Part shown: piece after piece, positions 1 to 64,000 of the stretch | How the letters are laid out: each line of letters starts with the position of its first letter | How positions within the stretch are numbered: position 1 is the stretch's first letter | Notes under the pieces: generated by a model | The model's input: only the letters and a program-made list of their open reading frames with translations | Database searches by the model: none | Told to the model about the DNA's origin: nothing | From: Minisyncoccota bacterium | GTDB lineage: Bacteria > Verrucomicrobiota > Verrucomicrobiia > Methylacidiphilales > Verrucolacustridaceae | Length of the DNA stretch: 64,000 nucleotides | Assembly (NCBI GenBank): GCA_030054195.1 | Contig: JASGCJ010000002.1 | Span: 25,777 to 89,776, forward strand | Direction: 5' to 3' | Made by a program: the position numbers and the translations under genes

Positions 1-655
1 TACTTGAAAGCCCCTCACTCGCCCTGGCCAACACATCGCTCTCCTGAGCTTGTAATGCCGCCGTCTCCTTACGAATCCGACCTGCGTACTGCACAATCGC
101 CAGCATGAGAAATGGAATCACCGCAAGGGAGAGCAGCGCAAGGAGCGGACTCATTCTCCACATGATAAAAAAAGTTCCAAACAGAGTCAGAAGCGAACCC
201 AAAATCGTTACAAAACCCCGATTAAAATAGGTCTGCACCGCCTGAGCATCGTAGGCGACTCGAAAGCTCGAGTCGGAACTTCTGCGCGAATCATGAAACC
301 GTAGTGGAAGAGATTGGAGATACGCATAGAGATCGGTTCGAACCCGCAAAAGAGCCTGCAGTCCCACTTCAATCAATGTGTAAGTCTGCGCCAGATTGAC
401 CGCTCCCCAAAGAAGGTGAATTAGGACCAGTGCCCCGCAAGTAACGGCCAAAGCAGTCGGAAACGTCCAGTAAGCCCCTCCCCATGGGAATTGAATTCCT
501 CCTTGGGGCGCCGTCAAAACGGAATCGACGACAAACTTAAGAGGCCACGGCTTGAGTAGATTGAATAGTGTCGCTGTAAACAATAGCCCCAAAGCGAGGG
601 AGATTCTGCCCGCGAAAGGCCGGTAGTAGCGAAGGATTCGTAGGGTCAGGTTCAT
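1..655 (-). CDS. ABC exporter, N-terminal membrane domain (partial)
   Basis: Start of an ABC half-transporter of the MsbA/LmrA exporter type. Only the first ~218 residues, the membrane domain, lie in the window; the ATPase domain is beyond the left edge. The N-terminus (MNLTLRILRYYRPFAG) leads into several hydrophobic helices, and the segment LQSLPLRFHD matches the conserved exporter motif that follows the first cytoplasmic extension. The ATG at 655 overlaps the TGA of the upstream glycosyltransferase fusion gene as ATGA, so the two are very likely translated together. From that context the substrate may be a glycan or glycolipid; this is inference. A lipid A or drug exporter cannot be excluded. 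Confidence 0.85.
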   Translation of the reverse strand, partial: MNLTLRILRYYRPFAGRISLALGLLFTATLFNLLKPWPLKFVVDSVLTAPQGGIQFPWGGAYWTFPTALAVTCGALVLIHLLWGAVNLAQTYTLIEVGLQALLRVRTDLYAYLQSLPLRFHDSRRSSDSSFRVAYDAQAVQTYFNRGFVTILGSLLTLFGTFFIMWRMSPLLALLSLAVIPFLMLAIVQYAGRIRKETAALQAQESDVLARASEGLSS

Positions 656-3240
656 TGAACCTGTCCTTGGCCTGTGAGCGGTAAAAGCTGTGCTCGCCTT
701 GCAGCCACACGAACCAAATCTCCGACCCTGCGTCTCAGTTGCCAACCCGTCCAAAGCCAACCACAAATCGCCAAACCTAAAAGAGACAGAAACGCAGGCA
801 AAGCCGTACGGAAAGATAAACCTACCAGCACATCGGCGGTCACTGCTGTGAGAGCAAAAAGAACACTAAAAGTGCTGGGAACAATTCCTTGATGAACCCG
901 CGTCAATCGACGTCCATGTGGATAGATCTCTGTTAAGGTGCGTAAACGAACATGCCACCAGCGATTCGCAAAGATCTGAATATCCCACGCGTTCCAACCT
1001 GTATCCTGTGCATATCGCCAACCCTCTTCCTCCAGGATTTTTTCAACCTCCTCCAAAAGTGAAATTCTTTCCCTTCCCTGCTCACTCCAAAAAGCCAACT
1101 CCCGTGTTCGCCAAAGGGGCAGACTCGGGCCTGCATCTTTCTCGGGGGTCTGAACAACAGATTCGGGTGTCCGTTTTCCCCGTAGCCAGGTGAAGTACCG
1201 CGCCCAATCCCGCACCAGAGGCTGAACCAGCGCGAGATAAAATACCGTCAGTCGGGCCAACACCGTATCATGACGCGTTTCCACTCGAGCCAGGACCATA
1301 AAGGAAAGAGCCGGAATGAGTGTCGCAGCCAACATGAGCAAAGGAAGAATGCGAAGCGGCTCAATCTGAATCGAAACCAGAAATATAAAAAGGGTCAGCG
1401 CATTCCACTCCAACCCACCCACCAACTGTGCCCAAGGGCTCGCAGGCTTTGGATAGAGACACTGGAAAAACCCCGTTCCAAAGACCCCGTGATAGATGAT
1501 CGGCCGATGAAAAACCCTCTCGAACCTGGGCAATCCGTAAATCACACCTTTCCACCGGGCCGTGCCCTGGGGATCAAAGTACTGCATATGCTTAAATCGT
1601 AACATTGCTTCAGCCTCTCCATATCCTTTCTGCTGCTTGATGTAGGCCTGCATCGTAAAGCGGCGGTGATGCCAAACGAGTGCACTAGGACTAAATCCAA
1701 TTCGATGCCCTCTTTGCAGAAGTCTCCAACAGAGGTCCACATCGTCTCCAGCCGTCCTAAACTCTCCATCAAATCCCCCCACCTCCTCCAGCGCCGTCCG
1801 CCAGAACGCCATATTGCAACCAGGAATGTGTTCCGCCTCCGTGTCGGTCAGCAAAACGTGCGTGGGTGCCCCAGGACATGCCGCAACGGCGGCTCCAATC
1901 GAGCTTTTTGCAGGCGGATGCAAGTTGGGCCCCCCTACCGCCGCAAAGGTTCCCTCCAAAAGTGTTGAAACCAGGAAGTAGAGCCAATCCGAATCGGGCA
2001 TACAATCCGAGTCGGTGTAGGCAAGAATTTCTCCTGAAGCCGCCTGCATTCCCACATTTCTTGCCACAGATAACCCCCGATTCGGTTGGAGAATATTTTT
2101 TACAAGGGGAAATTCTGCCACGATCAACTGGGTGTTATCCTTGGATCCATCATCCACGACAATCACCTCGAAGTTCGGATACTCCACTTCCTGAAGAGCT
2201 TCCAGACACCCCCGAAGAGTGGCACCCCCGTTATAACTACAAACAATCACCGAAACTTTCGGAGTTCGGGATAACGGAAACTTTTCAACTAGTGTGTCGC
2301 CTGAACTTAAAGTCTGTTTCGAAAGAGTTCGGTACGCCAACTTAGGCTCTCGATCCCTGCGCACTAATCCAAAAGCCCAATCTTCCACATCGATCCCATC
2401 CGTGAACCACTCGTCCGTCCAAGAAAACAGGATCGTCCCCGCTAATCCACCGCGAAACACCTCATCCCAGTGCAAATTCAGCAACGCGGATTGCTCCTCC
2501 TCGCTATGGCGAATGGTATCCATTCCGAACTCCCCCAAAACCAACGGACGGTCCTCCGCCAAATTCTGCAGCCGGGATAAATAGGCACGTAAATCTGGAC
2601 CTCGATGCAAATACACATTGTAGGAAAGAAAATCGGTCTCCTTGGGAATCAGATACTCCGTAGGCGGAAAGTTTGCGTATGCCGCCAATGCCTCAGAGTC
2701 CTCATCTTTCACCAATCTCACTAACGAGTCCAAAAATCCTTCCACTCTCTGTGGCCCGTACCAACGCACCAGATCTGGCGGAATCTCATTATCAACGTAG
2801 TACCCCAACAAAGCAGGATGACCTGCCCCACCTTTCGCTGCTCTTCGGACCGAAGCCCGGATTTCTCTTCGAACGGCGCCATCATCCAGAAAAAGGACTC
2901 TCCTTTGCCACGGCACGGTTACCATCACCCTCAGGCCATGCTCTGCAGCCAGATCTAAAAACCATCTTCCGGGAGGATGGTAGATTCTGATCATGTTAAA
3001 TCCCGCAGCGCCAATCAGGCGGAAATCTCTTTTTACTTTCTCAGGATGCCCCAGATGCTCCTCCCCCTCCCGAAAAGGCCCGTACGTGACCCCTTGGATA
3101 AAGAATTTCTCCTCACCCGAAAACAGAAACTTGCCGCGAACCTGAATTCTAGACCCACGCAACCCCTTTGGCCGGTTCCGCACCTCCGAATCCGAGGGTA
3201 CCGGCCACGCAGGAAACAGGGGAACAGGGGCGGAGCTCAA
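652..3240 (-). CDS. Glycoside hydrolase (TIM barrel)-GT2 glycosyltransferase membrane fusion protein
   Basis: 862-residue two-enzyme fusion. Residues ~35-300 resemble a clan GH-A beta-glycosidase barrel: E152 in YYVDNE is the likely acid/base and E237 in LGEFGMD the likely nucleophile. Residues ~328-560 are a family 2 glycosyltransferase: VSVIVCSYN, VVDDGS, DSD at 410-412 for the metal/nucleotide, and a GDDVD catalytic region near 498. Hydrophobic segments follow at ~630-690 and ~800-840, with a cytoplasmic-looking linker between. It probably builds and trims a beta-linked polysaccharide at the inner membrane. The first in-frame start is TTG at 3238-3240, overlapping the proA stop as TTGA; no in-frame ATG occurs before the barrel. 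The next gene is an ABC exporter, joined by ATGA. The substrate is unknown. Confidence 0.85.
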   Translation of the reverse strand: MSSAPVPLFPAWPVPSDSEVRNRPKGLRGSRIQVRGKFLFSGEEKFFIQGVTYGPFREGEEHLGHPEKVKRDFRLIGAAGFNMIRIYHPPGRWFLDLAAEHGLRVMVTVPWQRRVLFLDDGAVRREIRASVRRAAKGGAGHPALLGYYVDNEIPPDLVRWYGPQRVEGFLDSLVRLVKDEDSEALAAYANFPPTEYLIPKETDFLSYNVYLHRGPDLRAYLSRLQNLAEDRPLVLGEFGMDTIRHSEEEQSALLNLHWDEVFRGGLAGTILFSWTDEWFTDGIDVEDWAFGLVRRDREPKLAYRTLSKQTLSSGDTLVEKFPLSRTPKVSVIVCSYNGGATLRGCLEALQEVEYPNFEVIVVDDGSKDNTQLIVAEFPLVKNILQPNRGLSVARNVGMQAASGEILAYTDSDCMPDSDWLYFLVSTLLEGTFAAVGGPNLHPPAKSSIGAAVAACPGAPTHVLLTDTEAEHIPGCNMAFWRTALEEVGGFDGEFRTAGDDVDLCWRLLQRGHRIGFSPSALVWHHRRFTMQAYIKQQKGYGEAEAMLRFKHMQYFDPQGTARWKGVIYGLPRFERVFHRPIIYHGVFGTGFFQCLYPKPASPWAQLVGGLEWNALTLFIFLVSIQIEPLRILPLLMLAATLIPALSFMVLARVETRHDTVLARLTVFYLALVQPLVRDWARYFTWLRGKRTPESVVQTPEKDAGPSLPLWRTRELAFWSEQGRERISLLEEVEKILEEEGWRYAQDTGWNAWDIQIFANRWWHVRLRTLTEIYPHGRRLTRVHQGIVPSTFSVLFALTAVTADVLVGLSFRTALPAFLSLLGLAICGWLWTGWQLRRRVGDLVRVAARRAQLLPLTGQGQVQ

Positions 3241-4481
3241 TCCCGGATCTGGCCCTGACCAGCCACCACATATTTATAGGAGGTCAACTCCTCAAGACCC
3301 ATCGGGCCCCGGGCGTGAATTTTATCCGTGCTAATTCCAATTTCGGCACCAAATCCGAACTCCGCTCCATCGGTAAACCGTGTGGAGGCATTCCAATACA
3401 CGGCTGCAGAATCTACTTTTCGCATAAACTCCTCTGCAACCTTGCGGTCCTCCGTCACAATCGTGTCAGAGTGATGGCTTCCATACTCTTCAATGTGTTC
3501 CAAGGCCCCCTTCAACCCATCCACCACACGAATCGCCATTGTGAGATCCAGATACTCCGTTTTCCAAGATTTCGGTGCTTCCAAAGCTTGCCCCGAGATC
3601 CGAGCCGCTTCCAAATCGCCAAAAAACTTCACCCCCTTTGCCTGCAAAGCCTTCACGATACGCGGGAGAACTTTTTCAGCTCCGTCCCGATCCACCAGCA
3701 GAGTTTCGGCCGCATTACACGTAGCGGGTCTTTGGCATTTTGAATTTACCGTAATCGATTCCGCCATAATCGGGTCCGCATCCCGATGAACAAATACATG
3801 ACAAATCCCATCCGCGTGCTTGATGACAGGCACTCGAGCATTCTCAACCACTGCAGCAATAAGACCGGATCCACCTCGCGGAATGAGTAGATCAATCACC
3901 CCCTCCAGCCCACACATCTCCGCAACCCCCTCCCGCCCCTCATCCTCCACAAGAGTAACAACCTCAAGCGGCAAACCCTTTTTCTTGGCGGCTTGTCCTA
4001 GCACATCCGCCAAAGCCCGGTTACTTCTTTTTGCTTCTCGTCCTCCACGCAAAAGAGTCGCGTTGCCCGCCTTCAAACAAAGCACCGCACTGTCCACCGT
4101 CACATTGGGACGCGACTCATAAATAATTCCAATCAACCCGATCGGGACGCGAACTTTGAAAATCTCCAACTTGTTCGGACGATTCCACTTTTTGATCACC
4201 TCACCCACCGGGTCAGGAAGCTTGGCTACATGCCGGACTCCTTCCACCATCTCCCGAAACCGCTTCTCCGTCAGCTCAAGCCTGTCCAGCAGCGCACCCG
4301 AAGTTCCAGCCACCTTAGCCGCTGCCACGTCTTCCTGATTCGCCTTTCGGATGACTTTTTCTTGGGCATCCAACTCGTCCGCCATCCCAACCAGTAAGCT
4401 GTTCTTCTCTTCCGTTCCTAGCTGAGCCAAAACCCGAGATGCCCTTTTTGCCCGTTGCGCTAACTCTCGCACCCCACTCAT
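3237..4481 (-). CDS. proA: Gamma-glutamyl phosphate reductase
   Basis: Second step of proline synthesis: NADPH-dependent reduction of L-glutamyl 5-phosphate to glutamate semialdehyde in the cytoplasm. The 414 residues match the family's usual ~415. The catalytic cysteine lies in RPATCNAAE, and the family signatures IYESRPNVTVD and LRGGREA are present. I chose ATG 4481 because it overlaps the proB stop as ATGA; an in-frame GTG four codons upstream (4493) is the alternative. It follows proB directly, so kinase and reductase are made together, as expected for an enzyme pair that passes on a labile acyl phosphate. Confidence 0.97.
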   Translation of the reverse strand: MSGVRELAQRAKRASRVLAQLGTEEKNSLLVGMADELDAQEKVIRKANQEDVAAAKVAGTSGALLDRLELTEKRFREMVEGVRHVAKLPDPVGEVIKKWNRPNKLEIFKVRVPIGLIGIIYESRPNVTVDSAVLCLKAGNATLLRGGREAKRSNRALADVLGQAAKKKGLPLEVVTLVEDEGREGVAEMCGLEGVIDLLIPRGGSGLIAAVVENARVPVIKHADGICHVFVHRDADPIMAESITVNSKCQRPATCNAAETLLVDRDGAEKVLPRIVKALQAKGVKFFGDLEAARISGQALEAPKSWKTEYLDLTMAIRVVDGLKGALEHIEEYGSHHSDTIVTEDRKVAEEFMRKVDSAAVYWNASTRFTDGAEFGFGAEIGISTDKIHARGPMGLEELTSYKYVVAGQGQIRD

Positions 4482-5245
4482 CGGCCGACCCACGTCCCTG
4501 ACGGAGTTCGATCCACACTCTTTCGCAAAACTTTCTCCTTCCTTCCATCAGTAATGACAACGTCGATTCCCCGACTCATCGCCAACCGAGCCGCCTCTAG
4601 CTTGGACACCATTCCACCCACCGAGCCCGCACTCCCGGCCCCACCTGCGCAGGCCAGAATTTTTGAATCGATTTTTTTCACACGGCGGATCAAGGAACCC
4701 GTTCCATCCGGTTGACTCATCAATCCAGGAGCATCCGTGAGAATCACCAGCCGATCCGCTCGCGCCAAGATCGCCACATGAGCGGACAACTTGTCGTTAT
4801 CCCCGAATGCATTCAACAGAGCGATCTCCTCAAAGGAGAGCGCATCATTCTCATTAAAGATCGGGAGGGTGTTCTTTAGCTTCATTAACGTATGCAATGT
4901 GGCACGCGTATTTTCGTAAATCTTACGGCTGTCTAGATCCCACGAAGTTAAAAGAATCTGTGCCACTAAAATTCGGTGCGGAGCCAGCGCTGTTCCGTAC
5001 GCCTTCATCAAGAGAGGTTGTCCAATCGTGGCACACGCCTGCATCTCCGGTCGTGAGGTCGGCCTCTTCCGCCACCCTAACGCCTGCATGCCCGCACGAA
5101 TCGCCCCAGAACTCACCAGTAAAACCTCATGCCCAGCACGACGTAAGCCAGCAATCTCCTTTGCCCACAGCCGAATCCTTGTTTCTGCAAGTCCCCCCGC
5201 CTTTGCGGCCAAGAGGCTACTTCCAATTTTAATCACAAGCCTCAT
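4478..5245 (-). CDS. proB: Glutamate 5-kinase, short form without PUA domain
   Basis: First step of proline synthesis: ATP-dependent phosphorylation of glutamate. Only the amino acid kinase domain is present (255 residues; the common form with a C-terminal PUA domain is ~370). Motifs: VIKIGSSLL near the N-terminus, SSGAIRAGM, the NDxLSAHVA region and LTDAPGL. The start at 5245 is set by an AAGGAG ribosome site 8 bases upstream; a longer in-frame reading from 5332 lacks such a site and would overlap the preceding gene. PUA-less kinases are known in other bacteria. Proline feedback control acts through the kinase domain and may still operate. Confidence 0.95.
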   Translation of the reverse strand: MRLVIKIGSSLLAAKAGGLAETRIRLWAKEIAGLRRAGHEVLLVSSGAIRAGMQALGWRKRPTSRPEMQACATIGQPLLMKAYGTALAPHRILVAQILLTSWDLDSRKIYENTRATLHTLMKLKNTLPIFNENDALSFEEIALLNAFGDNDKLSAHVAILARADRLVILTDAPGLMSQPDGTGSLIRRVKKIDSKILACAGGAGSAGSVGGMVSKLEAARLAMSRGIDVVITDGRKEKVLRKSVDRTPSGTWVGR

Positions 5246-5256
5246 CGAAGTTCTCC

Positions 5257-5565
5257 TTAGGACTTTTGCCTGGACCAAAATTTTCGCGCTTCTTGAATCA
5301 AGCGAAGGACAGCAAACGATTTTCCGACCCAACCCAACGGAGCCACAGAAGCTTTTTTACCGCCAAGGAAAAGCGAGGCCAATCCCAGCACCGGTCCACC
5401 CCACTGCCGGCTGATCCGCCATACGTTCTCGCCTTCGTCTAACCAAACTCCCAGCGAAGATGCTTCGCTACACGCCTTTTGAAAATCAGCCGTGGCTCTC
5501 CTTGAGGAAGCCTGGCACGCCTGGCGGATCTCCCGCGCCCGCGTCAGCGCCGCGAGCTCAACCAT
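5257..5565 (-). CDS. Small YqjK-like membrane-associated protein
   Basis: 102 residues, third gene of a YqjD-YqjE-YqjK-like set. The N-terminal third is charged and Ala/Arg-rich; a weakly hydrophobic stretch (VLGLASLFLGG) sits in the middle and a basic tail ends in KFWSRQKS. It starts inside the end of the YqjE-like gene (22-base overlap), with AGAGGGA before ATG 5565. The order matches the E. coli yqjD-yqjE-yqjK cluster, whose members are small inner-membrane proteins, YqjD being ribosome-associated. The assignment rests mainly on gene order and size; sequence similarity is weak by eye. Confidence 0.6.
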   Translation of the reverse strand: MVELAALTRAREIRQACQASSRRATADFQKACSEASSLGVWLDEGENVWRISRQWGGPVLGLASLFLGGKKASVAPLGWVGKSFAVLRLIQEARKFWSRQKS

Positions 5566-5909
5566 TCCCGGTCCCTCTGGAATTCCGCCACCGTATCAGC
5601 AAAAGGCATCCCCTCACCCAAAACCCTTTTTCGCATTCTCAAAAAAGCTCCCAAGGCACCTAACCCGTACAGCAAAGCCAAGCCTACAAGAGCTAAAACT
5701 CGAGCCTGAGGATCCGGCCAAACGGACAGAACTACAGCCAACGATGCCACCAACAGAGCCAAAATTCCCAATCCCAACGCCACCGCCAACCAAAGAATCG
5801 CCTCTACGGCCCGCCACTTTTCCTCCTGCAGTTCCGTGGCTAAAAGACGTAACCGCTCCTCCACCATCTTGATGGAAGTCAAAGCTAGATCGCGAATAGC
5901 GGAAATCAT
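5544..5909 (-). CDS. YqjE-like/phage holin superfamily III-type membrane protein
   Basis: 121 residues with an amphipathic N-terminus (SIKMVEERLRLLATELQEEK) and two adjacent transmembrane helices at ~37-65 and ~72-92, the layout of the YqjE family (often labelled phage holin superfamily III although chromosomal). It begins 6 bases after the YqjD-like gene. These proteins are tied to stress and stationary-phase membrane physiology; no enzymatic activity is expected. Nothing nearby suggests a prophage, so the holin label should not be read as function. Confidence 0.75.
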   Translation of the reverse strand: MISAIRDLALTSIKMVEERLRLLATELQEEKWRAVEAILWLAVALGLGILALLVASLAVVLSVWPDPQARVLALVGLALLYGLGALGAFLRMRKRVLGEGMPFADTVAEFQRDREWLSSRR

Positions 5910-5915
5910 GGGATT

Positions 5916-6239
5916 TTATCGGCGGTTCAAAAGAGCGCCAATCAGCAACCCTACCACCAAGGCAACCCCGACCGACTCGTACGGATGCTTGCGAATCATC
6001 CGATCTGCCTCCTTCATCCCCTCCTCAGCCGCTTCCTTTACATCATCCAAGTCCCGAAACCGCTCCTTGGCTGACTCAATTTTTTTTGCCAACTGCCGCC
6101 TGACCTCCTGAGCTTTTTCACCTAAATCTCCTGCCGTGGATTCAATCAACTCCTCCGCATGAGCAATCACCTCCTGAAGATGATGTCTCTCTTTCCCCGC
6201 CCCCTTCGTGCCGGACTTTTTTGCTCTGGATTTGGTCAT
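5916..6239 (-). CDS. YqjD/ElaB family (DUF883) inner-membrane protein
   Basis: 107 residues. A long charged amphipathic helix (HLQEVIAHAEELIESTAGD and on to ~75) is followed by RKHPYESVGVALVVGLLIGALL, the C-terminal single-pass anchor typical of DUF883 proteins, ending in NRR. In E. coli, YqjD and ElaB bind ribosomes in stationary phase and tether them to the inner membrane; this homologue may do likewise, by inference. ATG 6239 is preferred over a start 16 codons upstream because it begins the basic MTKSRAKK head typical of the family. It leads a three-gene cassette with the YqjE-like and YqjK-like genes. Confidence 0.82.
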   Translation of the reverse strand: MTKSRAKKSGTKGAGKERHHLQEVIAHAEELIESTAGDLGEKAQEVRRQLAKKIESAKERFRDLDDVKEAAEEGMKEADRMIRKHPYESVGVALVVGLLIGALLNRR

Positions 6240-6301
6240 CCTGATACTCTGCCAAGCCCCTAGCATGGGAGCAAGTTTCCCGCCCACGATTCTCTACGCC
6301 T

Positions 6302-7456
6302 TCAAATACCCAAGTCTTTGGAGGCCAATCTCTTTTCAAGCATGCCTCGAGCCTGGTAACGGGCTCGTAAGCGGGGATCAAACCAGATCTCTGCAAACAT
6401 TTGACCCAGAACGGTAAAAATCCCCAAAAGAGGCATAGCTAAAAGCAACCCGTAGACCCCACCCAGCATTCCTCCTGAAAAAATCATCATCACGGTAACC
6501 AGGGGATGCATACGCAAAGCCCGACCCACGGTCATTGGCGTGTAAATAAATTCGTCCAGCAAACGCACTCCCAAAAAAAGAAATACCACAGCCAACATCA
6601 ACCCGCTGGATTGAGGAGCCTTAACCGCCACAGTCGCCACCGCCAAAATACCGCCTATCCCCGAACCAATGTAAGGCACCCACGCAAAAATCGCGCAGAT
6701 CAAACCGAGAAACATCGCATCCCAAAATCCAAAAATGCCAGGCCCTTTCCCTAGGAACCACAACCCCAACCCCAGACTCACCGTATCCAGCATGGTTAAA
6801 CCGAACATGCCTCGGAAATAGGCCCGCATCTGCGCATCCATCCGATCAAAAAGAAGCAGAGTTTTTTCAAAAAAAGCATTGGGTACTGCACGCAAAACCA
6901 AGCGGTGAAACGCTGTTCCATCCCGCAAGAAGAAAAAGGTCAGAAAAGGCACCAGCAGGAGGCTCGGCAACCAGTGCAAAAGAAAAAGAGCCACATCCGC
7001 CACATACTCCTTTCCTGAGCCCGCCAAGAAAACATTTAGCTGCTCCTCCATCCCGTCTGCCAAACGTGCTTTCTTGGCAAAAGCAAATCGATCTTCCAAA
7101 GCCAATAAGTTATCTCGCAAAACCGACTGCAATCGCTCCCAGTACGTCGGAATCTGATTTTGAAAGTCCGACAAAAAGTTCAACATCTTGGGCAGGACAA
7201 GAATAGAGAAAATCACAGTCAGGACGGTCGCAGCACCCAAAAAGATTCCCAATGCTTGCCCTGGCGTAACCCCCGCTAACTGCAATTTCTGGAGAAGCGG
7301 CTGTACCAAGTAGTACAGCACAACCGCCAAAATCAGCGGAAAAGCCAACCATGCCACTGCTTTCAAAAGAAGAATCGAACCGAGGGCTCCCCCAATTACC
7401 GCAACCCAGATAATGGGATGCTCCAGCGATCGGTCGGGCGGGCTGCTTGTCTTCAC
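6302..7456 (-). CDS. AI-2E family transporter (UPF0118-type permease)
   Basis: 384-residue polytopic membrane protein with the AI-2E/TqsA-PerM layout: two N-terminal helices (~15-60), one near 68-90, a soluble region to ~150, then four or five C-terminal helices with the GLICAIFAWVPYIGSGIG signature near 240. Family members have been linked to autoinducer-2 export or Na+/H+ antiport, so the substrate cannot be told here. The GTG start at 7456 overlaps the stop of the cNMP-binding gene as GTGA, which suggests coupled expression. Confidence 0.88.
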   Translation of the reverse strand: MKTSSPPDRSLEHPIIWVAVIGGALGSILLLKAVAWLAFPLILAVVLYYLVQPLLQKLQLAGVTPGQALGIFLGAATVLTVIFSILVLPKMLNFLSDFQNQIPTYWERLQSVLRDNLLALEDRFAFAKKARLADGMEEQLNVFLAGSGKEYVADVALFLLHWLPSLLLVPFLTFFFLRDGTAFHRLVLRAVPNAFFEKTLLLFDRMDAQMRAYFRGMFGLTMLDTVSLGLGLWFLGKGPGIFGFWDAMFLGLICAIFAWVPYIGSGIGGILAVATVAVKAPQSSGLMLAVVFLFLGVRLLDEFIYTPMTVGRALRMHPLVTVMMIFSGGMLGGVYGLLLAMPLLGIFTVLGQMFAEIWFDPRLRARYQARGMLEKRLASKDLGI

Positions 7457-7941
7457 GTAGCGGAAGGCTGCGAAGAGTCTCCTTCCGCCACCTTTCTCAA
7501 TCGGGATTCCAAAACCAGCGCTACTCCCATCGCAATTTTATATCCCAACCGAGGCCTTGCTTGAGCCAAAGCCTGAAGTTCGGGCCGGAACATCGCCAAA
7601 ACCGTCGAATCCTCCTCAGCCACCACGGTGGCCATTCGTTCACCCGCCCCCAACAGAGCCATCTCCCCAAATGATTCGCCAGGTGAAATAACACCCAAAA
7701 CTTTTTTAGCTAAGAGGCCCTTGCGGTTGGCACGTAACTTTCCGCGAATGACCACATACATCCCCTCTCCCTCCTCCCCCTCATCAAAAACAATCTCTCC
7801 AGCCAAGAAATGTCTCTCATGAAGATGCAGTTTTAAAGTCTCCAACTCCCCCCGGGTGCACTCGCGAAAAATCGCCACCCCAGAAACTACCTGCAAAATA
7901 GGGTCTAGAGGAGGTGGGCGAAATAGATTAGCTAGGTTCAT
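7453..7941 (-). CDS. Cyclic nucleotide-binding (CRP-like) domain protein without DNA-binding domain
   Basis: 162 residues. A single cNMP-binding beta-roll spans ~25-140, with the phosphate-binding cassette region GESFGEMALLG. There is no helix-turn-helix after it, only an Arg-rich C-terminal helix, so it is not a transcription factor by itself. Start ATG 7941 follows a GAGAGGAT ribosome site; an in-frame ATG at 7971 has no spaced site. It is coupled to the AI-2E-type permease gene and could be a small ligand sensor for it, by inference. The ligand may be cAMP, c-di-GMP or none. A second cNMP-domain protein lies at 30786-31268. Confidence 0.82.
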   Translation of the reverse strand: MNLANLFRPPPLDPILQVVSGVAIFRECTRGELETLKLHLHERHFLAGEIVFDEGEEGEGMYVVIRGKLRANRKGLLAKKVLGVISPGESFGEMALLGAGERMATVVAEEDSTVLAMFRPELQALAQARPRLGYKIAMGVALVLESRLRKVAEGDSSQPSAT

Positions 7942-7998
7942 ATCTTCATCCTCTCTCACAACGAGCCCCATCTCCAGTTAAAAACTCCACCTTTACAC

Positions 7999-8027
7999 TT
8001 GGGATCAAGGCCAACTCTGCTTATTAT
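7999..8027 (+). promoter_or_regulatory. Sigma70-like promoter of the STAS-mla operon
   Basis: -35 TTGGGA at 7999-8004, a 17-base spacer, and -10 TATTAT at 8022-8027. The expected transcription start is ~8034, within about two bases of the ATG at 8036, and no Shine-Dalgarno sequence precedes that ATG. The message may be leaderless. Confidence 0.5.
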
Positions 8028-8035
8028 TTCCTTCG

Positions 8036-8383
8036 ATGGAGATTCAGGAAAAAAATGAAGATTCGATCACGATCCTCGTCGTTGCGGGTGAAATCGATCT
8101 CAATCAGTCTCCCGCTCTCCGGACAACCCTTCGGGAGAAGGCCAAAGCGAAAACTCCCCGACTTCTGTTGGACTTTGCTGCCGTCGCCTATGTCGACTCT
8201 TCCGGCCTAGCGACTCTCATCGAATACTATCAAAGCTCGAAAGCCTACTCAGGAAAAATGGCGATTTGCTCCCTCGTTCCCCGCGTGCGTAGCTCTTTCG
8301 ATCTCGTCCGCCTCAGCGAAGTCTTTTCGATTTTCCCAGATCAGGCCGAGGCACGGAAGGCTCTGGCCGGTGGTTCCGCTTGA
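8036..8383 (+). CDS. STAS-domain protein, MlaB/anti-sigma-factor-antagonist type
   Basis: 115-residue single STAS domain. AYVDSSGLATLIEY at ~51-64 carries the double serine of SpoIIAA/RsbV proteins; S56 is the position phosphorylated there. The gene heads an operon with MlaE, MlaF and MlaD homologues, where the STAS subunit MlaB is expected, but an RsbW-like kinase domain is encoded four genes on. It may therefore be the transporter's MlaB, a phospho-switch antagonist, or both. Its stop overlaps the mlaE TTG start as TTGA. Confidence 0.85.
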   Translation: MEIQEKNEDSITILVVAGEIDLNQSPALRTTLREKAKAKTPRLLLDFAAVAYVDSSGLATLIEYYQSSKAYSGKMAICSLVPRVRSSFDLVRLSEVFSIFPDQAEARKALAGGSA

Positions 8384-9162
8384 AATTCTCATTCGAAAGC
8401 CTTCTTAACGCCGGTGGTTCCAGACTGACCTACGGCCTACTGAACCTGCGCATCCTCGGTTGGATCCTCTACGGCTTCACCCGCCCAGGGATTCTCGTTC
8501 CCTCTCAAATTCTCTCCCAAGTCATCCGGATCGGGGTTCAAGCCATCCCGATGGCCAGCCTGGTCTCGCTCAGCGTCGGATTTATCCTCGCCATGCAAAG
8601 CTCGACCGAACTCGGAAAAATGGGAGCCGACAGCTTCATTCCCGACCTCGTCTCCCTTAGTCTGATGCGTGAACTGGGTCCACTCCTAGTGGCCATCATC
8701 GTCGTGGGGCGAAGCGGCTCCGCCGTGGCGGCGGAACTCGGCACCATGAAGGTCAATGAGGAGATTGAAGCGCTCCGAGTCATGGCGATCGATCCGATCC
8801 GCTACCTCGTCGTTCCCCGTTTTATTGCTCTAATGATCATGCTCCCATGCATGACAATCTTTGGAAATTGTGTGGGCCTCGTGGGCGGGTGGGCTGTCTG
8901 CACTCTGGAAATGGGCATGCCGAGTTCCTTTTACATCATGCGAGCTATGCAGCGACCAGAACTATGGGATCTCTTTTCCGGACTCATTAAAACCGCCGTC
9001 TTTGCACACATTATCATCACCATTGCCTGTTATCAGGGGCTGAATGTGGAGGGAGGCGCGGAAGGAGTCGGCCGTGCCACTACGTCTGCCGTGGTTTATT
9101 CGATTTTGTGGATTATCATTGCAGATACCATCCTCACCGGGCTGTTTTATTTCGTCCTATGA
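8380..9162 (+). CDS. mlaE: MlaE-type phospholipid ABC transporter permease
   Basis: 260 residues, about six hydrophobic segments. It has the family core LVSLSVGFILAMQSSTELGKMG and the conserved ELGPLLVAIIVVGRSGSAVAAELG...NEEIEAL block at ~95-130, characteristic of MlaE/Ttg2B/YrbE permeases. With MlaF (ATPase), MlaD (MCE) and a STAS subunit it should form the inner-membrane complex that moves phospholipid between the membranes. The TTG start at 8380 overlaps the STAS stop; no ATG lies in frame near it. Confidence 0.93.
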   Translation: MKFSFESLLNAGGSRLTYGLLNLRILGWILYGFTRPGILVPSQILSQVIRIGVQAIPMASLVSLSVGFILAMQSSTELGKMGADSFIPDLVSLSLMRELGPLLVAIIVVGRSGSAVAAELGTMKVNEEIEALRVMAIDPIRYLVVPRFIALMIMLPCMTIFGNCVGLVGGWAVCTLEMGMPSSFYIMRAMQRPELWDLFSGLIKTAVFAHIIITIACYQGLNVEGGAEGVGRATTSAVVYSILWIIIADTILTGLFYFVL

Positions 9163-10001
9163 GCCCGACTCCAAAAAAAACGAATCCCTCCTCAGATGTG
9201 ATCCTCGAAGTGAAGGATCTTGTTCAATCGTACAATGGTCGGGCCGTCCTCAACGGCCTGAATTTCAAAGTCCGCAAAGGGGAAACTTTTGTCATCATGG
9301 GAGGGAGCGGTTGCGGAAAAACCACCCTTCTTCGGATCCTCATCGGAGCCCAAAAACCCACGTCTGGATCGGTCCACCTTTTCGGGGAGGATATCACGAA
9401 AGCCTCCTCTCAGGAATTGGATCGGATCCGGCTCCGTTTTGGAATGAACTTCCAATTCGGTGCCCTTTTCCAGTCGATGACCGTTGGCGAGAACATTGCC
9501 CTCCCCCTGCAGGAACATAGTCAGGTCGATCCCTCCCTCATTGAAATGATCGTGAAAATGAAGCTCGAACTTGTCGGACTCACCGGTTTTGAAAATTTCA
9601 AGCCTTCCGAGCTCAGCGGTGGAATGCGAAAACGGGTCGGCCTCGCCCGCGCCCTCGCTCTCGATCCTGAACTCCTGTTCAGTGACGAACCCACCTCTGG
9701 ACTCGACCCTGTCATGACCGCCGTGGTCGACCAGTTAACCCTCGACAGTACTCGCAAGATCGGCGTCACCGCCGTAGTCGTCAGCCACGATATGACCAGC
9801 TGCTTTCGTATTGCCACTCATATGCTCATGTTGGGAAACGGACCCCGCCAAGGAGAGATTATCGCCGAGGGAACCCCTGACGAAATCCGAGCCAACCCCG
9901 ACCCCTTTCTGCAGCAATTCGTCCGCGGGGAGGCGGACGGCCCGATTGCTTTCCGCCTTTCTCAAGATGATTACTTGAAACATCTCCTCCAAGAGGGCTG
10001 A
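9159..10001 (+). CDS. mlaF: MlaF-type phospholipid ABC transporter ATPase
   Basis: 280 residues. Walker A GGSGCGKTT at ~49-57, ABC signature LSGGMRKRVGLARAL, Walker B ELLFSDEP and the switch histidine in VVSHDM are all present, so the ATPase is complete. GGMRKR rather than GGQ is the usual variant of MlaF-like proteins. ATG 9159 overlaps the mlaE stop as ATGA, which rules out longer in-frame readings that run back into mlaE. The C-terminal ~40 residues (DPFLQQFVRGEADGP) are typical of the family. Confidence 0.95.
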   Translation: MSPTPKKTNPSSDVILEVKDLVQSYNGRAVLNGLNFKVRKGETFVIMGGSGCGKTTLLRILIGAQKPTSGSVHLFGEDITKASSQELDRIRLRFGMNFQFGALFQSMTVGENIALPLQEHSQVDPSLIEMIVKMKLELVGLTGFENFKPSELSGGMRKRVGLARALALDPELLFSDEPTSGLDPVMTAVVDQLTLDSTRKIGVTAVVVSHDMTSCFRIATHMLMLGNGPRQGEIIAEGTPDEIRANPDPFLQQFVRGEADGPIAFRLSQDDYLKHLLQEG

Positions 10002-10018
10002 ATAGACAGTCTGTCATT

Positions 10019-10723
10019 ATGAAAAAAGTGCGCTCCGACTTCCTTATTGCTGCAGCAGTCATTCTTTGCAGCTTGGTACTTCTGGGCGCCCTCTCCTTGG
10101 CCATCTCCGGGACCGATCTCAACCGCCCAAAAGCCTTGTTGACCATCGATCTTCCGAGCGCGGTCGGACTCGATCGGCAAGCTCAGGTTCGATATGCGGG
10201 CACAATTGCAGGCCGGATCCGTTCCCTCCGCCCACTGACCGATGAAGAGCGCACCAAGGAATCCCCGGGATGCTCAATTCGGGTTGTCGTCGAAATTCGT
10301 CACCCCCTCCCCATTCTTCGAGTCGGAACAACTGCGACGGTGATTTCCGATACGGTACTGGCTGAAAAATATCTCAACCTCACCCCGGGTCCCGTGATTA
10401 ACCCCCCTCTTCCGCCGGGAACGATTTTATACGCCAAACACTCCACCAATCTGGATGAAGTCCTGGCCTCTGGCAAAGAACTGCTCGACGACGTGAACAA
10501 GCTCCTTACAAAAAATGATTCCGCCATCAGTCAGGCCATCTTGGATCTCAAAAATGTTCTCGAGAACTTTAAGGTGGTCGCGACCTATGCCAAAACTTTC
10601 ATGGGAACCGTCGCACGCAAGCCTTGGCGCCTCCTTTGGGGTGGCCCTGTTCCCCGCCTGCCATCGGAAGAGAGCATCCTTAAAACTGATAAAGTCGTTC
10701 CCGGACCGATCCCCAACGATTAA
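10019..10723 (+). CDS. mlaD: MlaD-like MCE domain protein
   Basis: 234 residues: an N-terminal membrane anchor at ~8-32 (FLIAAAVILCSLVLLGALSL) and an MCE domain at ~38-125, with the family pattern AVGLDRQAQVRYAGTIAGRI and VISDTVLAEKYLNLTPG. A helical tail (~145-200) may form the central pore or contact the membrane. It is the substrate-binding subunit of the neighbouring MlaEF system and sits 17 bases after mlaF. No mlaA or mlaC homologue is visible in the window, so any outer-membrane partner is encoded elsewhere or absent. Confidence 0.88.
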   Translation: MKKVRSDFLIAAAVILCSLVLLGALSLAISGTDLNRPKALLTIDLPSAVGLDRQAQVRYAGTIAGRIRSLRPLTDEERTKESPGCSIRVVVEIRHPLPILRVGTTATVISDTVLAEKYLNLTPGPVINPPLPPGTILYAKHSTNLDEVLASGKELLDDVNKLLTKNDSAISQAILDLKNVLENFKVVATYAKTFMGTVARKPWRLLWGGPVPRLPSEESILKTDKVVPGPIPND

Positions 10724-10733
10724 CGGTGTCCCA

Positions 10734-11168
10734 GTGCCTGAGGCCTCCCCCGCCCCCGAATCCCTGATCGATATTGAACTCGCGCCGCCTCGGTTACATG
10801 GCTTGCGCGATCTAGCGGAACGATGGGCCCTCTACTCGGGCTTCAACCACCTTGATGCTGGAAAAATTCTTAGTGGGGTCGACGAGGCACTCGCCAACAT
10901 TCACCTGCACTCCTATGGAAGTCGCCCCGGCCCCGTTCACTTGGAAATTCGGCTTTCCAAGGAAGAACTTATTTTTGAAATCTCAGATCATGGTAAAACT
11001 TTTGACTTGGAACACGGTGCCAGCCGTAAAGCCGGTGAAGTGGGGATGGGAGGATGGGGCACCTTGATGATGCAAAACGGTTTTCAACGGATCGAACGCC
11101 GTAGGGTCGGTAATAAAAATATCCTGCTTCTCGCCTGTCACCTTCCCATCCAGAAAGGAGAAAGATGA
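10734..11168 (+). CDS. RsbW/SpoIIAB-type GHKL ATPase (anti-sigma kinase-like)
   Basis: 144 residues covering one histidine-kinase-like ATPase domain. N box GVDEALANIHLH (~45-56), G1 box ISDHG (~85) and a glycine-rich G2 box GMGGWGTLMM (~105) are present. This is the size and make-up of anti-sigma serine kinases that phosphorylate STAS antagonists. GTG 10734, 10 bases after the mlaD stop, is the first in-frame start outside mlaD; its ribosome site is poor, so the start is uncertain. The stop overlaps the next gene as ATGA. Likely partner: the STAS protein that opens this operon, by inference. Confidence 0.8.
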   Translation: MPEASPAPESLIDIELAPPRLHGLRDLAERWALYSGFNHLDAGKILSGVDEALANIHLHSYGSRPGPVHLEIRLSKEELIFEISDHGKTFDLEHGASRKAGEVGMGGWGTLMMQNGFQRIERRRVGNKNILLLACHLPIQKGER

Positions 11169-12031
11169 AACTACACTTCTGGGGTACCCGAGGAAGCATC
11201 CCTACCCCATCCACTCCTGCAATTCCAACCCATGAATTTGGCGGGGATACTACCTGCCTCAGTCTCGCCTGGGGCAAAGACAACCTTCTCGTCATCGATG
11301 CGGGTTCGGGCTTGCGCCAAGCCGGATTAAATTGGACCCAGGAAGGTCGCCGCTCCTTTACCTTTCTGTTCACCCACTCCCATTGGGATCACTTGCAAGG
11401 GTTTCCCTTTTTTACTCCCGCCTTTCATGAAGGAATCGATATCACCATCTATTCCCCTCGCCTTCCTGGTGCCCACGCGGGAAACCTGATCGAACGCTCC
11501 CTCCACGCCCAACAAAGCGAACCTTTCTTTCCCGCTGGATTCCCCCAGCTCCGCGCCCAGATCACATTCCATGAAATTCAACCCGACCATGAATTGAAAC
11601 TAGCTTCCGGCTCGGATTCTCTCCTCATCTGGGCCGCTGCCCTCTCCCATCCTGGCGGTTGCCTCGCCTACCGAATTGATGGGGCCACGGCCGGACAGAA
11701 ACGCTCCTTTGTCTTTGCGACCGACCATGAGCCTCCCGCCTCCTCCCTAAGCCCCCTCACCCAACTCGCGCAAGAAACCGATCTTCTTATCTCGGACGGG
11801 CAGTACACACCAACCGAATACAAAAACAGGACCGGTTGGGGCCACGGAACTCCGGAACTATGCCTGCGTGAAGCGGTTGCCGCCCGCGCGCGCCGTCTCT
11901 TGATTACCCACTTTGACCCCACCCACTCCGACTCGACCCTGGCTAGCATGGAAAAAGAGTTTCAGAAATCCGCACATTCATCCCACATCCCTGTCTCCTT
12001 TGCCCGGCAAGGGCAAACCATAAACCTCTAA
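11165..12031 (+). CDS. Metallo-beta-lactamase-fold hydrolase (PhnP/RNase Z-like branch)
   Basis: 288 residues. The N-terminus MKLHFWGTRGSIPTP and FGGDTTCL, then THSHWDHLQG at ~70-79 supplying the HxHxDH metal site, TDHE near 182 and THFDPTH near 247 complete a dinuclear zinc centre. This branch includes PhnP-like phosphodiesterases and ancient MBL enzymes sometimes fused to signalling domains. The substrate is unknown; the link to the Mla/STAS/RsbW genes is by overlap (ATGA at 11165) and may mean a cyclic-nucleotide or lipid phosphodiester role. Confidence 0.85.
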   Translation: MKLHFWGTRGSIPTPSTPAIPTHEFGGDTTCLSLAWGKDNLLVIDAGSGLRQAGLNWTQEGRRSFTFLFTHSHWDHLQGFPFFTPAFHEGIDITIYSPRLPGAHAGNLIERSLHAQQSEPFFPAGFPQLRAQITFHEIQPDHELKLASGSDSLLIWAAALSHPGGCLAYRIDGATAGQKRSFVFATDHEPPASSLSPLTQLAQETDLLISDGQYTPTEYKNRTGWGHGTPELCLREAVAARARRLLITHFDPTHSDSTLASMEKEFQKSAHSSHIPVSFARQGQTINL

Positions 12032-12035
12032 TCTC

Positions 12036-12815
12036 TTAGGGCGCGTGGACTGCCGCAAGATCTACTGCGGGTCGAACCGTCACAAATTTTCCCTCGAAAT
12101 TCACCCATCCATCCTTTCCATTTACCGCACTCACCTTCGCCCACCCACTGCGAAAACCTTTTGCACTCAAAAATTGAGGAGGGATTTTCCACTCGCCCTT
12201 GGTATCCACATATCCCCACAACGTCCCCAGCTTCGCCGGAATGAATCCCTCCTGTGCGTCTCCCAAATCCGTAAATTTAGGTTCGACGATAAAGTTTCCC
12301 CGATCACTAATCACTCCCCACTTCCCACCCACTGCCGCTGGAGCCATTCGATCCCCCACAGGAGGAGCTAAATCCACACCCGCCACCCCTTCAAAAAAAT
12401 CCGTCTTATCCACCAAGCTAGGCTGCCCACCTAACTGCACTGCAGCGACCCCTCCCCGAAAGGGACGTACATCAGAATAGTAAGGTTTTACAACCCACTT
12501 CCCGTTTCGATCAATAAATCCCCAAAGTTTTCCCTCACGTGCAGGTGCCAGCCCCCCGCAAAACGGTCCAATCCAGTCATACCGAAGCGGACTGACTCGC
12601 TCAAAAGTTTCGCTGATCAGATACCAATTCCTTCCCTGTCGCACCCCAGCACGCCCCTCCGTAAAGGGCCAAGCCCAATCTAATTTTGCCTCCACCACCA
12701 CAGCACCCGATGAATCCACATAACCAAATTTCTTACCCAGTCGGACAGGATGAATTTCATCCCCAGCCCAACTCACCGATATCCATCCCAAAAGCAAAAG
12801 AGCGATAAATCTCAT
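12036..12815 (-). CDS. Exported WG-repeat protein
   Basis: 259 residues. A Sec signal peptide (MRFIALLLLGWISVSWA) precedes about five WG (KWGYID-type) beta repeats: KKFGYVDSSG, KLWGFIDRNG, GKWGVISDRG, TLWGYVDTKG and DGWVNFEG. WG-repeat proteins are beta-rich, often secreted, and of mostly unknown function. ATG 12815 has GGGAGG about 10 bases upstream; an upstream in-frame start at 12851 would bury the signal peptide. It converges with the metallo-hydrolase gene, whose stop is four bases away, and diverges from the resB gene. Confidence 0.85.
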   Translation of the reverse strand: MRFIALLLLGWISVSWAGDEIHPVRLGKKFGYVDSSGAVVVEAKLDWAWPFTEGRAGVRQGRNWYLISETFERVSPLRYDWIGPFCGGLAPAREGKLWGFIDRNGKWVVKPYYSDVRPFRGGVAAVQLGGQPSLVDKTDFFEGVAGVDLAPPVGDRMAPAAVGGKWGVISDRGNFIVEPKFTDLGDAQEGFIPAKLGTLWGYVDTKGEWKIPPQFLSAKGFRSGWAKVSAVNGKDGWVNFEGKFVTVRPAVDLAAVHAP

Positions 12816-12890
12816 AATCCTATCCTCCCGTTTCCCAGATTCCCCGACCAACCCTTCTCATGATCCCAAACTCGATTCGGAGAATAACCT

Positions 12891-14765
12891 GTGACTAAAA
12901 ACCGCCCCTCTTGTTCTTCCCTCAGATCCTCCTATTCTCCAAAGATGCCCGCGACCGATTTTTCAAAGAAAAAGAGTGAGTCACCCCGCTCCCTTTCTCT
13001 CATGATGCGAGCAATCTACGCACTTGGGTCCCTCCACTTGGCCATGCTCCTCCTCATCACTCTAACAGGGGTGTGTATTGTAGCCACACTGCTAGAATCT
13101 GGGTTCAGCTCCCGCGTTGCCCGCGCGTACGTGTACGGATCCCCTTGGTTCAACCTGTGGCTCGTTCTTCTTTGCCTTAACCTCATCTGCTCGACCCTCA
13201 CCCGATGGCCTTGGCAACGCCACCATATCGGATTCGTGATCACCCACGCAGGAATTATCATTCTTCTCGCAGGTGCCCTCCTCGGTCGTGCCCGCGGATT
13301 CGAAGGCTCTCTCGACCTTTCCCGCGGTGCCCCACCCGCTAACCAAGTTCTCCTCGATCGCCCCCGCCTGACCGTCGAAAGTCCTGCCACAGGCCAACTT
13401 TTCTCGACCCCGTTTGACCCCGAAGTTCGCACCCCTCGACCCGATCGCCCTCGCCTTCTACCTCTTCCCAGCTCTGATGTTCAACTCGTCATCGACGGCT
13501 ACACACCCCGCTCCATAGAGCAGACCCATCTTCAACCCGACCCCGCTTCCCCCAACCCAGGCATCACCCTCGAATTGACAGGCCCATTCGGCTCCGAACC
13601 CATTCGCCTCCCACTCATTCTTAATTCTCCCTCCGATTCCCGAGCCAATCTAAGCCCCCAAGCAGTGGTCGAATTTCTCCCCAAACTTTCCTCCTCCTCC
13701 CAACCCTCTGTCACACCCACATTCCGCGAGACCCAGATGATTCTCGCACGGGATCCTGCTCAACCCATCCTTCACAACACCACAGGTACCCCCAGCGGTT
13801 TCCGCTTTTTCCTAGGCTCCCGAAACTCGGGCGACCCCCTCGAACTCGAAATCCTCCGCCCAGACGGTTCAGGCGAAATCTACCGATTGACCGACCTTCT
13901 CAACCGAACTCTCGAAGACTTCTCAGGAACAAAAATTCTCGTGGCCCGATACTGGCCCAACATGATCCTGCGCGATGGGCAACCTACTACAGAAGGCGAT
14001 CAACCCCTCAACCCCGTGGTCCTCGTCATGCTCGAGGGCTCCCTACCAGACACCACTCCAGCCCGCCTCACCCTTGCCCCAGGTCCCACTCCTGAATCTC
14101 TTCTATTTCTGGGTGAATCCCCCTCAACCCCACCCACCCGCGGCTCCGTTCAACTTTCCAAAAGCTTCTCCCCAGGCTGGAAAGGTTGGTCCGTTCGCCT
14201 CGTTTCATTCGAACCTCACGCACGGCTCGAAACAGTCACCCTCCCCTCCCAAAAACAGGAGACCACCCCAGGTCGCCCCGCCCTCCACGCCCATCTCCGC
14301 TCCCCTGACGGAACCATCGGCCCTGCACGCTGGATCGCCTCAGGCACCTCCGCCGTCCTGACCAGCGCAGGTGCCGCTTCCCGCATCGGCTTTGGACTCG
14401 AGCTTCAAAATCTTCCCTTCTCCATCCGTCTCGACTCCTTTGATGTTCCGCGCGACCCCGGAACCGATGAGCCCGCGAACTTCCTCGCCACAGTCACCTT
14501 CACCGACGAGAAAAAGAAACTCGAAATCCCCGCTCAGCTAGAAATGAATCACCCCGCCACCTATCCACCAGGTCTCTTGCCGCAAATCACAGGTCTCTCC
14601 TACAAATTCTCCCAAGCAGGCTGGGATCCTCAAAACCTTAACCGCACCACTCTGCAAGTTCTTCATGACCCAGGCTGGTTTTTAAAATGGAGCGGCTCCC
14701 TTCTTATGGTCGCGGGCATCTTCTCTATGTTCTATCTTCGCAGGGAACCAACCCCACGCACCTGA
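12891..14765 (+). CDS. resB: ResB-like cytochrome c biogenesis protein
   Basis: 624 residues. Three N-terminal helices at ~40-135 (LAMLLLITLTGVCIVATLLESG, WFNLWLVLLCLNLICSTL, IGFVITHAGIIILLAGALLG), a large periplasmic region of ~440 residues and a C-terminal helix near 600 give the system II ResB/Ccs1 topology. With CcsA it holds apocytochrome c and carries haem across the membrane. GTG 12891 follows GGAGAATAACCT and is used here; ATG 12945 would give a protein 18 residues shorter and is also possible. The ccsA gene begins 3 bases after the stop. Confidence 0.88.
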   Translation: MTKNRPSCSSLRSSYSPKMPATDFSKKKSESPRSLSLMMRAIYALGSLHLAMLLLITLTGVCIVATLLESGFSSRVARAYVYGSPWFNLWLVLLCLNLICSTLTRWPWQRHHIGFVITHAGIIILLAGALLGRARGFEGSLDLSRGAPPANQVLLDRPRLTVESPATGQLFSTPFDPEVRTPRPDRPRLLPLPSSDVQLVIDGYTPRSIEQTHLQPDPASPNPGITLELTGPFGSEPIRLPLILNSPSDSRANLSPQAVVEFLPKLSSSSQPSVTPTFRETQMILARDPAQPILHNTTGTPSGFRFFLGSRNSGDPLELEILRPDGSGEIYRLTDLLNRTLEDFSGTKILVARYWPNMILRDGQPTTEGDQPLNPVVLVMLEGSLPDTTPARLTLAPGPTPESLLFLGESPSTPPTRGSVQLSKSFSPGWKGWSVRLVSFEPHARLETVTLPSQKQETTPGRPALHAHLRSPDGTIGPARWIASGTSAVLTSAGAASRIGFGLELQNLPFSIRLDSFDVPRDPGTDEPANFLATVTFTDEKKKLEIPAQLEMNHPATYPPGLLPQITGLSYKFSQAGWDPQNLNRTTLQVLHDPGWFLKWSGSLLMVAGIFSMFYLRREPTPRT

Positions 14766-14768
14766 CCC

Positions 14769-16325
14769 ATGATCCGACTTCTCTCTCTACTTTTTTTTGG
14801 TCTCAGCCTAACCTCGGTCCTGGCTGCTTCCAAAGACCCAGCATCGCTGGCTGAAAATGATTCTGCTTACGACACTCTCGTCCTTCAACATCGGGGCAGG
14901 ATCAAGCCCTTCCTTTCCTTTGCCCAAGAACTCACCGCATCCCTCACAGGTCGCACCTCCATCTCTCTGCCTGACCATGGCAAAGTCGGCGCCCGACAAC
15001 TCATCCTCTCCCTTTGGCAGAAACCCGCCGGATGGGAAAATGAGCCCATCATCCTTGTCGAAGACCCCGCCCTTCGGAAAATACTAAATCTCGCGCATGC
15101 CACCCGCCACTTCTCTCCCCGCACCCTAGTCACTCAACCCCAACTCGCAGAACTCACCCGCCAAGCTGAAACCGCCCGCGCCGCTGGCCCTCAAGCAGAG
15201 ATTCCTCACCTCGCCACCGCCGCGCAAACCGTCTCCCTCCGCCTACGCCTCTTCTCCTCCCTTGTTTCAGGAGATGCCTTTCGTGTCATCCCACCCACTA
15301 CCCCATCCCTTGAAAACGCTCCGTGGTCCTCCCCACAACTTCCAATCCCTCTATCAGAACTTCTCGAAAAACAGAACGGCTCGGCTTTTTCACGAGCAAA
15401 AATCCAGATCGAAGTCGCCTATCTAAAATTCCATCCCTTTCGCCTATCTTGGATTGCTTGGCTTCTCTCAGCCTTTGTCCTGCTTGTCGTGGGACGAAAT
15501 AAAAACCCTCGCCTTCTATCCGTCGGGACTCTCTTGGCTTGGATCGGCCTTTTTCTTCTCGTCGTTGGATTTGCCATTCGCATCTGGATTGCAGGCCGAC
15601 CTCCTGTCACCAACATGTACGAAAGTATTCTCTGGGTTGCTTTCGGGGCAGGTCTATTCGCTGTCATTTTCACCGCTCGTCACCACTCCACCATCTATCT
15701 GCTCGCCGCCTCCCCTGTCATTATCCTCTCCCTCATCGCCTCCGATCTTCAGCCTGCCGTTCTCGATCCCTCTCTTAACCCCCTCGTCCCTGTTCTTCGA
15801 AGCAACTTCTGGCTTACAACCCACGTCCTCACCATCACGCTTAGCTACGGCGCCTTTGCCCTAGCGACTGCCCTAGCCCACTTTCTTGTAATCCGCTCGA
15901 TCCGCATTAACAAACTCCCCTCTGCGGATGACTCTTGGGTTCTTCACCTGTACCGATGCCTTCAAATCGGTGTTCTTCTCCTAGCCGTCGGAGTCATTCT
16001 GGGCGGCGTTTGGGCCAACTACTCTTGGGGTCGTTTCTGGGACTGGGATCCCAAGGAAACTTGGGCCCTGATCGCCCTCATGGCCTACATCATTCTACTC
16101 CACGGCCGACTCGGCGGCTGGTGGGGCGGATACGGACTCGCCGTTGGATCCATCGCCTCGTTCCTCACCATTCTTATGGCCTGGTATGGCGTAAACTTCG
16201 TTCTTGGACGAGGCCTCCACAGCTACGGCTTCGGCAATGGTGGGCAACTCTATGTCGGAGCTTTTGCCCTTCTGGAACTCATCGTTCTCGCCTTCGCCCT
16301 CCTCCGTCGTCCCAAGTCGTCATGA
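14769..16325 (+). CDS. ccsA: CcsA/ResC-type cytochrome c biogenesis (haem handling) protein
   Basis: 518 residues. A signal-like N-terminus (LLSLLFFGLSLTSVLAA), a periplasmic region to ~210, then about eight helices with the WWD haem-binding signature WGRFWDWDPKETWAL near 425 and flanking histidines. CcsA and ResB together form the system II haem lyase. The long N-terminal periplasmic domain is larger than in classical CcsA and is seen in some Bacteroidetes and PVC proteins, as far as I recall. It is followed by folB with an ATGA overlap. Confidence 0.92.
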   Translation: MIRLLSLLFFGLSLTSVLAASKDPASLAENDSAYDTLVLQHRGRIKPFLSFAQELTASLTGRTSISLPDHGKVGARQLILSLWQKPAGWENEPIILVEDPALRKILNLAHATRHFSPRTLVTQPQLAELTRQAETARAAGPQAEIPHLATAAQTVSLRLRLFSSLVSGDAFRVIPPTTPSLENAPWSSPQLPIPLSELLEKQNGSAFSRAKIQIEVAYLKFHPFRLSWIAWLLSAFVLLVVGRNKNPRLLSVGTLLAWIGLFLLVVGFAIRIWIAGRPPVTNMYESILWVAFGAGLFAVIFTARHHSTIYLLAASPVIILSLIASDLQPAVLDPSLNPLVPVLRSNFWLTTHVLTITLSYGAFALATALAHFLVIRSIRINKLPSADDSWVLHLYRCLQIGVLLLAVGVILGGVWANYSWGRFWDWDPKETWALIALMAYIILLHGRLGGWWGGYGLAVGSIASFLTILMAWYGVNFVLGRGLHSYGFGNGGQLYVGAFALLELIVLAFALLRRPKSS

Positions 16326-16699
16326 CTCCCGTACTCTCACTGGTCGATCTCGAACTCACCTGCCATCTGGGCGTACCTGCAGAGGAACGTGCGCAGCCCC
16401 AAAAGATCCTCTGCACCGCCGTTTTTCCTGTTCCCGACTTCAAAAAGGCCGCTCAGACCGACAACCTCGAACACACGGTCAACTACTACGACCTCAGTCA
16501 ACTCCTGCAAAAAACCGCTCGTCAAAAAGAGCGTAAACTAATCGAAACACTGGCCGCCGACCTTGCGGAGTCTGCTTTCGCCGCTTTCCCTATCCCCTGG
16601 ATGGATCTGGAGTTGAAAAAATTCATTCTCCCCGAGACCCGCCACATTTCTTTTCAGGCTCGCTTTGTCCGCCCAAAATCGAAAAGCCACCGTCGCTAG
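16322..16699 (+). CDS. folB: Dihydroneopterin aldolase family protein
   Basis: 125 residues, the size of FolB. The pattern LVDLELTCHLGVPAEERAQPQ matches the family N-terminus (…ALxxxxxxGxxxxERxxxQ), and NLEHTVNYYDL and ETLA follow in the expected order; the glutamate of ETLA is a substrate-binding position. FolB cleaves dihydroneopterin to hydroxymethyl-dihydropterin in folate synthesis. ATG 16322 overlaps the ccsA stop as ATGA, so longer readings that run back through ccsA are rejected. The later part is divergent, and a related pterin enzyme is possible. Confidence 0.85.
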   Translation: MTPVLSLVDLELTCHLGVPAEERAQPQKILCTAVFPVPDFKKAAQTDNLEHTVNYYDLSQLLQKTARQKERKLIETLAADLAESAFAAFPIPWMDLELKKFILPETRHISFQARFVRPKSKSHRR

Positions 16700-16754
16700 A
16701 TCGGATTTTCTGTCTCCCCAAATCCCCGACCCGTGATAGGGTTTCAAGACTACC

Positions 16755-16826
16755 GCACCGTTAGCTTAGTGGTAGAGCGCCACCTTGACACGGTGGAGGT
16801 CAGAGGTTCAAGTCCTCTACGGTGCA
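16755..16826 (+). tRNA. tRNA-Val (GAC)
   Basis: 72-base cloverleaf. The acceptor stem GCACCGT (16755-16761) pairs with ACGGTGC (16819-16825), discriminator A at 16826. The D-arm region reads TAGCTTAGTGGTAGA. The anticodon stem CCACC/GGTGG (16780-16784 and 16792-16796) encloses loop TTGACAC with anticodon GAC. The T arm is AGAGG-TTCAAGT-CCTCT. The terminal CCA is not encoded. Confidence 0.97.
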
Positions 16827-16860
16827 CGTCTCTCAATCTCACCCATTGGACTCTTGATCT

Positions 16861-17670
16861 GTGAAAATCATTCGTCATCTCGATTCCGAAGGTCGAATCA
16901 CCCATTCTGAACTGCAAGCAGACGGCACCGCCCTTCTATTAAAAGGCGACCTGCTTAACGGCTTTCAATCGACGGGGAAAAAAGCCGAAGTCAAAAAACT
17001 TCTCGCTCCCTTGGCTCCGATTCAGATTCTTGCCATCGGACTAAACTACCGAAGGCATGCCACGGAAATGGGCTCAAAGTTTCCTGAATATCCCGTTCTT
17101 TTCATCAAAAGCATCTCCTCTCTCCAGAATCCAGAAGATCCCATCCTTCTCCCACGTCACCTCCGAAGCGATCGCGTCGACTACGAATGCGAACTCGCCG
17201 TCGTCATCGGACGTGATTGCAAAAACGTTTCCGCCTCGAAAGCGTTCGACTATGTCACAGGCTACACCTGCGCCAATGATGTCAGTGCCCGCGACTGGCA
17301 GAAAAACGCTGGCGGCGGCCAATGGTGTCGCGGAAAGACCTTCGATACTTTCTGCCCAATTGGTCCCTGCCTCGTCACTCCCGACGAGATTCCCGATCCC
17401 CAGAATCTGAAGATTCGTACTCTACTCAACGAAGAAGCCGTCCAAGACTGGAGCACGAACGACATGATCTTCACCGTCGCCCAAATCATCGAATTTCTCA
17501 GTGGCAGCACCACTCTGCCCGCCGGAACGGTCATCCTGACTGGCACCCCCCACGGAGTAGGCATGGCCAGCACTCCTCCCCGCTGGCTCCGGCCAGGGGA
17601 TCAGATCACTATCGAAATTGAAAAGATCGGTTCGCTGACCAACCCCGTCGCTGAGGAGGTAACCCCTTAA
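16861..17670 (+). CDS. Fumarylacetoacetate hydrolase family protein
   Basis: 269 residues with an N-terminal ~60-residue cap and the FAH catalytic domain from ~65. Metal ligands lie in DYECELAVVIG (~100-110) and the following ANDVSARDW; PIGPCLV and LTGTPHGVG are family signatures. Members include acylpyruvases, oxaloacetate decarboxylases and 2-hydroxyhepta-diene-dioate isomerases, so the substrate is open. GTG 16861 opens directly with MKIIRHLDSEGR, a common start in the family, but has no clear ribosome site. Confidence 0.88.
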   Translation: MKIIRHLDSEGRITHSELQADGTALLLKGDLLNGFQSTGKKAEVKKLLAPLAPIQILAIGLNYRRHATEMGSKFPEYPVLFIKSISSLQNPEDPILLPRHLRSDRVDYECELAVVIGRDCKNVSASKAFDYVTGYTCANDVSARDWQKNAGGGQWCRGKTFDTFCPIGPCLVTPDEIPDPQNLKIRTLLNEEAVQDWSTNDMIFTVAQIIEFLSGSTTLPAGTVILTGTPHGVGMASTPPRWLRPGDQITIEIEKIGSLTNPVAEEVTP

Positions 17671-17818
17671 CGCAGGAATCCTTTAGCTAATCCGCAGTCC
17701 CCATGGATTATCTTCTCCGTCGTTTAAGGGAAAAGCGATTGGCACTCAGCAAGAGTAAATCCACCCAACGTATGCCAAAGTTGAACTAGATATCGTGTTG
17801 GGAGCCAATTGAGACGAA
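17671..17818. other. Convergent intergenic spacer
   Basis: 148 bases between the stops of the FAH-family gene and the SNF2 helicase. I see no tRNA, clear hairpin terminator or open frame in it. Confidence 0.6.
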
Positions 17819-20800
17819 CTAGTTAAGCAACTCCTGTAACTCCGCCCAATCTAACCCTCGTACGAAATCCTCCTCGCTCACCAATGTCCCCCGGAACAGC
17901 TCCTTTTTCCGCTCCTGTAGTCGTACAATTTTTTCCTCTACCGTGTCCCGAGCAATTAGTTTGTAGGAGCTAACGATCTTGTTCTGTCCAATGCGGTGTG
18001 CCCGAGCCGTCGCTTGATCCTCTACAGCAGGATTCCACCAAGGATCAAAATGGATCACGGTATCCGCCCCCGTTAAATTCAGCCCAGTGCCTCCCGCCTT
18101 CAAACTAATCAAGAAAACAGGAATATCATGATTTCGCTGAAACCGATTCACTTCTCCAGCTCGATCCAAGGTTCCTCCGTCCAAATAACAGAAAGGGGTC
18201 TTTCGTTTTCGCAGCTCCTCCTGCACGATCTTTAACATCGATACAAATTGGCTGAAAACTAGAATTCGATGCCCACCTGAAATCGCCTCTTCCAATCGAT
18301 CTAAAAAGTACTCCATTTTTCCCGAAGGTTCGCTCCACACTTTTGCTCCTGCTCCAGGATGCGGCAACAAACCCAAGTGACAGCACGCCTGTCGCAACCG
18401 CATCAGTACAGTAAGAACAGCAATCCGATCCCGCCCACCCGACGCCTTGCCCGAAAGTTCGCTGACCTGCTTTCGCCCCTCTTCCAAAATCTGCTGATAC
18501 ACCCCTTTCTGCTCATCCGTGAGTTCACAGTACGCAATCTGCTCAATCTTGGCGGGCAGGTCCTTGGCCACTTCTGCTTTGGTTCTACGCAGAAGAAATG
18601 GCCTCACTCGATGACGCAACCTCTGCTGCGCTTTTTCGTCACCCAACTTGGCTACAGGAATCTCATAACGATCTCGGAAATCCGTTGCTGTTCCCAAATA
18701 TCCGGGCATCAAGAAATCGTAGATCGACCACAGATCTAACAGGGAATTCTCCAAGGGAGTTCCTGTCAGAACCATTCGATGCTCACTCACCAGCTTCTTT
18801 ACCGACACCGCCGTCTGACTGGTTCGGTTCTTGATATTTTGCGCTTCATCGAGAATCACTGCGTCGAATTCCAGTTTCTCATACTCCGCAATATCCCTCC
18901 GCAGAAGCGCATAACTAGTAACGACAAGGTCGTGATCTGGAATTTTATTGAGCAGGGTTTTCCTTCCAGCTCCATGTAAGGCCAACACCTTCAGGCTAGG
19001 AGCAAACTTTTTTGCCTCGTCCACCCAGTTCATGACCAGGCTCGTCGGGCAAATCACCAAGCCTGGTAACTTCGTCTTATTTTGTGCTCTCCGAAGCTCG
19101 AGGAAAGCCAAAGTCTGCAAAGTTTTGCCTAATCCCATCTCATCCGCCAACACCCCGCCAAAATGATTCTTCGCCAAGTATAGCAACCATCCGATTCCCT
19201 CCCTCTGATAAGGGCGCACAATATTCTCCAGACGGTCGGGAAGTTTGGCCTCTTCATACGCAATCACCTCAGCTGGAGGCTTCCAGTTGGATTTACCACT
19301 GACGACCCAACCCGTGCCCCGAATCGCCTCCCCAAAATATCCACGAAATCTCTTCTCCAACTTGTATCGCGTGCCGTCGTTTCGAACCTGACAATCCTTC
19401 AAAACCTCCTGAAACTCGGCCACATCATCCGTGGGCACCAGAGCGATTCGTCCTCCCGCAAGACGATGGTGGCTCTGCCCCGTTTGAAGAAGTCTTTGCA
19501 CCTCAGCTGGCGAAAGTGCACTGCTTCCTGCCCCGGATCGAAAATCCACCTCCACCGTCAACCAAGACCCACCCGTATCCTTTAATGTCACCTCGGGCGC
19601 CACATAATCACATCGGCTCAGCAACGACTCCATCCTCGGCGTGACCTTCACCTCCCACTTCTGCCTCCAACGGGGCAAAATATTAGCCAAGAATGCCCCC
19701 ACCTTTCCCTCTCCCGCCAAAGTGTAGCGTTCCGCCGCACGTTGCCCGGGAAGAAATCCTGCCGCTAACAGCTCTCGTTGCGCCGTTCGCTCCATCGCCC
19801 TACCCCGGACCCGATATCTCTTCGGATCTGCACCATCCGGCATCCACGCATCCATTCCCTCATTCTGCCCAGGCATCCCCGTTAAAATATGGGACTCCTT
19901 TCCATACACCGCCTCTAGTTGACAACTGATTCCAGAAAGGAGTCCATCCAACTCCACTCGAATCTTGGGAGCAACCGTATCAAATTGCAGCCCCCGCAAC
20001 CTATCCCCAGCTTCCACTCGCACATGACGCTCTAAGAGGGGCATCTCCCTTTGCAAAAAGGTCGCCATTCCTTCACGTGAAACCGACCTCCCACCCTTCC
20101 TCAAACCCTCGTACGCAGCAGGCAGACTATCCAACAACTCCAGATGATCGCCTGCAAAACGCCATCTTCCTTGGCTCCCTTCAAAAACCTCACTTCCTGG
20201 AGGCCCAGGAGGTGCTTCCTCTAACTCCATATGCAAAACACCCTCCTGATCCAGTTCCGCCTTCAACCGTGTTCCCTCCAGCGCACGCGATACAATCAAA
20301 TGCTTCTTCCGGCCCACAAAAACTCTGGGATGCCCTAAAAGAATCGGAAAAAATAAATCTCGGTCCGATGCACTTAGCTCAGCCTCTCCATGCACCGAAG
20401 CTCCATCCATTTTTTCCAGCATCGAGAGAAGCACTGCATCCGACTCATCCACAATATAAGGCTCCACCTTCTCCACCGACACCGCATCCAAACTTTTTGT
20501 CGGTCCACCATCCACCGAGGCCTCAACCGTAAGCGGGATCTTTCCTGCCCTCCACGCCTTGCCCAGTTCCAAAGGAAGATGCACTTCCAAGGAAAGAGGC
20601 TTGGATCCTTTGCCCGCCAACTGCCCCAATACGCGCGGGAATCGCGGCGCCACGGCTCGTGCCGCCGCCGCAACAGGCCCAGCAACAGCTCCATTCGGCC
20701 GATGGACTGGCCCACCGGCCGCCTTACCATTTTTTTCCAAATATTTTAAACTTAGGGCGATGACATGAGGACATACCGTCCCGTACTCCCGCGCCTGACG

Positions 20801-21031
20801 GCAGCTACACAGATTCTCTACATCCGAAAGTCTCTTTCCTAATTTCAGTCGCGCATTCACGGTTCCAGTCCCCGCCTGCACCACACCCCCAAGCATCGGA
20901 TCTACCCAATCCACGGACATAACTTTCCCGGCTTCCCACAGAGAACGCCCCTCCTGCATCGCCCTCCATCCCCCGATTTCGAGCAACATCTCTTTTGTGA
21001 GTACCGACGGCACCGAACTATTTTCCGACAT
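17819..21031 (-). CDS. SWIM zinc finger-SNF2 family helicase
   Basis: 1070 residues. An N-terminal SWIM zinc finger has C75, C77, C87 and H89 (CSC…VCPH). A long middle region (~150-590) has no motif I recognise. The C-terminal SNF2/Swi2 ATPase has Walker A in DEMGLGKT (630-637), DEAQ at 728-731, LTGTPLENSLLDLWS and the helicase motif VI TARAHRIGQ near 1010. It is presumed to be a DNA translocase that remodels protein-DNA complexes, as in RapA and other bacterial SNF2 proteins; the target is unknown. The start is ATG 21031, directly downstream of a good promoter. Confidence 0.92.
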   Translation of the reverse strand: MSENSSVPSVLTKEMLLEIGGWRAMQEGRSLWEAGKVMSVDWVDPMLGGVVQAGTGTVNARLKLGKRLSDVENLCSCRQAREYGTVCPHVIALSLKYLEKNGKAAGGPVHRPNGAVAGPVAAAARAVAPRFPRVLGQLAGKGSKPLSLEVHLPLELGKAWRAGKIPLTVEASVDGGPTKSLDAVSVEKVEPYIVDESDAVLLSMLEKMDGASVHGEAELSASDRDLFFPILLGHPRVFVGRKKHLIVSRALEGTRLKAELDQEGVLHMELEEAPPGPPGSEVFEGSQGRWRFAGDHLELLDSLPAAYEGLRKGGRSVSREGMATFLQREMPLLERHVRVEAGDRLRGLQFDTVAPKIRVELDGLLSGISCQLEAVYGKESHILTGMPGQNEGMDAWMPDGADPKRYRVRGRAMERTAQRELLAAGFLPGQRAAERYTLAGEGKVGAFLANILPRWRQKWEVKVTPRMESLLSRCDYVAPEVTLKDTGGSWLTVEVDFRSGAGSSALSPAEVQRLLQTGQSHHRLAGGRIALVPTDDVAEFQEVLKDCQVRNDGTRYKLEKRFRGYFGEAIRGTGWVVSGKSNWKPPAEVIAYEEAKLPDRLENIVRPYQREGIGWLLYLAKNHFGGVLADEMGLGKTLQTLAFLELRRAQNKTKLPGLVICPTSLVMNWVDEAKKFAPSLKVLALHGAGRKTLLNKIPDHDLVVTSYALLRRDIAEYEKLEFDAVILDEAQNIKNRTSQTAVSVKKLVSEHRMVLTGTPLENSLLDLWSIYDFLMPGYLGTATDFRDRYEIPVAKLGDEKAQQRLRHRVRPFLLRRTKAEVAKDLPAKIEQIAYCELTDEQKGVYQQILEEGRKQVSELSGKASGGRDRIAVLTVLMRLRQACCHLGLLPHPGAGAKVWSEPSGKMEYFLDRLEEAISGGHRILVFSQFVSMLKIVQEELRKRKTPFCYLDGGTLDRAGEVNRFQRNHDIPVFLISLKAGGTGLNLTGADTVIHFDPWWNPAVEDQATARAHRIGQNKIVSSYKLIARDTVEEKIVRLQERKKELFRGTLVSEEDFVRGLDWAELQELLN

Positions 21032-21039
21032 ACTCTTAA

Positions 21040-21069
21040 ATCATAAGAAAAACCGACAAGCGCTGGCAA
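21040..21069 (-). promoter_or_regulatory. Sigma70-like promoter of the SNF2 helicase gene
   Basis: Read on the minus strand: -35 TTGCCA (21069-21064), 18-base spacer, -10 TATGAT (21045-21040). The expected start is two or three bases before the ATG at 21031, so the transcript would be nearly leaderless. Confidence 0.55.
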
Positions 21070-21167
21070 TCCCACCCTCCTACCCCTGTGCCTTCCTTGG
21101 GAACAACTTTTCTCCATCTTCAACTCTTTCCACCTCCTGCTTGTGCTGTAATATCTTATTTGAGCCT

Positions 21168-22187
21168 GTGACCCGTCCTAAACTTCTCCTCTCTGTTGTC
21201 GGTATCCTCGCCCTAACATGGGTCGGGCTTTGGATCGCTCAGGGCTGGGGCACCATCACTTTGGTCTTTGACAAAAAACCTCTCTCCATCGTCCTTCGAG
21301 CCTTCACCAGCCAATCGAAACTCAAAGTCATCACCGATATGGATTTAAACACTCCAATAACCATCCAAGTCCGTCGCGTCCCTGTGGTCGAAGCTCTTGA
21401 GGCTCTCCAAGCCGCGGCCGAATCCCGTGGATCCCTCGCTGTGATCCTCGCTCCAGACAACGCCTCCATGAAAAATCTTCTATCCACTCTTCCCAACCCA
21501 AAAACTGATTCAGGCACTCTCTCAATCGAGTATCGAACGCCTTGGCTTTTTCGTGGTGCTAGTAGCTCCCTTCCCATCGACCGAGACCCCAGAGAACAGG
21601 TCTGGAGCCCATCCCCCCAACTGCCCCTTCAACTCCTACCCCTTCTTGAACATGCCGCACAAAACACGGAAGTTCGGCTCTTGATTCCACAATCCTGGAA
21701 TCCAACTTTGAAAAAATCTCCCTCGTCGGGCCCCCTCTCGTCTTCGATTCCCAAATTAGCCAAAAGTGCAGGTGGCGAAGCTCAACTTGTCTTCCTTCTT
21801 CCAGCTCGTTCCGAACGAGATGGTCCTGGGACTCCCCCGTCCACCCAAGAGGCAAACCGCGGGACTCTCCGATGGACAGAACCTGCCGACCTTCCCCCCG
21901 ATGCGCTTCTCGCCCGCCTCGAATCCCGAATCCGTTCCCTTCCCTCGTCCGAACAAGGAGACGCCCGACAAGCCGCCCAAGAATCAGTCCGCCAATACCG
22001 TGAATGGTCCTCATTAACGACGGAGGAGGAGAGAGACAAGAAAGGGCAGGAAATTATGAACGATCCCGCACGGGCCGAACGTGCGGGCGAGGGATTCTCT
22101 CGTGCCATGCGCAAAATGAGCCCCGAACAACGATCCCAACGCTACCAACGGTATGTCGAACGCCGCTCCTCTAAGAAGGGGGGCTAA
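21168..22187 (+). CDS. Membrane-anchored protein with STN/secretin-N-like domain
   Basis: 339 residues, no close family recognised. A single N-terminal anchor (LLLSVVGILALTWVGLWIA) is followed by LVFDKKPLSIVLRAFTSQSKLKV and PITIQVRRVPVVEALEALQ at ~40-90. This beta-alpha pattern resembles the STN/secretin N-domain (a region that becomes structured against outer-membrane ring proteins). The remainder is Ser/Pro-rich, with a charged C-terminal helix. GTG 21168 is the first start that leaves the anchor at the very N-terminus. The prepilin gene follows 7 bases later, which hints at a role with a pilus or type II-like apparatus; this is inference. Confidence 0.6.
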   Translation: MTRPKLLLSVVGILALTWVGLWIAQGWGTITLVFDKKPLSIVLRAFTSQSKLKVITDMDLNTPITIQVRRVPVVEALEALQAAAESRGSLAVILAPDNASMKNLLSTLPNPKTDSGTLSIEYRTPWLFRGASSSLPIDRDPREQVWSPSPQLPLQLLPLLEHAAQNTEVRLLIPQSWNPTLKKSPSSGPLSSSIPKLAKSAGGEAQLVFLLPARSERDGPGTPPSTQEANRGTLRWTEPADLPPDALLARLESRIRSLPSSEQGDARQAAQESVRQYREWSSLTTEEERDKKGQEIMNDPARAERAGEGFSRAMRKMSPEQRSQRYQRYVERRSSKKGG

Positions 22188-22194
22188 ACCCTCC

Positions 22195-22764
22195 ATGCTT
22201 CGAGCACTCCAACGCAGAAATGCCTTCACTTTGGTCGAACTCCTTACCGTCATCACCATCATTGCAATGTTAGCCGGCATGATTTCCCCCTCCCTCCAAA
22301 GAGTGCGAGCGAAGGCAGAGACTACCGCCTGCCAATCCAACCTCCGCCAAATCGGCACTGCCGTTTGGCTCTACGTTCCAGACAACGGAAACAAATTTCC
22401 AAGTATTAACAACCCATGGGGTGAGCAAATCTTCACAAATGAAGGTGCGACAAACCTCCTCGGTGCGTTAGGCCCTTATGGATTAACCGCCAAGGTTCTC
22501 GCTTGCCCAGCCGATCTGCGGAGCAAAGAAAGCTACTACCGAAAATACACGAATAGCTACGAGTACCTTCCGTTCTCCTCAGATGAGGAAGCCGCGCCAG
22601 GAACGGCCACTATCTACGGTCGAAACGGAACATTTGAAATACCCTTCCGACGCCTCACCTTAGCTTGGGACGCCTCGGATGTTCACTCGGACGGATATGG
22701 ATTCAACGGATTGCGAGCGGACAACACGGTCTACAGCAGAACCAATAAACCCACCTATAAATAA
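22195..22764 (+). CDS. Type IV prepilin-like protein (PVC-type pseudopilin)
   Basis: 189 residues. MLRALQRRNA precedes FTLVELLTVITIIAMLAGMI, a type III (prepilin) signal; cleavage would follow A10, with Ala at -1 where Gly is usual. ACQSNLRQIGTAVWLYVPDN is the conserved block of the large pseudopilin families of Planctomycetes, Verrucomicrobia and Lentisphaerae, which I take as a lineage hint. The C-terminal half has AWDASDVHSDGYGFNGL. It is read after the membrane-anchored gene, with an AAGGGG-type ribosome site. Confidence 0.88.
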   Translation: MLRALQRRNAFTLVELLTVITIIAMLAGMISPSLQRVRAKAETTACQSNLRQIGTAVWLYVPDNGNKFPSINNPWGEQIFTNEGATNLLGALGPYGLTAKVLACPADLRSKESYYRKYTNSYEYLPFSSDEEAAPGTATIYGRNGTFEIPFRRLTLAWDASDVHSDGYGFNGLRADNTVYSRTNKPTYK

Positions 22765-22822
22765 CCTTTTTACAAACTCAAAAATACTCAACTCAGCTCG
22801 ATATTTAAGATAGGATAAGGGT

Positions 22823-23560
22823 GTGATTCGACTCGGCGTAAACATTGATCACCTCGCCACTCTTCGTCAGGCGAGGTACCGCGTCCCGATCCCAGGTGTA
22901 ATCCCAGAGCCCGATCCCGTCTCTCTCGCCCGTACCTGCCTTTTCGCAGGAGCTCACTCAATTACCGTTCACCTACGCGAGGATCGTCGCCACATCCAAG
23001 ACGATGACGTTCTCCGACTCGGCCACGAATGCCGCGAAAAGCTCAACCTCGAAATGGCTGCTACCCCTGCGATGCTGCAGTTCGCTCTCCGCCTCCAGCC
23101 TGCCGAAGTCTGCCTCGTCCCCGAAAACCGAGCCGAAGTCACCACCGAGGGCGGCCTCAACGCCGCCACCCAAATTCAAACTCTTGGTCCCATCATCGAA
23201 AAACTCACCCAATCCAAGATTATCACGAGCCTCTTTCTCGATCCCGACCCCCGCCAAATCGATGCCGCCGCCAGCCTCCAAGCCCCGGTCATCGAACTGC
23301 ACACGGGTCGATTTGCCGACGCTAACCCGGCGGATCGACCTGTCGCTTTAGACCAACTCAGATCTGCCGCAGAGCAGGCCCACTGCCTAAAAATACAAGT
23401 CAACGCTGGCCACGGACTTCGCCTTTCGAACTTACCCGAACTTCTTTCCCTACCTCACCTTCATACACTGAACATCGGGCACTCTTTGGTTTCCCACGCC
23501 ATCAACGTTGGTCTTGAACAGAGCGTCCGGGACTTTCTTCTAGCCATCAAAAAGAAATGA
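22823..23560 (+). CDS. pdxJ: Pyridoxine 5'-phosphate synthase
   Basis: 245 residues, the family's usual size. PdxJ condenses 1-deoxyxylulose 5-phosphate with 3-amino-2-oxopropyl phosphate to make pyridoxine phosphate. Signatures: LGVNIDHLATLRQAR at the N-terminus, HLREDRRHIQDDD with the catalytic His and the phosphate-binding region, and NAGHGL near 195. The GTG start at 22823 is preceded by GGATAAGG. The stop overlaps acpS (ATGA), the classical pdxJ-acpS pairing. Confidence 0.96.
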   Translation: MIRLGVNIDHLATLRQARYRVPIPGVIPEPDPVSLARTCLFAGAHSITVHLREDRRHIQDDDVLRLGHECREKLNLEMAATPAMLQFALRLQPAEVCLVPENRAEVTTEGGLNAATQIQTLGPIIEKLTQSKIITSLFLDPDPRQIDAAASLQAPVIELHTGRFADANPADRPVALDQLRSAAEQAHCLKIQVNAGHGLRLSNLPELLSLPHLHTLNIGHSLVSHAINVGLEQSVRDFLLAIKKK

Positions 23561-23949
23561 ATCCCGAACGAATCCTCGGCCTTGGCATGGATCTGGTCGA
23601 AATCGACCGGATTGAGGAATCCCTCAATCGATATGGGGATCGGTTCCTCCAAAAGATTTTTCATCCTGCAGAAATCGAATATGCCCGCACTCAATCCCGC
23701 CCTGCCGTCCCACTCGCCGCACGATTTGCCGCAAAGGAAGCCGCTTCCAAGGCTTTTGGAACTGGAATTGGCCAATCCTTGCCTTGGCTGGGAATGGAAA
23801 TCGAACGCCAATCCCACGGGGAACCTCTCCTTCGTTTCCACAGCCAAGGTGCCCAGCTTGCGAAAAACCGAGGAGTAACCCGGTCACTCGTCACCCTAAC
23901 ACATACCCGCACCCACTCGGCCGCCACAGTCATTCTTCTTGGCCCATGA
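23557..23949 (+). CDS. acpS: Holo-[acyl-carrier-protein] synthase
   Basis: 130 residues. Transfers 4'-phosphopantetheine from CoA to apo-ACP. The Mg-binding GMDLVEIDRIEESL and the RFAAKEAASKA signature are intact, in that order. It overlaps pdxJ upstream and the nnr gene downstream, both as ATGA, giving a tight pdxJ-acpS-nnr operon of cofactor genes. Confidence 0.96.
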   Translation: MNPERILGLGMDLVEIDRIEESLNRYGDRFLQKIFHPAEIEYARTQSRPAVPLAARFAAKEAASKAFGTGIGQSLPWLGMEIERQSHGEPLLRFHSQGAQLAKNRGVTRSLVTLTHTRTHSAATVILLGP

Positions 23950-25442
23950 TTGTCCTCCCACCCCAACTCGCCCGCTCATGGGAGGAAAAAAGTCTTCAAA
24001 GGGGGGCACGAATCAAAGATCTGATGCGTCAGGCCGTTGCAGGTGCCCTGCGCGAACTTCAACCATTCCTACCTAAGCCCTCCACCGCACTCATCCTCGT
24101 TGGACCCGGCCACAACGGGGACGATGCTTTTCTACTGGGACTCGAACTCAAAGAGCTTGGATGGGAGGTCGATTTTCTCTTATCCCGTAATCCAACCCGT
24201 CGGACCCATCCCGATTCTCGAGTCAAACCCAAGCACTGGAAAAAAGCCCTAATCTGGCCTGCCAAATCCTCCCGTTTTCTTAAGACAAAAGCTCCCCGAC
24301 TCGTTATCGACGGTCTGCTGGGTCTAGGTGCAACTCCTCCCCCACGTCCTGCAGAGGCCGCCATCCTAAACTGGATTTCCAACGAAAAGCGTAACTCCGA
24401 CCTCTACGTAGCCCTTGATCTACCTAGCGGTCTAAATCCCACTTCAGGTGCCACTCCGGGCGCAATCTTTCCCGCCGATCTCACGATCGCGCTTGGCTCT
24501 GTCAAATCAGGTTGCCTTAAAGACTCTGCCCTACCCCACGTCGGCCAACTCAGGGGTGTTCCTATCGAATTCACAACTCCAGCCCCCAAATCATCGGTCG
24601 ATTTTTTTCTTCCTCAAGAGGCCTACTCCATTCTTCGATCTCGTCCCTCCACTCTTCATAAACGCTCCGCAGGGGTGGTTCATCTATGGGCTGGTTCGTC
24701 AGAATATCCTGGAGCCGCCACTCTGACCTCCTTAGGAGCTTTACGATCAGGAGCTGGATATGTCCGCCTTTTTACCGACCGCTCCTTAACCCCGGCCCTA
24801 GCAACCTCTTTACCTGAACTACTTCTTCATCCACTCAACTCAAACGAAGCACCACCCATCCAAGAATTCTTGCAGGGGGCATCCAGCCTTATCGTGGGTC
24901 CCGGACTTCCCCCCACCACAGCTTTGCATGCGTTTCTTACCCAGCTCATTCCTCAATCCAAAGTTCCTATCGTCCTAGATGCAGGGGCATTAGAAATTCT
25001 TGCCCGCGATTCCAAAATGATCTCCTCCGCCGAAGCCCCAATTCTTTTGACCCCTCACGCTGGCGAACTGGCGCGTCTTCTTGGCAATCCCATACAGGAC
25101 CGGGCCGACGCAGCACAACTCTGGTTGAAAAGTTTTCCCAACACCCTCCTCGTCGCAAAGGGCCCCCACTCTCTTGTTGCGACCAAGGATCATCCTCTAA
25201 GCTTTAACTCCACGGGTGGACCTGCGCAGTCCACAGCAGGAATGGGAGATCTCCTCTCAGGTCTTCTTGGTGGGCTACTTGCACTCGGATACCCCCCTTT
25301 CGACGCAGCCCGCATCGCAGTTTGTTGGCATGGACTTGCATCCGATCAAGCTCTTGAAGCGGGTGGGCCCTCTACCTTGGCGACGGATCTTGTTCGCACT
25401 CTCCCTGGCTCTTGGCGATTCCTTAAGGGATGTGCAGTATAA
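23946..25442 (+). CDS. nnr: Bifunctional NAD(P)HX epimerase/ADP-dependent dehydratase
   Basis: 498 residues, the two-domain YjeF form that repairs hydrated NADH and NADPH. The N-terminal epimerase (~1-215) has GPGHNGDDA, DGLLGLG and DLPSGLNP. GPGNNGGDG is the usual form of the first motif, so the epimerase is somewhat divergent. The C-terminal dehydratase (~225-498) has LTPHAGELARLLG, AKGPHSLV and the nucleotide-binding TAGMGDLLSGLLGGLLALG. ATG 23946 overlaps the acpS stop as ATGA; longer readings that run back into acpS are rejected. Confidence 0.93.
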   Translation: MIVLPPQLARSWEEKSLQRGARIKDLMRQAVAGALRELQPFLPKPSTALILVGPGHNGDDAFLLGLELKELGWEVDFLLSRNPTRRTHPDSRVKPKHWKKALIWPAKSSRFLKTKAPRLVIDGLLGLGATPPPRPAEAAILNWISNEKRNSDLYVALDLPSGLNPTSGATPGAIFPADLTIALGSVKSGCLKDSALPHVGQLRGVPIEFTTPAPKSSVDFFLPQEAYSILRSRPSTLHKRSAGVVHLWAGSSEYPGAATLTSLGALRSGAGYVRLFTDRSLTPALATSLPELLLHPLNSNEAPPIQEFLQGASSLIVGPGLPPTTALHAFLTQLIPQSKVPIVLDAGALEILARDSKMISSAEAPILLTPHAGELARLLGNPIQDRADAAQLWLKSFPNTLLVAKGPHSLVATKDHPLSFNSTGGPAQSTAGMGDLLSGLLGGLLALGYPPFDAARIAVCWHGLASDQALEAGGPSTLATDLVRTLPGSWRFLKGCAV

Positions 25443-25450
25443 GATAAATC

Positions 25451-26842
25451 ATGCTCTTGGGTCACCATCGCCACTCCCGAGTCGCACTCCAAATTATGGA
25501 CGGTGTTTTAGCTTTTTTTGCCATGTTTCTTGCCTACTGGATCCGAGTCGAAATCCTGCCTACTGCCATCCCGTTGGAGTCTCGTGAGATTGGTCAGATT
25601 TTGGTCTATCTCCCCTACGCCATACTGATGGGCTTTACCACCCCGATTGTTCTCGAAAGACGCGGCTTCTATCGCCACCTCGCCATTAACCCCGCCAACC
25701 GACTCAGCTCACTTCTGGAGGTCGCTCTTATACTTTTCCTATTAGCTGTTTCCCTGATCTTTTTCTTCAAAGAGAGCCCCAGTCGCTTGGTCTTTCTCTT
25801 TTTCGTGCCCATCTTGACTGGACTGCTCAATCTGAGGCAGGCCCTTGTTCATAAACTCCGGCAAGTTCGCAAAACAAAAACTGAGTCATTCACGAATCTC
25901 ATTTTGGTTTCCGATACCGAATTCTCAACACGCCGGTGGCCCGATCTTTTCACTGAATCTGGATCAGGAATTCGAATCACTCGTCACCTGAATCCTGCCA
26001 AGACTTCTTTGCCAGATTTTATCCAAACCCTCCACGATGATTCGGCAGGGATCGTACTATTTGAAGTTGAATCCCATAATCTTGCGTGGTCTAGCCAAGC
26101 CATCCAAGCCTGTGAGGAGGAGGGCGTCGAGGCCTGGCTCAGTACCCACTTTGTTGGAACCAAGATCGCACAAGCCCACTTTGAGGAAATTCTAGATCAG
26201 AACCTTCTCGTCTTTCGAAACACTCAAGCAGGCCCTTGGCAATCCATCCTAAAAATGATCTTCGACCGTGTTGCAAGTGGCCTCATGATCACCTTGCTTT
26301 CACCAGTTTTTCTTTTGATTTGGGCGGCCATTCGCCGGGAGTCTGGTGGGCCCGCCATTTTCAAGCAGAAACGGAGCGGTCGTCATGGTGCACCTTTCAC
26401 GATGTACAAGTTTCGCACCATGGTCAGCGATGCGGAGATGCGCCAAGCCGAACTCAAAGCCCTCAACGAGATGAGCGGCCCGGTTTTTAAAATTAAAAAT
26501 GATCCCCGCGTGACTCGGGTGGGTGCTTTTCTACGATTCACCTCGCTGGATGAACTACCTCAGCTTTTTAATGTATTCCTTGGCCAGATGAGTCTCGTCG
26601 GCCCACGCCCTTTACCCACTTATGAGACCATCGCAATGACTGCCAATGCACAACGCCGCCGCCTCAGCGTGCTACCGGGCATGACGTGCCTGTGGCAAAT
26701 CTCAGGTCGAAACGACGTGAACGATTTTTCGGACTGGGTCCAGCTCGACCTCGAATACATAGACCAGTGGTCCCTTCTCCTAGATTTCCAAATTCTCCTT
26801 CGAACCATTCCTGCCGTTCTCTTTGGCCGTGGAGCCCGTTAA
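25451..26842 (+). CDS. Polyprenyl-phosphate sugar phosphotransferase (WcaJ/WbaP-type)
   Basis: 463 residues. Four or five helices lie in the first ~140 residues, then a divergent central domain, a further helix near 275, and the catalytic domain: FKQKRSGRHGAPFTMYKFRTM, LRFTSLDELPQLFNVFLGQMS, LVGPRPLP and GMTCLWQISGRN. It transfers sugar-1-phosphate to undecaprenyl phosphate, starting an exopolysaccharide or O-antigen unit. The start is 8 bases after nnr. No glycosyltransferase cluster follows, so it is an isolated initiator; the polysaccharide genes must be elsewhere, perhaps including the GH-GT2/ABC genes at 1-3240. Confidence 0.92.
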   Translation: MLLGHHRHSRVALQIMDGVLAFFAMFLAYWIRVEILPTAIPLESREIGQILVYLPYAILMGFTTPIVLERRGFYRHLAINPANRLSSLLEVALILFLLAVSLIFFFKESPSRLVFLFFVPILTGLLNLRQALVHKLRQVRKTKTESFTNLILVSDTEFSTRRWPDLFTESGSGIRITRHLNPAKTSLPDFIQTLHDDSAGIVLFEVESHNLAWSSQAIQACEEEGVEAWLSTHFVGTKIAQAHFEEILDQNLLVFRNTQAGPWQSILKMIFDRVASGLMITLLSPVFLLIWAAIRRESGGPAIFKQKRSGRHGAPFTMYKFRTMVSDAEMRQAELKALNEMSGPVFKIKNDPRVTRVGAFLRFTSLDELPQLFNVFLGQMSLVGPRPLPTYETIAMTANAQRRRLSVLPGMTCLWQISGRNDVNDFSDWVQLDLEYIDQWSLLLDFQILLRTIPAVLFGRGAR

Positions 26843-26884
26843 GACCTCGGGGTCGTAAGTCGATCTCTTGACTAGACGAGTCTT

Positions 26885-27946
26885 ATGAATGCACTTCCCC
26901 TTCTTCTTGATCAGCCTGTTTCAGCTTGGGGTCTTCCCCCAGACCAACCCTATCGCGAGAAACAGATTCGCACCTGGGTTCTCCAGCGCTTCGTCTCTTC
27001 ATACGAGGAAATGACCGACCTCTCTCTTCCTCTACGAACCTCACTCGCCTCCCGCTTTCGACTCCGAGCCGCAGAGCCCGTTACCATCCAAGGATCGGAA
27101 GACACCACACGAAAGTTTCTCTGGAAGTTGGGCGACGGCTCATACGTCGAATCCGTGCTTATTCCCGCCACGCAAGGGCTAGAAGGTAACCGCAGCTCTC
27201 GTCTTACCCTCTGTGTTTCTAGCCAAGTCGGTTGCGCATACGGATGCAGATTTTGCGCAAGTGGAATTGATGGATGGCGCCGAAATCTCACGGCTGCCGA
27301 AATCATCGGGCAAGTTCTCGAAGCTTCACGCATCGCAGGTCGTCGACCCGATAATCTTGTTTTTATGGGGATGGGCGAACCTCTCGCAAATCTTCCGAAT
27401 CTCCTTCCCGCCCTCGATCTTCTCATCTCTCCATCCAACCTGGGCATGGGAGCTAGGCACGTAACAATCTCAACGAGCGGACTTGCACCTCAAATTGAGG
27501 AGCTCGCCTACCACCCGCTTCAGTTTCGTCTCGCCCTCTCTCTTCATGCTGCCAGCGATGCTATCCGCGACAAGATTATGCCGGTTAACAAACGTTACCC
27601 CCTCGACCGACTCCTCGAAGCCTGTGACGTTTTTGTCCGTGCCAAAAAGAAACAGATCTTCTTCGAATATATCCTCTTAGCAGGAATCAACGATTCTCCG
27701 GAACAAGCCACCCTCCTTGCCCAACATGCTCGCCGCCTTTTTGCTAAGGTGAACCTCATTCCCTACAACAAAGTCGAAGGCCTTCCCTACGAACGTCCCT
27801 CTGAAGAAGCGATCCACCTCTTCTGCCGCACTCTTCTTAAAGCCGGTGTTCGTGCCACGATCCGCCGCGAAAAGGGTCACGACATCGATGCTGCCTGTGG
27901 CCAGTTAAGACTCCGCCAAGAAATGAAACAGCCGGAACCGACCTAA
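26885..27946 (+). CDS. rlmN: Dual-specificity 23S rRNA/tRNA (adenine-C2)-methyltransferase
   Basis: 353 residues. Radical-SAM enzyme that methylates A2503 of 23S rRNA and A37 of some tRNAs. The cluster motif CAYGCRFC (~117-124) is complete; the methyl-carrying cysteine is in DAACGQ near the C-terminus (~340) and the second catalytic Cys lies in the radical domain. MGMGEPLAN and HVTISTSG are also typical. ATG 26885 lies 42 bases after the sugar phosphotransferase; no clear ribosome site is visible. Confidence 0.95.
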   Translation: MNALPLLLDQPVSAWGLPPDQPYREKQIRTWVLQRFVSSYEEMTDLSLPLRTSLASRFRLRAAEPVTIQGSEDTTRKFLWKLGDGSYVESVLIPATQGLEGNRSSRLTLCVSSQVGCAYGCRFCASGIDGWRRNLTAAEIIGQVLEASRIAGRRPDNLVFMGMGEPLANLPNLLPALDLLISPSNLGMGARHVTISTSGLAPQIEELAYHPLQFRLALSLHAASDAIRDKIMPVNKRYPLDRLLEACDVFVRAKKKQIFFEYILLAGINDSPEQATLLAQHARRLFAKVNLIPYNKVEGLPYERPSEEAIHLFCRTLLKAGVRATIRREKGHDIDAACGQLRLRQEMKQPEPT

Positions 27947-27953
27947 TCCCACG

Positions 27954-28727
27954 ATGTACGTTCTGGAAAGCCGTCGCCACCTCACGATTCCCACCCACCT
28001 TCCCCACGCACTCCTCGAACGACCCGGCCATCCCCCAGTTCTTCAGATTTACTCCGCAAAGGTCTTTCCCCTTCGAAAGCTCCAAAACATCTACCCAGGA
28101 AGAATTCGGAGAATCACCCTTCGCTCGTCTTCTCCTTTTCAACTCCGCATCGGTCGACGACTCCTTATCACCAGTGATCACCGGATCGTATCCTCAAGGA
28201 ATCGATCCATTCCCCGACTCAAGATTCGAGCAGGCCCCGCCTTTGGCTCCGGCGAACACGCCACAACTCATCTCTGCTTGCGCTATCTCACCCAATCCCT
28301 CTTGCAATATACGAAATCCAGCCCAACGGTACTGGATCTGGGTTGTGGGTCGGGAATTCTTGCTCTCGCCTGTGCAAAGCTCGGCGTGCAAGCACTCGGT
28401 TGGGATCTTGATCCCACCGCCATTCAAGAAGCCCAGCGCAACGCAAAGGTGAATCGCCTCACTTCTCGGATCCTATTTCAGACCAAGGACGCTCTTCGCG
28501 CTCCTCTACCAAAGGCAGATCTCATTGTCGCCAACCTCTACGATTCCCTTCTTCTTCATCTCTTGCCTCGCCTGGAAAAACACCGAAAAACTGGAACCAC
28601 CATTATTCTTTCCGGAATTCTCAAGGGCCAAGAAATTGCCGTCATCCGGACAGCGCGAAAACTGGGCTGGAAACTTCAGCGCCGAGGCCGCCTCGCTCGC
28701 TGGCACTGCTTACAGTTCCAGCCGTAA
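27954..28727 (+). CDS. prmA: Ribosomal protein L11 methyltransferase-like enzyme
   Basis: 257 residues. PrmA-like SAM methyltransferase: PAFGSGEHATTHLCLR is the substrate-channel signature of the family, VLDLGCGSGILALACAKLG the SAM-binding motif I, and IVANLYDSLL replaces the usual NIL/NPPY-type motif. The N-terminal ~85 residues stand in for the L11-recognition domain, though weakly conserved, so another protein substrate is possible. It begins 8 bases after rlmN; both act on translation components. Confidence 0.82.
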   Translation: MYVLESRRHLTIPTHLPHALLERPGHPPVLQIYSAKVFPLRKLQNIYPGRIRRITLRSSSPFQLRIGRRLLITSDHRIVSSRNRSIPRLKIRAGPAFGSGEHATTHLCLRYLTQSLLQYTKSSPTVLDLGCGSGILALACAKLGVQALGWDLDPTAIQEAQRNAKVNRLTSRILFQTKDALRAPLPKADLIVANLYDSLLLHLLPRLEKHRKTGTTIILSGILKGQEIAVIRTARKLGWKLQRRGRLARWHCLQFQP

Positions 28728-28729
28728 AA

Positions 28730-29695
28730 TCAATATCTCAGCACTTCTCTTAATCCTGCCGCGATCCGCACTGCCGTTGGCCGATGCGCCGCCCAAAGAT
28801 TCGGATGATAAGGAATCGGCGTGTCCTTCGCATTCAGTCGCTTGGGAGGGGCATCCAACAACTCAAAACCCTCCGAAGCGACCCGCGCTACTACCTCCGC
28901 CGAGGCCCCGCCCCACGGCCACGACTCGCCCACAGCCAACAACCTGCCCGTCCGTGCGACGCTGGCCAAAACGGTGTCCGTATCCAGCGGTTTGACCGTT
29001 CTTAAATCTACCACCTCCACCTCATATCCCTCCTCAGCTAACTCCTCTGCCGCCGCTACCGCCTCATGCACCATCGCGCTATACGTCACGCACGTGATGT
29101 CACGCCCCGTACGGACCACTCGAGCGCGAAACGCGGGAACTGCACTTTCCGGTAAAGCTTCCGATTTTAAATGGTAGTACAGAAGCTTGTGCTCACAGAA
29201 AACAACAGGATCAGGCAACTCAATCGCCTCTAAAAGCATTGTGTAAGCATCTTCAACCGTCGCAGGCGTCATCACTACAATGCCTGGATAGTGGGAGTAG
29301 ATCGCCTCCATCGATTGACTATGAAAAGGACCACTTCCCGGCGTCCCTCCCGACGGTAACCGCAACACCATCGGACACGGCTTGCCGGTCCGCCAAAAGG
29401 TCGTCGCCGCATGATTTAACATTTGATTCAGCCCGACCGTCGAAAAATCCGCGAATTGCATCTCCACAATCGGCCTCATTCCTTCCATCGCTGCCCCCAC
29501 CGCCATTCCTACCATCGCATCTTCAGAAATTGGGGAATCTACCACCCTCCCAGGAAACTTTTCCGCCAGATTCTTTGTGGCCTTAAAAGCACCCCCAAAT
29601 TTTCCGACATCCTGTCCGTAAATAAAGACCCTTGGGTCATCCCGCAATGCCTTCTCTTGGGCAGAACGGATCGCATCCAAATAAGTCACACTCAC
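28730..29695 (-). CDS. Thiamine-diphosphate dehydrogenase E1 component, beta subunit
   Basis: 321 residues. Transketolase-like pyrimidine-binding and C-terminal domains of the alpha2beta2 E1 family (pyruvate, branched-chain 2-oxoacid or acetoin dehydrogenase). Signatures: SPISEDAMVGMAVGAAMEGMRPIVEMQFADF (read in parts: EDAMVG, GMRPIVEMQF), the glutamate that activates TPP, and VVDLRTVKPLDT near 230. GTG 29695 overlaps the alpha-subunit stop as GTGA. A longer reading upstream would run 48 bases into the alpha gene. E2 and E3 genes are not adjacent. Confidence 0.92.
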   Translation of the reverse strand: MSVTYLDAIRSAQEKALRDDPRVFIYGQDVGKFGGAFKATKNLAEKFPGRVVDSPISEDAMVGMAVGAAMEGMRPIVEMQFADFSTVGLNQMLNHAATTFWRTGKPCPMVLRLPSGGTPGSGPFHSQSMEAIYSHYPGIVVMTPATVEDAYTMLLEAIELPDPVVFCEHKLLYYHLKSEALPESAVPAFRARVVRTGRDITCVTYSAMVHEAVAAAEELAEEGYEVEVVDLRTVKPLDTDTVLASVARTGRLLAVGESWPWGGASAEVVARVASEGFELLDAPPKRLNAKDTPIPYHPNLWAAHRPTAVRIAAGLREVLRY

Positions 29696-30720
29696 GATGC
29701 CACCATTACTTCCGCCATCCCGTCCGATTGGGTCGCGCGCCAATCTTCCTCAAACGGATCTGGGACAGGCTCTGCCGAAACCTTCGCCACCGCTTCCTCC
29801 ACCTCCCGTTGCGCTTCTTCTCGCCAACCTTGCCACTCCTTCTCCTGACCTCTCTTTTTTATCCCCTCTTCCATCACCTTCAAACAATCCCGCCCCCTCT
29901 CCGAACTCTTTATCTTTTTCTCCACATAGGAACCATCGTCATGCTCCCCATGCCCGCACAACCTCAGCAACTTGCCCACCACCAGTTGCGGCCCAGCTCC
30001 CTCTCGTGCCCTTTCCACCGCATGTTGCAAAACTTTCCAGCAAGCCATTGGATCTGTCCCATCCACTCCGTGCCCCTCGACCCCGTATCCCTTCGCACGA
30101 TCTACGAGATCTTCGCACGCAAACTGCCTCTCTCTAGGTGTTGAGTAGGCGTACCCGTTATCCGCAACGACCACAACCAAAGGAAGTTTTTCCACAGCCG
30201 CCAGATTCAACCCCTCGTGAAAAGAACCCGTGGAGGTGGCCCCGTCTCCCGCACAGGTCAACCCCACTCTTCCTTTTTCCCCCTTCATTCGCTTTGCCAC
30301 TAACACTCCCGCTACTGTTGAAACCATCGCCCCCAGATGGCTGATCATCGGTAAAATCCCTCTCGTGATATCTCCACGATGAATATTCCCATCTCTTCCC
30401 TTCATCGGACCTAGCCTCGAACCCAAATACGCTCGAAGCGCATCGACCATAGGTTCGCCAAATCCCAACCTTCCCGCCATATCCCGAATCAAAGGAGCAA
30501 AAATATCCCCCTTCCGCAACGCCAAGCCCCCAGCACCACTCAACGCCTCCTGTCCCTTACCAAGATAAACTCCTCCAACGATTCGTCCCGCCCGATACAA
30601 ATTGCCCAATTTATCCTCTAATACTCGCGCCCGCAAAATAGTCCGACCCAACAACTCGATCGGGTCTACAACGCCTTTTTTGGGTTTACTTTCAAGGGCA
30701 CCAGCCACGCGGATTGCCAT
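29692..30720 (-). CDS. Thiamine-diphosphate dehydrogenase E1 component, alpha subunit
   Basis: 342 residues. The TPP motif runs from GDGATSTGSFHEGLNLA to VVADNGYA (~160-190), the GDGX(25-30)N form of E1 alpha. RAGRIVGGVYLGKGQEA matches the N-terminal substrate-channel block. With the next gene it forms an alpha2beta2 decarboxylase feeding a lipoyl E2. Pyruvate is the likeliest substrate, but branched-chain 2-oxoacids or acetoin remain possible. The ATG at 30720 lies 7 bases after TAATTT and an AAGAGA stretch. Confidence 0.92.
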   Translation of the reverse strand: MAIRVAGALESKPKKGVVDPIELLGRTILRARVLEDKLGNLYRAGRIVGGVYLGKGQEALSGAGGLALRKGDIFAPLIRDMAGRLGFGEPMVDALRAYLGSRLGPMKGRDGNIHRGDITRGILPMISHLGAMVSTVAGVLVAKRMKGEKGRVGLTCAGDGATSTGSFHEGLNLAAVEKLPLVVVVADNGYAYSTPRERQFACEDLVDRAKGYGVEGHGVDGTDPMACWKVLQHAVERAREGAGPQLVVGKLLRLCGHGEHDDGSYVEKKIKSSERGRDCLKVMEEGIKKRGQEKEWQGWREEAQREVEEAVAKVSAEPVPDPFEEDWRATQSDGMAEVMVAS

Positions 30721-30785
30721 TCTCTTAAATTACCCGCTTCATCCCCCCCGCCAAGCCTTCGTCTGGCTCTAGTTAAACTGAAACA

Positions 30786-31268
30786 CTATACCGCCCAACC
30801 TGCATACATCTTCTCCAATGCCGATCGAACCCCTGCCGCAGTCCTTGGCTCCCTCCATACCCCCTGATACATCGGCAACTGCTCCAATAATCGCACTAAT
30901 CTTCGTGCTAACGACTCCATCAGTTGACGCTGAAACTTTCCCCTCAACCCGCCTCCCGAACCCAATAGGCTCTTCACTTTCCCCACTGGAACAATTAAAG
31001 CCGTCACCAGTCCCTCTGCCACCACCGAGGCCGACCTTCGTCTGCCCGTCAAAATCGAAAGTTCCCCCAAAATCTCACCGGTTCCCAATCGGGCCAACAC
31101 CAGAGAATCTCGCCCCCGAATCCGCTTCTCCACCCTCGCCTTTCCAGATAAAATCACTAATAACTCTCGCGCCAAACCCCCTTCGACCACCATGATATCC
31201 CCCTTCCGAAAAATCCTTTTTTTCTCTTTCGGAAAAATCCGCTTCCACTCTGATACTCCTAATTTCAC
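30786..31268 (-). CDS. Cyclic nucleotide-binding domain protein
   Basis: 160 residues: one CRP-like effector domain (~15-130; FRKGDIMVVEGGLARELLVILSGKARV, LGTGEILGELSILTGRRRSASVVA) and a helical tail. As in the cNMP protein at 7453-7941 there is no DNA-binding domain, so the two may be diffusible sensors or scaffolds. GTG 31268 follows AGAGGG. It lies 65 bases upstream of the E1 alpha gene on the same strand and could be co-transcribed. Confidence 0.8.
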   Translation of the reverse strand: MKLGVSEWKRIFPKEKKRIFRKGDIMVVEGGLARELLVILSGKARVEKRIRGRDSLVLARLGTGEILGELSILTGRRRSASVVAEGLVTALIVPVGKVKSLLGSGGGLRGKFQRQLMESLARRLVRLLEQLPMYQGVWREPRTAAGVRSALEKMYAGWAV

Positions 31269-31312
31269 CCCTCTTTTCTAACCGACTTTCCTCCATCCCG
31301 CCAGCCCCGCCA

Positions 31313-32206
31313 ATGACCTCCGCCTCATCCCCAGGCACACGCGAACGCAGCCTCCAGATCGCCCTCTCCTTCTGCCTCCTCGATGTTTTTCTTATGGGCA
31401 CGGCCGCTTACCTCTCCAACTCTCTCACCATCCTCACCGATCTTCTCAAGGAATCTACCGACCTCCTCTCCATCCTTGCCGCTTTTCTCACCATTCGTGC
31501 CGTTCGACGTTCCCCTGATCACCGGTTCACGTACGGAATCGGAAAACTAGAAAATCTCGTCAGCCTCAGCATCGGCCTAGTCATGCTCGGCTCGGCTCTT
31601 TGGATTACTTGGCACTCCGCCCATCACCTCGCCTCCCCCCAAATGGCCGAGGGAACAATTCCCGGAATTTGTATCTTCGCTCTCTACACTTTCATCGGTT
31701 ACCGGATCTATTTTCGTACCCGTCGCGTATCCCAACAGCAACCCTCGGCCATTATGGAATCCCAAGCCCGCCTCTGGTTCTCAAAAGCCAGCTTCGATGC
31801 GGCAATGTGTACGGCCCTCCTTCTCGCGTACTTCTTTCGGGATCAAATATGGAGCTGGTACCTGGATCCCCTCGCCTCTCTCGTTGGGGTCCTTTTTATG
31901 CTTCACGCCGCGTGGGCCATGACCTCCTCGTCCGTGAACGATCTTCTCGACGCTACGATCGAAGAGACCACCCAACTCCGCATCCTTCGCCAACTTGTCC
32001 AACACTTAGACGACTACGATCGACTGCATAAAATCCGTACCCGCCGCTCGGGTCCACGCATCTACGTCGAAATCTTCCTTGAGTTCGACCCCCTCCTTCT
32101 CATGGGTGAAGTCCAAAAGCGAATTCATAAACTCCAACAATCGATCGGGGAAATTATACCCGGTGCCGATGTCTCGATTCGCCCCTGTACCAAAGAACCC
32201 AAATAA
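31313..32206 (+). CDS. Cation diffusion facilitator-like transporter with lysine-substituted metal site
   Basis: 297 residues with the CDF layout: six helices to ~205 and a C-terminal ferredoxin-like cytoplasmic domain. The region YGIGKLENLVSLSIG matches the helix 3 entry of the family. The paired HxxxD/DxxxD motifs of helices 2 and 5 that form the transport site read KESTD (46-50) and KASFD (158-162), so the first ligand is Lys in both. This makes ordinary Zn/Mn/Fe transport doubtful; proton- or Na-coupled activity, or loss of function, are alternatives. No operon partner; the next gene is an amino acid permease. Confidence 0.85.
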   Translation: MTSASSPGTRERSLQIALSFCLLDVFLMGTAAYLSNSLTILTDLLKESTDLLSILAAFLTIRAVRRSPDHRFTYGIGKLENLVSLSIGLVMLGSALWITWHSAHHLASPQMAEGTIPGICIFALYTFIGYRIYFRTRRVSQQQPSAIMESQARLWFSKASFDAAMCTALLLAYFFRDQIWSWYLDPLASLVGVLFMLHAAWAMTSSSVNDLLDATIEETTQLRILRQLVQHLDDYDRLHKIRTRRSGPRIYVEIFLEFDPLLLMGEVQKRIHKLQQSIGEIIPGADVSIRPCTKEPK

Positions 32207-32293
32207 CCAGTCCACTATCCCGCACCTTATCTAGACTCTTTTCCCTGAACGATTGCCATCCATTCCGTTTCAATTCTAAGCTCTTCGATCTCC

Positions 32294-33754
32294 ATGTCTC
32301 TTTTTCAAACCCTCTTTCGAACGAAACAGATCGACCACCTCCAACACGAGGCCAAACACGAAACCGGCTTCGTCAAAGCCCTTGGGCCATGGCAACTCAC
32401 CTTCCTCGGCATTGGCGCCATCATCGGCACCGGAATCTTCGTGCTCACCGGCACCACCGCTGCAAACCACACCGGACCCGCCCTCGTTCTCTCCTTCACC
32501 ATCTCAGGCATTGGCTGTCTCTTTGCCGGCCTCTGTTACGCCGAATACGCTGCCATGATTCCCACCGCCGGCAGCGCCTATACCTATGCCTATGCTAGCC
32601 TCGGCGAATTCCTCGCTTGGATCATCGGCTGGGACCTTATCTTGGAATACCTTTTCGCCTCCGCCACCGTCGCCGTCGGATGGTCTGGCTACGCCGTCAA
32701 ATTCCTCCACAACTTCGGCGTCGATATTCCCCCTGCCCTCTGCTCTTCTCCTCTGGTCTTCAACCACGGCGTCTGGACCCAAAGCGGAGCCCTATTCAAC
32801 CTCCCTGCTGTCCTCGTTTGCCTAGCTGCCACCGTACTTCTCGTGATCGGGATCAGTGAATCCGCCCGCTTCAACAATGTCATCGTCATCATCAAGCTCG
32901 CCGTCATCGTCCTCTTCATTCTCTGCGGCTCTTCCTACATTGATACCCACAACTGGGTCCCTTTCATTCCAGAAAATACAGGACGTTTCGGCGAGTATGG
33001 TTGGAGTGGTATCCTCACCGGCGCAGGAGTCATCTTCTTCGCCTACATCGGCTTTGATGCCGTCTCAACTGCAGCACAAGAGTCCAAAAACCCACAGCGG
33101 GACATGCCCTTTGGGATTCTTGGATCCCTCCTGCTCTGCACCATCCTCTACATTCTCGTCTCCCTCGTTCTCACCGGAATTGTCCCCTTCAAGGAACTTG
33201 CCGTGCCCGCCCCCGTTGCCTTGGCCATCGATCGCGCGGGAGAAGGTCTACGTTGGCTCGGTCCGCTTGTCCAGTTGGGTGCCATCGCCGGCCTCAGCTC
33301 CGTGGTTCTCGTCATGATGATGGGTCAACCCCGCATCTTCTTCTCCATGGCCAAGGACGGACTTCTCCCAAAAAGATTTGCCCAACTCCACCCCAAATTC
33401 GGAACCCCGCACGTCACCACGATCGTCACCGGCCTTTTCGCCGCATTGATGGCAGGAGTCCTCCCCATCGGCGTTCTCGGCGAACTCGTCTCCATCGGCA
33501 CCCTCCTCGCTTTCACCATCGTCTGTCTCAGTATTCTCGTTCTTCGAAAAACCCGCCCCAACGTGGATCGGCCCTTCCGATGCCCTTTTCTGCCATGGAT
33601 TCCGATTGCTGGCGCTTTGGTTTGCCTCGCCCAGATGATCGCCCTGCCATTCGACACCTGGATCCGCCTCATCGTCTGGCTGGCCATCGGTTTGGCCATC
33701 TACTTTTTCTACGGCATCCGCCACAGCCGCCTGAACTCACCCTCCAAAAGCTGA
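32294..33754 (+). CDS. APC-family amino acid permease (cationic amino acid transporter type)
   Basis: 486 residues, about 12-14 helices. GIGAIIGTGIFVLTG is the APC helix 1 signature for substrate binding, and FFAYIGFDAVSTAAQESKNPQRDMP is the conserved helix 6-to-loop block of CAT/YhdG-like proteins. It probably imports or exchanges amino acids across the inner membrane; the specific substrate cannot be read from sequence. No neighbouring gene suggests one. ATG 32294 is the first in-frame start near the family N-terminus (MSLFQTLFRTK). Confidence 0.92.
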   Translation: MSLFQTLFRTKQIDHLQHEAKHETGFVKALGPWQLTFLGIGAIIGTGIFVLTGTTAANHTGPALVLSFTISGIGCLFAGLCYAEYAAMIPTAGSAYTYAYASLGEFLAWIIGWDLILEYLFASATVAVGWSGYAVKFLHNFGVDIPPALCSSPLVFNHGVWTQSGALFNLPAVLVCLAATVLLVIGISESARFNNVIVIIKLAVIVLFILCGSSYIDTHNWVPFIPENTGRFGEYGWSGILTGAGVIFFAYIGFDAVSTAAQESKNPQRDMPFGILGSLLLCTILYILVSLVLTGIVPFKELAVPAPVALAIDRAGEGLRWLGPLVQLGAIAGLSSVVLVMMMGQPRIFFSMAKDGLLPKRFAQLHPKFGTPHVTTIVTGLFAALMAGVLPIGVLGELVSIGTLLAFTIVCLSILVLRKTRPNVDRPFRCPFLPWIPIAGALVCLAQMIALPFDTWIRLIVWLAIGLAIYFFYGIRHSRLNSPSKS

Positions 33755-33755
33755 A

Positions 33756-34475
33756 TCAACTCACCGGCCAGAAAAGCAAACGCCCGCAATTTTCACACGT
33801 CGCACCCGCTTTCCCGGATTTGGCCGCGATAGTCGAACCTTGTGTCAGCTTCATGTGACACCCCCCGCAATTGGTTCCATGCTCTACGGGTACGACTGCC
33901 ACATCCTTCTTGTTGGCCATAATTCTCCGATATTTGTTCAGCAATCCCTCCTCCACCCCCAAGGCCAAGGTCTCAATCTCCTTCATCAAGTCCGCTAAAC
34001 GCGTTTCTAATTCGGTTTTCTTTTTCTTCAACTCCTCCTCTTTCGCGGTCAGCTCCCCCTCTTTCACCTTCGCCCCCTCCGCTTCCACTACCGCCTCCTT
34101 CTTCGCCTTCTCCCCCAAAGCCATCAAATCCAGTTCCCGATCTTCAATCTCCTGCACCTCTTTCTCCTCCCGCTGAATCTCCGTTCCCAAGGCCGTAAAC
34201 TCCTCATTCTTGCGGGTCTCAAACTGCTGCACCTTGTACCGCGCCGCCTTCGCCCGGTGCGACTCCGCCTCTAGCTCAAGCTTCTTTCGCTCCACCTCGG
34301 CATTCTGGGCCTCCAACCTCTTCTTCTCTGCCCCAGCCCGAACATCCAATCTCCTCTGCTCCAACGCCTTCATCTCGTTCGGCCACGCCGAGAGCTCCTT
34401 GTTCAACCTCATCTGCCTCTGCTCCCGCTCCTGCAGGACAAGCAGCTTCTCCAGTTCGGGCGCCAATCCGCTCAT
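33756..34475 (-). CDS. C4-type zinc ribbon coiled-coil protein (DUF164)
   Basis: 239 residues: a charged coiled coil spans ~15-180 (rich in Glu/Lys/Ala), then a C4 zinc ribbon with CGGC and CENCG near 203-232. This is the HP0958/FlgZ-like zinc-ribbon family, whose members bind RNA or act as adaptors; function in this organism is unknown. It is the last gene of the alaS-rib operon, joined to ribE by ATGA at 34472-34475. Its stop lies one base from the APC permease stop (convergent). Confidence 0.85.
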   Translation of the reverse strand: MSGLAPELEKLLVLQEREQRQMRLNKELSAWPNEMKALEQRRLDVRAGAEKKRLEAQNAEVERKKLELEAESHRAKAARYKVQQFETRKNEEFTALGTEIQREEKEVQEIEDRELDLMALGEKAKKEAVVEAEGAKVKEGELTAKEEELKKKKTELETRLADLMKEIETLALGVEEGLLNKYRRIMANKKDVAVVPVEHGTNCGGCHMKLTQGSTIAAKSGKAGATCENCGRLLFWPVS

Positions 34476-35065
34476 TTCTTCACTCCGCTCATCTTTTCAA
34501 CATACTTGGCCAACAGGTCGCACTCCAGATTCACTTTATCCCCCGCCTTGCGATCTCTTAGCGTCGTCACCTCGTAGGTGTGCGGAATGATCCAGACATT
34601 GAACTTACGCCCCTCGACCCTTCCAATCGTCAAACTGATCCCGTCGATCGCAACGCATCCCTTCGGCACCAGATACCGCTCCAAACCCTCGGGCACCTCC
34701 GCCTCCAATTCCCAATCTTCTCCCGACCTCCCCCACTTGCTGACCCGAGCCGTCCCGTCGATATGGCCCGTCACAAAATGCCCTCCCACCTTCCCGTCTG
34801 CCTTAAGCGAACTCTCCAAATTAACTCGCGCCCCCAATTGGGCCGACTGCAAGTTCGTCTTCTCCTTCGTTTCATCCAACAGATCAAAAATCAGCCTCTT
34901 CCCCTTCACCTCGGTAACCGTCAAACAACATCCGTTCACCGCCACGCTATCCCCGATCTTCACCCCGTCCACAATCGAGCCTACTTCCACTTCAAGACTC
35001 CAGCCCTTACCTCGGCGCGTAACCGCTTGGACTACTCCAGCCTCTTCTACAATGCCCGTGAACAT
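34472..35065 (-). CDS. ribE: Riboflavin synthase, alpha subunit
   Basis: 197 residues. Two tandem lumazine-binding barrels begin with MFTGIVEEAG and, near residue 97, FVTGHIDG, the duplicated signature of the enzyme that dismutates two lumazines into riboflavin. The C-terminal segment contains ISLTIGRV. ATG 35065 begins with the invariant MFTGI; a start further upstream (35137) would run into ribD. It lies 4 bases after the ribD stop. Confidence 0.97.
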   Translation of the reverse strand: MFTGIVEEAGVVQAVTRRGKGWSLEVEVGSIVDGVKIGDSVAVNGCCLTVTEVKGKRLIFDLLDETKEKTNLQSAQLGARVNLESSLKADGKVGGHFVTGHIDGTARVSKWGRSGEDWELEAEVPEGLERYLVPKGCVAIDGISLTIGRVEGRKFNVWIIPHTYEVTTLRDRKAGDKVNLECDLLAKYVEKMSGVKK

Positions 35066-35069
35066 ACTC

Positions 35070-36104
35070 TTACTTCGCCCCTCCGAGCTTCCCACGCAAG
35101 CACAGGTCTTCTCCCGCGCAGGAGCTGACCACCTCACACCACCCCCAATCCGCCCATCCGTCGATTTTAGGTAACCCCTTCCCCCGTTCCCCCACCAGAA
35201 TCGGAGCTAGATAAATCACTACCTCATTCACTTTCCCGGCTTTGATGAGTCCACCCGCCACCTCCGCTCCACCCTCGACCAACAGCCGCGAAACTCCCCT
35301 TCGATGCAGATCTTTCAAAACATCAGACCACTTTTTTTTTCGATACACCAACGTCCGATCTTTATACCGATCCCGGAAAAGATGCGCTCCCTTGGGCAAT
35401 TTGCCCGACCTCGTCACCACCACTCGCCATGGCTGCTCTCCACCGACATTTCGACATTCTGCAGAATGTCGAAATACTTCTCGGGCTGTCAGTTGCGGGT
35501 TGTCCTTTCGCACGGTCTCCGCCCCGACCAAGATCGCATCGCACTCAGACCTCAACTTCTGAACCTCCGCCCGTGCAGGCTCTCCCGTCACCCACCTCCT
35601 GCCTGGCACCACCAGATACCCATCCAGCGTCATCGCCAACTTAAGAATCACCCACGGCTCCTTTCTTGTCGTCCAGTGTTGGTAATCCTCATTCAACTTC
35701 TCACACTCCTCCCGCAAGATTCCCTCCACGACCCGGATCTTTTTTCGAGAAAGAACTCGCCCCGCCCCTCCCACATTCCTCCGATCGACATCTCCCGCAC
35801 CGTAAATCACCTCCCGGATCCCAGACGCCACGATCCGATCAGTGCATGGAGGCGTCCTTCCATGGGTCGAACAAGGCTCCAACGTCACAAACAATTTCGC
35901 TCCCTTTGCCTTCACCCCCGCTTGCTGAATGGCCTCGATTTCCGCATGCGGCAGACCCGCCCTCCTGTGATATCCTGCCCCCACGATCCTCCCTCCTTTC
36001 ACCACGATTGCCCCCACCCGAGGATTCGGCCTTGTTGAATTCCCTGCTCGTTTCGCCAACTCTACCGCCATCCCCATCCACTTTTCATCCAACCGAATCC
36101 TCAT
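35070..36104 (-). CDS. ribD: Bifunctional riboflavin deaminase/reductase with in-frame palindrome insert
   Basis: 344 residues. The N-terminal deaminase has HAEIEAI and PCSTHGRTPPC (zinc site H/C/C); the C-terminal reductase from ~150 has LKLAMTLDG and LLVEGGAEVAGG. The two steps convert diaminohydroxyphosphoribosyl-pyrimidinone to the ribityl form. Between NPQLTAR and PWRVVV the usual short loop is extended by VFRHSAECRNVGG; this stretch is encoded by a perfect 28-bp palindrome (35448-35475). The frame stays open and all motifs are intact, so the enzyme is probably active. Confidence 0.96.
   Translation of the reverse strand: MRIRLDEKWMGMAVELAKRAGNSTRPNPRVGAIVVKGGRIVGAGYHRRAGLPHAEIEAIQQAGVKAKGAKLFVTLEPCSTHGRTPPCTDRIVASGIREVIYGAGDVDRRNVGGAGRVLSRKKIRVVEGILREECEKLNEDYQHWTTRKEPWVILKLAMTLDGYLVVPGRRWVTGEPARAEVQKLRSECDAILVGAETVRKDNPQLTAREVFRHSAECRNVGGEQPWRVVVTRSGKLPKGAHLFRDRYKDRTLVYRKKKWSDVLKDLHRRGVSRLLVEGGAEVAGGLIKAGKVNEVVIYLAPILVGERGKGLPKIDGWADWGWCEVVSSCAGEDLCLRGKLGGAK
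35448..35475. repeat. Perfect 28-bp palindrome inside ribD
   Basis: ATTTCGACATTCTG followed by its exact reverse complement CAGAATGTCGAAAT, centred on CTGCAG. Flanking bases do not pair. It lies in frame within ribD and encodes FRHSAECRN. It looks like a small inserted palindromic repeat (REP/RUP-like element), not a regulatory site. I saw no second copy in this window. Confidence 0.9.
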
Positions 36105-36116
36105 TCTTATCGAATC

Positions 36117-36563
36117 CTAAATCCCAGAGGAAGGAATCGAACGCTCCGGCCTACTCAATCCCTGACGCGCCTTGTCCAAAACCCCGTTCACAAACCGACC
36201 CGACTCTTCCGTGCTCAACGCCTTAGCCACCTCGATCGCCTCGTTCAATGCCGAGATCGGCGCCACATCATCCGCAAACTTCATCTCCCAAAGCGCCAAT
36301 CGCAAAATCGCCCGATCTACTGGCGCCATCCGACTCGGATCCCAGTTGGTCACCAATTTCTTCAACTCTGCATCTACCTCCGCCTGTTTCTCGATAACGG
36401 CCCGGATCCGCTTTTCGGCAAAAGCACACGCCTCTGGCTTTGCCTCTGTCTGTTCCCAAAGATTTTTCAGCGCTTCATCCAGCGGAATACTCGAAGTGCC
36501 CACCTCCCGTTGATACAGGAACTGCGCCGCCAGAATTCTCCCCTCCCTACGCTTACCGGCCAC
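36117..36563 (-). CDS. nusB: Transcription antitermination factor NusB
   Basis: 148 residues, all helical. RREGRILAAQFLYQREVG opens the fold, and DRAILRLALWEMKFADDVAPISALNEAIEVAKAL matches the conserved Nus core; GRFVNGVLDKA closes it. NusB with S10 (NusE) forms the antitermination complex on boxA RNA in rRNA operons. The GTG start at 36563 gives MAGKRREGR; the gene overlaps ribH by 11 bases. nusB next to ribH is a common arrangement. Confidence 0.95.
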   Translation of the reverse strand: MAGKRREGRILAAQFLYQREVGTSSIPLDEALKNLWEQTEAKPEACAFAEKRIRAVIEKQAEVDAELKKLVTNWDPSRMAPVDRAILRLALWEMKFADDVAPISALNEAIEVAKALSTEESGRFVNGVLDKARQGLSRPERSIPSSGI

Positions 36564-36975
36564 GACCTACCCCCTTTAGTTTCCACATCCGCAACGCCGC
36601 CTCCGCCGCTTCTCTCCCTCGATTCAGCTTTCCTATACACCTATCCCTTGCCTGCTTCTCCGTTTTCACTCCCACCAGATGATGCAAAACAGGAATATCC
36701 GTCTCGATCATCATCCGCATCAGCGCTTCGGTGGCAGAATTCAAAATCAGATCCGCATGTGCCGTCTCCCCCTGCCATACCAAACCCAACGCCAACACCG
36801 CATCCGGCTTTTTCCTTAACGCCCGCTTCACTGCCAGCGGGACTTCAAATGTTCCCGGCACTCGAACCTCCTCCACCTTGTGCCCGTGAAATACCTTCCG
36901 TGCCGCCTTCACCATCCCGTCGGCATACTTTTGGTGATAATCGGCCACCACGATGATGAATTTTCCTTTTTTCAC
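36553..36975 (-). CDS. ribH: 6,7-dimethyl-8-ribityllumazine synthase
   Basis: 140 residues. VPGTFEVPLAV and ALGLVWQGETAHADLIL (with the catalytic histidine) are the family marks; the enzyme condenses the ribitylaminouracil with butanone phosphate in an oligomeric capsid-like particle. The usual GVIRGxTxHF reads GLVWQGETAHAD, a mild divergence. GTG 36975 overlaps the ribBA stop as GTGA. Confidence 0.92.
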   Translation of the reverse strand: MKKGKFIIVVADYHQKYADGMVKAARKVFHGHKVEEVRVPGTFEVPLAVKRALRKKPDAVLALGLVWQGETAHADLILNSATEALMRMMIETDIPVLHHLVGVKTEKQARDRCIGKLNRGREAAEAALRMWKLKGVGRGR

Positions 36976-38177
36976 AACCGGTGCCCCATTCTCTTTTTCT
37001 TCGTCGCCAGATACTTTCGATTGTGGGCATTCGGCTTTGTCCTAATCGGCACCTGATCTACCAGTTCCAATCCGTACCCCGCCAACCCCACCACCTTTTT
37101 CGGATTGTTCGTCAGTAACCGCATCCTTCTCACGCCCAGATCGGTCAGAATTTGCGCCCCGATTCCGTACTCTCTCAAATCGGCCGAGAAACCTAGCTTC
37201 CGGTTTGCATCTACCGTATCCAAGCCCCTCTCCTGCAAACGATACGCCTGAATCTTTGCTGGCAATCCGATCCCCCGACCCTCTTGCCGCATGTAGACCA
37301 GCACTCCTTTTCCTTCTTGAGCAATCCTTCTTAAGGCATCGTGCAACTGGTTTCCACAATCGCACCTACGGGATGCAAACACGTCCCCCGTTAAACATTC
37401 ACTGTGAACCCGCACCAACACCGCATCCTTAGCTTTTGGTTTTCCCTTCACCAAGGCTAGGTGATGACTCCCATCTGTCACCGTTCGGTACAGATACAGA
37501 TCAAACATGCCGTAATCGGTCGGCAACTTCACCACCTGCTCCCGCACCACCAACCGTTCCTTCCTCCTCCGGTATTCGATCAGATCCTGAATCGTCCCAA
37601 GTTTCAGCCCGTGCTTCTTTTTAAACTCGATTAGATCCGCCCACCTCGCCATCGATCCGTTCGGATTCAGAATTTCGCAGATCACCGCCGCATCTCCTAA
37701 TCCAGCCAGCTTGGCCAGATCCACCGCCGCTTCGGTATGGCCCGCCCGCACCAGCACTCCGCCCTCCTTAGCACGCACCGGGAAAATATGTCCTGGTTGA
37801 ACTAAATCCTCTGCTTTCGGACTCGCCTTGCCCAGAACCCGAAGCGTGGCCGCTCGGTCATGAGCACTAATCCCAGTGGTGATTCCCTTTGCCGCATCGA
37901 CCGAAACGGTGAAATCGGTCCCAAACCTCTCCTCGTTCCTCGGCACCATCCGACTCAGCCCCAGCTTCTCCGCCCGGGCTTGTGAAACCGGAGCACAGAT
38001 CAAACCCCGCCCCTCTCCGGCCATGAAGTTGATCAGCGCGGGAGTCACACTCCGGGCCGCTAACACCAGATCCCCCTCGTTTTCCCGTTGGGCATCATCC
38101 GTCATGATCACCATCCGCCCCTTTCGCATGGCGGCAATCACCTCTTCGATCCGATCCGCCCCCTGTGGTTTTTTCAT
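36972..38177 (-). CDS. ribBA: Bifunctional DHBP synthase/GTP cyclohydrolase II
   Basis: 401 residues. N-terminal dihydroxybutanone phosphate synthase: DDAQRENEGDLVLAA and ISAHDRAATL. C-terminal GTP cyclohydrolase II from ~205: zinc cysteines in CLTGDVFASRRCDCG, RQEGRGIGL, and LTNNPKKV near the end. The fused protein provides both precursors of the lumazine ring. ATG 38177 overlaps the alaS stop as ATGA. With ribH, ribD and ribE the operon encodes the whole route from GTP and ribulose phosphate except a phosphatase. Confidence 0.97.
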   Translation of the reverse strand: MKKPQGADRIEEVIAAMRKGRMVIMTDDAQRENEGDLVLAARSVTPALINFMAGEGRGLICAPVSQARAEKLGLSRMVPRNEERFGTDFTVSVDAAKGITTGISAHDRAATLRVLGKASPKAEDLVQPGHIFPVRAKEGGVLVRAGHTEAAVDLAKLAGLGDAAVICEILNPNGSMARWADLIEFKKKHGLKLGTIQDLIEYRRRKERLVVREQVVKLPTDYGMFDLYLYRTVTDGSHHLALVKGKPKAKDAVLVRVHSECLTGDVFASRRCDCGNQLHDALRRIAQEGKGVLVYMRQEGRGIGLPAKIQAYRLQERGLDTVDANRKLGFSADLREYGIGAQILTDLGVRRMRLLTNNPKKVVGLAGYGLELVDQVPIRTKPNAHNRKYLATKKKRMGHRL

Positions 38178-40954
38178 GCCCCGCCCCCCAGAGCCGCCTT
38201 CACCATCTTCTCAACAGCCGCCAACGCTTTGTCGATTCCCGAGGCATCCGCTCCCGAACCCTGCGCCATATCAGGTCTTCCCCCACCCTTGCCGCCCACC
38301 TCAACCGCCGCAACCTGGATGATCTTCCCTGATTGCACCTTCTTGGCCGCTTCGGCCGTGCAAAGTGCAACCAAAGGCACTTTTCCTCCCTCTTTCCCGA
38401 TCAAAAACAGAACCGCCTCCCCCTCCCTCTTTAATCGATCTGCCAACACGGGCAAATACCCGTTCGGAACTTCCCCCAGATCCACCCCCAACCACTTGAT
38501 CCCGCTCAAAACTGTTCCTTTGGCCCACAACTCCTTCGCATCCTGCTCAGCCTTCTTCTGCATTTCGGCCATTCGATCTTTCGCTGCCTGCTTGTCCCCC
38601 TCCCGCAACGACTCATCCGCTTTCGAGATTTCTCCATCCCGTTTCTTTACCAGATCCCAAAGCTGTTCCGGTGTCTCCTTCCCGCTCCCTTTGGAAAGCT
38701 GTCCAGCTCCCACTTTTTTCTTTTCCAAAGAAACTGCCTTTTCGTCCTGCTTCTTCATTTCTTCTCGGCACCAATCGGCCAGCGCCGCTCCCGACACCGC
38801 TTCGATTCTTCGTACCCCCGCCGCGATCGCCGACTCTCCCACCACTCGGATAGCACCGATCCTCCCTGTCGATCTCACATGGGTTCCTCCGCACAACTCC
38901 TTTGAAAAACCACCGATATCCACCACCCGTACCGTCGTCCCATACTTGTCGCCGAAGAACTGCAGGATCGTCGAGTCATCCTTTACCTCAGCATAAGGCC
39001 TCTCCCCCCACTTTACCGCCACATCAGCCTTCACCTTCTCGTTCACCTCAGACTCCACCTTCGCCAACTCCTCCGCACTCATCGCCTTCAGATGCGAAAA
39101 ATCAAACCTCAGCCGATCCGGCCCCACATACGACCCCTTCTGTCTGACTCCCTCTCCCAACACGCTCCTCAATGCCCAGTGCAAAAGGTGGGTCGCACTG
39201 TGATGACCCTCGATTCTTCCCCGTCTCTCCGTATCCAAACTCACCTTCACCGGACCTTTTGCATCGACGACCGAATCGGTTAGATGGACGGGAACTCCAC
39301 CCGCTCCACGGATCGTCGCCACCACCTTCACCTTCTTTCCATCCCACTCAATCCAACCCGTATCCCCCACCTGTCCTCCCATCTCGCCGTAAAACGGTGT
39401 CTGCCCCAAGAATACCCGACCCTTCGCACCAGCCGGCCCCACCTCTTTCAACGCCTCGGCCGCCAACCTCTCCACCTTCGACTCCTCCGTCTTCTCATAA
39501 CCCGTGAAGACGGTCGGGAAATCCGGTCCTACTTCATCCTCCACCTTGATCGTCGTCTTGTTCTGCGACTGCCTTGCACGCGACCGTTGAGCCTCCATCG
39601 CCTTTTCGAATCCCGCACCATCGACCTCCATTCCTCTCTCTCTGGCCAGCAACTGGGTCAGATCCAACGGAAATCCATACGTGTCATACAGAGTAAAGGC
39701 ATCCTCACCCTGAATTCCCTTGTTCGATCCCGCCACCAGCTTCTCAAACATCGCCAACCCCCTCTCCAACGTTTTCGAGAACGAAGCCTCCTCTGCCGAA
39801 AGAACCGCCCGAATATCCTTCTCCCGCGCCTTCAGTTCCGGGAACGCTTCCCCCATTGTTCGGATCAGGGGCGTCGCCAGTTCCGAAAGGAACCCGTCCG
39901 GCAACTTGAAGCGGCGACCAAACATCACCGCCCGTCGCAGGATTCTCCTTAATACATAATTTCGACCCTCGTTCCCAGGCACAATCCCGTCAGCGATCGA
40001 AAACGAAAGCGTTCGCACATGATCCGCCAAGACCCGGAAGATACAATCGTTCATCTCTTCCTCGCTCACTTCTTCCCGGTTCTTGGGCACCCGCGCCCCG
40101 TACTTCTTACCCGACATTTTCTCAATTTCCGCAAAGATCGGTGCAAACAGATCGCTCGCATAGTTGGACGGGTCTTTTTTGAAATCCTTGAACCCGTCCG
40201 ATACGGCAAGTATCCCAGCCACCCGCTCCAATCCCATTCCCGTGTCCACATGCCGCTCAGGCAATGGCTTAAACTTACCGCCCGGTTCGGCGTTAAACTG
40301 GATGAAGACCAGATTCCAGATTTCCAGACAGCGCGGATCCCCCTGATTTACCAGCTTCCCTTGGGTCTTTCCTTCCGGTGTTAGATCCACATGTACTTCA
40401 GAGCACGGTCCGCACGGACCCGTCTCTCCCATCATCCAAAAATTGTCCTTTGCATTCCCCATCACCACGTGAACGGCCGGATCCAACCCCGCTTTCTTAA
40501 ACTTCTCTACCCAATATCCGTGTGCCTCGGAATCAAATTCTGCCGGATCCCCAGGTCCAGGCTTGTAAACCGTGGCGTAAAGTCGGGCGGGCGGGAATTT
40601 CCAGATATCGACCAAAAGTTCCCAAGCCCAGTCGATCGATTCTTTTTTAAAATAATCCCCGAACGACCAGTTCCCCAACATCTCAAAGAAAGTGTGGTGG
40701 TAGGTGTCGAAACCGACGTCTTCCAGATCGTTGTGTTTACCGCCCGCCCGGATGCACTTTTGCGTGTCAGCGGCTCGGGCTGGTGAGTTTGGAAATTTGG
40801 CCTGCCCCAGAAAAATCGGAACAAACTGGTTCATCCCTGCGTTGGTAAACAGGAGATTCGGTGAAGTCGGCATCAAACTGGCCGAGGGCACGATCGTGTG
40901 GTTCTTCCCACGGAAGAAATCTAAGTACCCTTTTCTAACTTCAGCCGATTTCAT
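38174..40954 (-). CDS. alaS: Alanine-tRNA ligase
   Basis: 926 residues, slightly longer than E. coli's 876. Class II catalytic domain at the N-terminus, with MNQFVPIFLG and GGKHNDLEDVGFDTYHHTFFEMLGNWS (read in parts: HNDLEDV, HTFFEMLGNWS), and RILRRAVMFGRRF. The editing domain carries GHHSATHLLHWAL (HxxxH) and CGGTHVRSTG. The C-Ala domain ends with GGKGGGRPDMAQGSG. ATG 40954 follows a good promoter by a few bases. It heads a minus-strand operon reaching to 33756. Confidence 0.98.
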   Translation of the reverse strand: MKSAEVRKGYLDFFRGKNHTIVPSASLMPTSPNLLFTNAGMNQFVPIFLGQAKFPNSPARAADTQKCIRAGGKHNDLEDVGFDTYHHTFFEMLGNWSFGDYFKKESIDWAWELLVDIWKFPPARLYATVYKPGPGDPAEFDSEAHGYWVEKFKKAGLDPAVHVVMGNAKDNFWMMGETGPCGPCSEVHVDLTPEGKTQGKLVNQGDPRCLEIWNLVFIQFNAEPGGKFKPLPERHVDTGMGLERVAGILAVSDGFKDFKKDPSNYASDLFAPIFAEIEKMSGKKYGARVPKNREEVSEEEMNDCIFRVLADHVRTLSFSIADGIVPGNEGRNYVLRRILRRAVMFGRRFKLPDGFLSELATPLIRTMGEAFPELKAREKDIRAVLSAEEASFSKTLERGLAMFEKLVAGSNKGIQGEDAFTLYDTYGFPLDLTQLLARERGMEVDGAGFEKAMEAQRSRARQSQNKTTIKVEDEVGPDFPTVFTGYEKTEESKVERLAAEALKEVGPAGAKGRVFLGQTPFYGEMGGQVGDTGWIEWDGKKVKVVATIRGAGGVPVHLTDSVVDAKGPVKVSLDTERRGRIEGHHSATHLLHWALRSVLGEGVRQKGSYVGPDRLRFDFSHLKAMSAEELAKVESEVNEKVKADVAVKWGERPYAEVKDDSTILQFFGDKYGTTVRVVDIGGFSKELCGGTHVRSTGRIGAIRVVGESAIAAGVRRIEAVSGAALADWCREEMKKQDEKAVSLEKKKVGAGQLSKGSGKETPEQLWDLVKKRDGEISKADESLREGDKQAAKDRMAEMQKKAEQDAKELWAKGTVLSGIKWLGVDLGEVPNGYLPVLADRLKREGEAVLFLIGKEGGKVPLVALCTAEAAKKVQSGKIIQVAAVEVGGKGGGRPDMAQGSGADASGIDKALAAVEKMVKAALGGGA

Positions 40955-40968
40955 AGAACTAATTGATG

Positions 40969-40997
40969 ATCATATCGTAAGACACCTTTCTCCTCAA
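40969..40997 (-). promoter_or_regulatory. Sigma70-like promoter of the alaS-rib operon
   Basis: Minus strand: -35 TTGAGG (40997-40992), 17-base spacer, -10 TATGAT (40974-40969). Start expected near 40962, giving a leader of about 8 bases before ATG 40954 and no room for a normal ribosome site. Confidence 0.55.
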
Positions 40998-41024
40998 GCC
41001 TCCCGTTAGCTCATAACTTGGTAG

Positions 41025-41046
41025 GGACGATTATCCCTAATCGTCC
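41025..41046. repeat. Inverted repeat between alaS and sod
   Basis: GGACGATTA, loop TCCC, TAATCGTCC: a perfect 9-bp inverted repeat in the 152-base divergent spacer, followed by the small palindrome CCGATCGG (41045-41052). No T-run follows on either strand, so it is not an intrinsic terminator. It may be an operator for one of the divergent genes or a REP-like element. Confidence 0.75.
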
Positions 41047-41106
41047 GATCGGAAAGCCCATCTATGAAAAGCTTTCGCTTCGATCTGCAAACGGGATAAT
41101 CAGGCC

Positions 41107-41808
41107 ATGAAAAGACGCTCCTTCTTCCAAATCCTCCTTGGCTCCTCCATCGCCTCCCGCTTCCTGCCCTTCTCTGTCGTTGCGGCGGAACCCTCCGTAG
41201 GTCAGCAAGGCTTGCCGAGACTGAGCGAAGGAGGGCCCTTCACCCTTCCCCCTCTCCCCTACGCACCCAATGCCCTCGAGCCTTATATCGATGCCCAGAC
41301 GATGACTCTACATCACGACAAACACCACGCTGCCTACGTCAACAATCTCAACAAAGCCATCGCCCCTTATCCCGACCTCCAAAAAAAATCCCTTGAAGAA
41401 CTTTTAGGAAATCTGGATACCGTTCCCGCAGAAATCCGTACCACCGTTCGCAACAATGCCGGCGGCCACTCCAACCACTCCATCCTTTGGAAAACCCTTT
41501 CCAACCCCGCCAAGAAACCGGAGGGCAAACTAGCCAAGGAGATCAACAATACTTTTGGAAGCTATGAAAAGTGGAAGGAAGAGATGACCAAATGCGCGAT
41601 GGGCATCTTCGGAAGTGGCTGGGCCTGGTTCGGACGAGCCAAAGACGGAAAACTTTTCATCGAACCCTTCCCTAACCAAGATTCCCCCCTGATGACTGGC
41701 AGAACCCCCATCTACGGGATCGACGTCTGGGAGCACGCCTACTACCTCAAACACCAAAATCGCCGCGCCGAATATGTGCAGGCATGTTTGAAAATCTCTT
41801 CATTTTAG
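41107..41808 (+). CDS. sodA: Exported superoxide dismutase (Mn-type), Tat signal
   Basis: 233 residues. An N-terminal leader MKRRSFFQILLGSSIASRF fits the twin-arginine pattern (RRSFFQ) and would export the folded metalloenzyme. The mature domain from ~40 has LHHDKHHAAYVNNLN, NNAGGHSNHSILW, FGSGWAWFG, and DVWEHAYY, which supply the three His and one Asp metal ligands. Gly (GGH) in place of the Fe-type Gln and the later NQD favour Mn or a cambialistic enzyme. Divergent from alaS; a GATAAT box sits 6 bases before the ATG. Confidence 0.93.
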   Translation: MKRRSFFQILLGSSIASRFLPFSVVAAEPSVGQQGLPRLSEGGPFTLPPLPYAPNALEPYIDAQTMTLHHDKHHAAYVNNLNKAIAPYPDLQKKSLEELLGNLDTVPAEIRTTVRNNAGGHSNHSILWKTLSNPAKKPEGKLAKEINNTFGSYEKWKEEMTKCAMGIFGSGWAWFGRAKDGKLFIEPFPNQDSPLMTGRTPIYGIDVWEHAYYLKHQNRRAEYVQACLKISSF

Positions 41809-41815
41809 CTTCTGC

Positions 41816-43810
41816 TTAGTCCAACAGCTCCACTGGACACTCAGGGAGAATCCTTAAAAAACTCTTCCCATAGGTCCGACTCAAGATCCTTCCATCCAAT
41901 ACCGCAATCTGACCCCGATCCTCTCGGCTTCGAATTAATCTCCCCACCCCCTGCCGAAACTTTAAAATCGCCTCAGGCAACTGCAATTCTCGAAATGGCT
42001 CTCCCCCCTTCTCCTTAATCCTCTCACACCTCGCCTCGAACAGTGGCTCATCCGGAACCGAAAACGGCAACCTCGTCAAAATCACATTCGATAGTGCCTC
42101 TCCTGGCACATCTACCCCCTGCCAAAAGCTGTCCGTTCCAAAAAGCACGCTGTCGCGGTCCTCTTTGAACTCCTTCAAGAGCCGAGTTCTCGAGCTTCCC
42201 TTATCCTGCACCAGCAACCGAAGCCCCTGCTCCTCAAACCATCCCGCCATCCCCTCCGCCGTCTTTCGGAGCATCGCTCGACTTGTAAACAGTACAAATG
42301 CCTTCCCCTTGGTCATTCCCACAAACCGCTGAATCCATCCCTCCAACGCCTCCTGAAATCTCTGCCCTTCGGAAGGCTCCGGCATCCCCTTAGGTAGATA
42401 TACCCGCATCTGACTCTCATAATCAAAAGGCGACTCCACCAAAAGTGTCTCCGCTTCTTGCGCCCCCACCCGTTTTGCAAAAAACTCCAATCCCCTTCCC
42501 ACATCCAGAGTCGCACTCGTCATAATCGTGGTGCAGTCAGGCCGAAAAACCAGATCCTCCAATCTTTCCGCCACCTCCACTGGGGAAGCGTGCAGACTCA
42601 TCTCCCCCCGGTGCGCTCTGCCCTCCTCGGGTAGCCTCCTCTCCACCCAGTACGCGTGCCCTTCCCGACTCATTTTTAAAAACTCCCCTAGTCCAAAGGC
42701 GCTCGCCTCCAACCTTCTCGCATGATCTTTCAACTCGTTCCTCTCCTCCCCATCCCCCGCATCCTCCGCCAGCTTCAGCAATTGAGCCCGCACATCCATT
42801 AAGCGTGGCCCCAACTCGCTCTTCATACCCAAGGGTTGCCTGACCCGTTTCTGGCCCGAAGCCCCCAGACCCGCACTTTCTAAAATCTCTTCAAACGCCC
42901 CCTCCAAAATCCCCAGCACTCCCAACGTGGATTTCACCGCATTTCCATCGCCGACCCTCGTCAAAACCCCTTTCTTGGTCCGGGGATGAACCAACCGCTG
43001 CAAAAGAAACCGTAGCGACCCTAGCCTCACCTCCAATCCCAACGCTTTCGCCGCCACATCTTCCACTTCATGAGCCTCGTCCAACACCAGAAAATCATTC
43101 GGGAAAAGATATCCTTCGCTTGGGGACTCTTCATTTTCCTCCGCACCCGCCAGCAACCCGAAAAGCAGCGCATGATTCAGAATCACCACGTTCGCATCTA
43201 ACACCTTCGTCCTCGCCATCTGATAAAAACATCCTGTTGGCCCCCCACAATGCCTTGGAGTGCAGGCAAACGCCTCGCTGCACACCTGCGCCCAGACCGC
43301 CGCATCCACCTGAAAATCGACATCTGAAAGGGTTCCATCCTTTGTCCGCCGTGCCCACTCCACCAACCCCTTCAACTGCTCCGCCTGACCTGTCGCAAAA
43401 AGATCCCCCTGATGCTGCTGCGCTTTTTTCAACCGATGCGGACAAAGGTAGTTCTGTCTTCCCTTGAGAAGAGCTGCCGTGAATTCAAACGGCACCAGCG
43501 ATTGAACTATCGGCACATCCTTCCCGAACAGCTGCTCCTGCAGATGAATTGTATAAGTACTGATGATCGCCTTTTTGCCCAGCTCATGAGCCGCATAAGC
43601 AGCTGGGACGAGATAGGCCAAGCTTTTGCCCGTTCCCGTTCCCGCCTCCACAACCAGGTGCTTTCGATCCTCAATAATCTCGGCTACCCGCTCCGCCATC
43701 TTTGCCTGCCCAGGCCTAGACTCATATCCCTTCGCCTTTCCCAGCTTACCCCCGTTGGAGAAAAATTCCCCCATCTGGAAAGCCAAATTCCCTTGCCCTT
43801 CTTGCCTCAT
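41816..43810 (-). CDS. DinG/YoaA-type ATP-dependent helicase with iron-sulfur cluster
   Basis: 664 residues. XPD/DinG superfamily 2 helicase: Walker A VEAGTGTGKSLAY at ~55-67, DEAH box VLDEAHEVEDVA, motif III-IV blocks TSATLDVG, and FGTDSFWQGVDVPG and GVGRLIRSREDRG in the C-terminal half. The Fe-S domain cysteines lie in NYLCPHRL, VCSEAFACTPRHCGGPTGCFY. It unwinds 5'-tailed DNA, forks or R-loops in repair. Single-gene unit; its 3' end converges with sod, 7 bases apart. Confidence 0.93.
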   Translation of the reverse strand: MRQEGQGNLAFQMGEFFSNGGKLGKAKGYESRPGQAKMAERVAEIIEDRKHLVVEAGTGTGKSLAYLVPAAYAAHELGKKAIISTYTIHLQEQLFGKDVPIVQSLVPFEFTAALLKGRQNYLCPHRLKKAQQHQGDLFATGQAEQLKGLVEWARRTKDGTLSDVDFQVDAAVWAQVCSEAFACTPRHCGGPTGCFYQMARTKVLDANVVILNHALLFGLLAGAEENEESPSEGYLFPNDFLVLDEAHEVEDVAAKALGLEVRLGSLRFLLQRLVHPRTKKGVLTRVGDGNAVKSTLGVLGILEGAFEEILESAGLGASGQKRVRQPLGMKSELGPRLMDVRAQLLKLAEDAGDGEERNELKDHARRLEASAFGLGEFLKMSREGHAYWVERRLPEEGRAHRGEMSLHASPVEVAERLEDLVFRPDCTTIMTSATLDVGRGLEFFAKRVGAQEAETLLVESPFDYESQMRVYLPKGMPEPSEGQRFQEALEGWIQRFVGMTKGKAFVLFTSRAMLRKTAEGMAGWFEEQGLRLLVQDKGSSRTRLLKEFKEDRDSVLFGTDSFWQGVDVPGEALSNVILTRLPFSVPDEPLFEARCERIKEKGGEPFRELQLPEAILKFRQGVGRLIRSREDRGQIAVLDGRILSRTYGKSFLRILPECPVELLD

Positions 43811-43939
43811 AAAAACCGTCCCTGGTACTTAGATTGGTGGGCCACAAGAAATTTCACTCTCTAGGTATGGAAGGACTGGAGTCACTTTGCGAGTCCTCCC
43901 CAAAGCGAATTCCACACGCCAAGAAAAAGACTTTTTTGC

Positions 43940-44473
43940 CTAACCCTCCAGACAACTCCAAAACATCCCACAAGGCCCCGTACAAAGCATGGGCATCTTG
44001 GCATCTCTATCTGCAGGCTTTTCCCCTGCCCACAGGACAGCCTTGAGACATCGTTTCTTGCAATTTTCCTCGATCACTCTTCGAGGCATATCCCCTGCTT
44101 GCGATACCTTGCTCCGAACCCGCTCGGTCTGCTTCGTCAATACATCATCCCATATTTGAAATTTCAGTTTTCCATGTTTCCATGCCTCAGCGTTTCCCCA
44201 CAGGCCAGGATAAATAACCTCCATCCCCTCGCGAAACTCCGTCACGCTGTTGGCGTCATACTGCCAACCCGAAACTAGATTTCCTTCACTTCGAAGAGGT
44301 CGATACTTTCCTCGCTCATCCCAACGCACCACCTCCTCCAATTCGTCCAGGGTCGCTACGCTGCGTAACTGTCCAACCGCGTCTTGATCCTGAATATGCC
44401 TGACCACCCAACCCTTCTCATTCTTAATCCAGCACACTTGCCCCATTTCGCCTGCTTCATACATCGTTTCCAT
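43940..44473 (-). CDS. DR2241-like putative 4Fe-4S protein
   Basis: 177 residues. The N-terminal ~125 residues have no motif I know. The C-terminus carries five cysteines in two clusters, CKKRC at ~138 and CTGPCGMFWSC near the end, separated by AVLWAGEKPADR. It lies 6 bases after a CbiX-type gene. In Deinococcus DR2241 a sirohydrochlorin-chelatase-like domain is fused with a domain that binds a 4Fe-4S cluster; here the two seem to be separate genes. The identification rests on the pairing and the Cys pattern. Confidence 0.6.
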   Translation of the reverse strand: METMYEAGEMGQVCWIKNEKGWVVRHIQDQDAVGQLRSVATLDELEEVVRWDERGKYRPLRSEGNLVSGWQYDANSVTEFREGMEVIYPGLWGNAEAWKHGKLKFQIWDDVLTKQTERVRSKVSQAGDMPRRVIEENCKKRCLKAVLWAGEKPADRDAKMPMLCTGPCGMFWSCLEG

Positions 44474-44479
44474 GACGAT

Positions 44480-45226
44480 TTACTTTGAAGCCTTGGCTAC
44501 TGCCAATTCGATAATCATTTCTTCGACTTCTTCCGGCCTTCCCAAGGGCTCGCCATAACCCACCTCACCCTTTTCAGATTCATACCAACCTTCCCCCGCG
44601 CCCGATATCCCCAAAAGTTCTGGTACATCCTCCGAACCATGCAATCCCCCAGCCAAAAAGTGAGGCAATACCACCACTGGCCCTTCCTGAATGAGAACTC
44701 TCCAGTCTGCAATCTTTGGGTCCTCCTCCAGAAATACAGCCCGAGCTGTCCGATAACCGTCTTTCGCCAATTGCTCGGCTAAATCTACTGCCGCCACTCG
44801 TGAACCTGCATGCAGTGGGGTTCCATGACTCGCCACCAGAAGGCTCACCTGATTGGGTTTCCAGCTCTTTGCCGCCAACAAGCGTTCTGCCCGCTTTTGA
44901 AAATGACTAAGTATCTCTGACCTCATTCCGATCGGTGCCGTCACTCGGCACTCCACATCCAATGTGTCCACAAATTCCCTCTGCAGAATCTTCGTGGTAA
45001 AATACCCATTCGCCAGAAACCACGGAACCACCACTACCTTTTTCGCTCCCAACCCTTGGATTGCATCCGCATAGGAGGGTTGCTCCTTCCAAAAAGCCGA
45101 CCGTACCTCGCCAAAAATCCCCCTCTCCCTGATTCGGTGCGCCGTCTCCCTCGTGAACCGACTGGACTCTGCATTTTTGGTGGAGCCGTGGCCTGCTAAA
45201 ATGAGTGCTACATCCTTAAACTGCAT
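44480..45226 (-). CDS. CbiX/sirohydrochlorin chelatase-like protein
   Basis: 248 residues with two chelatase half-domains. The first opens ALILAGHGSTKN (metal-binding His) and continues VVVVPWFLANGYFTTKIL; the second has LLVASHGTPLHAGSR and VVVLPHFLAGGLHGSEDV. Family members insert Co, Ni or Fe into sirohydrochlorin. No other cobalamin or haem genes are near, so the pathway is unclear. A TAAGAT box lies 6 bases before the ATG. Confidence 0.85.
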   Translation of the reverse strand: MQFKDVALILAGHGSTKNAESSRFTRETAHRIRERGIFGEVRSAFWKEQPSYADAIQGLGAKKVVVVPWFLANGYFTTKILQREFVDTLDVECRVTAPIGMRSEILSHFQKRAERLLAAKSWKPNQVSLLVASHGTPLHAGSRVAAVDLAEQLAKDGYRTARAVFLEEDPKIADWRVLIQEGPVVVLPHFLAGGLHGSEDVPELLGISGAGEGWYESEKGEVGYGEPLGRPEEVEEMIIELAVAKASK

Positions 45227-45286
45227 GAGGGGATCTTACCCCAAATCGCCTAAAACAAGAACCTACCGCACAACAGGCGGTGAGAG

Positions 45287-46459
45287 TTAGCGGTTTGCTT
45301 TGACCGGCACCCCTTGAGAGGCTGGCCCGCCAGAGGGGTTGGGGAAAAGCGGTGCGGGTTCGACAATCCGCGAACTTTCAGGGCGTGCCGAAACAGTAAT
45401 CGTAAATACCTGCTCTTTTCCGTCTCGCTTGACCCGAACTGGAACTTTCCCCCCTACCTCCGAAAAAAACGCCGCATCCAAAATATCGGAGGGCTCATGC
45501 ACAGGTCGTCCTCCAATTGAAATCACCTCATCCCCCATCTTCAACCCACTCTTTTCAGCAGGAGTACCCTTATAAAGCCGATCCACAAAAACTGGCGCAC
45601 CACGCTCAGGCCGGCTTCGATCAGGCATCACCCCCACTCCCATCCATCCGTGACGTGGCTCCCCAAACTTCTGAATGTCTGCCGCAACTTTTGAAGCCGC
45701 CTCAATCGGAAGAGCATAACACGCCTTACCCTCATCGATTTCTAACATAAGGACACCTACCACTTTTCCTTGGCTGTCCAAAAGCGGCCCACCAATCTGT
45801 CCTGGTTTAATCGGCAGATTCGCACGCAGGTGAGTCGTAGCAAAAAACCGCGTCAAATACTTCACATCAAACCCGGCAACAAATCCGAATGTCGGTTCCG
45901 CTTTAAGATCATAGGGAAACGCCACACTCACCACGGCCGATGCAGGTCGCAACCTCATCCCCTCGCCGAAAGCCAAATGGGGAGTCTGAGTCGCTGGAAT
46001 TTTGAGCACAGCCACTCCACTACGCGGATCCCGCCCTAAAATTTTTGCGGTAAAGGTTCTTCCGTTCACATCCACCGATACGGAGTCAGCCTGACCGACC
46101 ACCGCATACGCCGTCAGAATTGTGCCCTGCCCATCAATAAAAAATCCTGTACCTGCCAACTGCTCTGCCCCATCCGTGGCCCGCAAACGCACAACAGTAG
46201 GCACCGCCTGCTCGTACACCCCACTCACCTCGGCGGCGATCTGGTCAAAAACGCCACTCCCTTGCGACATTGGAGCCTTGGGTGCTGAGGGCTCGAAAGA
46301 AGCCGACGCAGGAGGAACTAAATCTTGGGTTACTGAAACGGAGACAGGACCCGAGTGATGAGCCAAATAGTAGGCTCGCCCACCGATCAACCCCGTAAAA
46401 GCAACGAGGAGGACAAGGAGGGATAGAAAAACGTATTTAAAACGCGAGACGGGAATCAT
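45287..46459 (-). CDS. HtrA-like membrane-anchored S1C pseudoprotease with PDZ domain
   Basis: 390 residues: an N-terminal anchor (VFLSLLVLLVAFTGLIGG), a low-complexity linker, a trypsin-like domain (~80-250) and one PDZ domain (~265-365; GTPAEKSGLKMGDEVISIGG). The fold markers are clear, but all three catalytic positions are changed: LTNAHVV is LTAYAVV (His to Ala119), TDLA is SGVA (Asp to Gly148), GNSGGPL is GQIGGPL (Ser to Ile222). It therefore cannot act as a serine protease and is probably a binding or sensing protein. ATG 46459 (alternative 46480) overlaps the end of the anti-sigma-like gene. Confidence 0.88.
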   Translation of the reverse strand: MIPVSRFKYVFLSLLVLLVAFTGLIGGRAYYLAHHSGPVSVSVTQDLVPPASASFEPSAPKAPMSQGSGVFDQIAAEVSGVYEQAVPTVVRLRATDGAEQLAGTGFFIDGQGTILTAYAVVGQADSVSVDVNGRTFTAKILGRDPRSGVAVLKIPATQTPHLAFGEGMRLRPASAVVSVAFPYDLKAEPTFGFVAGFDVKYLTRFFATTHLRANLPIKPGQIGGPLLDSQGKVVGVLMLEIDEGKACYALPIEAASKVAADIQKFGEPRHGWMGVGVMPDRSRPERGAPVFVDRLYKGTPAEKSGLKMGDEVISIGGRPVHEPSDILDAAFFSEVGGKVPVRVKRDGKEQVFTITVSARPESSRIVEPAPLFPNPSGGPASQGVPVKANR

Positions 46460-46901
46460 AAGCCACCGCACCGTGCCCATTTACATAGAGGGGCCGAAGC
46501 TGAGTCCCTTCCCCGCCAGCCGCTGTTTCAATCAGCTCAGGCTGAATTTGCAGAGAATCGTCTACCGAATTCGCCGCTACAATAATTCCCTTGGCATGCG
46601 CAACTTTTCCGTCTGCCAGAGGCGTAATTCCTGGCGCCACAGGTCCTAGGAAAAATGCAACTCCAGCAATCAAACATGCAACCGACCCTGCAACCGTGGC
46701 CAGACGAGGTACGCCCGCGACCCAAGGCTCAAACAGGACTTCCAATACTTTCGAGTACCAAGGCTCTTCCCGTAAAATTTCCTGCCTCTGATACTGGTGG
46801 AAAGCATCCACAAATTTCTCGAAGTAGGCCTCCCCAGGGGTCTCCAATCGCTTCAACTGAAGGAGCTTTTGTAACTCTGAAAAATCTTCTTTTTGGTTCA
46901 T
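46437..46901 (-). CDS. Anti-sigma-factor-like single-pass membrane protein
   Basis: 154 residues. A charged N-terminal cytoplasmic part (DFSELQKLLQLKRLETPGEAYFEKFVDAFHQYQ), one helix at ~68-88 (LATVAGSVACLIAGVAFFLG) and a ~65-residue periplasmic tail. Position directly after an ECF sigma gene, and this topology, fit an anti-sigma factor. I see no zinc (ZAS) HxxxCxxC motif, so it would be a non-zinc type. The periplasmic tail may contact the pseudoprotease encoded next. Confidence 0.7.
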   Translation of the reverse strand: MNQKEDFSELQKLLQLKRLETPGEAYFEKFVDAFHQYQRQEILREEPWYSKVLEVLFEPWVAGVPRLATVAGSVACLIAGVAFFLGPVAPGITPLADGKVAHAKGIIVAANSVDDSLQIQPELIETAAGGEGTQLRPLYVNGHGAVAYDSRLAF

Positions 46902-46921
46902 TTGTATAGTCTTTCTATTTT

Positions 46922-47545
46922 TTACCTTCGCAGGTAGATGCCAAGCGATTTCTGAAGCTGTTTGTGAGCATAATGGAGCCTCGAACGGACCGTACCCTCG
47001 GTCGTCCCCATAATCTTCCCAATCTCAGCATGTGCAAGTCCTTGTATATCATATAAAGTTACCACTGTTCTATGTTCTTTCGACAGCCCAAGCATGGATT
47101 CGTTCAATTTATTTTGCAACTCATTGAGCATAGATGACTTAGATGGGTTGTTTCTCTGGATTGGATCAGGCATATCGTACTTTGGGAGTCCATCCTCATC
47201 GATCTCATTCAAACTCATCGCCCCCTGCCTCCTTTTTCTCTTTTCCAAGAAGTTAAAAGTCCGGTTAATCGCGATCCTGTAGATCCAAGTGTAAAACGAC
47301 GACTGCCCCCGAAACGTCGGCAAACTCCGGTACGCCTTATCAAAAACCTCCATCAACATGTCGTTGGTGTCTTCGTGGTTCGATGTCAAATGGTAGATCA
47401 CTCCATACAAACGGGACTGGAATCGCCGAATCAACTCATCGTAAGAAGCCAAATTTCCCTTCACGGTCTCCGCAACCAACTCCTCATCAGTCGGTCCGTT
47501 CTCTAAATCGATTTCCTTGGTTAAATCCACCGACATCGGTTTCAT
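46922..47545 (-). CDS. ECF RNA polymerase sigma factor (RpoE-like)
   Basis: 207 residues. Sigma region 2 (ASYDELIRRFQSRLYGVIYHLTSNHEDTNDMLMEVFDKAY, shown in part: DTNDMLMEVFDKAYRSL; FRGQSSFYTWIYRIAIN) and region 4 (GLSKEHRTVVTLYDIQGLAHAEIG, and EIGKIMGTTEGTVRSRLHYA) are complete. It is likely to control an envelope regulon together with the anti-sigma-like protein next to it. ATG 47545 has a GGGGTGG stretch about 8 bases upstream; an ATG at 47563 and one at 47536 are also possible. Confidence 0.9.
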   Translation of the reverse strand: MKPMSVDLTKEIDLENGPTDEELVAETVKGNLASYDELIRRFQSRLYGVIYHLTSNHEDTNDMLMEVFDKAYRSLPTFRGQSSFYTWIYRIAINRTFNFLEKRKRRQGAMSLNEIDEDGLPKYDMPDPIQRNNPSKSSMLNELQNKLNESMLGLSKEHRTVVTLYDIQGLAHAEIGKIMGTTEGTVRSRLHYAHKQLQKSLGIYLRR

Positions 47546-47607
47546 CCTATCGCCCACCCCCATAGATCGAAAAGGTCAATCCACCCCGACCTCCACCCAA
47601 TTTCGTC

Positions 47608-48624
47608 CTACTCGTCGCTGGCTGTTTTCAAATACCCCTGCAACCGATCCGTCATACTCGTCAGCTTCTTCGCTTCCCCACCCTCTCCCAAAACTTTCAG
47701 ATCCCCTTTCGCCCTTTCCAATAGTTCCACAGCTTTTCGAAGTGCGAATTTCAGCCCCCCCGCCTCTTTCACCTTTTCAGCCACACCCCCCACACCCTCC
47801 TCCCCGACCAACTGGGTCCTCAACTTCTCCGAATCCTCTTTCGGCAGCGTCTGCAAAGCATGCAATACAGGCAAGGTCCACTTCCCCTTCCTCAAATCAG
47901 TTCCTAACGTTTTGCCACTCTCCTCGTCCGTTCCAAATAAATCCAAACAATCATCATAGATCTGATATGCCACTCCCAACTGCTGGCCAAATGATCGTGC
48001 CGCCTCCCGCTTTACCTCCGCCGCACCATAAACGATAAAAGGCACTTCCGCCGCAACCCGAAAGAGTGCCCCCGTCTTTAATCCCACCACATGCAGGTAA
48101 TCCATCGTCGACAGTTTTAAGTCAAAGCGCCGTTGCGTTTGTAGAATCTCTCCCTCACACAGATTTCTGGACGCTTCAGCAATCTTTCGAGCCACCTCCG
48201 CATTCTCCAATTTGGTCGCCAACTGCAGCCCATGCGCAAAGAGGGCATCCCCAAGGAGCACCGAAAGCTCCACCCCCCACTTCGCATTGCAGGTAGCCCG
48301 CGACCTACGCAAATCCGCCCGATCCAAAACATCATCATGAATTAACGAGGCCACATGCACCAACTCCACAATCACAGCCAAGTCCCGAATCGCCTCGCTC
48401 CACCCCCCCGCGACTTTCCCTGCCAACAAAACCAGCGCAGGCCGCAACCTCTTTCCCCCACCCTCAAGCGCATACCGCACATACGCCTCAGCCCCAGAAT
48501 CAAACAACGACGCTTGATGCACAATCCGCCTCTCCACCTCTTTCAACTCCTGCTCCAACTCCGGATCCGCCCCCAGCCAATCTGGCTTAGGCTTTAACCC
48601 CGTGCGGCTTCCAAAACTCTGCAT
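47608..48624 (-). CDS. ispB: Polyprenyl diphosphate synthase
   Basis: 338 residues. Trans-type prenyltransferase: first Asp-rich motif in LIHDDVLDRADLRR and second in YQIYDDCLDLFG, with GGKRLRPALVLL near residue 55. Chain length (octa-, nona-prenyl etc., for quinone side chains) depends on residues before the first motif, A-S-L-I at 83-86, and cannot be fixed by eye. ispB is given as a functional class name. ATG 48624 lies 6 bases after a promoter -10 box. Confidence 0.9.
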   Translation of the reverse strand: MQSFGSRTGLKPKPDWLGADPELEQELKEVERRIVHQASLFDSGAEAYVRYALEGGGKRLRPALVLLAGKVAGGWSEAIRDLAVIVELVHVASLIHDDVLDRADLRRSRATCNAKWGVELSVLLGDALFAHGLQLATKLENAEVARKIAEASRNLCEGEILQTQRRFDLKLSTMDYLHVVGLKTGALFRVAAEVPFIVYGAAEVKREAARSFGQQLGVAYQIYDDCLDLFGTDEESGKTLGTDLRKGKWTLPVLHALQTLPKEDSEKLRTQLVGEEGVGGVAEKVKEAGGLKFALRKAVELLERAKGDLKVLGEGGEAKKLTSMTDRLQGYLKTASDE

Positions 48625-48630
48625 ATTAAA

Positions 48631-48658
48631 AACCTAGAAAGGAGATGCTCGAAGTCAA
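48631..48658 (-). promoter_or_regulatory. Sigma70-like promoter of the polyprenyl diphosphate synthase gene
   Basis: Minus strand: -35 TTGACT (48658-48653), 16-base spacer, -10 TAGGTT (48636-48631), then 6 bases to ATG 48624. The transcript would start at or about the ATG. Confidence 0.45.
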
Positions 48659-48713
48659 ATATCCAAGGTCATCCAGCCTTTCTAATTTTCCCTCTTCATC
48701 ATAATCTCCCAAC

Positions 48714-49748
48714 ATGTATCCGGCCCTATCTGCACTCATCCTGGCCCTCCTCCTGACCTCCTGTTCCCAGCCCGACGGTCGCATTGCCCAAAGCGCCCAC
48801 CAACTCTTGGAACAGGGAAAACTCCAACAGGCCCAAGAATCCCTCCAAGACGGTTTCCGCCAATTCCCTCAAAGCATCGCCCTTCGCCAAGAAAGACTTC
48901 ACCTCAACCTGCTCGCAGGCCAACCAGAGCTAGCGGCAGCCGAGGCCCAGCAAATGCTACAAACCCAACCTTCAGCCCAACCCTACCGCCTCCCCCTTCG
49001 CGATCCCTCCCCAGCGATTCGCTCCCTCGCCGTCCGCGCGTTCGCACTCGCCCCACCCCAACACCCCTCTTCCCTCTCCGTTCTTCGCACCGCACTCCGT
49101 GACCCTGATCCGACCGTTCGCCGCGAATCCATCGAAGCCACCCGCATTCTTACCACCCCCCAAGCCACCCCAATTCTCCGTCAAGCCACCCAAGATCCCG
49201 ATTGGCTCACCCGCGCATCCGCTGCCCGACTCCTCGGAAACCGCGCCGACCCCACCGCGATCCCGACTCTCTTCTCCATGCTGCAAGACAAAGACTCCTA
49301 TGTTCGCCGCTTCGCCCGACGATCTCTTTTGGAACTCTCCATTGTGGCAAAACCCGATGCCTACCTCCCTGCGCTTCAATCCAAAGATCGCACCACACAA
49401 GTCGTCGCCGCACTTGCCCTCGCCCGTCTCAATGACGGTCGCGGTCTGGATATTCTTCTGGCTGAAATGGCCAATCCTCTTGGCGTCGAACGAATTGAAG
49501 GAGTCAAATCCGCAGTCCGCATCCAAGACCCCAGAGTCCTACCCGCTGTCCGTGCCGCAACTTCCGATCAAGATTCACAGGTTCGCATGGTCGCTCTCAT
49601 CGCCCTCGGTCTTTTGCAAGACAAAGAGTCAGCGCCCCTCATGAAAAAAATTCAGAGCGATACATCCGCACCTCAAGAGGTTCGCCTCGCTGCAGGCAAA
49701 GCCCTCGAACTTCTCTCACAAGCCCCAACCCAACCTAACCGCACCTAA
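48714..49748 (+). CDS. HEAT-repeat lipoprotein
   Basis: 344 residues. A lipoprotein signal MYPALSALILALLLTSC puts the lipidated cysteine at 17. Residues ~28-90 look like a TPR pair (LLEQGKLQQAQESLQDGFRQFP). From ~95 to the end there are about seven HEAT/PBS-type repeats with the VRxxAxxALxxL pattern, such as PTVRRESIEAT, YVRRFARRSLLEL and VRMVALIALGLL. Such proteins are scaffolds; the partner is unknown. Mono-cistronic, divergent from the polyprenyl synthase gene; a CATAAT box lies 8 bases before the ATG. Confidence 0.85.
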   Translation: MYPALSALILALLLTSCSQPDGRIAQSAHQLLEQGKLQQAQESLQDGFRQFPQSIALRQERLHLNLLAGQPELAAAEAQQMLQTQPSAQPYRLPLRDPSPAIRSLAVRAFALAPPQHPSSLSVLRTALRDPDPTVRRESIEATRILTTPQATPILRQATQDPDWLTRASAARLLGNRADPTAIPTLFSMLQDKDSYVRRFARRSLLELSIVAKPDAYLPALQSKDRTTQVVAALALARLNDGRGLDILLAEMANPLGVERIEGVKSAVRIQDPRVLPAVRAATSDQDSQVRMVALIALGLLQDKESAPLMKKIQSDTSAPQEVRLAAGKALELLSQAPTQPNRT

Positions 49749-49790
49749 CCCTCAACCCACTTCAAGGGGCACGATCAAATTCCCTACCTC

Positions 49791-50018
49791 TTATCGACCC
49801 AGCTCCTCCTGCTCAAAAACAATTAAATCATCCAACGCCCGCGCAAAATCCTCCATCCCCGTTGCCGGCATGATAATCCGATCCCGCCGACCCCCTACAT
49901 CTTCCGTGATTCGCAAAAAGCGTCCTCTGTCGTTCTCCTTAAGATCGAGAAAGAAAGTCTTCCTCTCAATCTGCACCTTTTCCGATCGTAATGTCCGTTC
50001 TTCTCCTCGTGGTTCCAT
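49791..50018 (-). CDS. DUF3276/PUR-like small nucleic-acid-binding protein
   Basis: 75 residues. KVQIERKTFFLDLKENDRGRFLRITED matches the PUR-repeat fold of DUF3276 proteins, which bind single-stranded nucleic acid in Bacteroidetes and PVC lineages; the tail FARALDDLIVFEQEELG is the helix. One short repeat only. Stands alone, with the trp genes upstream on the same strand 79 bases away. Confidence 0.78.
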   Translation of the reverse strand: MEPRGEERTLRSEKVQIERKTFFLDLKENDRGRFLRITEDVGGRRDRIIMPATGMEDFARALDDLIVFEQEELGR

Positions 50019-50097
50019 AGTTTCAATGCCCCTTTCGAAGTAAAATCTTACGCCCCACCCCTCCTAGCGTCAACTCAACCAACCCCTCTTCTCCCTG

Positions 50098-50661
50098 CTA
50101 AATCTTCAAGAAATTCGCCAGCAGATCCTTACCCTCTTTGCTTAAGATCGATTCGGGATGAAACTGCACCCCATGCACGGGATATTCCCGATGCCGTAAC
50201 CCCATAATCTCCCCTTCCGCAGTTTCCGCACAAACCTCCAGACAACTCGGAACCGAATTCTTTTCCACAATCAACGAGTGATACCTCGTCGCCTCGAATG
50301 GGTTCGGCAAGCCTTGGAAAACACCCTTCCCATCGTGCTGAATAGGAGATGTCTTTCCATGCATCAAACGCCCGGCCCGAACCACCTTCCCCCCATACAC
50401 CTCCCCCATGCACTGATGCCCTAAACAAACTCCTAAGATCGGAATCTTCCCACCAAACTTGCGAATCAACTCCATCGAAATTCCCGCCTCCTCAGGTCGT
50501 CCTGGCCCGGGAGAGATAACAATCTTTTGCGGCTTCATTTTCTCCACCTCGTCAGGCGTGATCGCATCATTTCGCTTCACCTGAGGATCTGCCCCCAACT
50601 CCCCAAAATATTGGACAAGATTATAGGTAAACGAGTCGTAGTTATCGATGACCAGTAACAT
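50098..50661 (-). CDS. trpG: Anthranilate/aminodeoxychorismate synthase component II (glutaminase)
   Basis: 187 residues. Class I glutamine amidotransferase: nucleophile Cys in [11 protein letters not shown], and [10 protein letters not shown] gives the His-Glu pair; [14 protein letters not shown] is the family start. It supplies ammonia to TrpE for anthranilate. It lies 9 bases after trpE. Sharing with PabB for folate synthesis is common when no separate pabA exists. Confidence 0.95.
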
Positions 50662-50670
50662 AGTCTGATC

Positions 50671-52176
50671 CTACGCCAAGGTTCTCGCCGCCGCCACCGC
50701 CGCTAGACCCGCCTTGGCCTTGTTTACGCTCTCCTGATACTCCCCCTCGGGAGTTGAGTCGGCCACCAATCCGCCCCCCGCCTGAACATGAGCCTTCCCT
50801 CCTTTGAGCAAAATCGTGCGAATGGAAATACAGGAATCTAAATTCCCATCGAATGAAAAATACCCCGCTGCCCCCGCATAAGCCCCTCGTCGAGTCGGTT
50901 CCGACTCAGCCAAAATCTGAAGTGCCCGAACTTTCGGCGAGCCACTGACCGTCCCCGCAGGAAAAGTGGCCCTCATGACCTGAAACGAATCTTGCCCCGG
51001 ACGTAATTGCCCCGTTACACGTGAAACCAGATGCATCACATGCGAAAACCTTTCCACCTCCATCAATTCCACCACTTTCACACTCTTGTACTCGCAGACT
51101 CTCCCTAAATCATTCCGCGCCAAATCCACCAGCATAATATGCTCCGCTCGCTCTTTGGGGTCTGCTTTCATCTCCTGCTCATTTTTCAGATCCTCTTCGA
51201 TTGTCGCCCCGCGGGCCTTCGTTCCGGCAATCGGACGAATCTCCACCTTTCCATTTTCACACCGCACATGCGTTTCAGGCGATGACCCGACCAATGCCAA
51301 CCCCGCCATCTCCAGACAAAACATGTACGGCGACGGATTGATCGCACGCAGAGCCCGATACAGATCAATCGGCCTACCCTGAAACGGCACAGTAAATCTT
51401 TGCGAGGGCACCACCTGAAAAATATCGCCCGCTCGGATATGCTCCTGCATCCCTTCAGCCATCTTCAAATACTCCGACTTTGTCATATTTGGAGTCGCTC
51501 CCAACAACAGATCTCCCTCAGGTCGCTTAGGGACCTCTGTGCTGGGTTTTCCTGCTGACTGCGCCAATCGTTTCCCCAAAGCCTCCAACCTCTCCAGCCC
51601 TTTTTGATAATCCGCTTTTGGATCTTTTCCTGTTTTTACCTGCACAACCAATCGACGCGTCTTTTTTTCATGATCAAACATCACAAACTCCTCCACCAAT
51701 GCAAAACACGCATCGGGTACGCCCAGATCGTCTTTCTTCGCCACTCCCACGCTTCCCTCAAAGTAGCGAACCGCCTCAAAGGCCAAAAATCCTACAGCCC
51801 CTCCCGCGAAGGGAGGAGGATCCCCTGGCCACGCCGCTACCGGATGAATCCCCCGCAGCATCTCCTGAACCTCCACCAAAGGATCGGGATTCTTGGGCGC
51901 CTTTTCCTCAACCTCTCCACTAATCTTTGTAATCCTGACGCCACCACCACGAAACTCCATCACCGCAGTCGGTCTTGATCCCACAAACGAGTATCTTCCT
52001 AATCTCCCTCCCGTCTCCGCACTTTCTAAAAGAAATGCTGCCCCTCCAGGTTGTCCCACCAACTTGATGTAGGCCGAAATGGGAGTTTCCGCATCCGCAG
52101 GATATTCCCGCCCAATCGGGATCAAGTTTCCTTGGGTTGCCAATTCAATGAACTTTTTTTCGTCTGGAAAAATCAT
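50671..52176 (-). CDS. trpE: Anthranilate synthase component I
   Basis: 501 residues. Chorismate-binding domain C-terminally, with [38 protein letters not shown] and [10 protein letters not shown]; the tryptophan-feedback-type LLES motif ([17 protein letters not shown]) lies near residue 50. It converts chorismate and ammonia to anthranilate with TrpG. ATG 52176 overlaps the hisF stop as ATGA, a hisF-trpE-trpG operon that joins histidine and tryptophan synthesis. Confidence 0.95.
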
Positions 52177-52946
52177 GATTTCCTTGGAGGTCTTACGGGG
52201 ATCCCCTTCTCCTGCAAATACCTTTTTACCTCAGGCACGGTCAACTCCCCAAAGTGAAACAGGCTCGCAGCCAAAGCCGCATCAGCCCCACCCCTCTCTC
52301 CTAAAACATCCGCAAAATGCTCCTTGGATCCAGCACCTCCACTCGCAATCACGGGAACTGAAACCCTTCGACTCACCATTTGGGTCAAATCCAGATCATA
52401 TCCCCTCTTCGTACCATCCGTGTCCATACTGGTTAGCAGGATTTCACCTGCCCCTAGGCGAACCCCCTCCTCAACCCACTCTCCTGCATCTCTTCCCGTA
52501 GGCCGTCGCCCTCCGTGGGTGGTCACCTCCCACCTACCCTCCGCTTTCCGACGAACGTCCACGGCCAAAACAACACACTGACACCCAAACGCCCGCGCCA
52601 CTTCACGAATCAACTCAGGCCTTTCCACAGCTGCCGTGTTTAAACTCACCTTGTCAGCGCCCGCCCGCAACAACTCCCGTGCGTTCTCGACCGTCCGCAC
52701 ACCCCCACCCACCGTCAAAGGCAGAAAAACCTCCTCCGCAGTCTTTCGCACCGCCTCCAAAAGAATCGGTCGTGCCTCCGAGGAGGCCGTAATATCCAAA
52801 AAGACTAACTCATCCGCTCCCTGCTCGTTGTAGGCACGCGCACACTCCGCGGGATCGCCCGCATCCCGGATGGACACAAATTGAACACCCTTGACCACCC
52901 TTCCAGCATCCACATCTAAGCAGGGAATGATCCGTTTCGTATTCAT
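52173..52946 (-). CDS. hisF: Imidazole glycerol phosphate synthase, cyclase subunit
   Basis: 257 residues, one (beta/alpha)8 barrel. The catalytic aspartates are in [14 protein letters not shown] (D11) and VLAVDVRRK near 130; [15 protein letters not shown] and [12 protein letters not shown] are phosphate-binding loops. With HisH it makes IGP and AICAR. No other his genes are in the window. The ribosome site AAGGCAAG lies close to ATG 52946. Confidence 0.97.
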
Positions 52947-53059
52947 CTTGCCTTCAAGGTCAGCGGAAAAGAGGGTCTCATCGTCTCGTTAGAAGAAGTT
53001 GGATTTTGCCGTAGGATGAGTCAAAATCCGAGCCTTGTTTTCTGTCCGCTCCTAAGACC

Positions 53060-53968
53060 ATGAAAAAGCCATCTCGAACCAAAAAGAAAGTTTCCTCCGC
53101 CAAACGTACGCTTCACAAAAAAATAACTACCCGCGCCCAGAAACCTTCATCCCCCAAACCTAAGAAAAAATCACCCCTTCCACGTCTTCGCAAAACTCCC
53201 ATCCCCGTCTCCCCTTCCTCGCACCCTTTCACCCTTCCCTCCTTTCTTCCTAAACCCTCCCCTCATCCCATCCCCCATTTCGAATTTCTTGGAGACTTGC
53301 CCGAAAGCTACGGAACCCGACGACTCTTTCTCACCCCACGCGACCCGCATACGCTCTTTGCCTACTGGGACTTCCCCCGTGAGCAGATTCTTCAGGCCGA
53401 AAAAGAAGCCTCGGATGGCAAAGTCTTTCTGCAAATTTTTATCCCTGGAAAAGAGCGAGTCCACCAAATCCACGTCACCCCGGGATCTCGCGAATGGTTT
53501 TTTCCAACTCACCGCCCTTCCACACTGTTCCAAGCGGAACTTGGCTTTTACCGATCCAATGGATCCTTTCACCACCTCGCCGTATCCCAACAGGTTATTA
53601 CCCCTCCCGACGCCCCCTCCGCCAACCAAGACATCCAATTTGTGACAATTCCCTTTCACTACTCCTTCCGTCAACTGTGGGACCTTGTGCGCCCTCTTCT
53701 CCGCCCAGGAGAAGCTCTAGCTCAGATTCTTGCTCGCCTTCAAAAGGCAGGTCATCCCCTACCTTTCCCTTACGCCCTGCGTCGACTCCTCTCCTCTGAA
53801 ACAACCGCTAAGATCTTCTCCTACCTTGGGGGTGAATTAATCAAACATCACCGATTCGGCTCATTTGAGATGACTGAAATTCTTAGACGCAGAATCGAAA
53901 CCTGCCCCAAACTCGGCTCCAGCCAACTCCACGGCACCTCCCCAGGCACCCCTCCGCGCCCCACATAA
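53060..53968 (+). CDS. DUF4912 protein
   Basis: 302 residues. A ~75-residue basic, Lys/Pro-rich N-terminal tail (KKPSRTKKKVSSAKRTL) is followed by the DUF4912 core: RRLFLTPRDPHTLFAYWDFP near 90-110, and PGSREWFFPT. The domain has an immunoglobulin-like/carbohydrate-binding feel and usually sits next to GH57 or glycogen-metabolism genes, as here (5 bases before the GH57 gene). Function unproven; a role in alpha-glucan handling is inferred. Confidence 0.82.
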   Translation: MKKPSRTKKKVSSAKRTLHKKITTRAQKPSSPKPKKKSPLPRLRKTPIPVSPSSHPFTLPSFLPKPSPHPIPHFEFLGDLPESYGTRRLFLTPRDPHTLFAYWDFPREQILQAEKEASDGKVFLQIFIPGKERVHQIHVTPGSREWFFPTHRPSTLFQAELGFYRSNGSFHHLAVSQQVITPPDAPSANQDIQFVTIPFHYSFRQLWDLVRPLLRPGEALAQILARLQKAGHPLPFPYALRRLLSSETTAKIFSYLGGELIKHHRFGSFEMTEILRRRIETCPKLGSSQLHGTSPGTPPRPT

Positions 53969-53972
53969 TTTT

Positions 53973-55559
53973 ATGTCCCTCGGTTATGTAGCCCCGGTCC
54001 TTCACGCTCACCTCCCATTTGTTCGTCATCCCGAATACGCAGAGTTCTTAGAGGAAGACTGGCTGTACGAAGCCATCACGGAAACCTATCTGCCTTTGTT
54101 GGATATGATGGAGGGCCTTGTACGTGACGGAGTCTATTTCCGTCTCACCATGTCCATGACCCCGCCCCTCTGCGCCATGCTCCGAGATCCACTCCTACAA
54201 GACCGATACGTCCACGGACTCGAAAAACAGATCGAACTCACGACCAAAGAACTCCACCGCACCCAAAACGATCCCGCTTTCCAACCCCTCGCCCGTTTTT
54301 ATCACGACCGACTCAATCACTGCCGCTATCTCTTTTGTGATCGTTACCATCGCAACCTCGTCCAAGCATTTCGAAAGTTTCAGGATGCAGGAGTTCTAGA
54401 AATTATTACCTGCGGCGCCACCCACGGGTTTCTCCCACTCATGCGGGAATTTCCCCAAGCCGTTCGAGCCCAAGTCCAGGTCGCTCGCCAAGATTATCGA
54501 AACTGCTTCGGTCGAGATCCTCGAGGCATATGGCTTCCCGAGTGCGCCTACTATCCAGGAGTCGAAACTCACCTCCAAGACGCGGAAATCCGCTGGTTCA
54601 TCGTCGATGCCCACGGAGTCCTCTATGCCGATCCTCAACCTGCCTATGGAGTCTTTGCCCCCATCTTCACCCCCTCAGGTCCGGCCGCGTTTGGACGCGA
54701 TATCGAATCCAGCAAACAGGTCTGGAGTGCAGAGGAGGGTTACCCAGGGGATGGCGAATACCGTGACTTCTACCGCGACTGCGGTTTCGACCTCGATCAC
54801 GACTACATCCGCCCCTACATCCAACCCAATGGCATGCGGAAGTTCACGGGCCTGAAGTACCACCGCATCACAGGACGCACTGCCCATAAAGAGCCTTACC
54901 GTCCCCACCTTGCCCGCCAACGTGCCGCCGAACATGCCGCCAACTTTATGTTCAATCGCGAAAAACAGATCGAACATCTCCGCGGTATAATGGGGACAGA
55001 ACCCATTGTCCTTTGCCCCTACGATGCCGAACTGTACGGCCACTGGTGGTACGAAGGACCTATCTTTTTGGATTACCTATTCCGCAAATCTGCCCACGAC
55101 CAAAAAACATTCTCTATGATCACCCCTTCGGAATTCCTTACCCGACACGACACCCACCAGATCGCGGCCCCCTCCGCCTCCTCATGGGGCAACGAAGGGC
55201 ACTGGTCCGTCTGGCTGGAGGGTTCCAACTCTTGGATCTACCCTCACCTACACATGGCCACCGTTCGTATGATTGAGCTGGCCGGTCGCTTCTGTCACTC
55301 CACCCCACACACTCTTCTGGATCGTGCTTTGCGCCAAGCCGCCCGCGAACTCCTCCTCGCCCAATCCAGCGACTGGGCCTTTATCATGAAAACAGGCACC
55401 ATGGTTCCTTACGCCGTCAAACGCACAAAAGATCATCTGCTGCGTTTTCAGCGCCTCTACGAGCAGATTCAAGCCGATCGCGTGGACGAATCTTTCCTCG
55501 GAAATTGTGAGTGGCGCAACCCGATCTTTTTAGATCTCGACTGGCGAGTGTACGCCTAA
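53973..55559 (+). CDS. GH57 family 1,4-alpha-glucan branching enzyme-like protein
   Basis: 528 residues of the GH57/DUF1957 branch. VLHAHLPFVRHPEY (motif 1), GATHGFLPLM, IWLPECAYYPG with the catalytic Glu, and LCPYDAELYGHWWYEGP with the catalytic Asp, then the C-terminal helical bundle typical of bacterial GH57 branching enzymes. It makes alpha-1,6 branches in glycogen-like glucans. Its stop lies one base from the lpxD stop (convergent). Confidence 0.92.
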   Translation: MSLGYVAPVLHAHLPFVRHPEYAEFLEEDWLYEAITETYLPLLDMMEGLVRDGVYFRLTMSMTPPLCAMLRDPLLQDRYVHGLEKQIELTTKELHRTQNDPAFQPLARFYHDRLNHCRYLFCDRYHRNLVQAFRKFQDAGVLEIITCGATHGFLPLMREFPQAVRAQVQVARQDYRNCFGRDPRGIWLPECAYYPGVETHLQDAEIRWFIVDAHGVLYADPQPAYGVFAPIFTPSGPAAFGRDIESSKQVWSAEEGYPGDGEYRDFYRDCGFDLDHDYIRPYIQPNGMRKFTGLKYHRITGRTAHKEPYRPHLARQRAAEHAANFMFNREKQIEHLRGIMGTEPIVLCPYDAELYGHWWYEGPIFLDYLFRKSAHDQKTFSMITPSEFLTRHDTHQIAAPSASSWGNEGHWSVWLEGSNSWIYPHLHMATVRMIELAGRFCHSTPHTLLDRALRQAARELLLAQSSDWAFIMKTGTMVPYAVKRTKDHLLRFQRLYEQIQADRVDESFLGNCEWRNPIFLDLDWRVYA

Positions 55560-55560
55560 T

Positions 55561-56622
55561 TTACTTTTTTTTCGTTTTTTTTAACGATCCGGACGACGGC
55601 GAACTTTTCTTTTTTTCCTCAAGTGCTTTCAGTCTCTTGGCCAATTGGGGCAGTTGCTGAATATGAGCCTCCATGGCCATCTGCTCCTTAATGGGCCGAG
55701 CAGGAGCTCCCCTCCATGTTTGCCCTGCAGGCACGTCTTTCGTAACACCGGACTTTGCCGTAATCACTACCCCATCTCCTAAATGCAGGTGCCCTACCGT
55801 GCCCACATGCCCCGCAATCACCACGTGATGCCCCGTCGTCGTACTTCCCGAAAGTCCACTCTGCGCCACGATCACGCTATGCGGACCCACAACACAATTG
55901 TGGGCAATCATTACCAAATTATCGATCTTGGCCCCTTCCCCAATATGGGTTCGTGCGAAACGACCACGATCAATCGTCGTATTGGCTCCGATCTCCGCAT
56001 CGTCATCGATCTGTACAATTCCAAGTTGCGGAATCTTTACATGCTTTCCCTCTTTCATCTCATACCCGAACCCATCCGCCCCAACGACAGCCCCCGCATG
56101 TAATACCACCCGATTTCCAATTACACATCTCTCCCCCACATACACACGCGGATGAAAAACACAATTTGCCCCAACCTTGACCTGCCTTCCGACAAAAGCC
56201 CCTGCTCCAACTTGAGTTCCATCCCCAATCACCGCTCCCTCCTCAATCACTGCATAAGGCCCGATCCCCACAGACTCACCTAATTCGGCTCGGGAAGAGA
56301 TAATCGCTGTCGGATGCACACCGACTAACGGGGGGCACGCAGGCGGGGCAAAAAGTGCGGCAATCTTACTGAAAGCTCCTGAGGGATTGGCCACGCGGAT
56401 CTGTACCCTTCCCAAATCTTTTGGTGCATCAGGACTTACGACCAACGCTCCTGCTTTCGTCTTCCTTGCGGCTCCTTCGTATCTTGGGTGAGCAAAAAAG
56501 GATATCTCCAGCGGTCCCGCCCCATCCAGATCGGCCACCCCATGAATCAAAGCACTTGAATCACCTTGGCACACCCCTCCCACGCACTCAGCCAGTTCCT
56601 TTACGCTCCTCGTGGAGCTCAT
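55561..56622 (-). CDS. lpxD: UDP-3-O-acylglucosamine N-acyltransferase
   Basis: 353 residues. Third step of lipid A synthesis: transfers 3-hydroxyacyl from ACP to the 2-amine. N-terminal uridine-binding domain to ~105, then a left-handed beta-helix of hexapeptide repeats (~110-300), with the catalytic His in IAGHVGTVGHL, and a helical C-terminus that is extended and Lys/Ser-rich (EEKKKSSPSSGSLKKTKKK). It follows skp with a 22-base gap, matching the bamA-skp-lpxD order of proteobacteria. Confidence 0.96.
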   Translation of the reverse strand: MSSTRSVKELAECVGGVCQGDSSALIHGVADLDGAGPLEISFFAHPRYEGAARKTKAGALVVSPDAPKDLGRVQIRVANPSGAFSKIAALFAPPACPPLVGVHPTAIISSRAELGESVGIGPYAVIEEGAVIGDGTQVGAGAFVGRQVKVGANCVFHPRVYVGERCVIGNRVVLHAGAVVGADGFGYEMKEGKHVKIPQLGIVQIDDDAEIGANTTIDRGRFARTHIGEGAKIDNLVMIAHNCVVGPHSVIVAQSGLSGSTTTGHHVVIAGHVGTVGHLHLGDGVVITAKSGVTKDVPAGQTWRGAPARPIKEQMAMEAHIQQLPQLAKRLKALEEKKKSSPSSGSLKKTKKK

Positions 56623-56644
56623 CTACACAACTCCAACCCGCGGA

Positions 56645-57259
56645 CTACTTCTTGTCCTCTTTTTTATCGTCCTTTTTCCCAGCAGGGGCGTCTTTGTTCA
56701 GGATACCCAAAATTTGAGACGTAATATCGTCCATTCCTTCTGAGAAGATCAAAGCACCGGGACTTGGCACTTGGGGCTTCACAAAAACCATCGAGTATTT
56801 GTTTTTTGCAATCTGGCCCAACGCCTTATTCACCTCCTCCGTCAAGTCAGTCGTCAACCTCTGCCTTTTATCCTCAAGGATTTTTGACGCTGTCTGGCCA
56901 AACGCCATCATTTCCCTCTGTTTTACCTGACCCTCTTCCCCCTTGGCCTTCAGTTGATTCTCCTTCTCCTTCTTTTTCGCATCCGAAATGGCAGGATCTT
57001 GCATCTCTTTTTGCAGGGCGTTGATCGATTCAACCAAGGTCTTTAATCCAGCCTCACGCTCATTCCGCTCCTTCTGATAGCCCGCGGCCAGGTCCTCCAT
57101 CTGCTTTTGAGAATCTTTCGCCTTATAGTAGTCCTTCAGAATTGTGTTGTAATCGACTACGGCAATTTTCGAGAAGTCTTGGGCATATCCACATGCACCG
57201 ATTGAAAAAATCGCTAGGGCGATCGCCCCTTGCAGGAGTTTGGATGAAGTTAATGTCAT
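56645..57259 (-). CDS. skp: OmpH/Skp-like periplasmic chaperone
   Basis: 204 residues. Signal peptide to about residue 26 (LQGAIALAIFSIGACGYAQ), core KIAVVDYNTILKDYYKAK and then long Lys/Glu-rich helical arms, giving the three-pronged Skp shape. It carries unfolded outer-membrane proteins to BamA. A C-terminal Lys/Asp tail (KKDDKKEDKK) is unusual. ATG 57259 has its own promoter inside the end of bamA. Confidence 0.9.
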   Translation of the reverse strand: MTLTSSKLLQGAIALAIFSIGACGYAQDFSKIAVVDYNTILKDYYKAKDSQKQMEDLAAGYQKERNEREAGLKTLVESINALQKEMQDPAISDAKKKEKENQLKAKGEEGQVKQREMMAFGQTASKILEDKRQRLTTDLTEEVNKALGQIAKNKYSMVFVKPQVPSPGALIFSEGMDDITSQILGILNKDAPAGKKDDKKEDKK

Positions 57260-57267
57260 AAGGGTTA

Positions 57268-57297
57268 AGTATAGTTAGAACTGGTACCCGCCGTCAA
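57268..57297 (-). promoter_or_regulatory. Sigma70-like promoter of skp-lpxD
   Basis: Minus strand: -35 TTGACG (57297-57292), 18-base spacer, -10 TATACT (57273-57268), 8 bases before ATG 57259. It overlaps the bamA 3' end, so skp and lpxD can be expressed apart from bamA, again from an almost leaderless start. Confidence 0.6.
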
Positions 57298-60088
57298 AGT
57301 ACAATTTGAAGGCCCCCAATCCCCCGCCATTGTTTGGATCCCCTGTCATCACAGGGAAACCGACATCAAATTTCATCGGCCCAATACCGATGTCCATCCG
57401 GATTCCCACACCCGCTCCGATTTGGAATCCTCCGTTGATCGCGTTGTAGTCGGTCTGAACTCCATTCACCATCATGCTCTGAGTGTTGTTGTATGTCTTA
57501 GGCTGAAAATCAAAAACGTTCTCGTTCACAAATCCACCGTCACAGAAAACCGCCCACCGGACCCGATTTTCCAGAATCGGGAAAGGAGCGGAAACCTCTA
57601 CTTGATACACTCCTTGCGTACCACCACCCACAGGTTGGGCGTTCTGCTTTGGACCCACCGATCCTCCGTTCACCGTACTACCCAACGACGGATCGAAACC
57701 TCGGATCGATCCCGATCCACCCGCAAACAGCTGATCCCATACTGGCACGTAATCCGTGGTGCTGTAACTGTCGACTAAACCGAGCAAGGCCCGAGCAGAT
57801 AGAATCACATCTTTCTCCCTCCACAAGGTGTGATACGTCTTAAACTCGGCTTTAATCTTCCATATATTTTCACTTCCAAGAAGCGGTCCGCCCGCACCCT
57901 CAGCACCAAACTCAAAATACTGTCCCGAATGAGCCAACATATAACTGTCCCGACCGTCATAGGTTACGGAGCCCCGCAAAGACGACTTGAACGTGTCTCC
58001 CGTGGATGCCTGAAAATAAGGCGGCGCATCCGACTGAAGATCAGAAATGTCATAGTATTCTGGCCGATAAGTGACCCCCGTAGACCAACGATTCAGCGGA
58101 TAATCATCCCCCAGTCTTCGACTCAATCCAGTAAACGCCCCGTAATTCTTCTGATTATAGAATTCACTCAAATACGATGCACCATTGTAGTACCCACCCG
58201 CATCCAACCGAATCGGCTTATCCAAAAACCACGGTTCGGTGAATGATAGGTTGATGTTTTGGGACCGGAAACCAATCGATGCCTGGAACCGGACCTTCTG
58301 CCCCGCACCCCGCGGCGGGAAACTCTGAAAGATTCTTTGTAGATCAAAATTCTTCTCTCCCACCGTGATATTTCCCGTCAACAACTCGACCGAGCTGAAT
58401 CCCGCCCCGAAACTCACCTCACCCGTCCCCTTCTCCTCAACCTTCACGATCAGTTTTTGCCGATTCGGCACATCCGTCTCCTCCGCATACGTCTCCACTT
58501 TTGAAAAATAGTTCAAACCCTCCAATCTCTTTTTACTGGCCTTCTCTCGAACAGTGTCAAATACCTCCCCGGGTGCCAGGTCGATTTCTCGGCGAATGAC
58601 CTTGTCCCGTGTCGTGGTATTTCCCTGAATCTCAATCTTATCGACGTAAAATTTCTCCCCCTCCTTCAGGTTGAAACTCACGTCGATTCGCCCGTTCTCC
58701 ACATTGGGGGTCATCCGATACTCGACTCGCGCCTCACGAAACCCTCGACGTCCGTACTTGTCTTGCAAAGTTTCGATCGAGGCCTGAAGGGAATTGATCG
58801 AGTAAATTTCCCCCTCCTGCAAACCATTCGCTTTGATCATCTTTAACTCAATTTGGTCAAAGATCTCCACCTGCTTCGCCTTCGTCTGCAGTTCGTTCAA
58901 CAAATCATCCGCCGAGAAAAATGCGTTCCCTTCGACCGACAACACTCCCACTCGGTACTGCCGCCCCTCCTCAATTCGGTACGTTAAAATCAGATCCTCC
59001 GCAGGAATGTCATCGGGATCGAAATCCTCCCCTCTCGGAGCATCCGAATCTTTTTTGGCCTCCTCATTTTTAGCTGTACGGGGCATGTCCACCGAGGCGG
59101 ACACACCAATATCGATATACCCCTGATTGAGGTAATAATTTTTAATTCGTGCCACATCGTCCTTGAGCGCCAGCTCTTCGAATCGGTCCGATTTGCTGAA
59201 AAGCTGCCACCACTCCTTCGGCTTGAGCTTGACCACTTTTTCCAGCTCTTTTGCAGTTGCAGCTTGGTTTCCGATAAATCGAATCTTGCTGATAAATCCA
59301 CGAATTCCCTCGTCGATTTCAAAGACTACCTTCGCCTCCCCCCCCTTTACCGCCTCCTGCTTCGCGATAATTTTCACATCTTTGTATCCCTTGTCCCGGT
59401 AAAAATCCTCCATCGCAAACGCATCCCTTTGCAATCGCTCTTCGCTCAAGGTGTCTCCTGCCTTCGTCACAGTCTCTTTTGGTGTAAACGCATTCGCCAA
59501 TGCTGCTGCCCCTTTCGCATCACTCGCCGTCAAAGCCTTGAGCTTGAGATCCAGCAGATCTTCTTTGTCTACTGAGAGCTCATCATCCAATCCCCCATCC
59601 GCCCGCTTTCTTTTCACCACCACCTCAGCAACCCGAACTTTCGGATCCACCAAGACAGTCAATCTCACCCCACGCTCCCCATCATCCGCCCGCATCTCGG
59701 AAGTCACAATCTGCACGTTTTCATAATCTCCCGTTTGATAAAGGGTCTCAATGTCACCATCCACCACCTGCTGAGAATACACTCCGCCCTTATTGCTACG
59801 CATATTCTGGCGTATTTTGTCCTCGTTGATCGTCACATCCGGTCTCTTCGATGAATACTCCACTTCCAAAATTTTGATTTGGCCGCTAGCCGCTTTTTCC
59901 GATGAGGAAGGTGAGGGCACAAAGGTTTTTGCACGGGTCTGGGAAGGTTGAACCTCAGGACTCTTCTCACTCTCCTGTGCGCCCAATTCACTTCCCAAAA
60001 AGCACAGAACTAAAATAGACAAAACCCATCCCCGAACCCCAAAAGAGGCCCATTTTGACACACCCGTTGCTACACCCGATTTTTTCAC
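57275..60088 (-). CDS. bamA: Outer membrane protein assembly factor BamA
   Basis: 937 residues. Signal peptide to ~40 (VLSILVLCFLGSELGAQ), five POTRA-like domains from ~72 to ~520 (GFISKIRFIGNQAATAKELEK and KFYVDKIEIQGNTTTRDKVIRREI among them), and a 16-strand barrel with the L6 signature IRGFDPSLGS. The C-terminal KLYFDGGYQF fits the BAM recognition motif. It is longer than E. coli BamA (~810), with an extended POTRA region and an acidic insertion near 320 (PRGEDFDPDDIP). GTG start at 60088. Confidence 0.97.
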   Translation of the reverse strand: MKKSGVATGVSKWASFGVRGWVLSILVLCFLGSELGAQESEKSPEVQPSQTRAKTFVPSPSSSEKAASGQIKILEVEYSSKRPDVTINEDKIRQNMRSNKGGVYSQQVVDGDIETLYQTGDYENVQIVTSEMRADDGERGVRLTVLVDPKVRVAEVVVKRKRADGGLDDELSVDKEDLLDLKLKALTASDAKGAAALANAFTPKETVTKAGDTLSEERLQRDAFAMEDFYRDKGYKDVKIIAKQEAVKGGEAKVVFEIDEGIRGFISKIRFIGNQAATAKELEKVVKLKPKEWWQLFSKSDRFEELALKDDVARIKNYYLNQGYIDIGVSASVDMPRTAKNEEAKKDSDAPRGEDFDPDDIPAEDLILTYRIEEGRQYRVGVLSVEGNAFFSADDLLNELQTKAKQVEIFDQIELKMIKANGLQEGEIYSINSLQASIETLQDKYGRRGFREARVEYRMTPNVENGRIDVSFNLKEGEKFYVDKIEIQGNTTTRDKVIRREIDLAPGEVFDTVREKASKKRLEGLNYFSKVETYAEETDVPNRQKLIVKVEEKGTGEVSFGAGFSSVELLTGNITVGEKNFDLQRIFQSFPPRGAGQKVRFQASIGFRSQNINLSFTEPWFLDKPIRLDAGGYYNGASYLSEFYNQKNYGAFTGLSRRLGDDYPLNRWSTGVTYRPEYYDISDLQSDAPPYFQASTGDTFKSSLRGSVTYDGRDSYMLAHSGQYFEFGAEGAGGPLLGSENIWKIKAEFKTYHTLWREKDVILSARALLGLVDSYSTTDYVPVWDQLFAGGSGSIRGFDPSLGSTVNGGSVGPKQNAQPVGGGTQGVYQVEVSAPFPILENRVRWAVFCDGGFVNENVFDFQPKTYNNTQSMMVNGVQTDYNAINGGFQIGAGVGIRMDIGIGPMKFDVGFPVMTGDPNNGGGLGAFKLYFDGGYQF

Positions 60089-60170
60089 GGTAAACTACGT
60101 AAATAGCTATCAATAAGCTCTTGTCGATACCCAGTTATGAAACTTCTTAACTATTGAAGCTTAATAACTT

Positions 60171-60203
60171 AAAAAAGCTGCCCTGTTGGCTCTTAAGCTT
60201 TTT
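60171..60203 (-). terminator. Possible intrinsic terminator after rplI
   Basis: Minus strand: AAAAAGCT … GCC AACAG GGC AGCTTTTTT, overlapping the rplI stop, ending in six T. The stem is bulged and AU-rich, so termination may be partial. Confidence 0.35.
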
Positions 60204-60729
60204 CTTCAGTAGACTCAGTCGCTGTGCTTTTCCGCGGACGACGACTCTTTACAGGCTTCTCGAAATTCTCGTCCGTATTCCCAGTCACCTTGACCTTAAT
60301 TTGGACTTTAACCGAGTACCCCAGATCCACCGTCACATCATGTTCACCCACATGATTGATGGCCTTGGCCACCACCACATCCCGCCTCTCCACCTCAAAT
60401 CCTTTTTCATTCAAAGCTGCAGCGATCTCTGTAGCCGTAATCGACCCAAAGAGCTTCTCCGCACCCTCTTGTGCCTGCTTCAGTTCAAAAGCTAATGCCA
60501 GCTTTGCCAACTTGGACGCCTTCTCCTGCGTCGCAGCCGCTTCCGCTGCCTCCCTCTCCCCCCGCCGCTTCTTTAAGGAATCAATCTGCCGCTTGCTGGC
60601 TGCATTCACAGGCGAGGCCAATCCACGCGGAAATAGAAAATTCCTCGCATATCCTGGCTTCACGCGTACCAAATCCGCCTCTGCGCCTAGCCCCTTCACG
60701 GGACCTTTTAAAATAACTTCTTGGTTCAT
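60193..60729 (-). CDS. rplI: 50S ribosomal protein L9
   Basis: 178 residues. N-terminal LKGPVKGLGAEADLVRVKPGYARNFLFPRGLA is the L9 signature (read as GxxGxxxxVxxGYxRNxLxPxxxA), then a long helix and a C-terminal domain. There is a ~25-residue basic/Ser tail (RRPRKSTATESTEE) beyond the usual 148-150. It lies 27 bases after ssb, with no rpsR between them. Confidence 0.97.
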   Translation of the reverse strand: MNQEVILKGPVKGLGAEADLVRVKPGYARNFLFPRGLASPVNAASKRQIDSLKKRRGEREAAEAAATQEKASKLAKLALAFELKQAQEGAEKLFGSITATEIAAALNEKGFEVERRDVVVAKAINHVGEHDVTVDLGYSVKVQIKVKVTGNTDENFEKPVKSRRPRKSTATESTEEKA

Positions 60730-60756
60730 AGTTTGTTTTTTTCCTCTGTTGTATTT

Positions 60757-61218
60757 TTAGAAAGGAACATCATCTTCAGGAATCTCTCGCGCCGGAGCCG
60801 ATCCCTTTCCACCACTCTCTCCCTCTGCAGCCCCACCCGCTCCACCACTTTTCCCAGTTCGTCCAGCACCTCCTGCTCCACCTCCACCCCCACGAGACAA
60901 AAATTGAACCCGATCCGCACGCACTCTCATGCGACTCTTCTTTTCCCCCTCCGGCCCCTCCCACTGATCCAACTGCAGCCGTCCCTCCACAAAAACAGGC
61001 GCCCCCTTGCTCAAATAGTCCCGGCACGTCTCCGCCTGCCTTCCCCAAACGACCACATCTACGTAACAAACTTCCTCCTTCTCCGTTCCGTCCTGAGCAC
61101 GATAACTCATGTTGATGGCCATCGCTAAATCTCCCACTGCCGTACCCTTGGGCGTGTGACGCACCTCCGGATCGCGGGTCAGATTCCCCATCAGGAAAAC
61201 TTTATTCAAACTCGCCAT
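60757..61218 (-). CDS. ssb: Single-stranded DNA-binding protein
   Basis: 153 residues. OB fold at ~1-108 with NKVFLMGNLTRDPEVRHTPKG; then a Gly/Arg-rich linker and the acidic tip DDVPF that recruits partner proteins. It lies 10 bases after rpsF. Confidence 0.97.
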   Translation of the reverse strand: MASLNKVFLMGNLTRDPEVRHTPKGTAVGDLAMAINMSYRAQDGTEKEEVCYVDVVVWGRQAETCRDYLSKGAPVFVEGRLQLDQWEGPEGEKKSRMRVRADRVQFLSRGGGGGAGGAGRTGKSGGAGGAAEGESGGKGSAPAREIPEDDVPF

Positions 61219-61228
61219 ACAATTTTCC

Positions 61229-61564
61229 TTAAGCCGTAGCCTCCGCCGTCTTATTTTCGCTCTTTTTGCGCAACTCTGCCTCCGAAACGCTCACCAAGAC
61301 GTATCGGTAGACACAAGTGGTTAAGGCCAATTTTCCCCGAAGCTTGACGATCGATTCGGGTGGCAACTCGCACGTCATATTCGCATAGAAACCCGACTCC
61401 AACGCCCCCGCCACATACTCGAATTTCCTACGCTCCATTTTCTGAGTTCGGGTCACTTTGCCACCTACCGATTTCACCTCACCCTCCACTTGCGCCAACA
61501 CCTCAGGCAAAGATTCCTCTTTGCCCGCTAAATCCAAAACTACCAATAGATCGTATGTCTTCAT
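61229..61564 (-). CDS. rpsF: 30S ribosomal protein S6
   Basis: 111 residues: MKTYDLLVVLD opens the ferredoxin-like S6 fold, and KKMERRKFEYVAGALESGFYANMTCEL-type sequence follows (here read in parts as ERRKFEYV and GFYANMTCELP). ATG 61564 overlaps the pth stop as ATGA, and a start at 61606 is therefore rejected. The C-terminus ends KKSENKTAEATA. Confidence 0.95.
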   Translation of the reverse strand: MKTYDLLVVLDLAGKEESLPEVLAQVEGEVKSVGGKVTRTQKMERRKFEYVAGALESGFYANMTCELPPESIVKLRGKLALTTCVYRYVLVSVSEAELRKKSENKTAEATA

Positions 61565-62133
61565 GCCTCCACTTTCCGGTTTCCCAAAGGCAGCGCAGCA
61601 TCCCATCCGCTCTGCCTCCAGATCTCCACGGCCTCCACAGCCGCAACCACCATTCGGTCGACCACAGGCCGCTCGTCCGGTGTAAACTTTTCCAAAACAT
61701 GATCCGCAGTCGCCCGAGCCCCCACCGGCCGACCCACCCCACCCCGCAACCGAGGATACGCTTTCGTCCCCAACAAGGTTTCGATCGAGTCTAATCCACG
61801 ATGCCCACCACTCGAACCCTCCGCTCGCAATCGGAGTTTTCCTAAAGGCAGATCCACATCATCCATAATCACCATAAAATTTTCTTGGGACACTTTCCAC
61901 CAAGCCAGAGCCGCCCGAATCGCCTCCCCAGACGCATTCATCATCGTGGAGGGCTTCAGCAGGATTAGATTCTCCGGGGTGCGGGTCGCCCACCCATCGG
62001 CATAGCGACATTTTTCCCAGCGGAGTTTCTGATTCGACGCGATTCGATCCACTACCTCGAAACCGAAATTGTGGCGAGTTCCCTCGTAAGGTTGACCCTC
62101 ATTCCCCAACCCGGCGACCAAGCCGATCTCCAT
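61561..62133 (-). CDS. pth: Peptidyl-tRNA hydrolase
   Basis: 190 residues. GLGNEGQPYEGTRHNFGFEVVD holds the catalytic His (RHN), with the matching Asp in MNASGEAI and DDVDLPLGKLRLRAEGSSGGHRGLDSI downstream. It releases peptides from stalled peptidyl-tRNA. Follows rplY with an 18-base gap, the usual rplY-pth pairing. Confidence 0.97.
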   Translation of the reverse strand: MEIGLVAGLGNEGQPYEGTRHNFGFEVVDRIASNQKLRWEKCRYADGWATRTPENLILLKPSTMMNASGEAIRAALAWWKVSQENFMVIMDDVDLPLGKLRLRAEGSSGGHRGLDSIETLLGTKAYPRLRGGVGRPVGARATADHVLEKFTPDERPVVDRMVVAAVEAVEIWRQSGWDAALPLGNRKVEA

Positions 62134-62151
62134 CGTGCCTCCTGCCCGCGG

Positions 62152-62919
62152 TTACTTCTTAGCCGGTTCCTTCTTGGCCCCCTCCTTGGCGTCCGCCTTC
62201 GCCGGCTCCTTCTTTTCAGCCTTTCCAGCATCTTTCTTGTCACCCTTGTCCGCAACAGCTCCGGCCTCCTCACCCTCCTTCTTCTGACGAATAACCTCAG
62301 GCTCAGCCGCCGCAGCCGCAGCTCCCTCAGGAGTCGGGGCTTCTTCCACTTTCGGTAACAACACCATAAACACGGGCAATTCCCGCGTGTTCAAAACCGT
62401 TACACCTGCAGGGAGGTTCACCTCGCCCACGAGAATCGCTTTCCCCACTTCCAAATGAGAAACATCCACGTCGATCCGCTCCGGCAGATCTTTGGGCAAA
62501 CACTCCACCCGCAAAGTACGCAGATTGTGATCCAAAATTCCCCCCCCTGTCCTGACACCGACGGCCTCCCCCACCTCGTGCACGGGAACTTCCACACGCA
62601 GCTTCTTGTTTTCCTCAATCGCATGAAAATCCACATGCTCGATCGTATCCCGCAACGGGTCGTGCTGAACTTCCCGGATTAACGCTATCCGCTTCGTGAT
62701 CGCTCCACCTTCACCTTCTAAAGTCAGATCAATCAACACACTTTCAGAACTGGCCCCATGCAACGCCTCAGCAATCTCACGCCCATTTAATTCCAGAGGC
62801 TGTGCCGTGCCCACCCCGTAGAGAATGGCGGGAACACGACCGCTGGCACGAATCCGACGGGGCCGACGCCCGCCGATCTCAGCTCGAACTTTTGCTTTGA
62901 TTCCTAACCTCTTAGCCAC
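62152..62919 (-). CDS. rplY: 50S ribosomal protein L25 (CTC/TL5 family)
   Basis: 255 residues. The 5S-rRNA-binding domain occupies ~1-95 (GIKAKVRAEIGGRRPRRIRASGRVPAILYG), the second TL5 domain lies at ~100-200, and a Lys/Ala/Glu-rich tail of ~55 residues (KKDAGKAEKKEPAKADAKE) follows. The GTG start at 62919 has GGAGGT five bases upstream. First gene of rplY-pth-rpsF-ssb-rplI. Confidence 0.96.
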   Translation of the reverse strand: MAKRLGIKAKVRAEIGGRRPRRIRASGRVPAILYGVGTAQPLELNGREIAEALHGASSESVLIDLTLEGEGGAITKRIALIREVQHDPLRDTIEHVDFHAIEENKKLRVEVPVHEVGEAVGVRTGGGILDHNLRTLRVECLPKDLPERIDVDVSHLEVGKAILVGEVNLPAGVTVLNTRELPVFMVLLPKVEEAPTPEGAAAAAAEPEVIRQKKEGEEAGAVADKGDKKDAGKAEKKEPAKADAKEGAKKEPAKK

Positions 62920-62947
62920 GTTTTACCTCCGTAATATTGAAGGGAAA

Positions 62948-62976
62948 ATTAAACCAACTTTTCCCCAACAGGTCAA
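62948..62976 (-). promoter_or_regulatory. Sigma70-like promoter of rplY-pth-rpsF-ssb-rplI
   Basis: Minus strand: -35 TTGACC (62976-62971), 17-base spacer, -10 TTTAAT (62953-62948). Start expected near 62941, giving a ~22-base leader with a strong GGAGGT ribosome site. Unlike the other promoters in the window, this one has a normal leader. Confidence 0.6.
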
Positions 62977-63058
62977 CGCATATTCCAATGTCGATTCGTC
63001 ACGATGAAACCTTGTGCCCGTAAACGAAATCCTTTCAGAAATTTCTTACTCTCGTGTG

Positions 63059-63097
63059 CAAAAAAAGAACCCTTGGAGGTTTTGCCTCCAAGGGTTC
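63059..63097 (-). terminator. Strong intrinsic terminator of the minus-strand RNA
   Basis: Read on the minus strand: a perfect 13-bp stem GAACCCTTGGAGG / CCTCCAAGGGTTC (63097-63085 with 63079-63067), 5-base loop CAAAA, followed by seven T. On the plus strand the T-run is on the wrong side, so transcription comes from the right. Confidence 0.9.
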
Positions 63098-64000
63098 GTA
63101 CGGGTGTGGGAGTTCGCCACGCTCTCTTTCCCAGTGACTGGCTATTTGGCGCCTGGACCAATCTCTCGATTCATCCTGCTTTTTCCTTCGGCTGCCAGTT
63201 CCCCGACGCTATTCACCGCCCACGCTTCACGGCGCAGGAGGAGTTTACGGCCTCATAGCAGGGCCGCCGCGACCATCCCTGATCGCGATCTATTGAGTGA
63301 AGCCTCTTTGCCTGGTTCGGTCCGTACCTGCCGGTACGGGCGCGCCACACACGGTGTTGACCCACCCACGAGAATTACCCTGTGACGGGTTGTTTTGCGG
63401 GTCACCACCTTGAGTCAGGAGGACTGCCAGCACTTTTGGCGCTGCGTTGGCCCCCTGCCACGGGTCTAGCTTCTTACCTCTCAGGTTGCTTTTTCCTCGT
63501 AGCCGGGCGACGTCCCTCTCGGGTCCGCCCCCCGAACTCGGAGTTGGGCTGTTGACCAAGCCTGCCGACCTGATCTCCCATCTCCGTTTATTCGCTGTTA
63601 GCCCTTTTCGCGCTTCCCCTGCATCAGAGGAAACCTTAGAGCCGAGGACCTTACGACCCCCAACCCAAACCAACCACGAATACCTGACCTTCTCACAGTA
63701 GCAACCATCGCCCTTTTCTTGGAGCGACTGTGTCCGCCAAGGGAACCGAAACCGTCCCCCCAACGTGACTTGGCTAGCATGCGGCTTCTTTAGTTATCGC
63801 TGCCAACCTCTCAAACCCCTAATTCGCATTCTACGGACACCGTCATTGCCTTCGCTTTCACTCCGACTTTGCCGATGTTTTTCTGGGTGCGACCCCAGCC
63901 GCGGGATTTGGTGAGACATGCCCTTGCTGGACTTGTGATCCAACCTGGGGGCCGAGGCAGTCAAGCCTCCTCGACCATTCTCCAGTTACCTGGAGCTATC
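63059..64000 (-). ncRNA. Large structured RNA-like locus, unidentified (partial)
   Basis: No credible gene occurs in the last 0.9 kb: frames are broken and the one long minus-strand reading (63290-63763) has a composition unlike neighbouring proteins. On the minus strand many hairpins are visible: CTCCAG-GTAA-CTGGAG (63995-63980; GNRA loop), CTGGG/CCCAG (63898-63883), CCGTACC/GGTACGG (63339-63322), CGCGA/TCGCG (63268-63287), and the terminator. Probable single-stranded stretches are A-rich on this strand only (GAAAAAG, CGAAAAG, CAAAAG). It does not match 16S, 23S or 5S rRNA, tmRNA or RNase P RNA as I know them. The 5' end lies beyond 64000; strand is set by the terminator. Confidence 0.5.

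Follow-up and report, generated by a model that had tools for sequence, protein, structure and literature searches.

A catalytically dead HtrA-fold protein encoded with an ECF sigma factor and a putative anti-sigma factor in Verrucomicrobia: a candidate co-anti-sigma factor

What could be the role of an HtrA-like protein that has apparently lost its whole catalytic triad and is encoded directly behind an extracytoplasmic function (ECF) sigma factor and an anti-sigma-like gene? This question is raised by a locus in the 64,000-nucleotide stretch of verrucomicrobial DNA analysed here (the window). An earlier note had proposed that the protein, here called pseudo-HtrA, is maintained by selection and that it binds or shields the anti-sigma protein encoded in the same operon. 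The features of the locus are listed in Table 1.

Table 1. Features of the sigma factor, anti-sigma factor and pseudo-HtrA operon, in window coordinates
Feature	Position	Strand	Basis
ECF (RpoE-like) sigma factor, first gene of the operon	46922..47563	-	Pfam and NCBIfam
Predicted membrane anti-sigma factor, 154 aa	46437..46901	-	zf-HC2 in orthologs, synteny with sigma gene
Anti-sigma factor transmembrane segment LATVAGSVACLIAGVAFFL	46647..46703	-	Hydropathy
Anti-sigma factor tail YDSRLAF-COOH, to which the PDZ domain of pseudo-HtrA is proposed to bind	46440..46460	-	Co-occurrence of tail and neighbour
Pseudo-HtrA, 390 aa from the preferred start	45287..46459	-	Pfam, profile alignment
Pseudo-HtrA N-terminal membrane anchor YVFLSLLVLLVAFTGLIGG	46379..46435	-	Hydropathy
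Trypsin-like (pseudo-protease) domain	45752..46153	-	Pfam Trypsin_2 3.6e-21, residues 110-243
Catalytic His site, now Ala126 (397-aa numbering)	46103..46105	-	
Catalytic Asp site, now Gly155 (397-aa numbering)	46016..46018	-	
Family-specific motif TTH[IL]R (T215, H217, R219)	45824..45838	-	Alignment of 29 families
Catalytic Ser site, now Ile229 (397-aa numbering)	45794..45796	-	
PDZ carboxylate-binding loop region RHGWMGVGV	45629..45655	-	Family alignment
PDZ domain	45392..45643	-	Pfam PDZ_2 8.9e-12, residues 280-363

The sigma factor matched the Pfam models Sigma70_r2 (1.8e-13) and Sigma70_r4 (3e-11) and, under the cut-off, the NCBIfam model RpoE_Sigma70 (3.5e-38); a similar sigma factor (E <= 1e-38) was found in 256 of 286 genomes of the class. 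A Pfam search with the product of the middle gene returned no match, zf-HC2 included. The zf-HC2 domain (PF13490) was identified in its orthologs at loci L121, L127 and L128 (E 7.9e-9, 2.3e-5), and in some orthologs it lies on the N-terminal side of a region, LLxLKRxExPxxYF, that is common to them. On the basis of these orthologs and of synteny, the middle gene is best assigned as an anti-sigma factor. Its predicted layout comprises a cytoplasmic domain with the sequence LLQLKRLETPGxxYFxxF, a single transmembrane segment and a periplasmic part that ends in the C-terminal tail. Such a gene was detected 3' of the sigma factor gene in 175 loci, and hydropathy revealed the transmembrane segment in 162 of these orthologs. 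An N-terminal hydrophobic segment was likewise present in 106 of the 129 pseudo-HtrA orthologs linked to an anti-sigma gene. With one transmembrane segment in each protein, the tail and the PDZ domain should both face the periplasm in the inferred topology.

The claim that pseudo-HtrA shares an operon with an ECF sigma factor and an anti-sigma factor was confirmed, and the arrangement holds class-wide: wherever contigs extend far enough, almost every member of the genus and the order keeps the gene order, and at class level conservation of the three-gene operon extends to about 30 families. The same order was also found at a locus outside the class (L184); there, the Ser site is occupied by Asn and the anti-sigma factor ends in DYSF. 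One genome of the same genus (G001) contained two near-equal pseudo-HtrA copies on contigs C15 and C24, possibly reflecting a strain mixture or a duplication. Around the operon, a HEAT-repeat protein gene adjoins it at 48714-49748 on the plus strand, and a CbiX-type chelatase and a DR2241/4Fe-4S protein are encoded by separate adjoining genes (43940-45226) that match two parts of the longer NCBIfam model PRK02395. A search of viral contigs found no useful relative. With regard to the gene start, the longest pseudo-HtrA reading frame begins at 46480 and gives 397 aa; the start at 46459 first assumed is to be preferred because this Met is nearly invariant among orthologs. In two orthologs an in-frame TAG lies inside the aligned stretch, and their longest open frame starts just 5' of the equivalent Met. 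The preferred ATG sits within the TATGAT of the anti-sigma tail.

The trypsin-like fold and the PDZ domain recognised in the first reading were both matched in Pfam. In NCBIfam the best families were degP_htrA_DO and DegS, all under their curated cut-offs; the DegS equivalog TIGR02038 reached 90.7 bits (cut-off 422.95), and the MamE/MamO models 59.9 and 41 bits (cut-off 800). When an RseB fold was sought in Pfam and NCBIfam, only families of the HtrA, trypsin and PDZ types were obtained. A profile of the order-level relatives matched DegP, DegQ, MucD, DegS and AlgW chains, with E values as low as 7e-60. Aligned with solved DegP, MucD and DegQ chains, it placed lTasavv on LTNNHVV at the His motif, DeRsGvalL on DPRTDVAVLK at the Asp motif and GqiGgPll on GNSGGPLF at the Ser motif. 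Because this alignment fixes the register, the three replacements originally read from the gene (His by Ala, Asp by Gly and Ser by Ile) are correct. Misalignment of the triad was ruled out by the same register together with five active HtrA controls encoded elsewhere, all of which retained the three residues. Pseudo-HtrA is a member of the HtrA fold family and, lacking the defining triad, not an HtrA protease; its sequence predicts that it is catalytically dead. A full-length AF2 model built on the genus-level alignment was unusable (mean pLDDT 44); the PDZ domain alone gave a usable model.

To what extent are these losses shared? Among 115 sigma-adjacent orthologs from 29 families, a count that leaves out family f11, no intact triad could be found in the operon: His was absent from the His site and Asp from the Asp site in all of them (with Gly at the latter in 92), and Ser was kept at the Ser site in 8. 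The idea that homologues have the same three losses is thus borne out in all orthologs for the first two sites, and in most of them for the third. In f11, a much more divergent HtrA-like gene without recognisable catalytic residues was observed 3' of the anti-sigma gene. In pairwise comparison within the genus, the two domains of pseudo-HtrA had low median dN/dS values (pseudo-protease 0.024, PDZ 0.034), whereas the linker reached 0.49, the sigma factor 0.066 and the anti-sigma factor 0.078; all these values are rough because synonymous sites are near saturation. The most constrained part of pseudo-HtrA is the very domain that lost catalysis. These data show strong purifying selection and an ancient, shared loss of catalysis, and uphold the earlier argument that random decay would not leave such a protein. 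Loss of all three catalytic residues is what a decaying gene might show, but values of 0.02-0.03 in both domains and conservation through many families refute the pseudogene reading, and we consider its probability negligible.

The family alignment also revealed a new motif, TTH[IL]R, which precedes the nucleophile loop and is near the pseudo-active site in sequence. T215 was present in 25 of 29 families, H217 in 24 and R219 in 26. In the active controls the R219 column was occupied by Gln (5/5), and His was never found in the H217 column (0/5). We take the R219 column to correspond to Gln191 of DegS, a residue of the activation cluster. The motif is specific to the pseudo-family and could be a second binding site. 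Could the protein instead still cut, either through alternative residues or in a minority of orthologs? The conserved His217 and Arg219, as well as the eight orthologs with Ser at the nucleophile site, might be taken in this sense. We regard it as highly improbable, since the His and Asp sites are lost in every ortholog and Ser in most, and the new motif brings no conserved nucleophile. The search for an alternative Ser/His/Asp set, as called for at the outset, gave only the His217/Arg219 pair, which does not make a triad.

Model and alignment show the PDZ domain to be intact in both fold and carboxylate loop. In the loop, G281 was conserved in all 29 families, W279 in 26 and G278 in 25. The AF2 model of the domain (pLDDT 78.5) matched HtrA PDZ domains, including peptide-bound DegS (3gdv/6ew9) and AlgW (7co5); among the matches, DegS carries peptides of the YQF type and AlgW its decapeptide.

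A possible ligand is found in the same operon. The anti-sigma factor ends in LAF, and HtrA PDZ domains bind free hydrophobic C-termini of this type; the tail resembles both the signature of outer-membrane proteins (OMPs) and a PDZ ligand. Order-level tails mostly read Y(D/E)..(V/L/M/I)(A/D/T)F, and those of other families end in (L/F/I/V)SF, RF, HF or NY. The periplasmic part of the anti-sigma factor varies far more freely than its last residues; when each linked family was represented by a single sequence, variability over the final 30 positions was clearly lowest at the very last one (entropy 0.66 bits), and the third-last residue was hydrophobic in most linked loci. BamA (Omp85) of the same genome, encoded in the window at 57278-60094, has the C-terminus GGYQF.

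Occurrence of the tail was strongly associated with that of pseudo-HtrA. At the 129 loci with an adjacent pseudo-HtrA gene, the last anti-sigma residue was Met in 4 and Phe or Tyr in the other 125. Of the 46 loci with no such gene in the stretch of about 1.5-2.7 kb that follows the sigma factor gene, 11 had Phe or Tyr at this position, and in the rest Arg, Pro, Gln, His and Asn predominated. At family level, a Phe or Tyr end was found in 30/31 linked versus 4/24 unlinked families (Fisher p 4e-10, kinship ignored). On the sigma factor tree we counted six changes in the presence of the HtrA gene and five in the tail, of which three fell on shared branches; our own estimate for independent change, over ~340 branches, is ~0.1. 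Kinship was handled through this tree alone, and the number of independent concordant changes is three. In f11, both genomes of genus g124 had neither pseudo-HtrA nor the tail. In another genus of this family (g17; L168-L171), the tail ends in Met (VLIEM) in place of Phe and a divergent HtrA-like gene follows the anti-sigma gene. The earlier suggestion that the dead protein binds the anti-sigma factor thereby gains independent comparative support, and the pseudo-HtrA PDZ domain probably binds the anti-sigma tail.

Could the tail be kept solely by its overlap with the pseudo-HtrA start codon (TATGA)? Counted back from the end of the anti-sigma stop codon, the ATG is 23 or 26 bases away in most loci, within the Tyr-Asp codons. 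In 29 linked loci from 13 families, however, the tail contains no possible start codon, and a hydrophobic or aromatic end is still kept. Moreover, both TTT and TTC are used for the terminal Phe and the residues in the other frame differ, so the overlap would not force this residue. As the sole cause, the overlap is contradicted by these loci and is extremely improbable; it still adds to the constraint under which the Tyr-Asp pair stands.

The association between tail and neighbour is strong and not absolute, because tails are kept at loci lacking the neighbour in f20, f21 and f32. In f20 (L165-L167, L172, L174 and L175), tails ending in IKF, VKF or LKF occur with no HtrA-like gene 3' of the anti-sigma gene, where mostly a fumarase-like gene is present; the PDZ partner of this anti-sigma factor is possibly encoded elsewhere in the genome. 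A Phe or Tyr end without adjacent pseudo-HtrA was also found at loci in f21, f32, f33 and f37. Thus, the tail may have another partner or may linger after loss of the neighbour. It may even be recognised, as a ligand or degron, by another PDZ protease (RseP, Prc or DegP), with pseudo-HtrA a co-regulated envelope chaperone that makes no contact with the anti-sigma factor. The f20 tails fit such a view, and so does the presence of RseP and other PDZ-bearing HtrA proteins in these genomes. It is nevertheless improbable, considering that the tail is also missing in 35 of 46 loci and 20 of 24 families without pseudo-HtrA, and that three tail changes share branches with changes in pseudo-HtrA.

On the basis of these observations and of analogy with known systems, we propose that the operon is an envelope-stress module in which the single-pass anti-sigma factor would hold the ECF sigma factor and the membrane-anchored dead HtrA would have turned into a co-anti-sigma factor, an RseB-like shield. 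Its periplasmic PDZ domain would dock the anti-sigma factor by its free C-terminal end, Y-[D/E]-x-x-hydrophobic-[A/S]-F, and the docked complex would hide the anti-sigma factor from the real site-1 protease. Under stress, the hydrophobic-x-F C-termini of unfolded OMPs would compete for the PDZ domain; the freed anti-sigma factor would then be cut, first at site 1 and next by RseP, and the sigma factor released. A cleavage pathway is available, since the genome encodes RseP and an intact HtrA (L276, with HVV, D and GNSGGPL; contig C82:5006-5986). Competition by unfolded OMPs would be a natural trigger, because the BamA terminus and the tail are both of the hydrophobic-x-F class; it is a speculation by analogy with DegS and AlgW. 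We consider the co-anti-sigma module as a whole to be reasonably likely. Protection from cleavage with release by OMP C-termini is put forward with some reserve. More tentative still is the full scheme of an inverted DegS, in which the PDZ domain of the dead HtrA would hold an OMP-mimicking anti-sigma tail and unfolded OMPs would displace the anti-sigma factor, switching on the sigma factor throughout the class.

Known systems provide precedents for several of these steps. AlgW and DegS use their PDZ domains to bind misplaced OMPs or MucE by the C-terminus (WVF, YxF) (PMC8545111; PMC8103513). Like pseudo-HtrA, DegS and AlgW have an N-terminal membrane anchor, one trypsin-like domain and one PDZ domain, the latter of the type binding hydrophobic-x-F (PMC8545111), and are tied to an ECF sigma/anti-sigma pathway. 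Pseudo-HtrA differs from them in lacking the catalytic His, Asp and (here) Ser, in being encoded within the sigma factor operon, and in having the anti-sigma factor's own C-terminus as its candidate PDZ ligand. DegP, DegQ and MucD, its best solved-structure relatives by sequence, are active and soluble, usually have two PDZ domains and are encoded outside this operon. RseB and MucB bind RseA and MucA and suppress site-1 cleavage (PMC8545111), which makes a shield the nearest precedent and the shielding suggested earlier plausible by analogy; they are operon-encoded periplasmic partners of an anti-sigma factor that prevent its site-1 cleavage, as proposed here for pseudo-HtrA (PMC8545111; PMC8103513), but their fold is unrelated and they are lipid-binding proteins that sense LPS. 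If our reading is right, pseudo-HtrA, which is built like DegS, would act like RseB.

On the other hand, MamO, a dead HtrA-type protein, is needed for and promotes MamE-dependent proteolysis (PMC4794232), so that an adaptor role is also possible: pseudo-HtrA may bind the tail and present the anti-sigma factor to a real protease, or activate that protease. Both an active HtrA and RseP are encoded in the genome, and the pseudo-protease domain, as the most conserved part, would fit a protein-protein interface. The operon itself contains no active HtrA, though, and sequence cannot tell a shield from an adaptor; we consider the adaptor role rather unlikely and retain the shield as the preferred reading. 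In magnetotactic bacteria, MamO and inactive MamE-like proteins are, like pseudo-HtrA, HtrA-type pseudoproteases with non-catalytic work (PMC4794232). MamO differs in serving magnetite formation, in binding metal and in having no sigma/anti-sigma link, and an independent origin of the two is likely.

Pseudo-HtrAs such as MamO and the recognition of C-termini by PDZ domains in sigma-E pathways are already known. In the open-access literature, we found no description of a class-wide dead HtrA in a sigma/anti-sigma operon with a matching anti-sigma tail, and no pseudoprotease or PDZ protein linked to Verrucomicrobial anti-sigma factors, which is weak evidence of absence. As far as could be told, envelope-stress sensing in Verrucomicrobia has not been described either. 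The co-occurrence of operon and tail suggests a new way of restraining a stress response, in a widespread, single-operon system where a protease scaffold has apparently been turned into a binding partner and a short peptide is the predicted contact. If true, the control logic of this ECF sigma factor would be new, namely competition for a PDZ pocket and not activation of a protease; pseudo-HtrA would also be one of few pseudoproteases whose partner can be named on sequence grounds. In an unrelated phylum, a trypsin-like peptidase gene was observed lying divergently beside a sigma/anti-sigma pair on a plasmid of Thermomicrobium roseum (L287; NC_011961.1).

Follow-up and report, generated by a model that had tools for sequence, protein, structure and literature searches.

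The window, i.e., the whole stretch of 64,000 nucleotides that was analysed, carries a large RNA gene on the minus strand at its right-hand end. An S9 peptidase gene lies upstream of it, and in the window the genes rplY-pth-rpsF-ssb-rplI are found directly downstream on the same strand, past a terminator. The region 60000-64000 was scanned with all 4227 Rfam families, and the whole window was scanned as well. MISL RNA (RF03079) is the sole match above threshold in 60000-64000. The RNA displays the following features.

63109..64000, minus strand: MISL RNA (RF03079), model positions 2-751; cmscan score 364.9 bits, E 1e-108
63460..63489, minus strand: most conserved core, GCAACCTGAGAGGTAAGAAGCTAGACCCGT; the pattern is present in at least 118 genome contigs
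63980..63995, minus strand: first MISL hairpin, CUCCAG-GUAA-CUGGAG, with a GUAA (GNRA) tetraloop; Rfam model positions 8-21

The match is cut at its 5′ end by the window edge, and the contig base that follows this edge corresponds to model position 1. The full locus (G000:C82:88885-89777) comprises 893 nt, scores 375.3 bits and covers both ends of the model (1-751 of 751). Both scores exceed the curated gathering threshold of 274.6 bits. The locus is also detected by a sequence-only HMM (E 1e-83). The minus strand has a minimum free energy of -381.8 kcal/mol versus a mean of -338.2 kcal/mol for dinucleotide shuffles, all 20 of which it surpasses (z -4.5). The stretch is a genuine large structured non-coding RNA gene and a member of the listed family MISL. 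That it has this identity and is also transcribed autonomously is, taken jointly, highly probable. The family was reportedly first described by Weinberg et al. in 2017. MISL RNA is also named in the Ribonanza study, in which a section of MISL was chemically mapped (PMC10925082).

An initial annotation, made from the window sequence, had predicted a large structured minus-strand RNA here, and the RF03079 match, the folding energy and the covariation described below all bear this out. The GNRA tetraloop hairpin is exactly where it had been placed. The RNA had been regarded as unidentified and potentially novel, with an Rfam search as the proposed check; that search finds a full-length member of a known family, and both descriptions have to be withdrawn. 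The observation that the RNA has no rRNA, tmRNA, RNase P or intron landmark is upheld, as none of these families, nor OLE, GOLLD or ROOL, gives an Rfam match at the locus among the 4227 families at E up to 1. Group I and group II introns and other ribozyme families are likewise without a match at E up to 1.

The window copy resembles RF03079 in its full-length match above the cut-off, its conserved core and its fold. It differs in length, with 893 nt versus the 751 positions of the model, and the excess consists of clade-specific peripheral insertions, for example one of ∼48 nt that follows the hairpin of model positions 106-121. The window gene also has a 5′ motif, a 5′ hairpin and a 3′ terminator, all of which lie outside the RF03079 model. 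What is contributed here is thus the anatomy of the RNA and not its kind: a longer transcript, a boxA-like start and pseudoknots.

Fold, covariation and pseudoknots

A total of 141 homologues were aligned with the Rfam consensus as guide row. Over these sequences 80% of the pair cells in the model are canonical; many helices exceed 95% and display three to six pair types. The stretches that pair poorly are for the most part gapped or variable and hard to place by sequence, and some model regions are misaligned. The MISL model fold is kept by compensatory change in the homologues. Covariation among homologues, proposed as a check in the initial annotation, is present: the Rfam helices pair and covary across the 141 sequences.

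Single-pair covariation with APC yielded no more than 14 pairs with E of 0.1 or below (135 sequences), and for this reason a helix-level test was used. The helix-level scan of 135 non-redundant sequences recovered the Rfam helices on top, unsupervised, and additional helices were also found. The null consisted of 40 phylogeny-aware alignments, in each of which every column's substitutions were re-placed on the tree; the maximum obtained was 109. Four extra helices, termed A to D, surpass every one of the 40 null maxima. As all four cross model helices, they are pseudoknots.

63888..63892 UCGCA / 63824..63828 UGCGA, minus strand: pseudoknot A, model 112-116/128-132; covariation 292 versus null maximum 109
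63497..63502 CUACGA / 63366..63371 UCGUGG, minus strand: pseudoknot B, model 416-421/529-532; covariation 290 versus null maximum 109
63701..63706 GGUUGC / 63484..63489 GCAACC, minus strand: pseudoknot C, model 238-243/429-434; covariation 189 versus null maximum 109
63256..63260 UGCUA / 63207..63211 UAGCG, minus strand: pseudoknot D, model 640-644/676-680; covariation 127 versus null maximum 109

The window sequence forms all four, with pseudoknot B in altered form (CUACGA/UCGUGG versus the consensus CUGCAA/UUGCAG). The 3′ arm of pseudoknot C (63484-63489) sits inside the conserved core, and in pseudoknot D every cell is canonical. Covariance models cannot hold pseudoknots, and at least four are missing from the Rfam model; it is not claimed that they are new to science. 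A kissing loop at 162-166/198-202 and helices at 711-714/742-745, 38-42/253-257 and 198-201/531-534 did not rise above the 40 nulls.

Transcript ends and the boxA-like motif

The 3′ end of the gene is marked by two elements.

63067..63097, minus strand: intrinsic terminator stem-loop of 13 bp, ∼12 nt past the MISL model end, a position shared by homologues from every clade
63060..63066, minus strand: T7 tract of the terminator, predicted 3′ end of the transcript

A 13 bp stem followed by seven T had been reported in the initial annotation, and the stem (63097-63067) is indeed perfect, with the T7 at 63066-63060. In nearly all homologous loci a terminator stands right behind the model; its sequence varies and its position is constant. 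The only other Rfam match at E up to 1, a sub-threshold one to His_leader (62996-63100, plus strand; 27 bits versus a cut-off of 49), overlaps the terminator. It is probably a chance product of the terminator hairpin.

A hairpin of ∼45 nt precedes the model at the 5′ side. Its closing stem has at least 5 bp in 114 of 131 loci; exchanging the arms between loci lowers this number to 43 on average and 59 at most. This upstream hairpin covaries, and the Rfam model does not have the 5′ domain. The motif GTTCnTTGAnAGAAC is present with at most two mismatches in all 131 loci, mostly 54-63 nt 5′ of the model start, and occurs once per genome in 12 of the 13 genomes searched. In the commonest arrangement of loci the motif is preceded, at a distance of 7 nt, by a -10-like hexamer; in the window genome this hexamer is TATAAC, lies at the same distance from GTTCATTGAAAGAAC and would be the -10 element of the promoter. 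A scan with the sigma-70 consensus promoter gave no site above the scan threshold.

Based on the placement of the -10 hexamer, the 5′ motif and the terminator, transcription is predicted to begin at or next to GTTCATTGAAAGAAC, at about window coordinate 64064, which lies beyond the window, and to stop in the T tract at 63060. The transcript would total ∼1.0 kb, and the MISL gene would form an autonomous transcription unit of this length here. Truncation by the window edge, pointed out in the initial annotation, is real but small: it removes 1 nt of the model and ∼64 nt of the predicted transcript.

DnaA-box-like sites are found ∼50-115 nt before the GTTCnTTGA motif, at preferred positions (in locus L002, around 9900-9915, minus strand). 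The sequence TTWTNCAC is present in 74 of 131 loci and its inverse orientation in 69 of 131, versus 0 and 4 in shuffled sequence; the site in the window genome is AGTTATTCACA. Through these sites MISL synthesis might be tied to DnaA or to some other regulator.

The 5′ motif was also considered as a hairpin or operator formed by its GTTC/GAAC arms. No covariation is seen between these arms, and GTTCnTTGA is retained in most of the loci that deviate; for these two reasons a linear, boxA-like reading is preferred. BoxA binds NusB/NusE and counters Rho-dependent termination in rRNA (PMC5725501, PMC4807359), and the gamma-proteobacterial consensus is GYTCTTTAANA. When the motif core is compared with the 16S rRNA leaders of MISL-bearing genomes, 9-12 of 12 positions match in all 15 usable loci (14 genomes), and 11 of the 15 matches surpass those of shuffled sequence at P of 0.025 or below. 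The leader elements include GTTCTTTGAAAG in genomes G192 and G154, GCTCTTTGAAAG in G264 and G071, GTTCTTTGATAG in G354 and GTTCTTTGAGAG in G149. The match is not significant in G423, in both copies of G251 and in the window's own genome, where the leader element GTTCTTTTACAA is no better than shuffles (P 0.255). Genome G251 deviates alike at both places, with GATCTTTCACAG in the 16S leader and GATCTTTGACAGAAC at MISL, and its leader match alone is not significant. The boxA reading thus rests on relatives and is weakest in the window's own genome.

It is proposed that the motif in the nascent RNA works as a boxA, loading NusB/NusE (S10), and that the polymerase then escapes termination by Rho while it transcribes this long RNA that is not translated, just as it does on rRNA operons. 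MISL is probably transcribed by a Nus-antiterminated polymerase in the manner of rRNA. The reading is a natural one because protection against Rho would benefit an RNA that is long and untranslated. The MISL motif has in common with the boxA of rRNA leaders the boxA-like core GTTCTTTGAAAG. It differs in that it is extended to GTTCnTTGAnAGAAC, stands at the predicted transcript start, and precedes a product that is not rRNA.

Distribution and possible role

MISL is widespread but patchy in Verrucomicrobiota. Of 384 genomes sampled across the window's class, 93 have it, mostly in single copy; it was detected in 31 of 388 genomes of a phylum-wide sample, in 14 of 60 near relatives and in 13 of 21 genomes of the same genus, many of these last assemblies being incomplete; 14 control genomes yielded none. 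The conserved-core pattern occurs in at least 118 contigs, and among the matches listed nearly all are labelled Verrucomicrobia, with Opitutae, Opitutaceae, Pedosphaera, Limisphaera and subdivision 6 among the labels. In viral contigs this pattern gives one match, in a contig of 2.3 kb.

Five same-genus contigs (G016:C29, G008:C67, G012:C89, G009:C18 and G015:C118) end inside MISL or less than 100 nt from it. The cause may be a tangling of assembly graphs by this conserved RNA, of the kind that rRNA brings about. With contigs ending at MISL, the RNA seems more absent than it is in reality. Two genomes of family f20, G188 and G277, have two diverged MISL copies each.

The finished RNA is envisaged to act in trans and not on an adjacent gene. 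As for its molecular role, a scaffold bound by protein or ornate RNP resembling OLE is the leading guess, though a tentative one; other functions exerted in trans would be just as compatible with conservation in single copy. A more inclusive proposal, and a more doubtful one, is that MISL represents an rRNA-like stable RNA of Verrucomicrobiota, single-copy, heavily knotted and ∼0.8-1.0 kb long. It would be antiterminated by Nus/boxA from a promoter behind DnaA-box-like sites, be synthesized in step with growth or the cell cycle, and function as a trans-acting structural RNP.

By analogy with ROOL and GOLLD, MISL might instead form a naked homo-oligomeric RNA particle, or cage, and not a protein scaffold; the likelihood of this is rather low. 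GOLLD and ROOL are phage-associated, whereas MISL is chromosomal and its core pattern has the single viral-contig match. Consistent with a cage are the same size class, the many pseudoknots and the conserved hairpin loops, as well as the homo-oligomers that GOLLD, ROOL and OLE form by cryo-EM (PMC12286853). The knotted fold and an unpaired core that is strongly conserved would also suit a large ribozyme, or else a self-splicing intron that has degenerated. This is improbable, as ribozyme models, those of group I and group II introns included, give no match even at E 1, and the RNA lies outside other genes, with a 5′ motif and a terminator of its own.

Slightly more improbable still is a cis-regulatory leader of rplY, such as a ribosomal-protein leader. 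The position of rplY-pth-rpsF-ssb-rplI directly downstream on the same strand would fit this role, and same-genus loci do have an rplY match downstream, but rplY is found there in same-genus loci only, and a strong terminator separates MISL from rplY. In other clades a divergent DEAH/HrpB-type helicase gene lies upstream (49 loci) or a cysteine-synthase-like gene adjoins MISL (14 loci), both gene names being read from sequence; because neighbours change in this way between clades, the linkage to rplY is not conserved and a cis-acting role is unlikely. An unannotated protein gene, or a chance structure, can practically be dismissed, since the 157-amino-acid open frame that might favour the former (63290-63763, the longest in the sense direction) has a TTG start, same-genus homologues lose the frame or gain stops, length changes among homologues are not all multiples of three, and base pairs covary. 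The initial annotation had seen no supported gene upstream of rplY, which agrees with this loss of the frame in the genus, and the protein-coding alternative that it had kept, with codon-like conservation, falls for the same reason and on the length changes.

A trans-acting structured RNA remains the preferred reading. Few bacterial RNAs of such great size still lack an assigned function, and MISL is one of them; within its family the locus is unremarkable. What has been added are the likely true transcript ends, and a 5′ domain and several pseudoknots missing from the Rfam model. True ends and pseudoknots are a practical prerequisite for a correct construct, be it for structure determination or deletion, and the boxA-like start offers a directly testable tie to the rRNA antitermination machinery.

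Among known RNAs, ROOL and GOLLD resemble MISL in size class and ornate fold; they differ in that MISL matches neither in Rfam and, as a chromosomal RNA, is almost absent from viral contigs. OLE is described in two reports as a membrane-associated RNP (PMC11332333, PMC10898510). MISL has no Rfam OLE match, belongs to a different phylum and has no membrane protein partner seen adjoining it, but like OLE it is a large, stand-alone structured RNA of bacteria.
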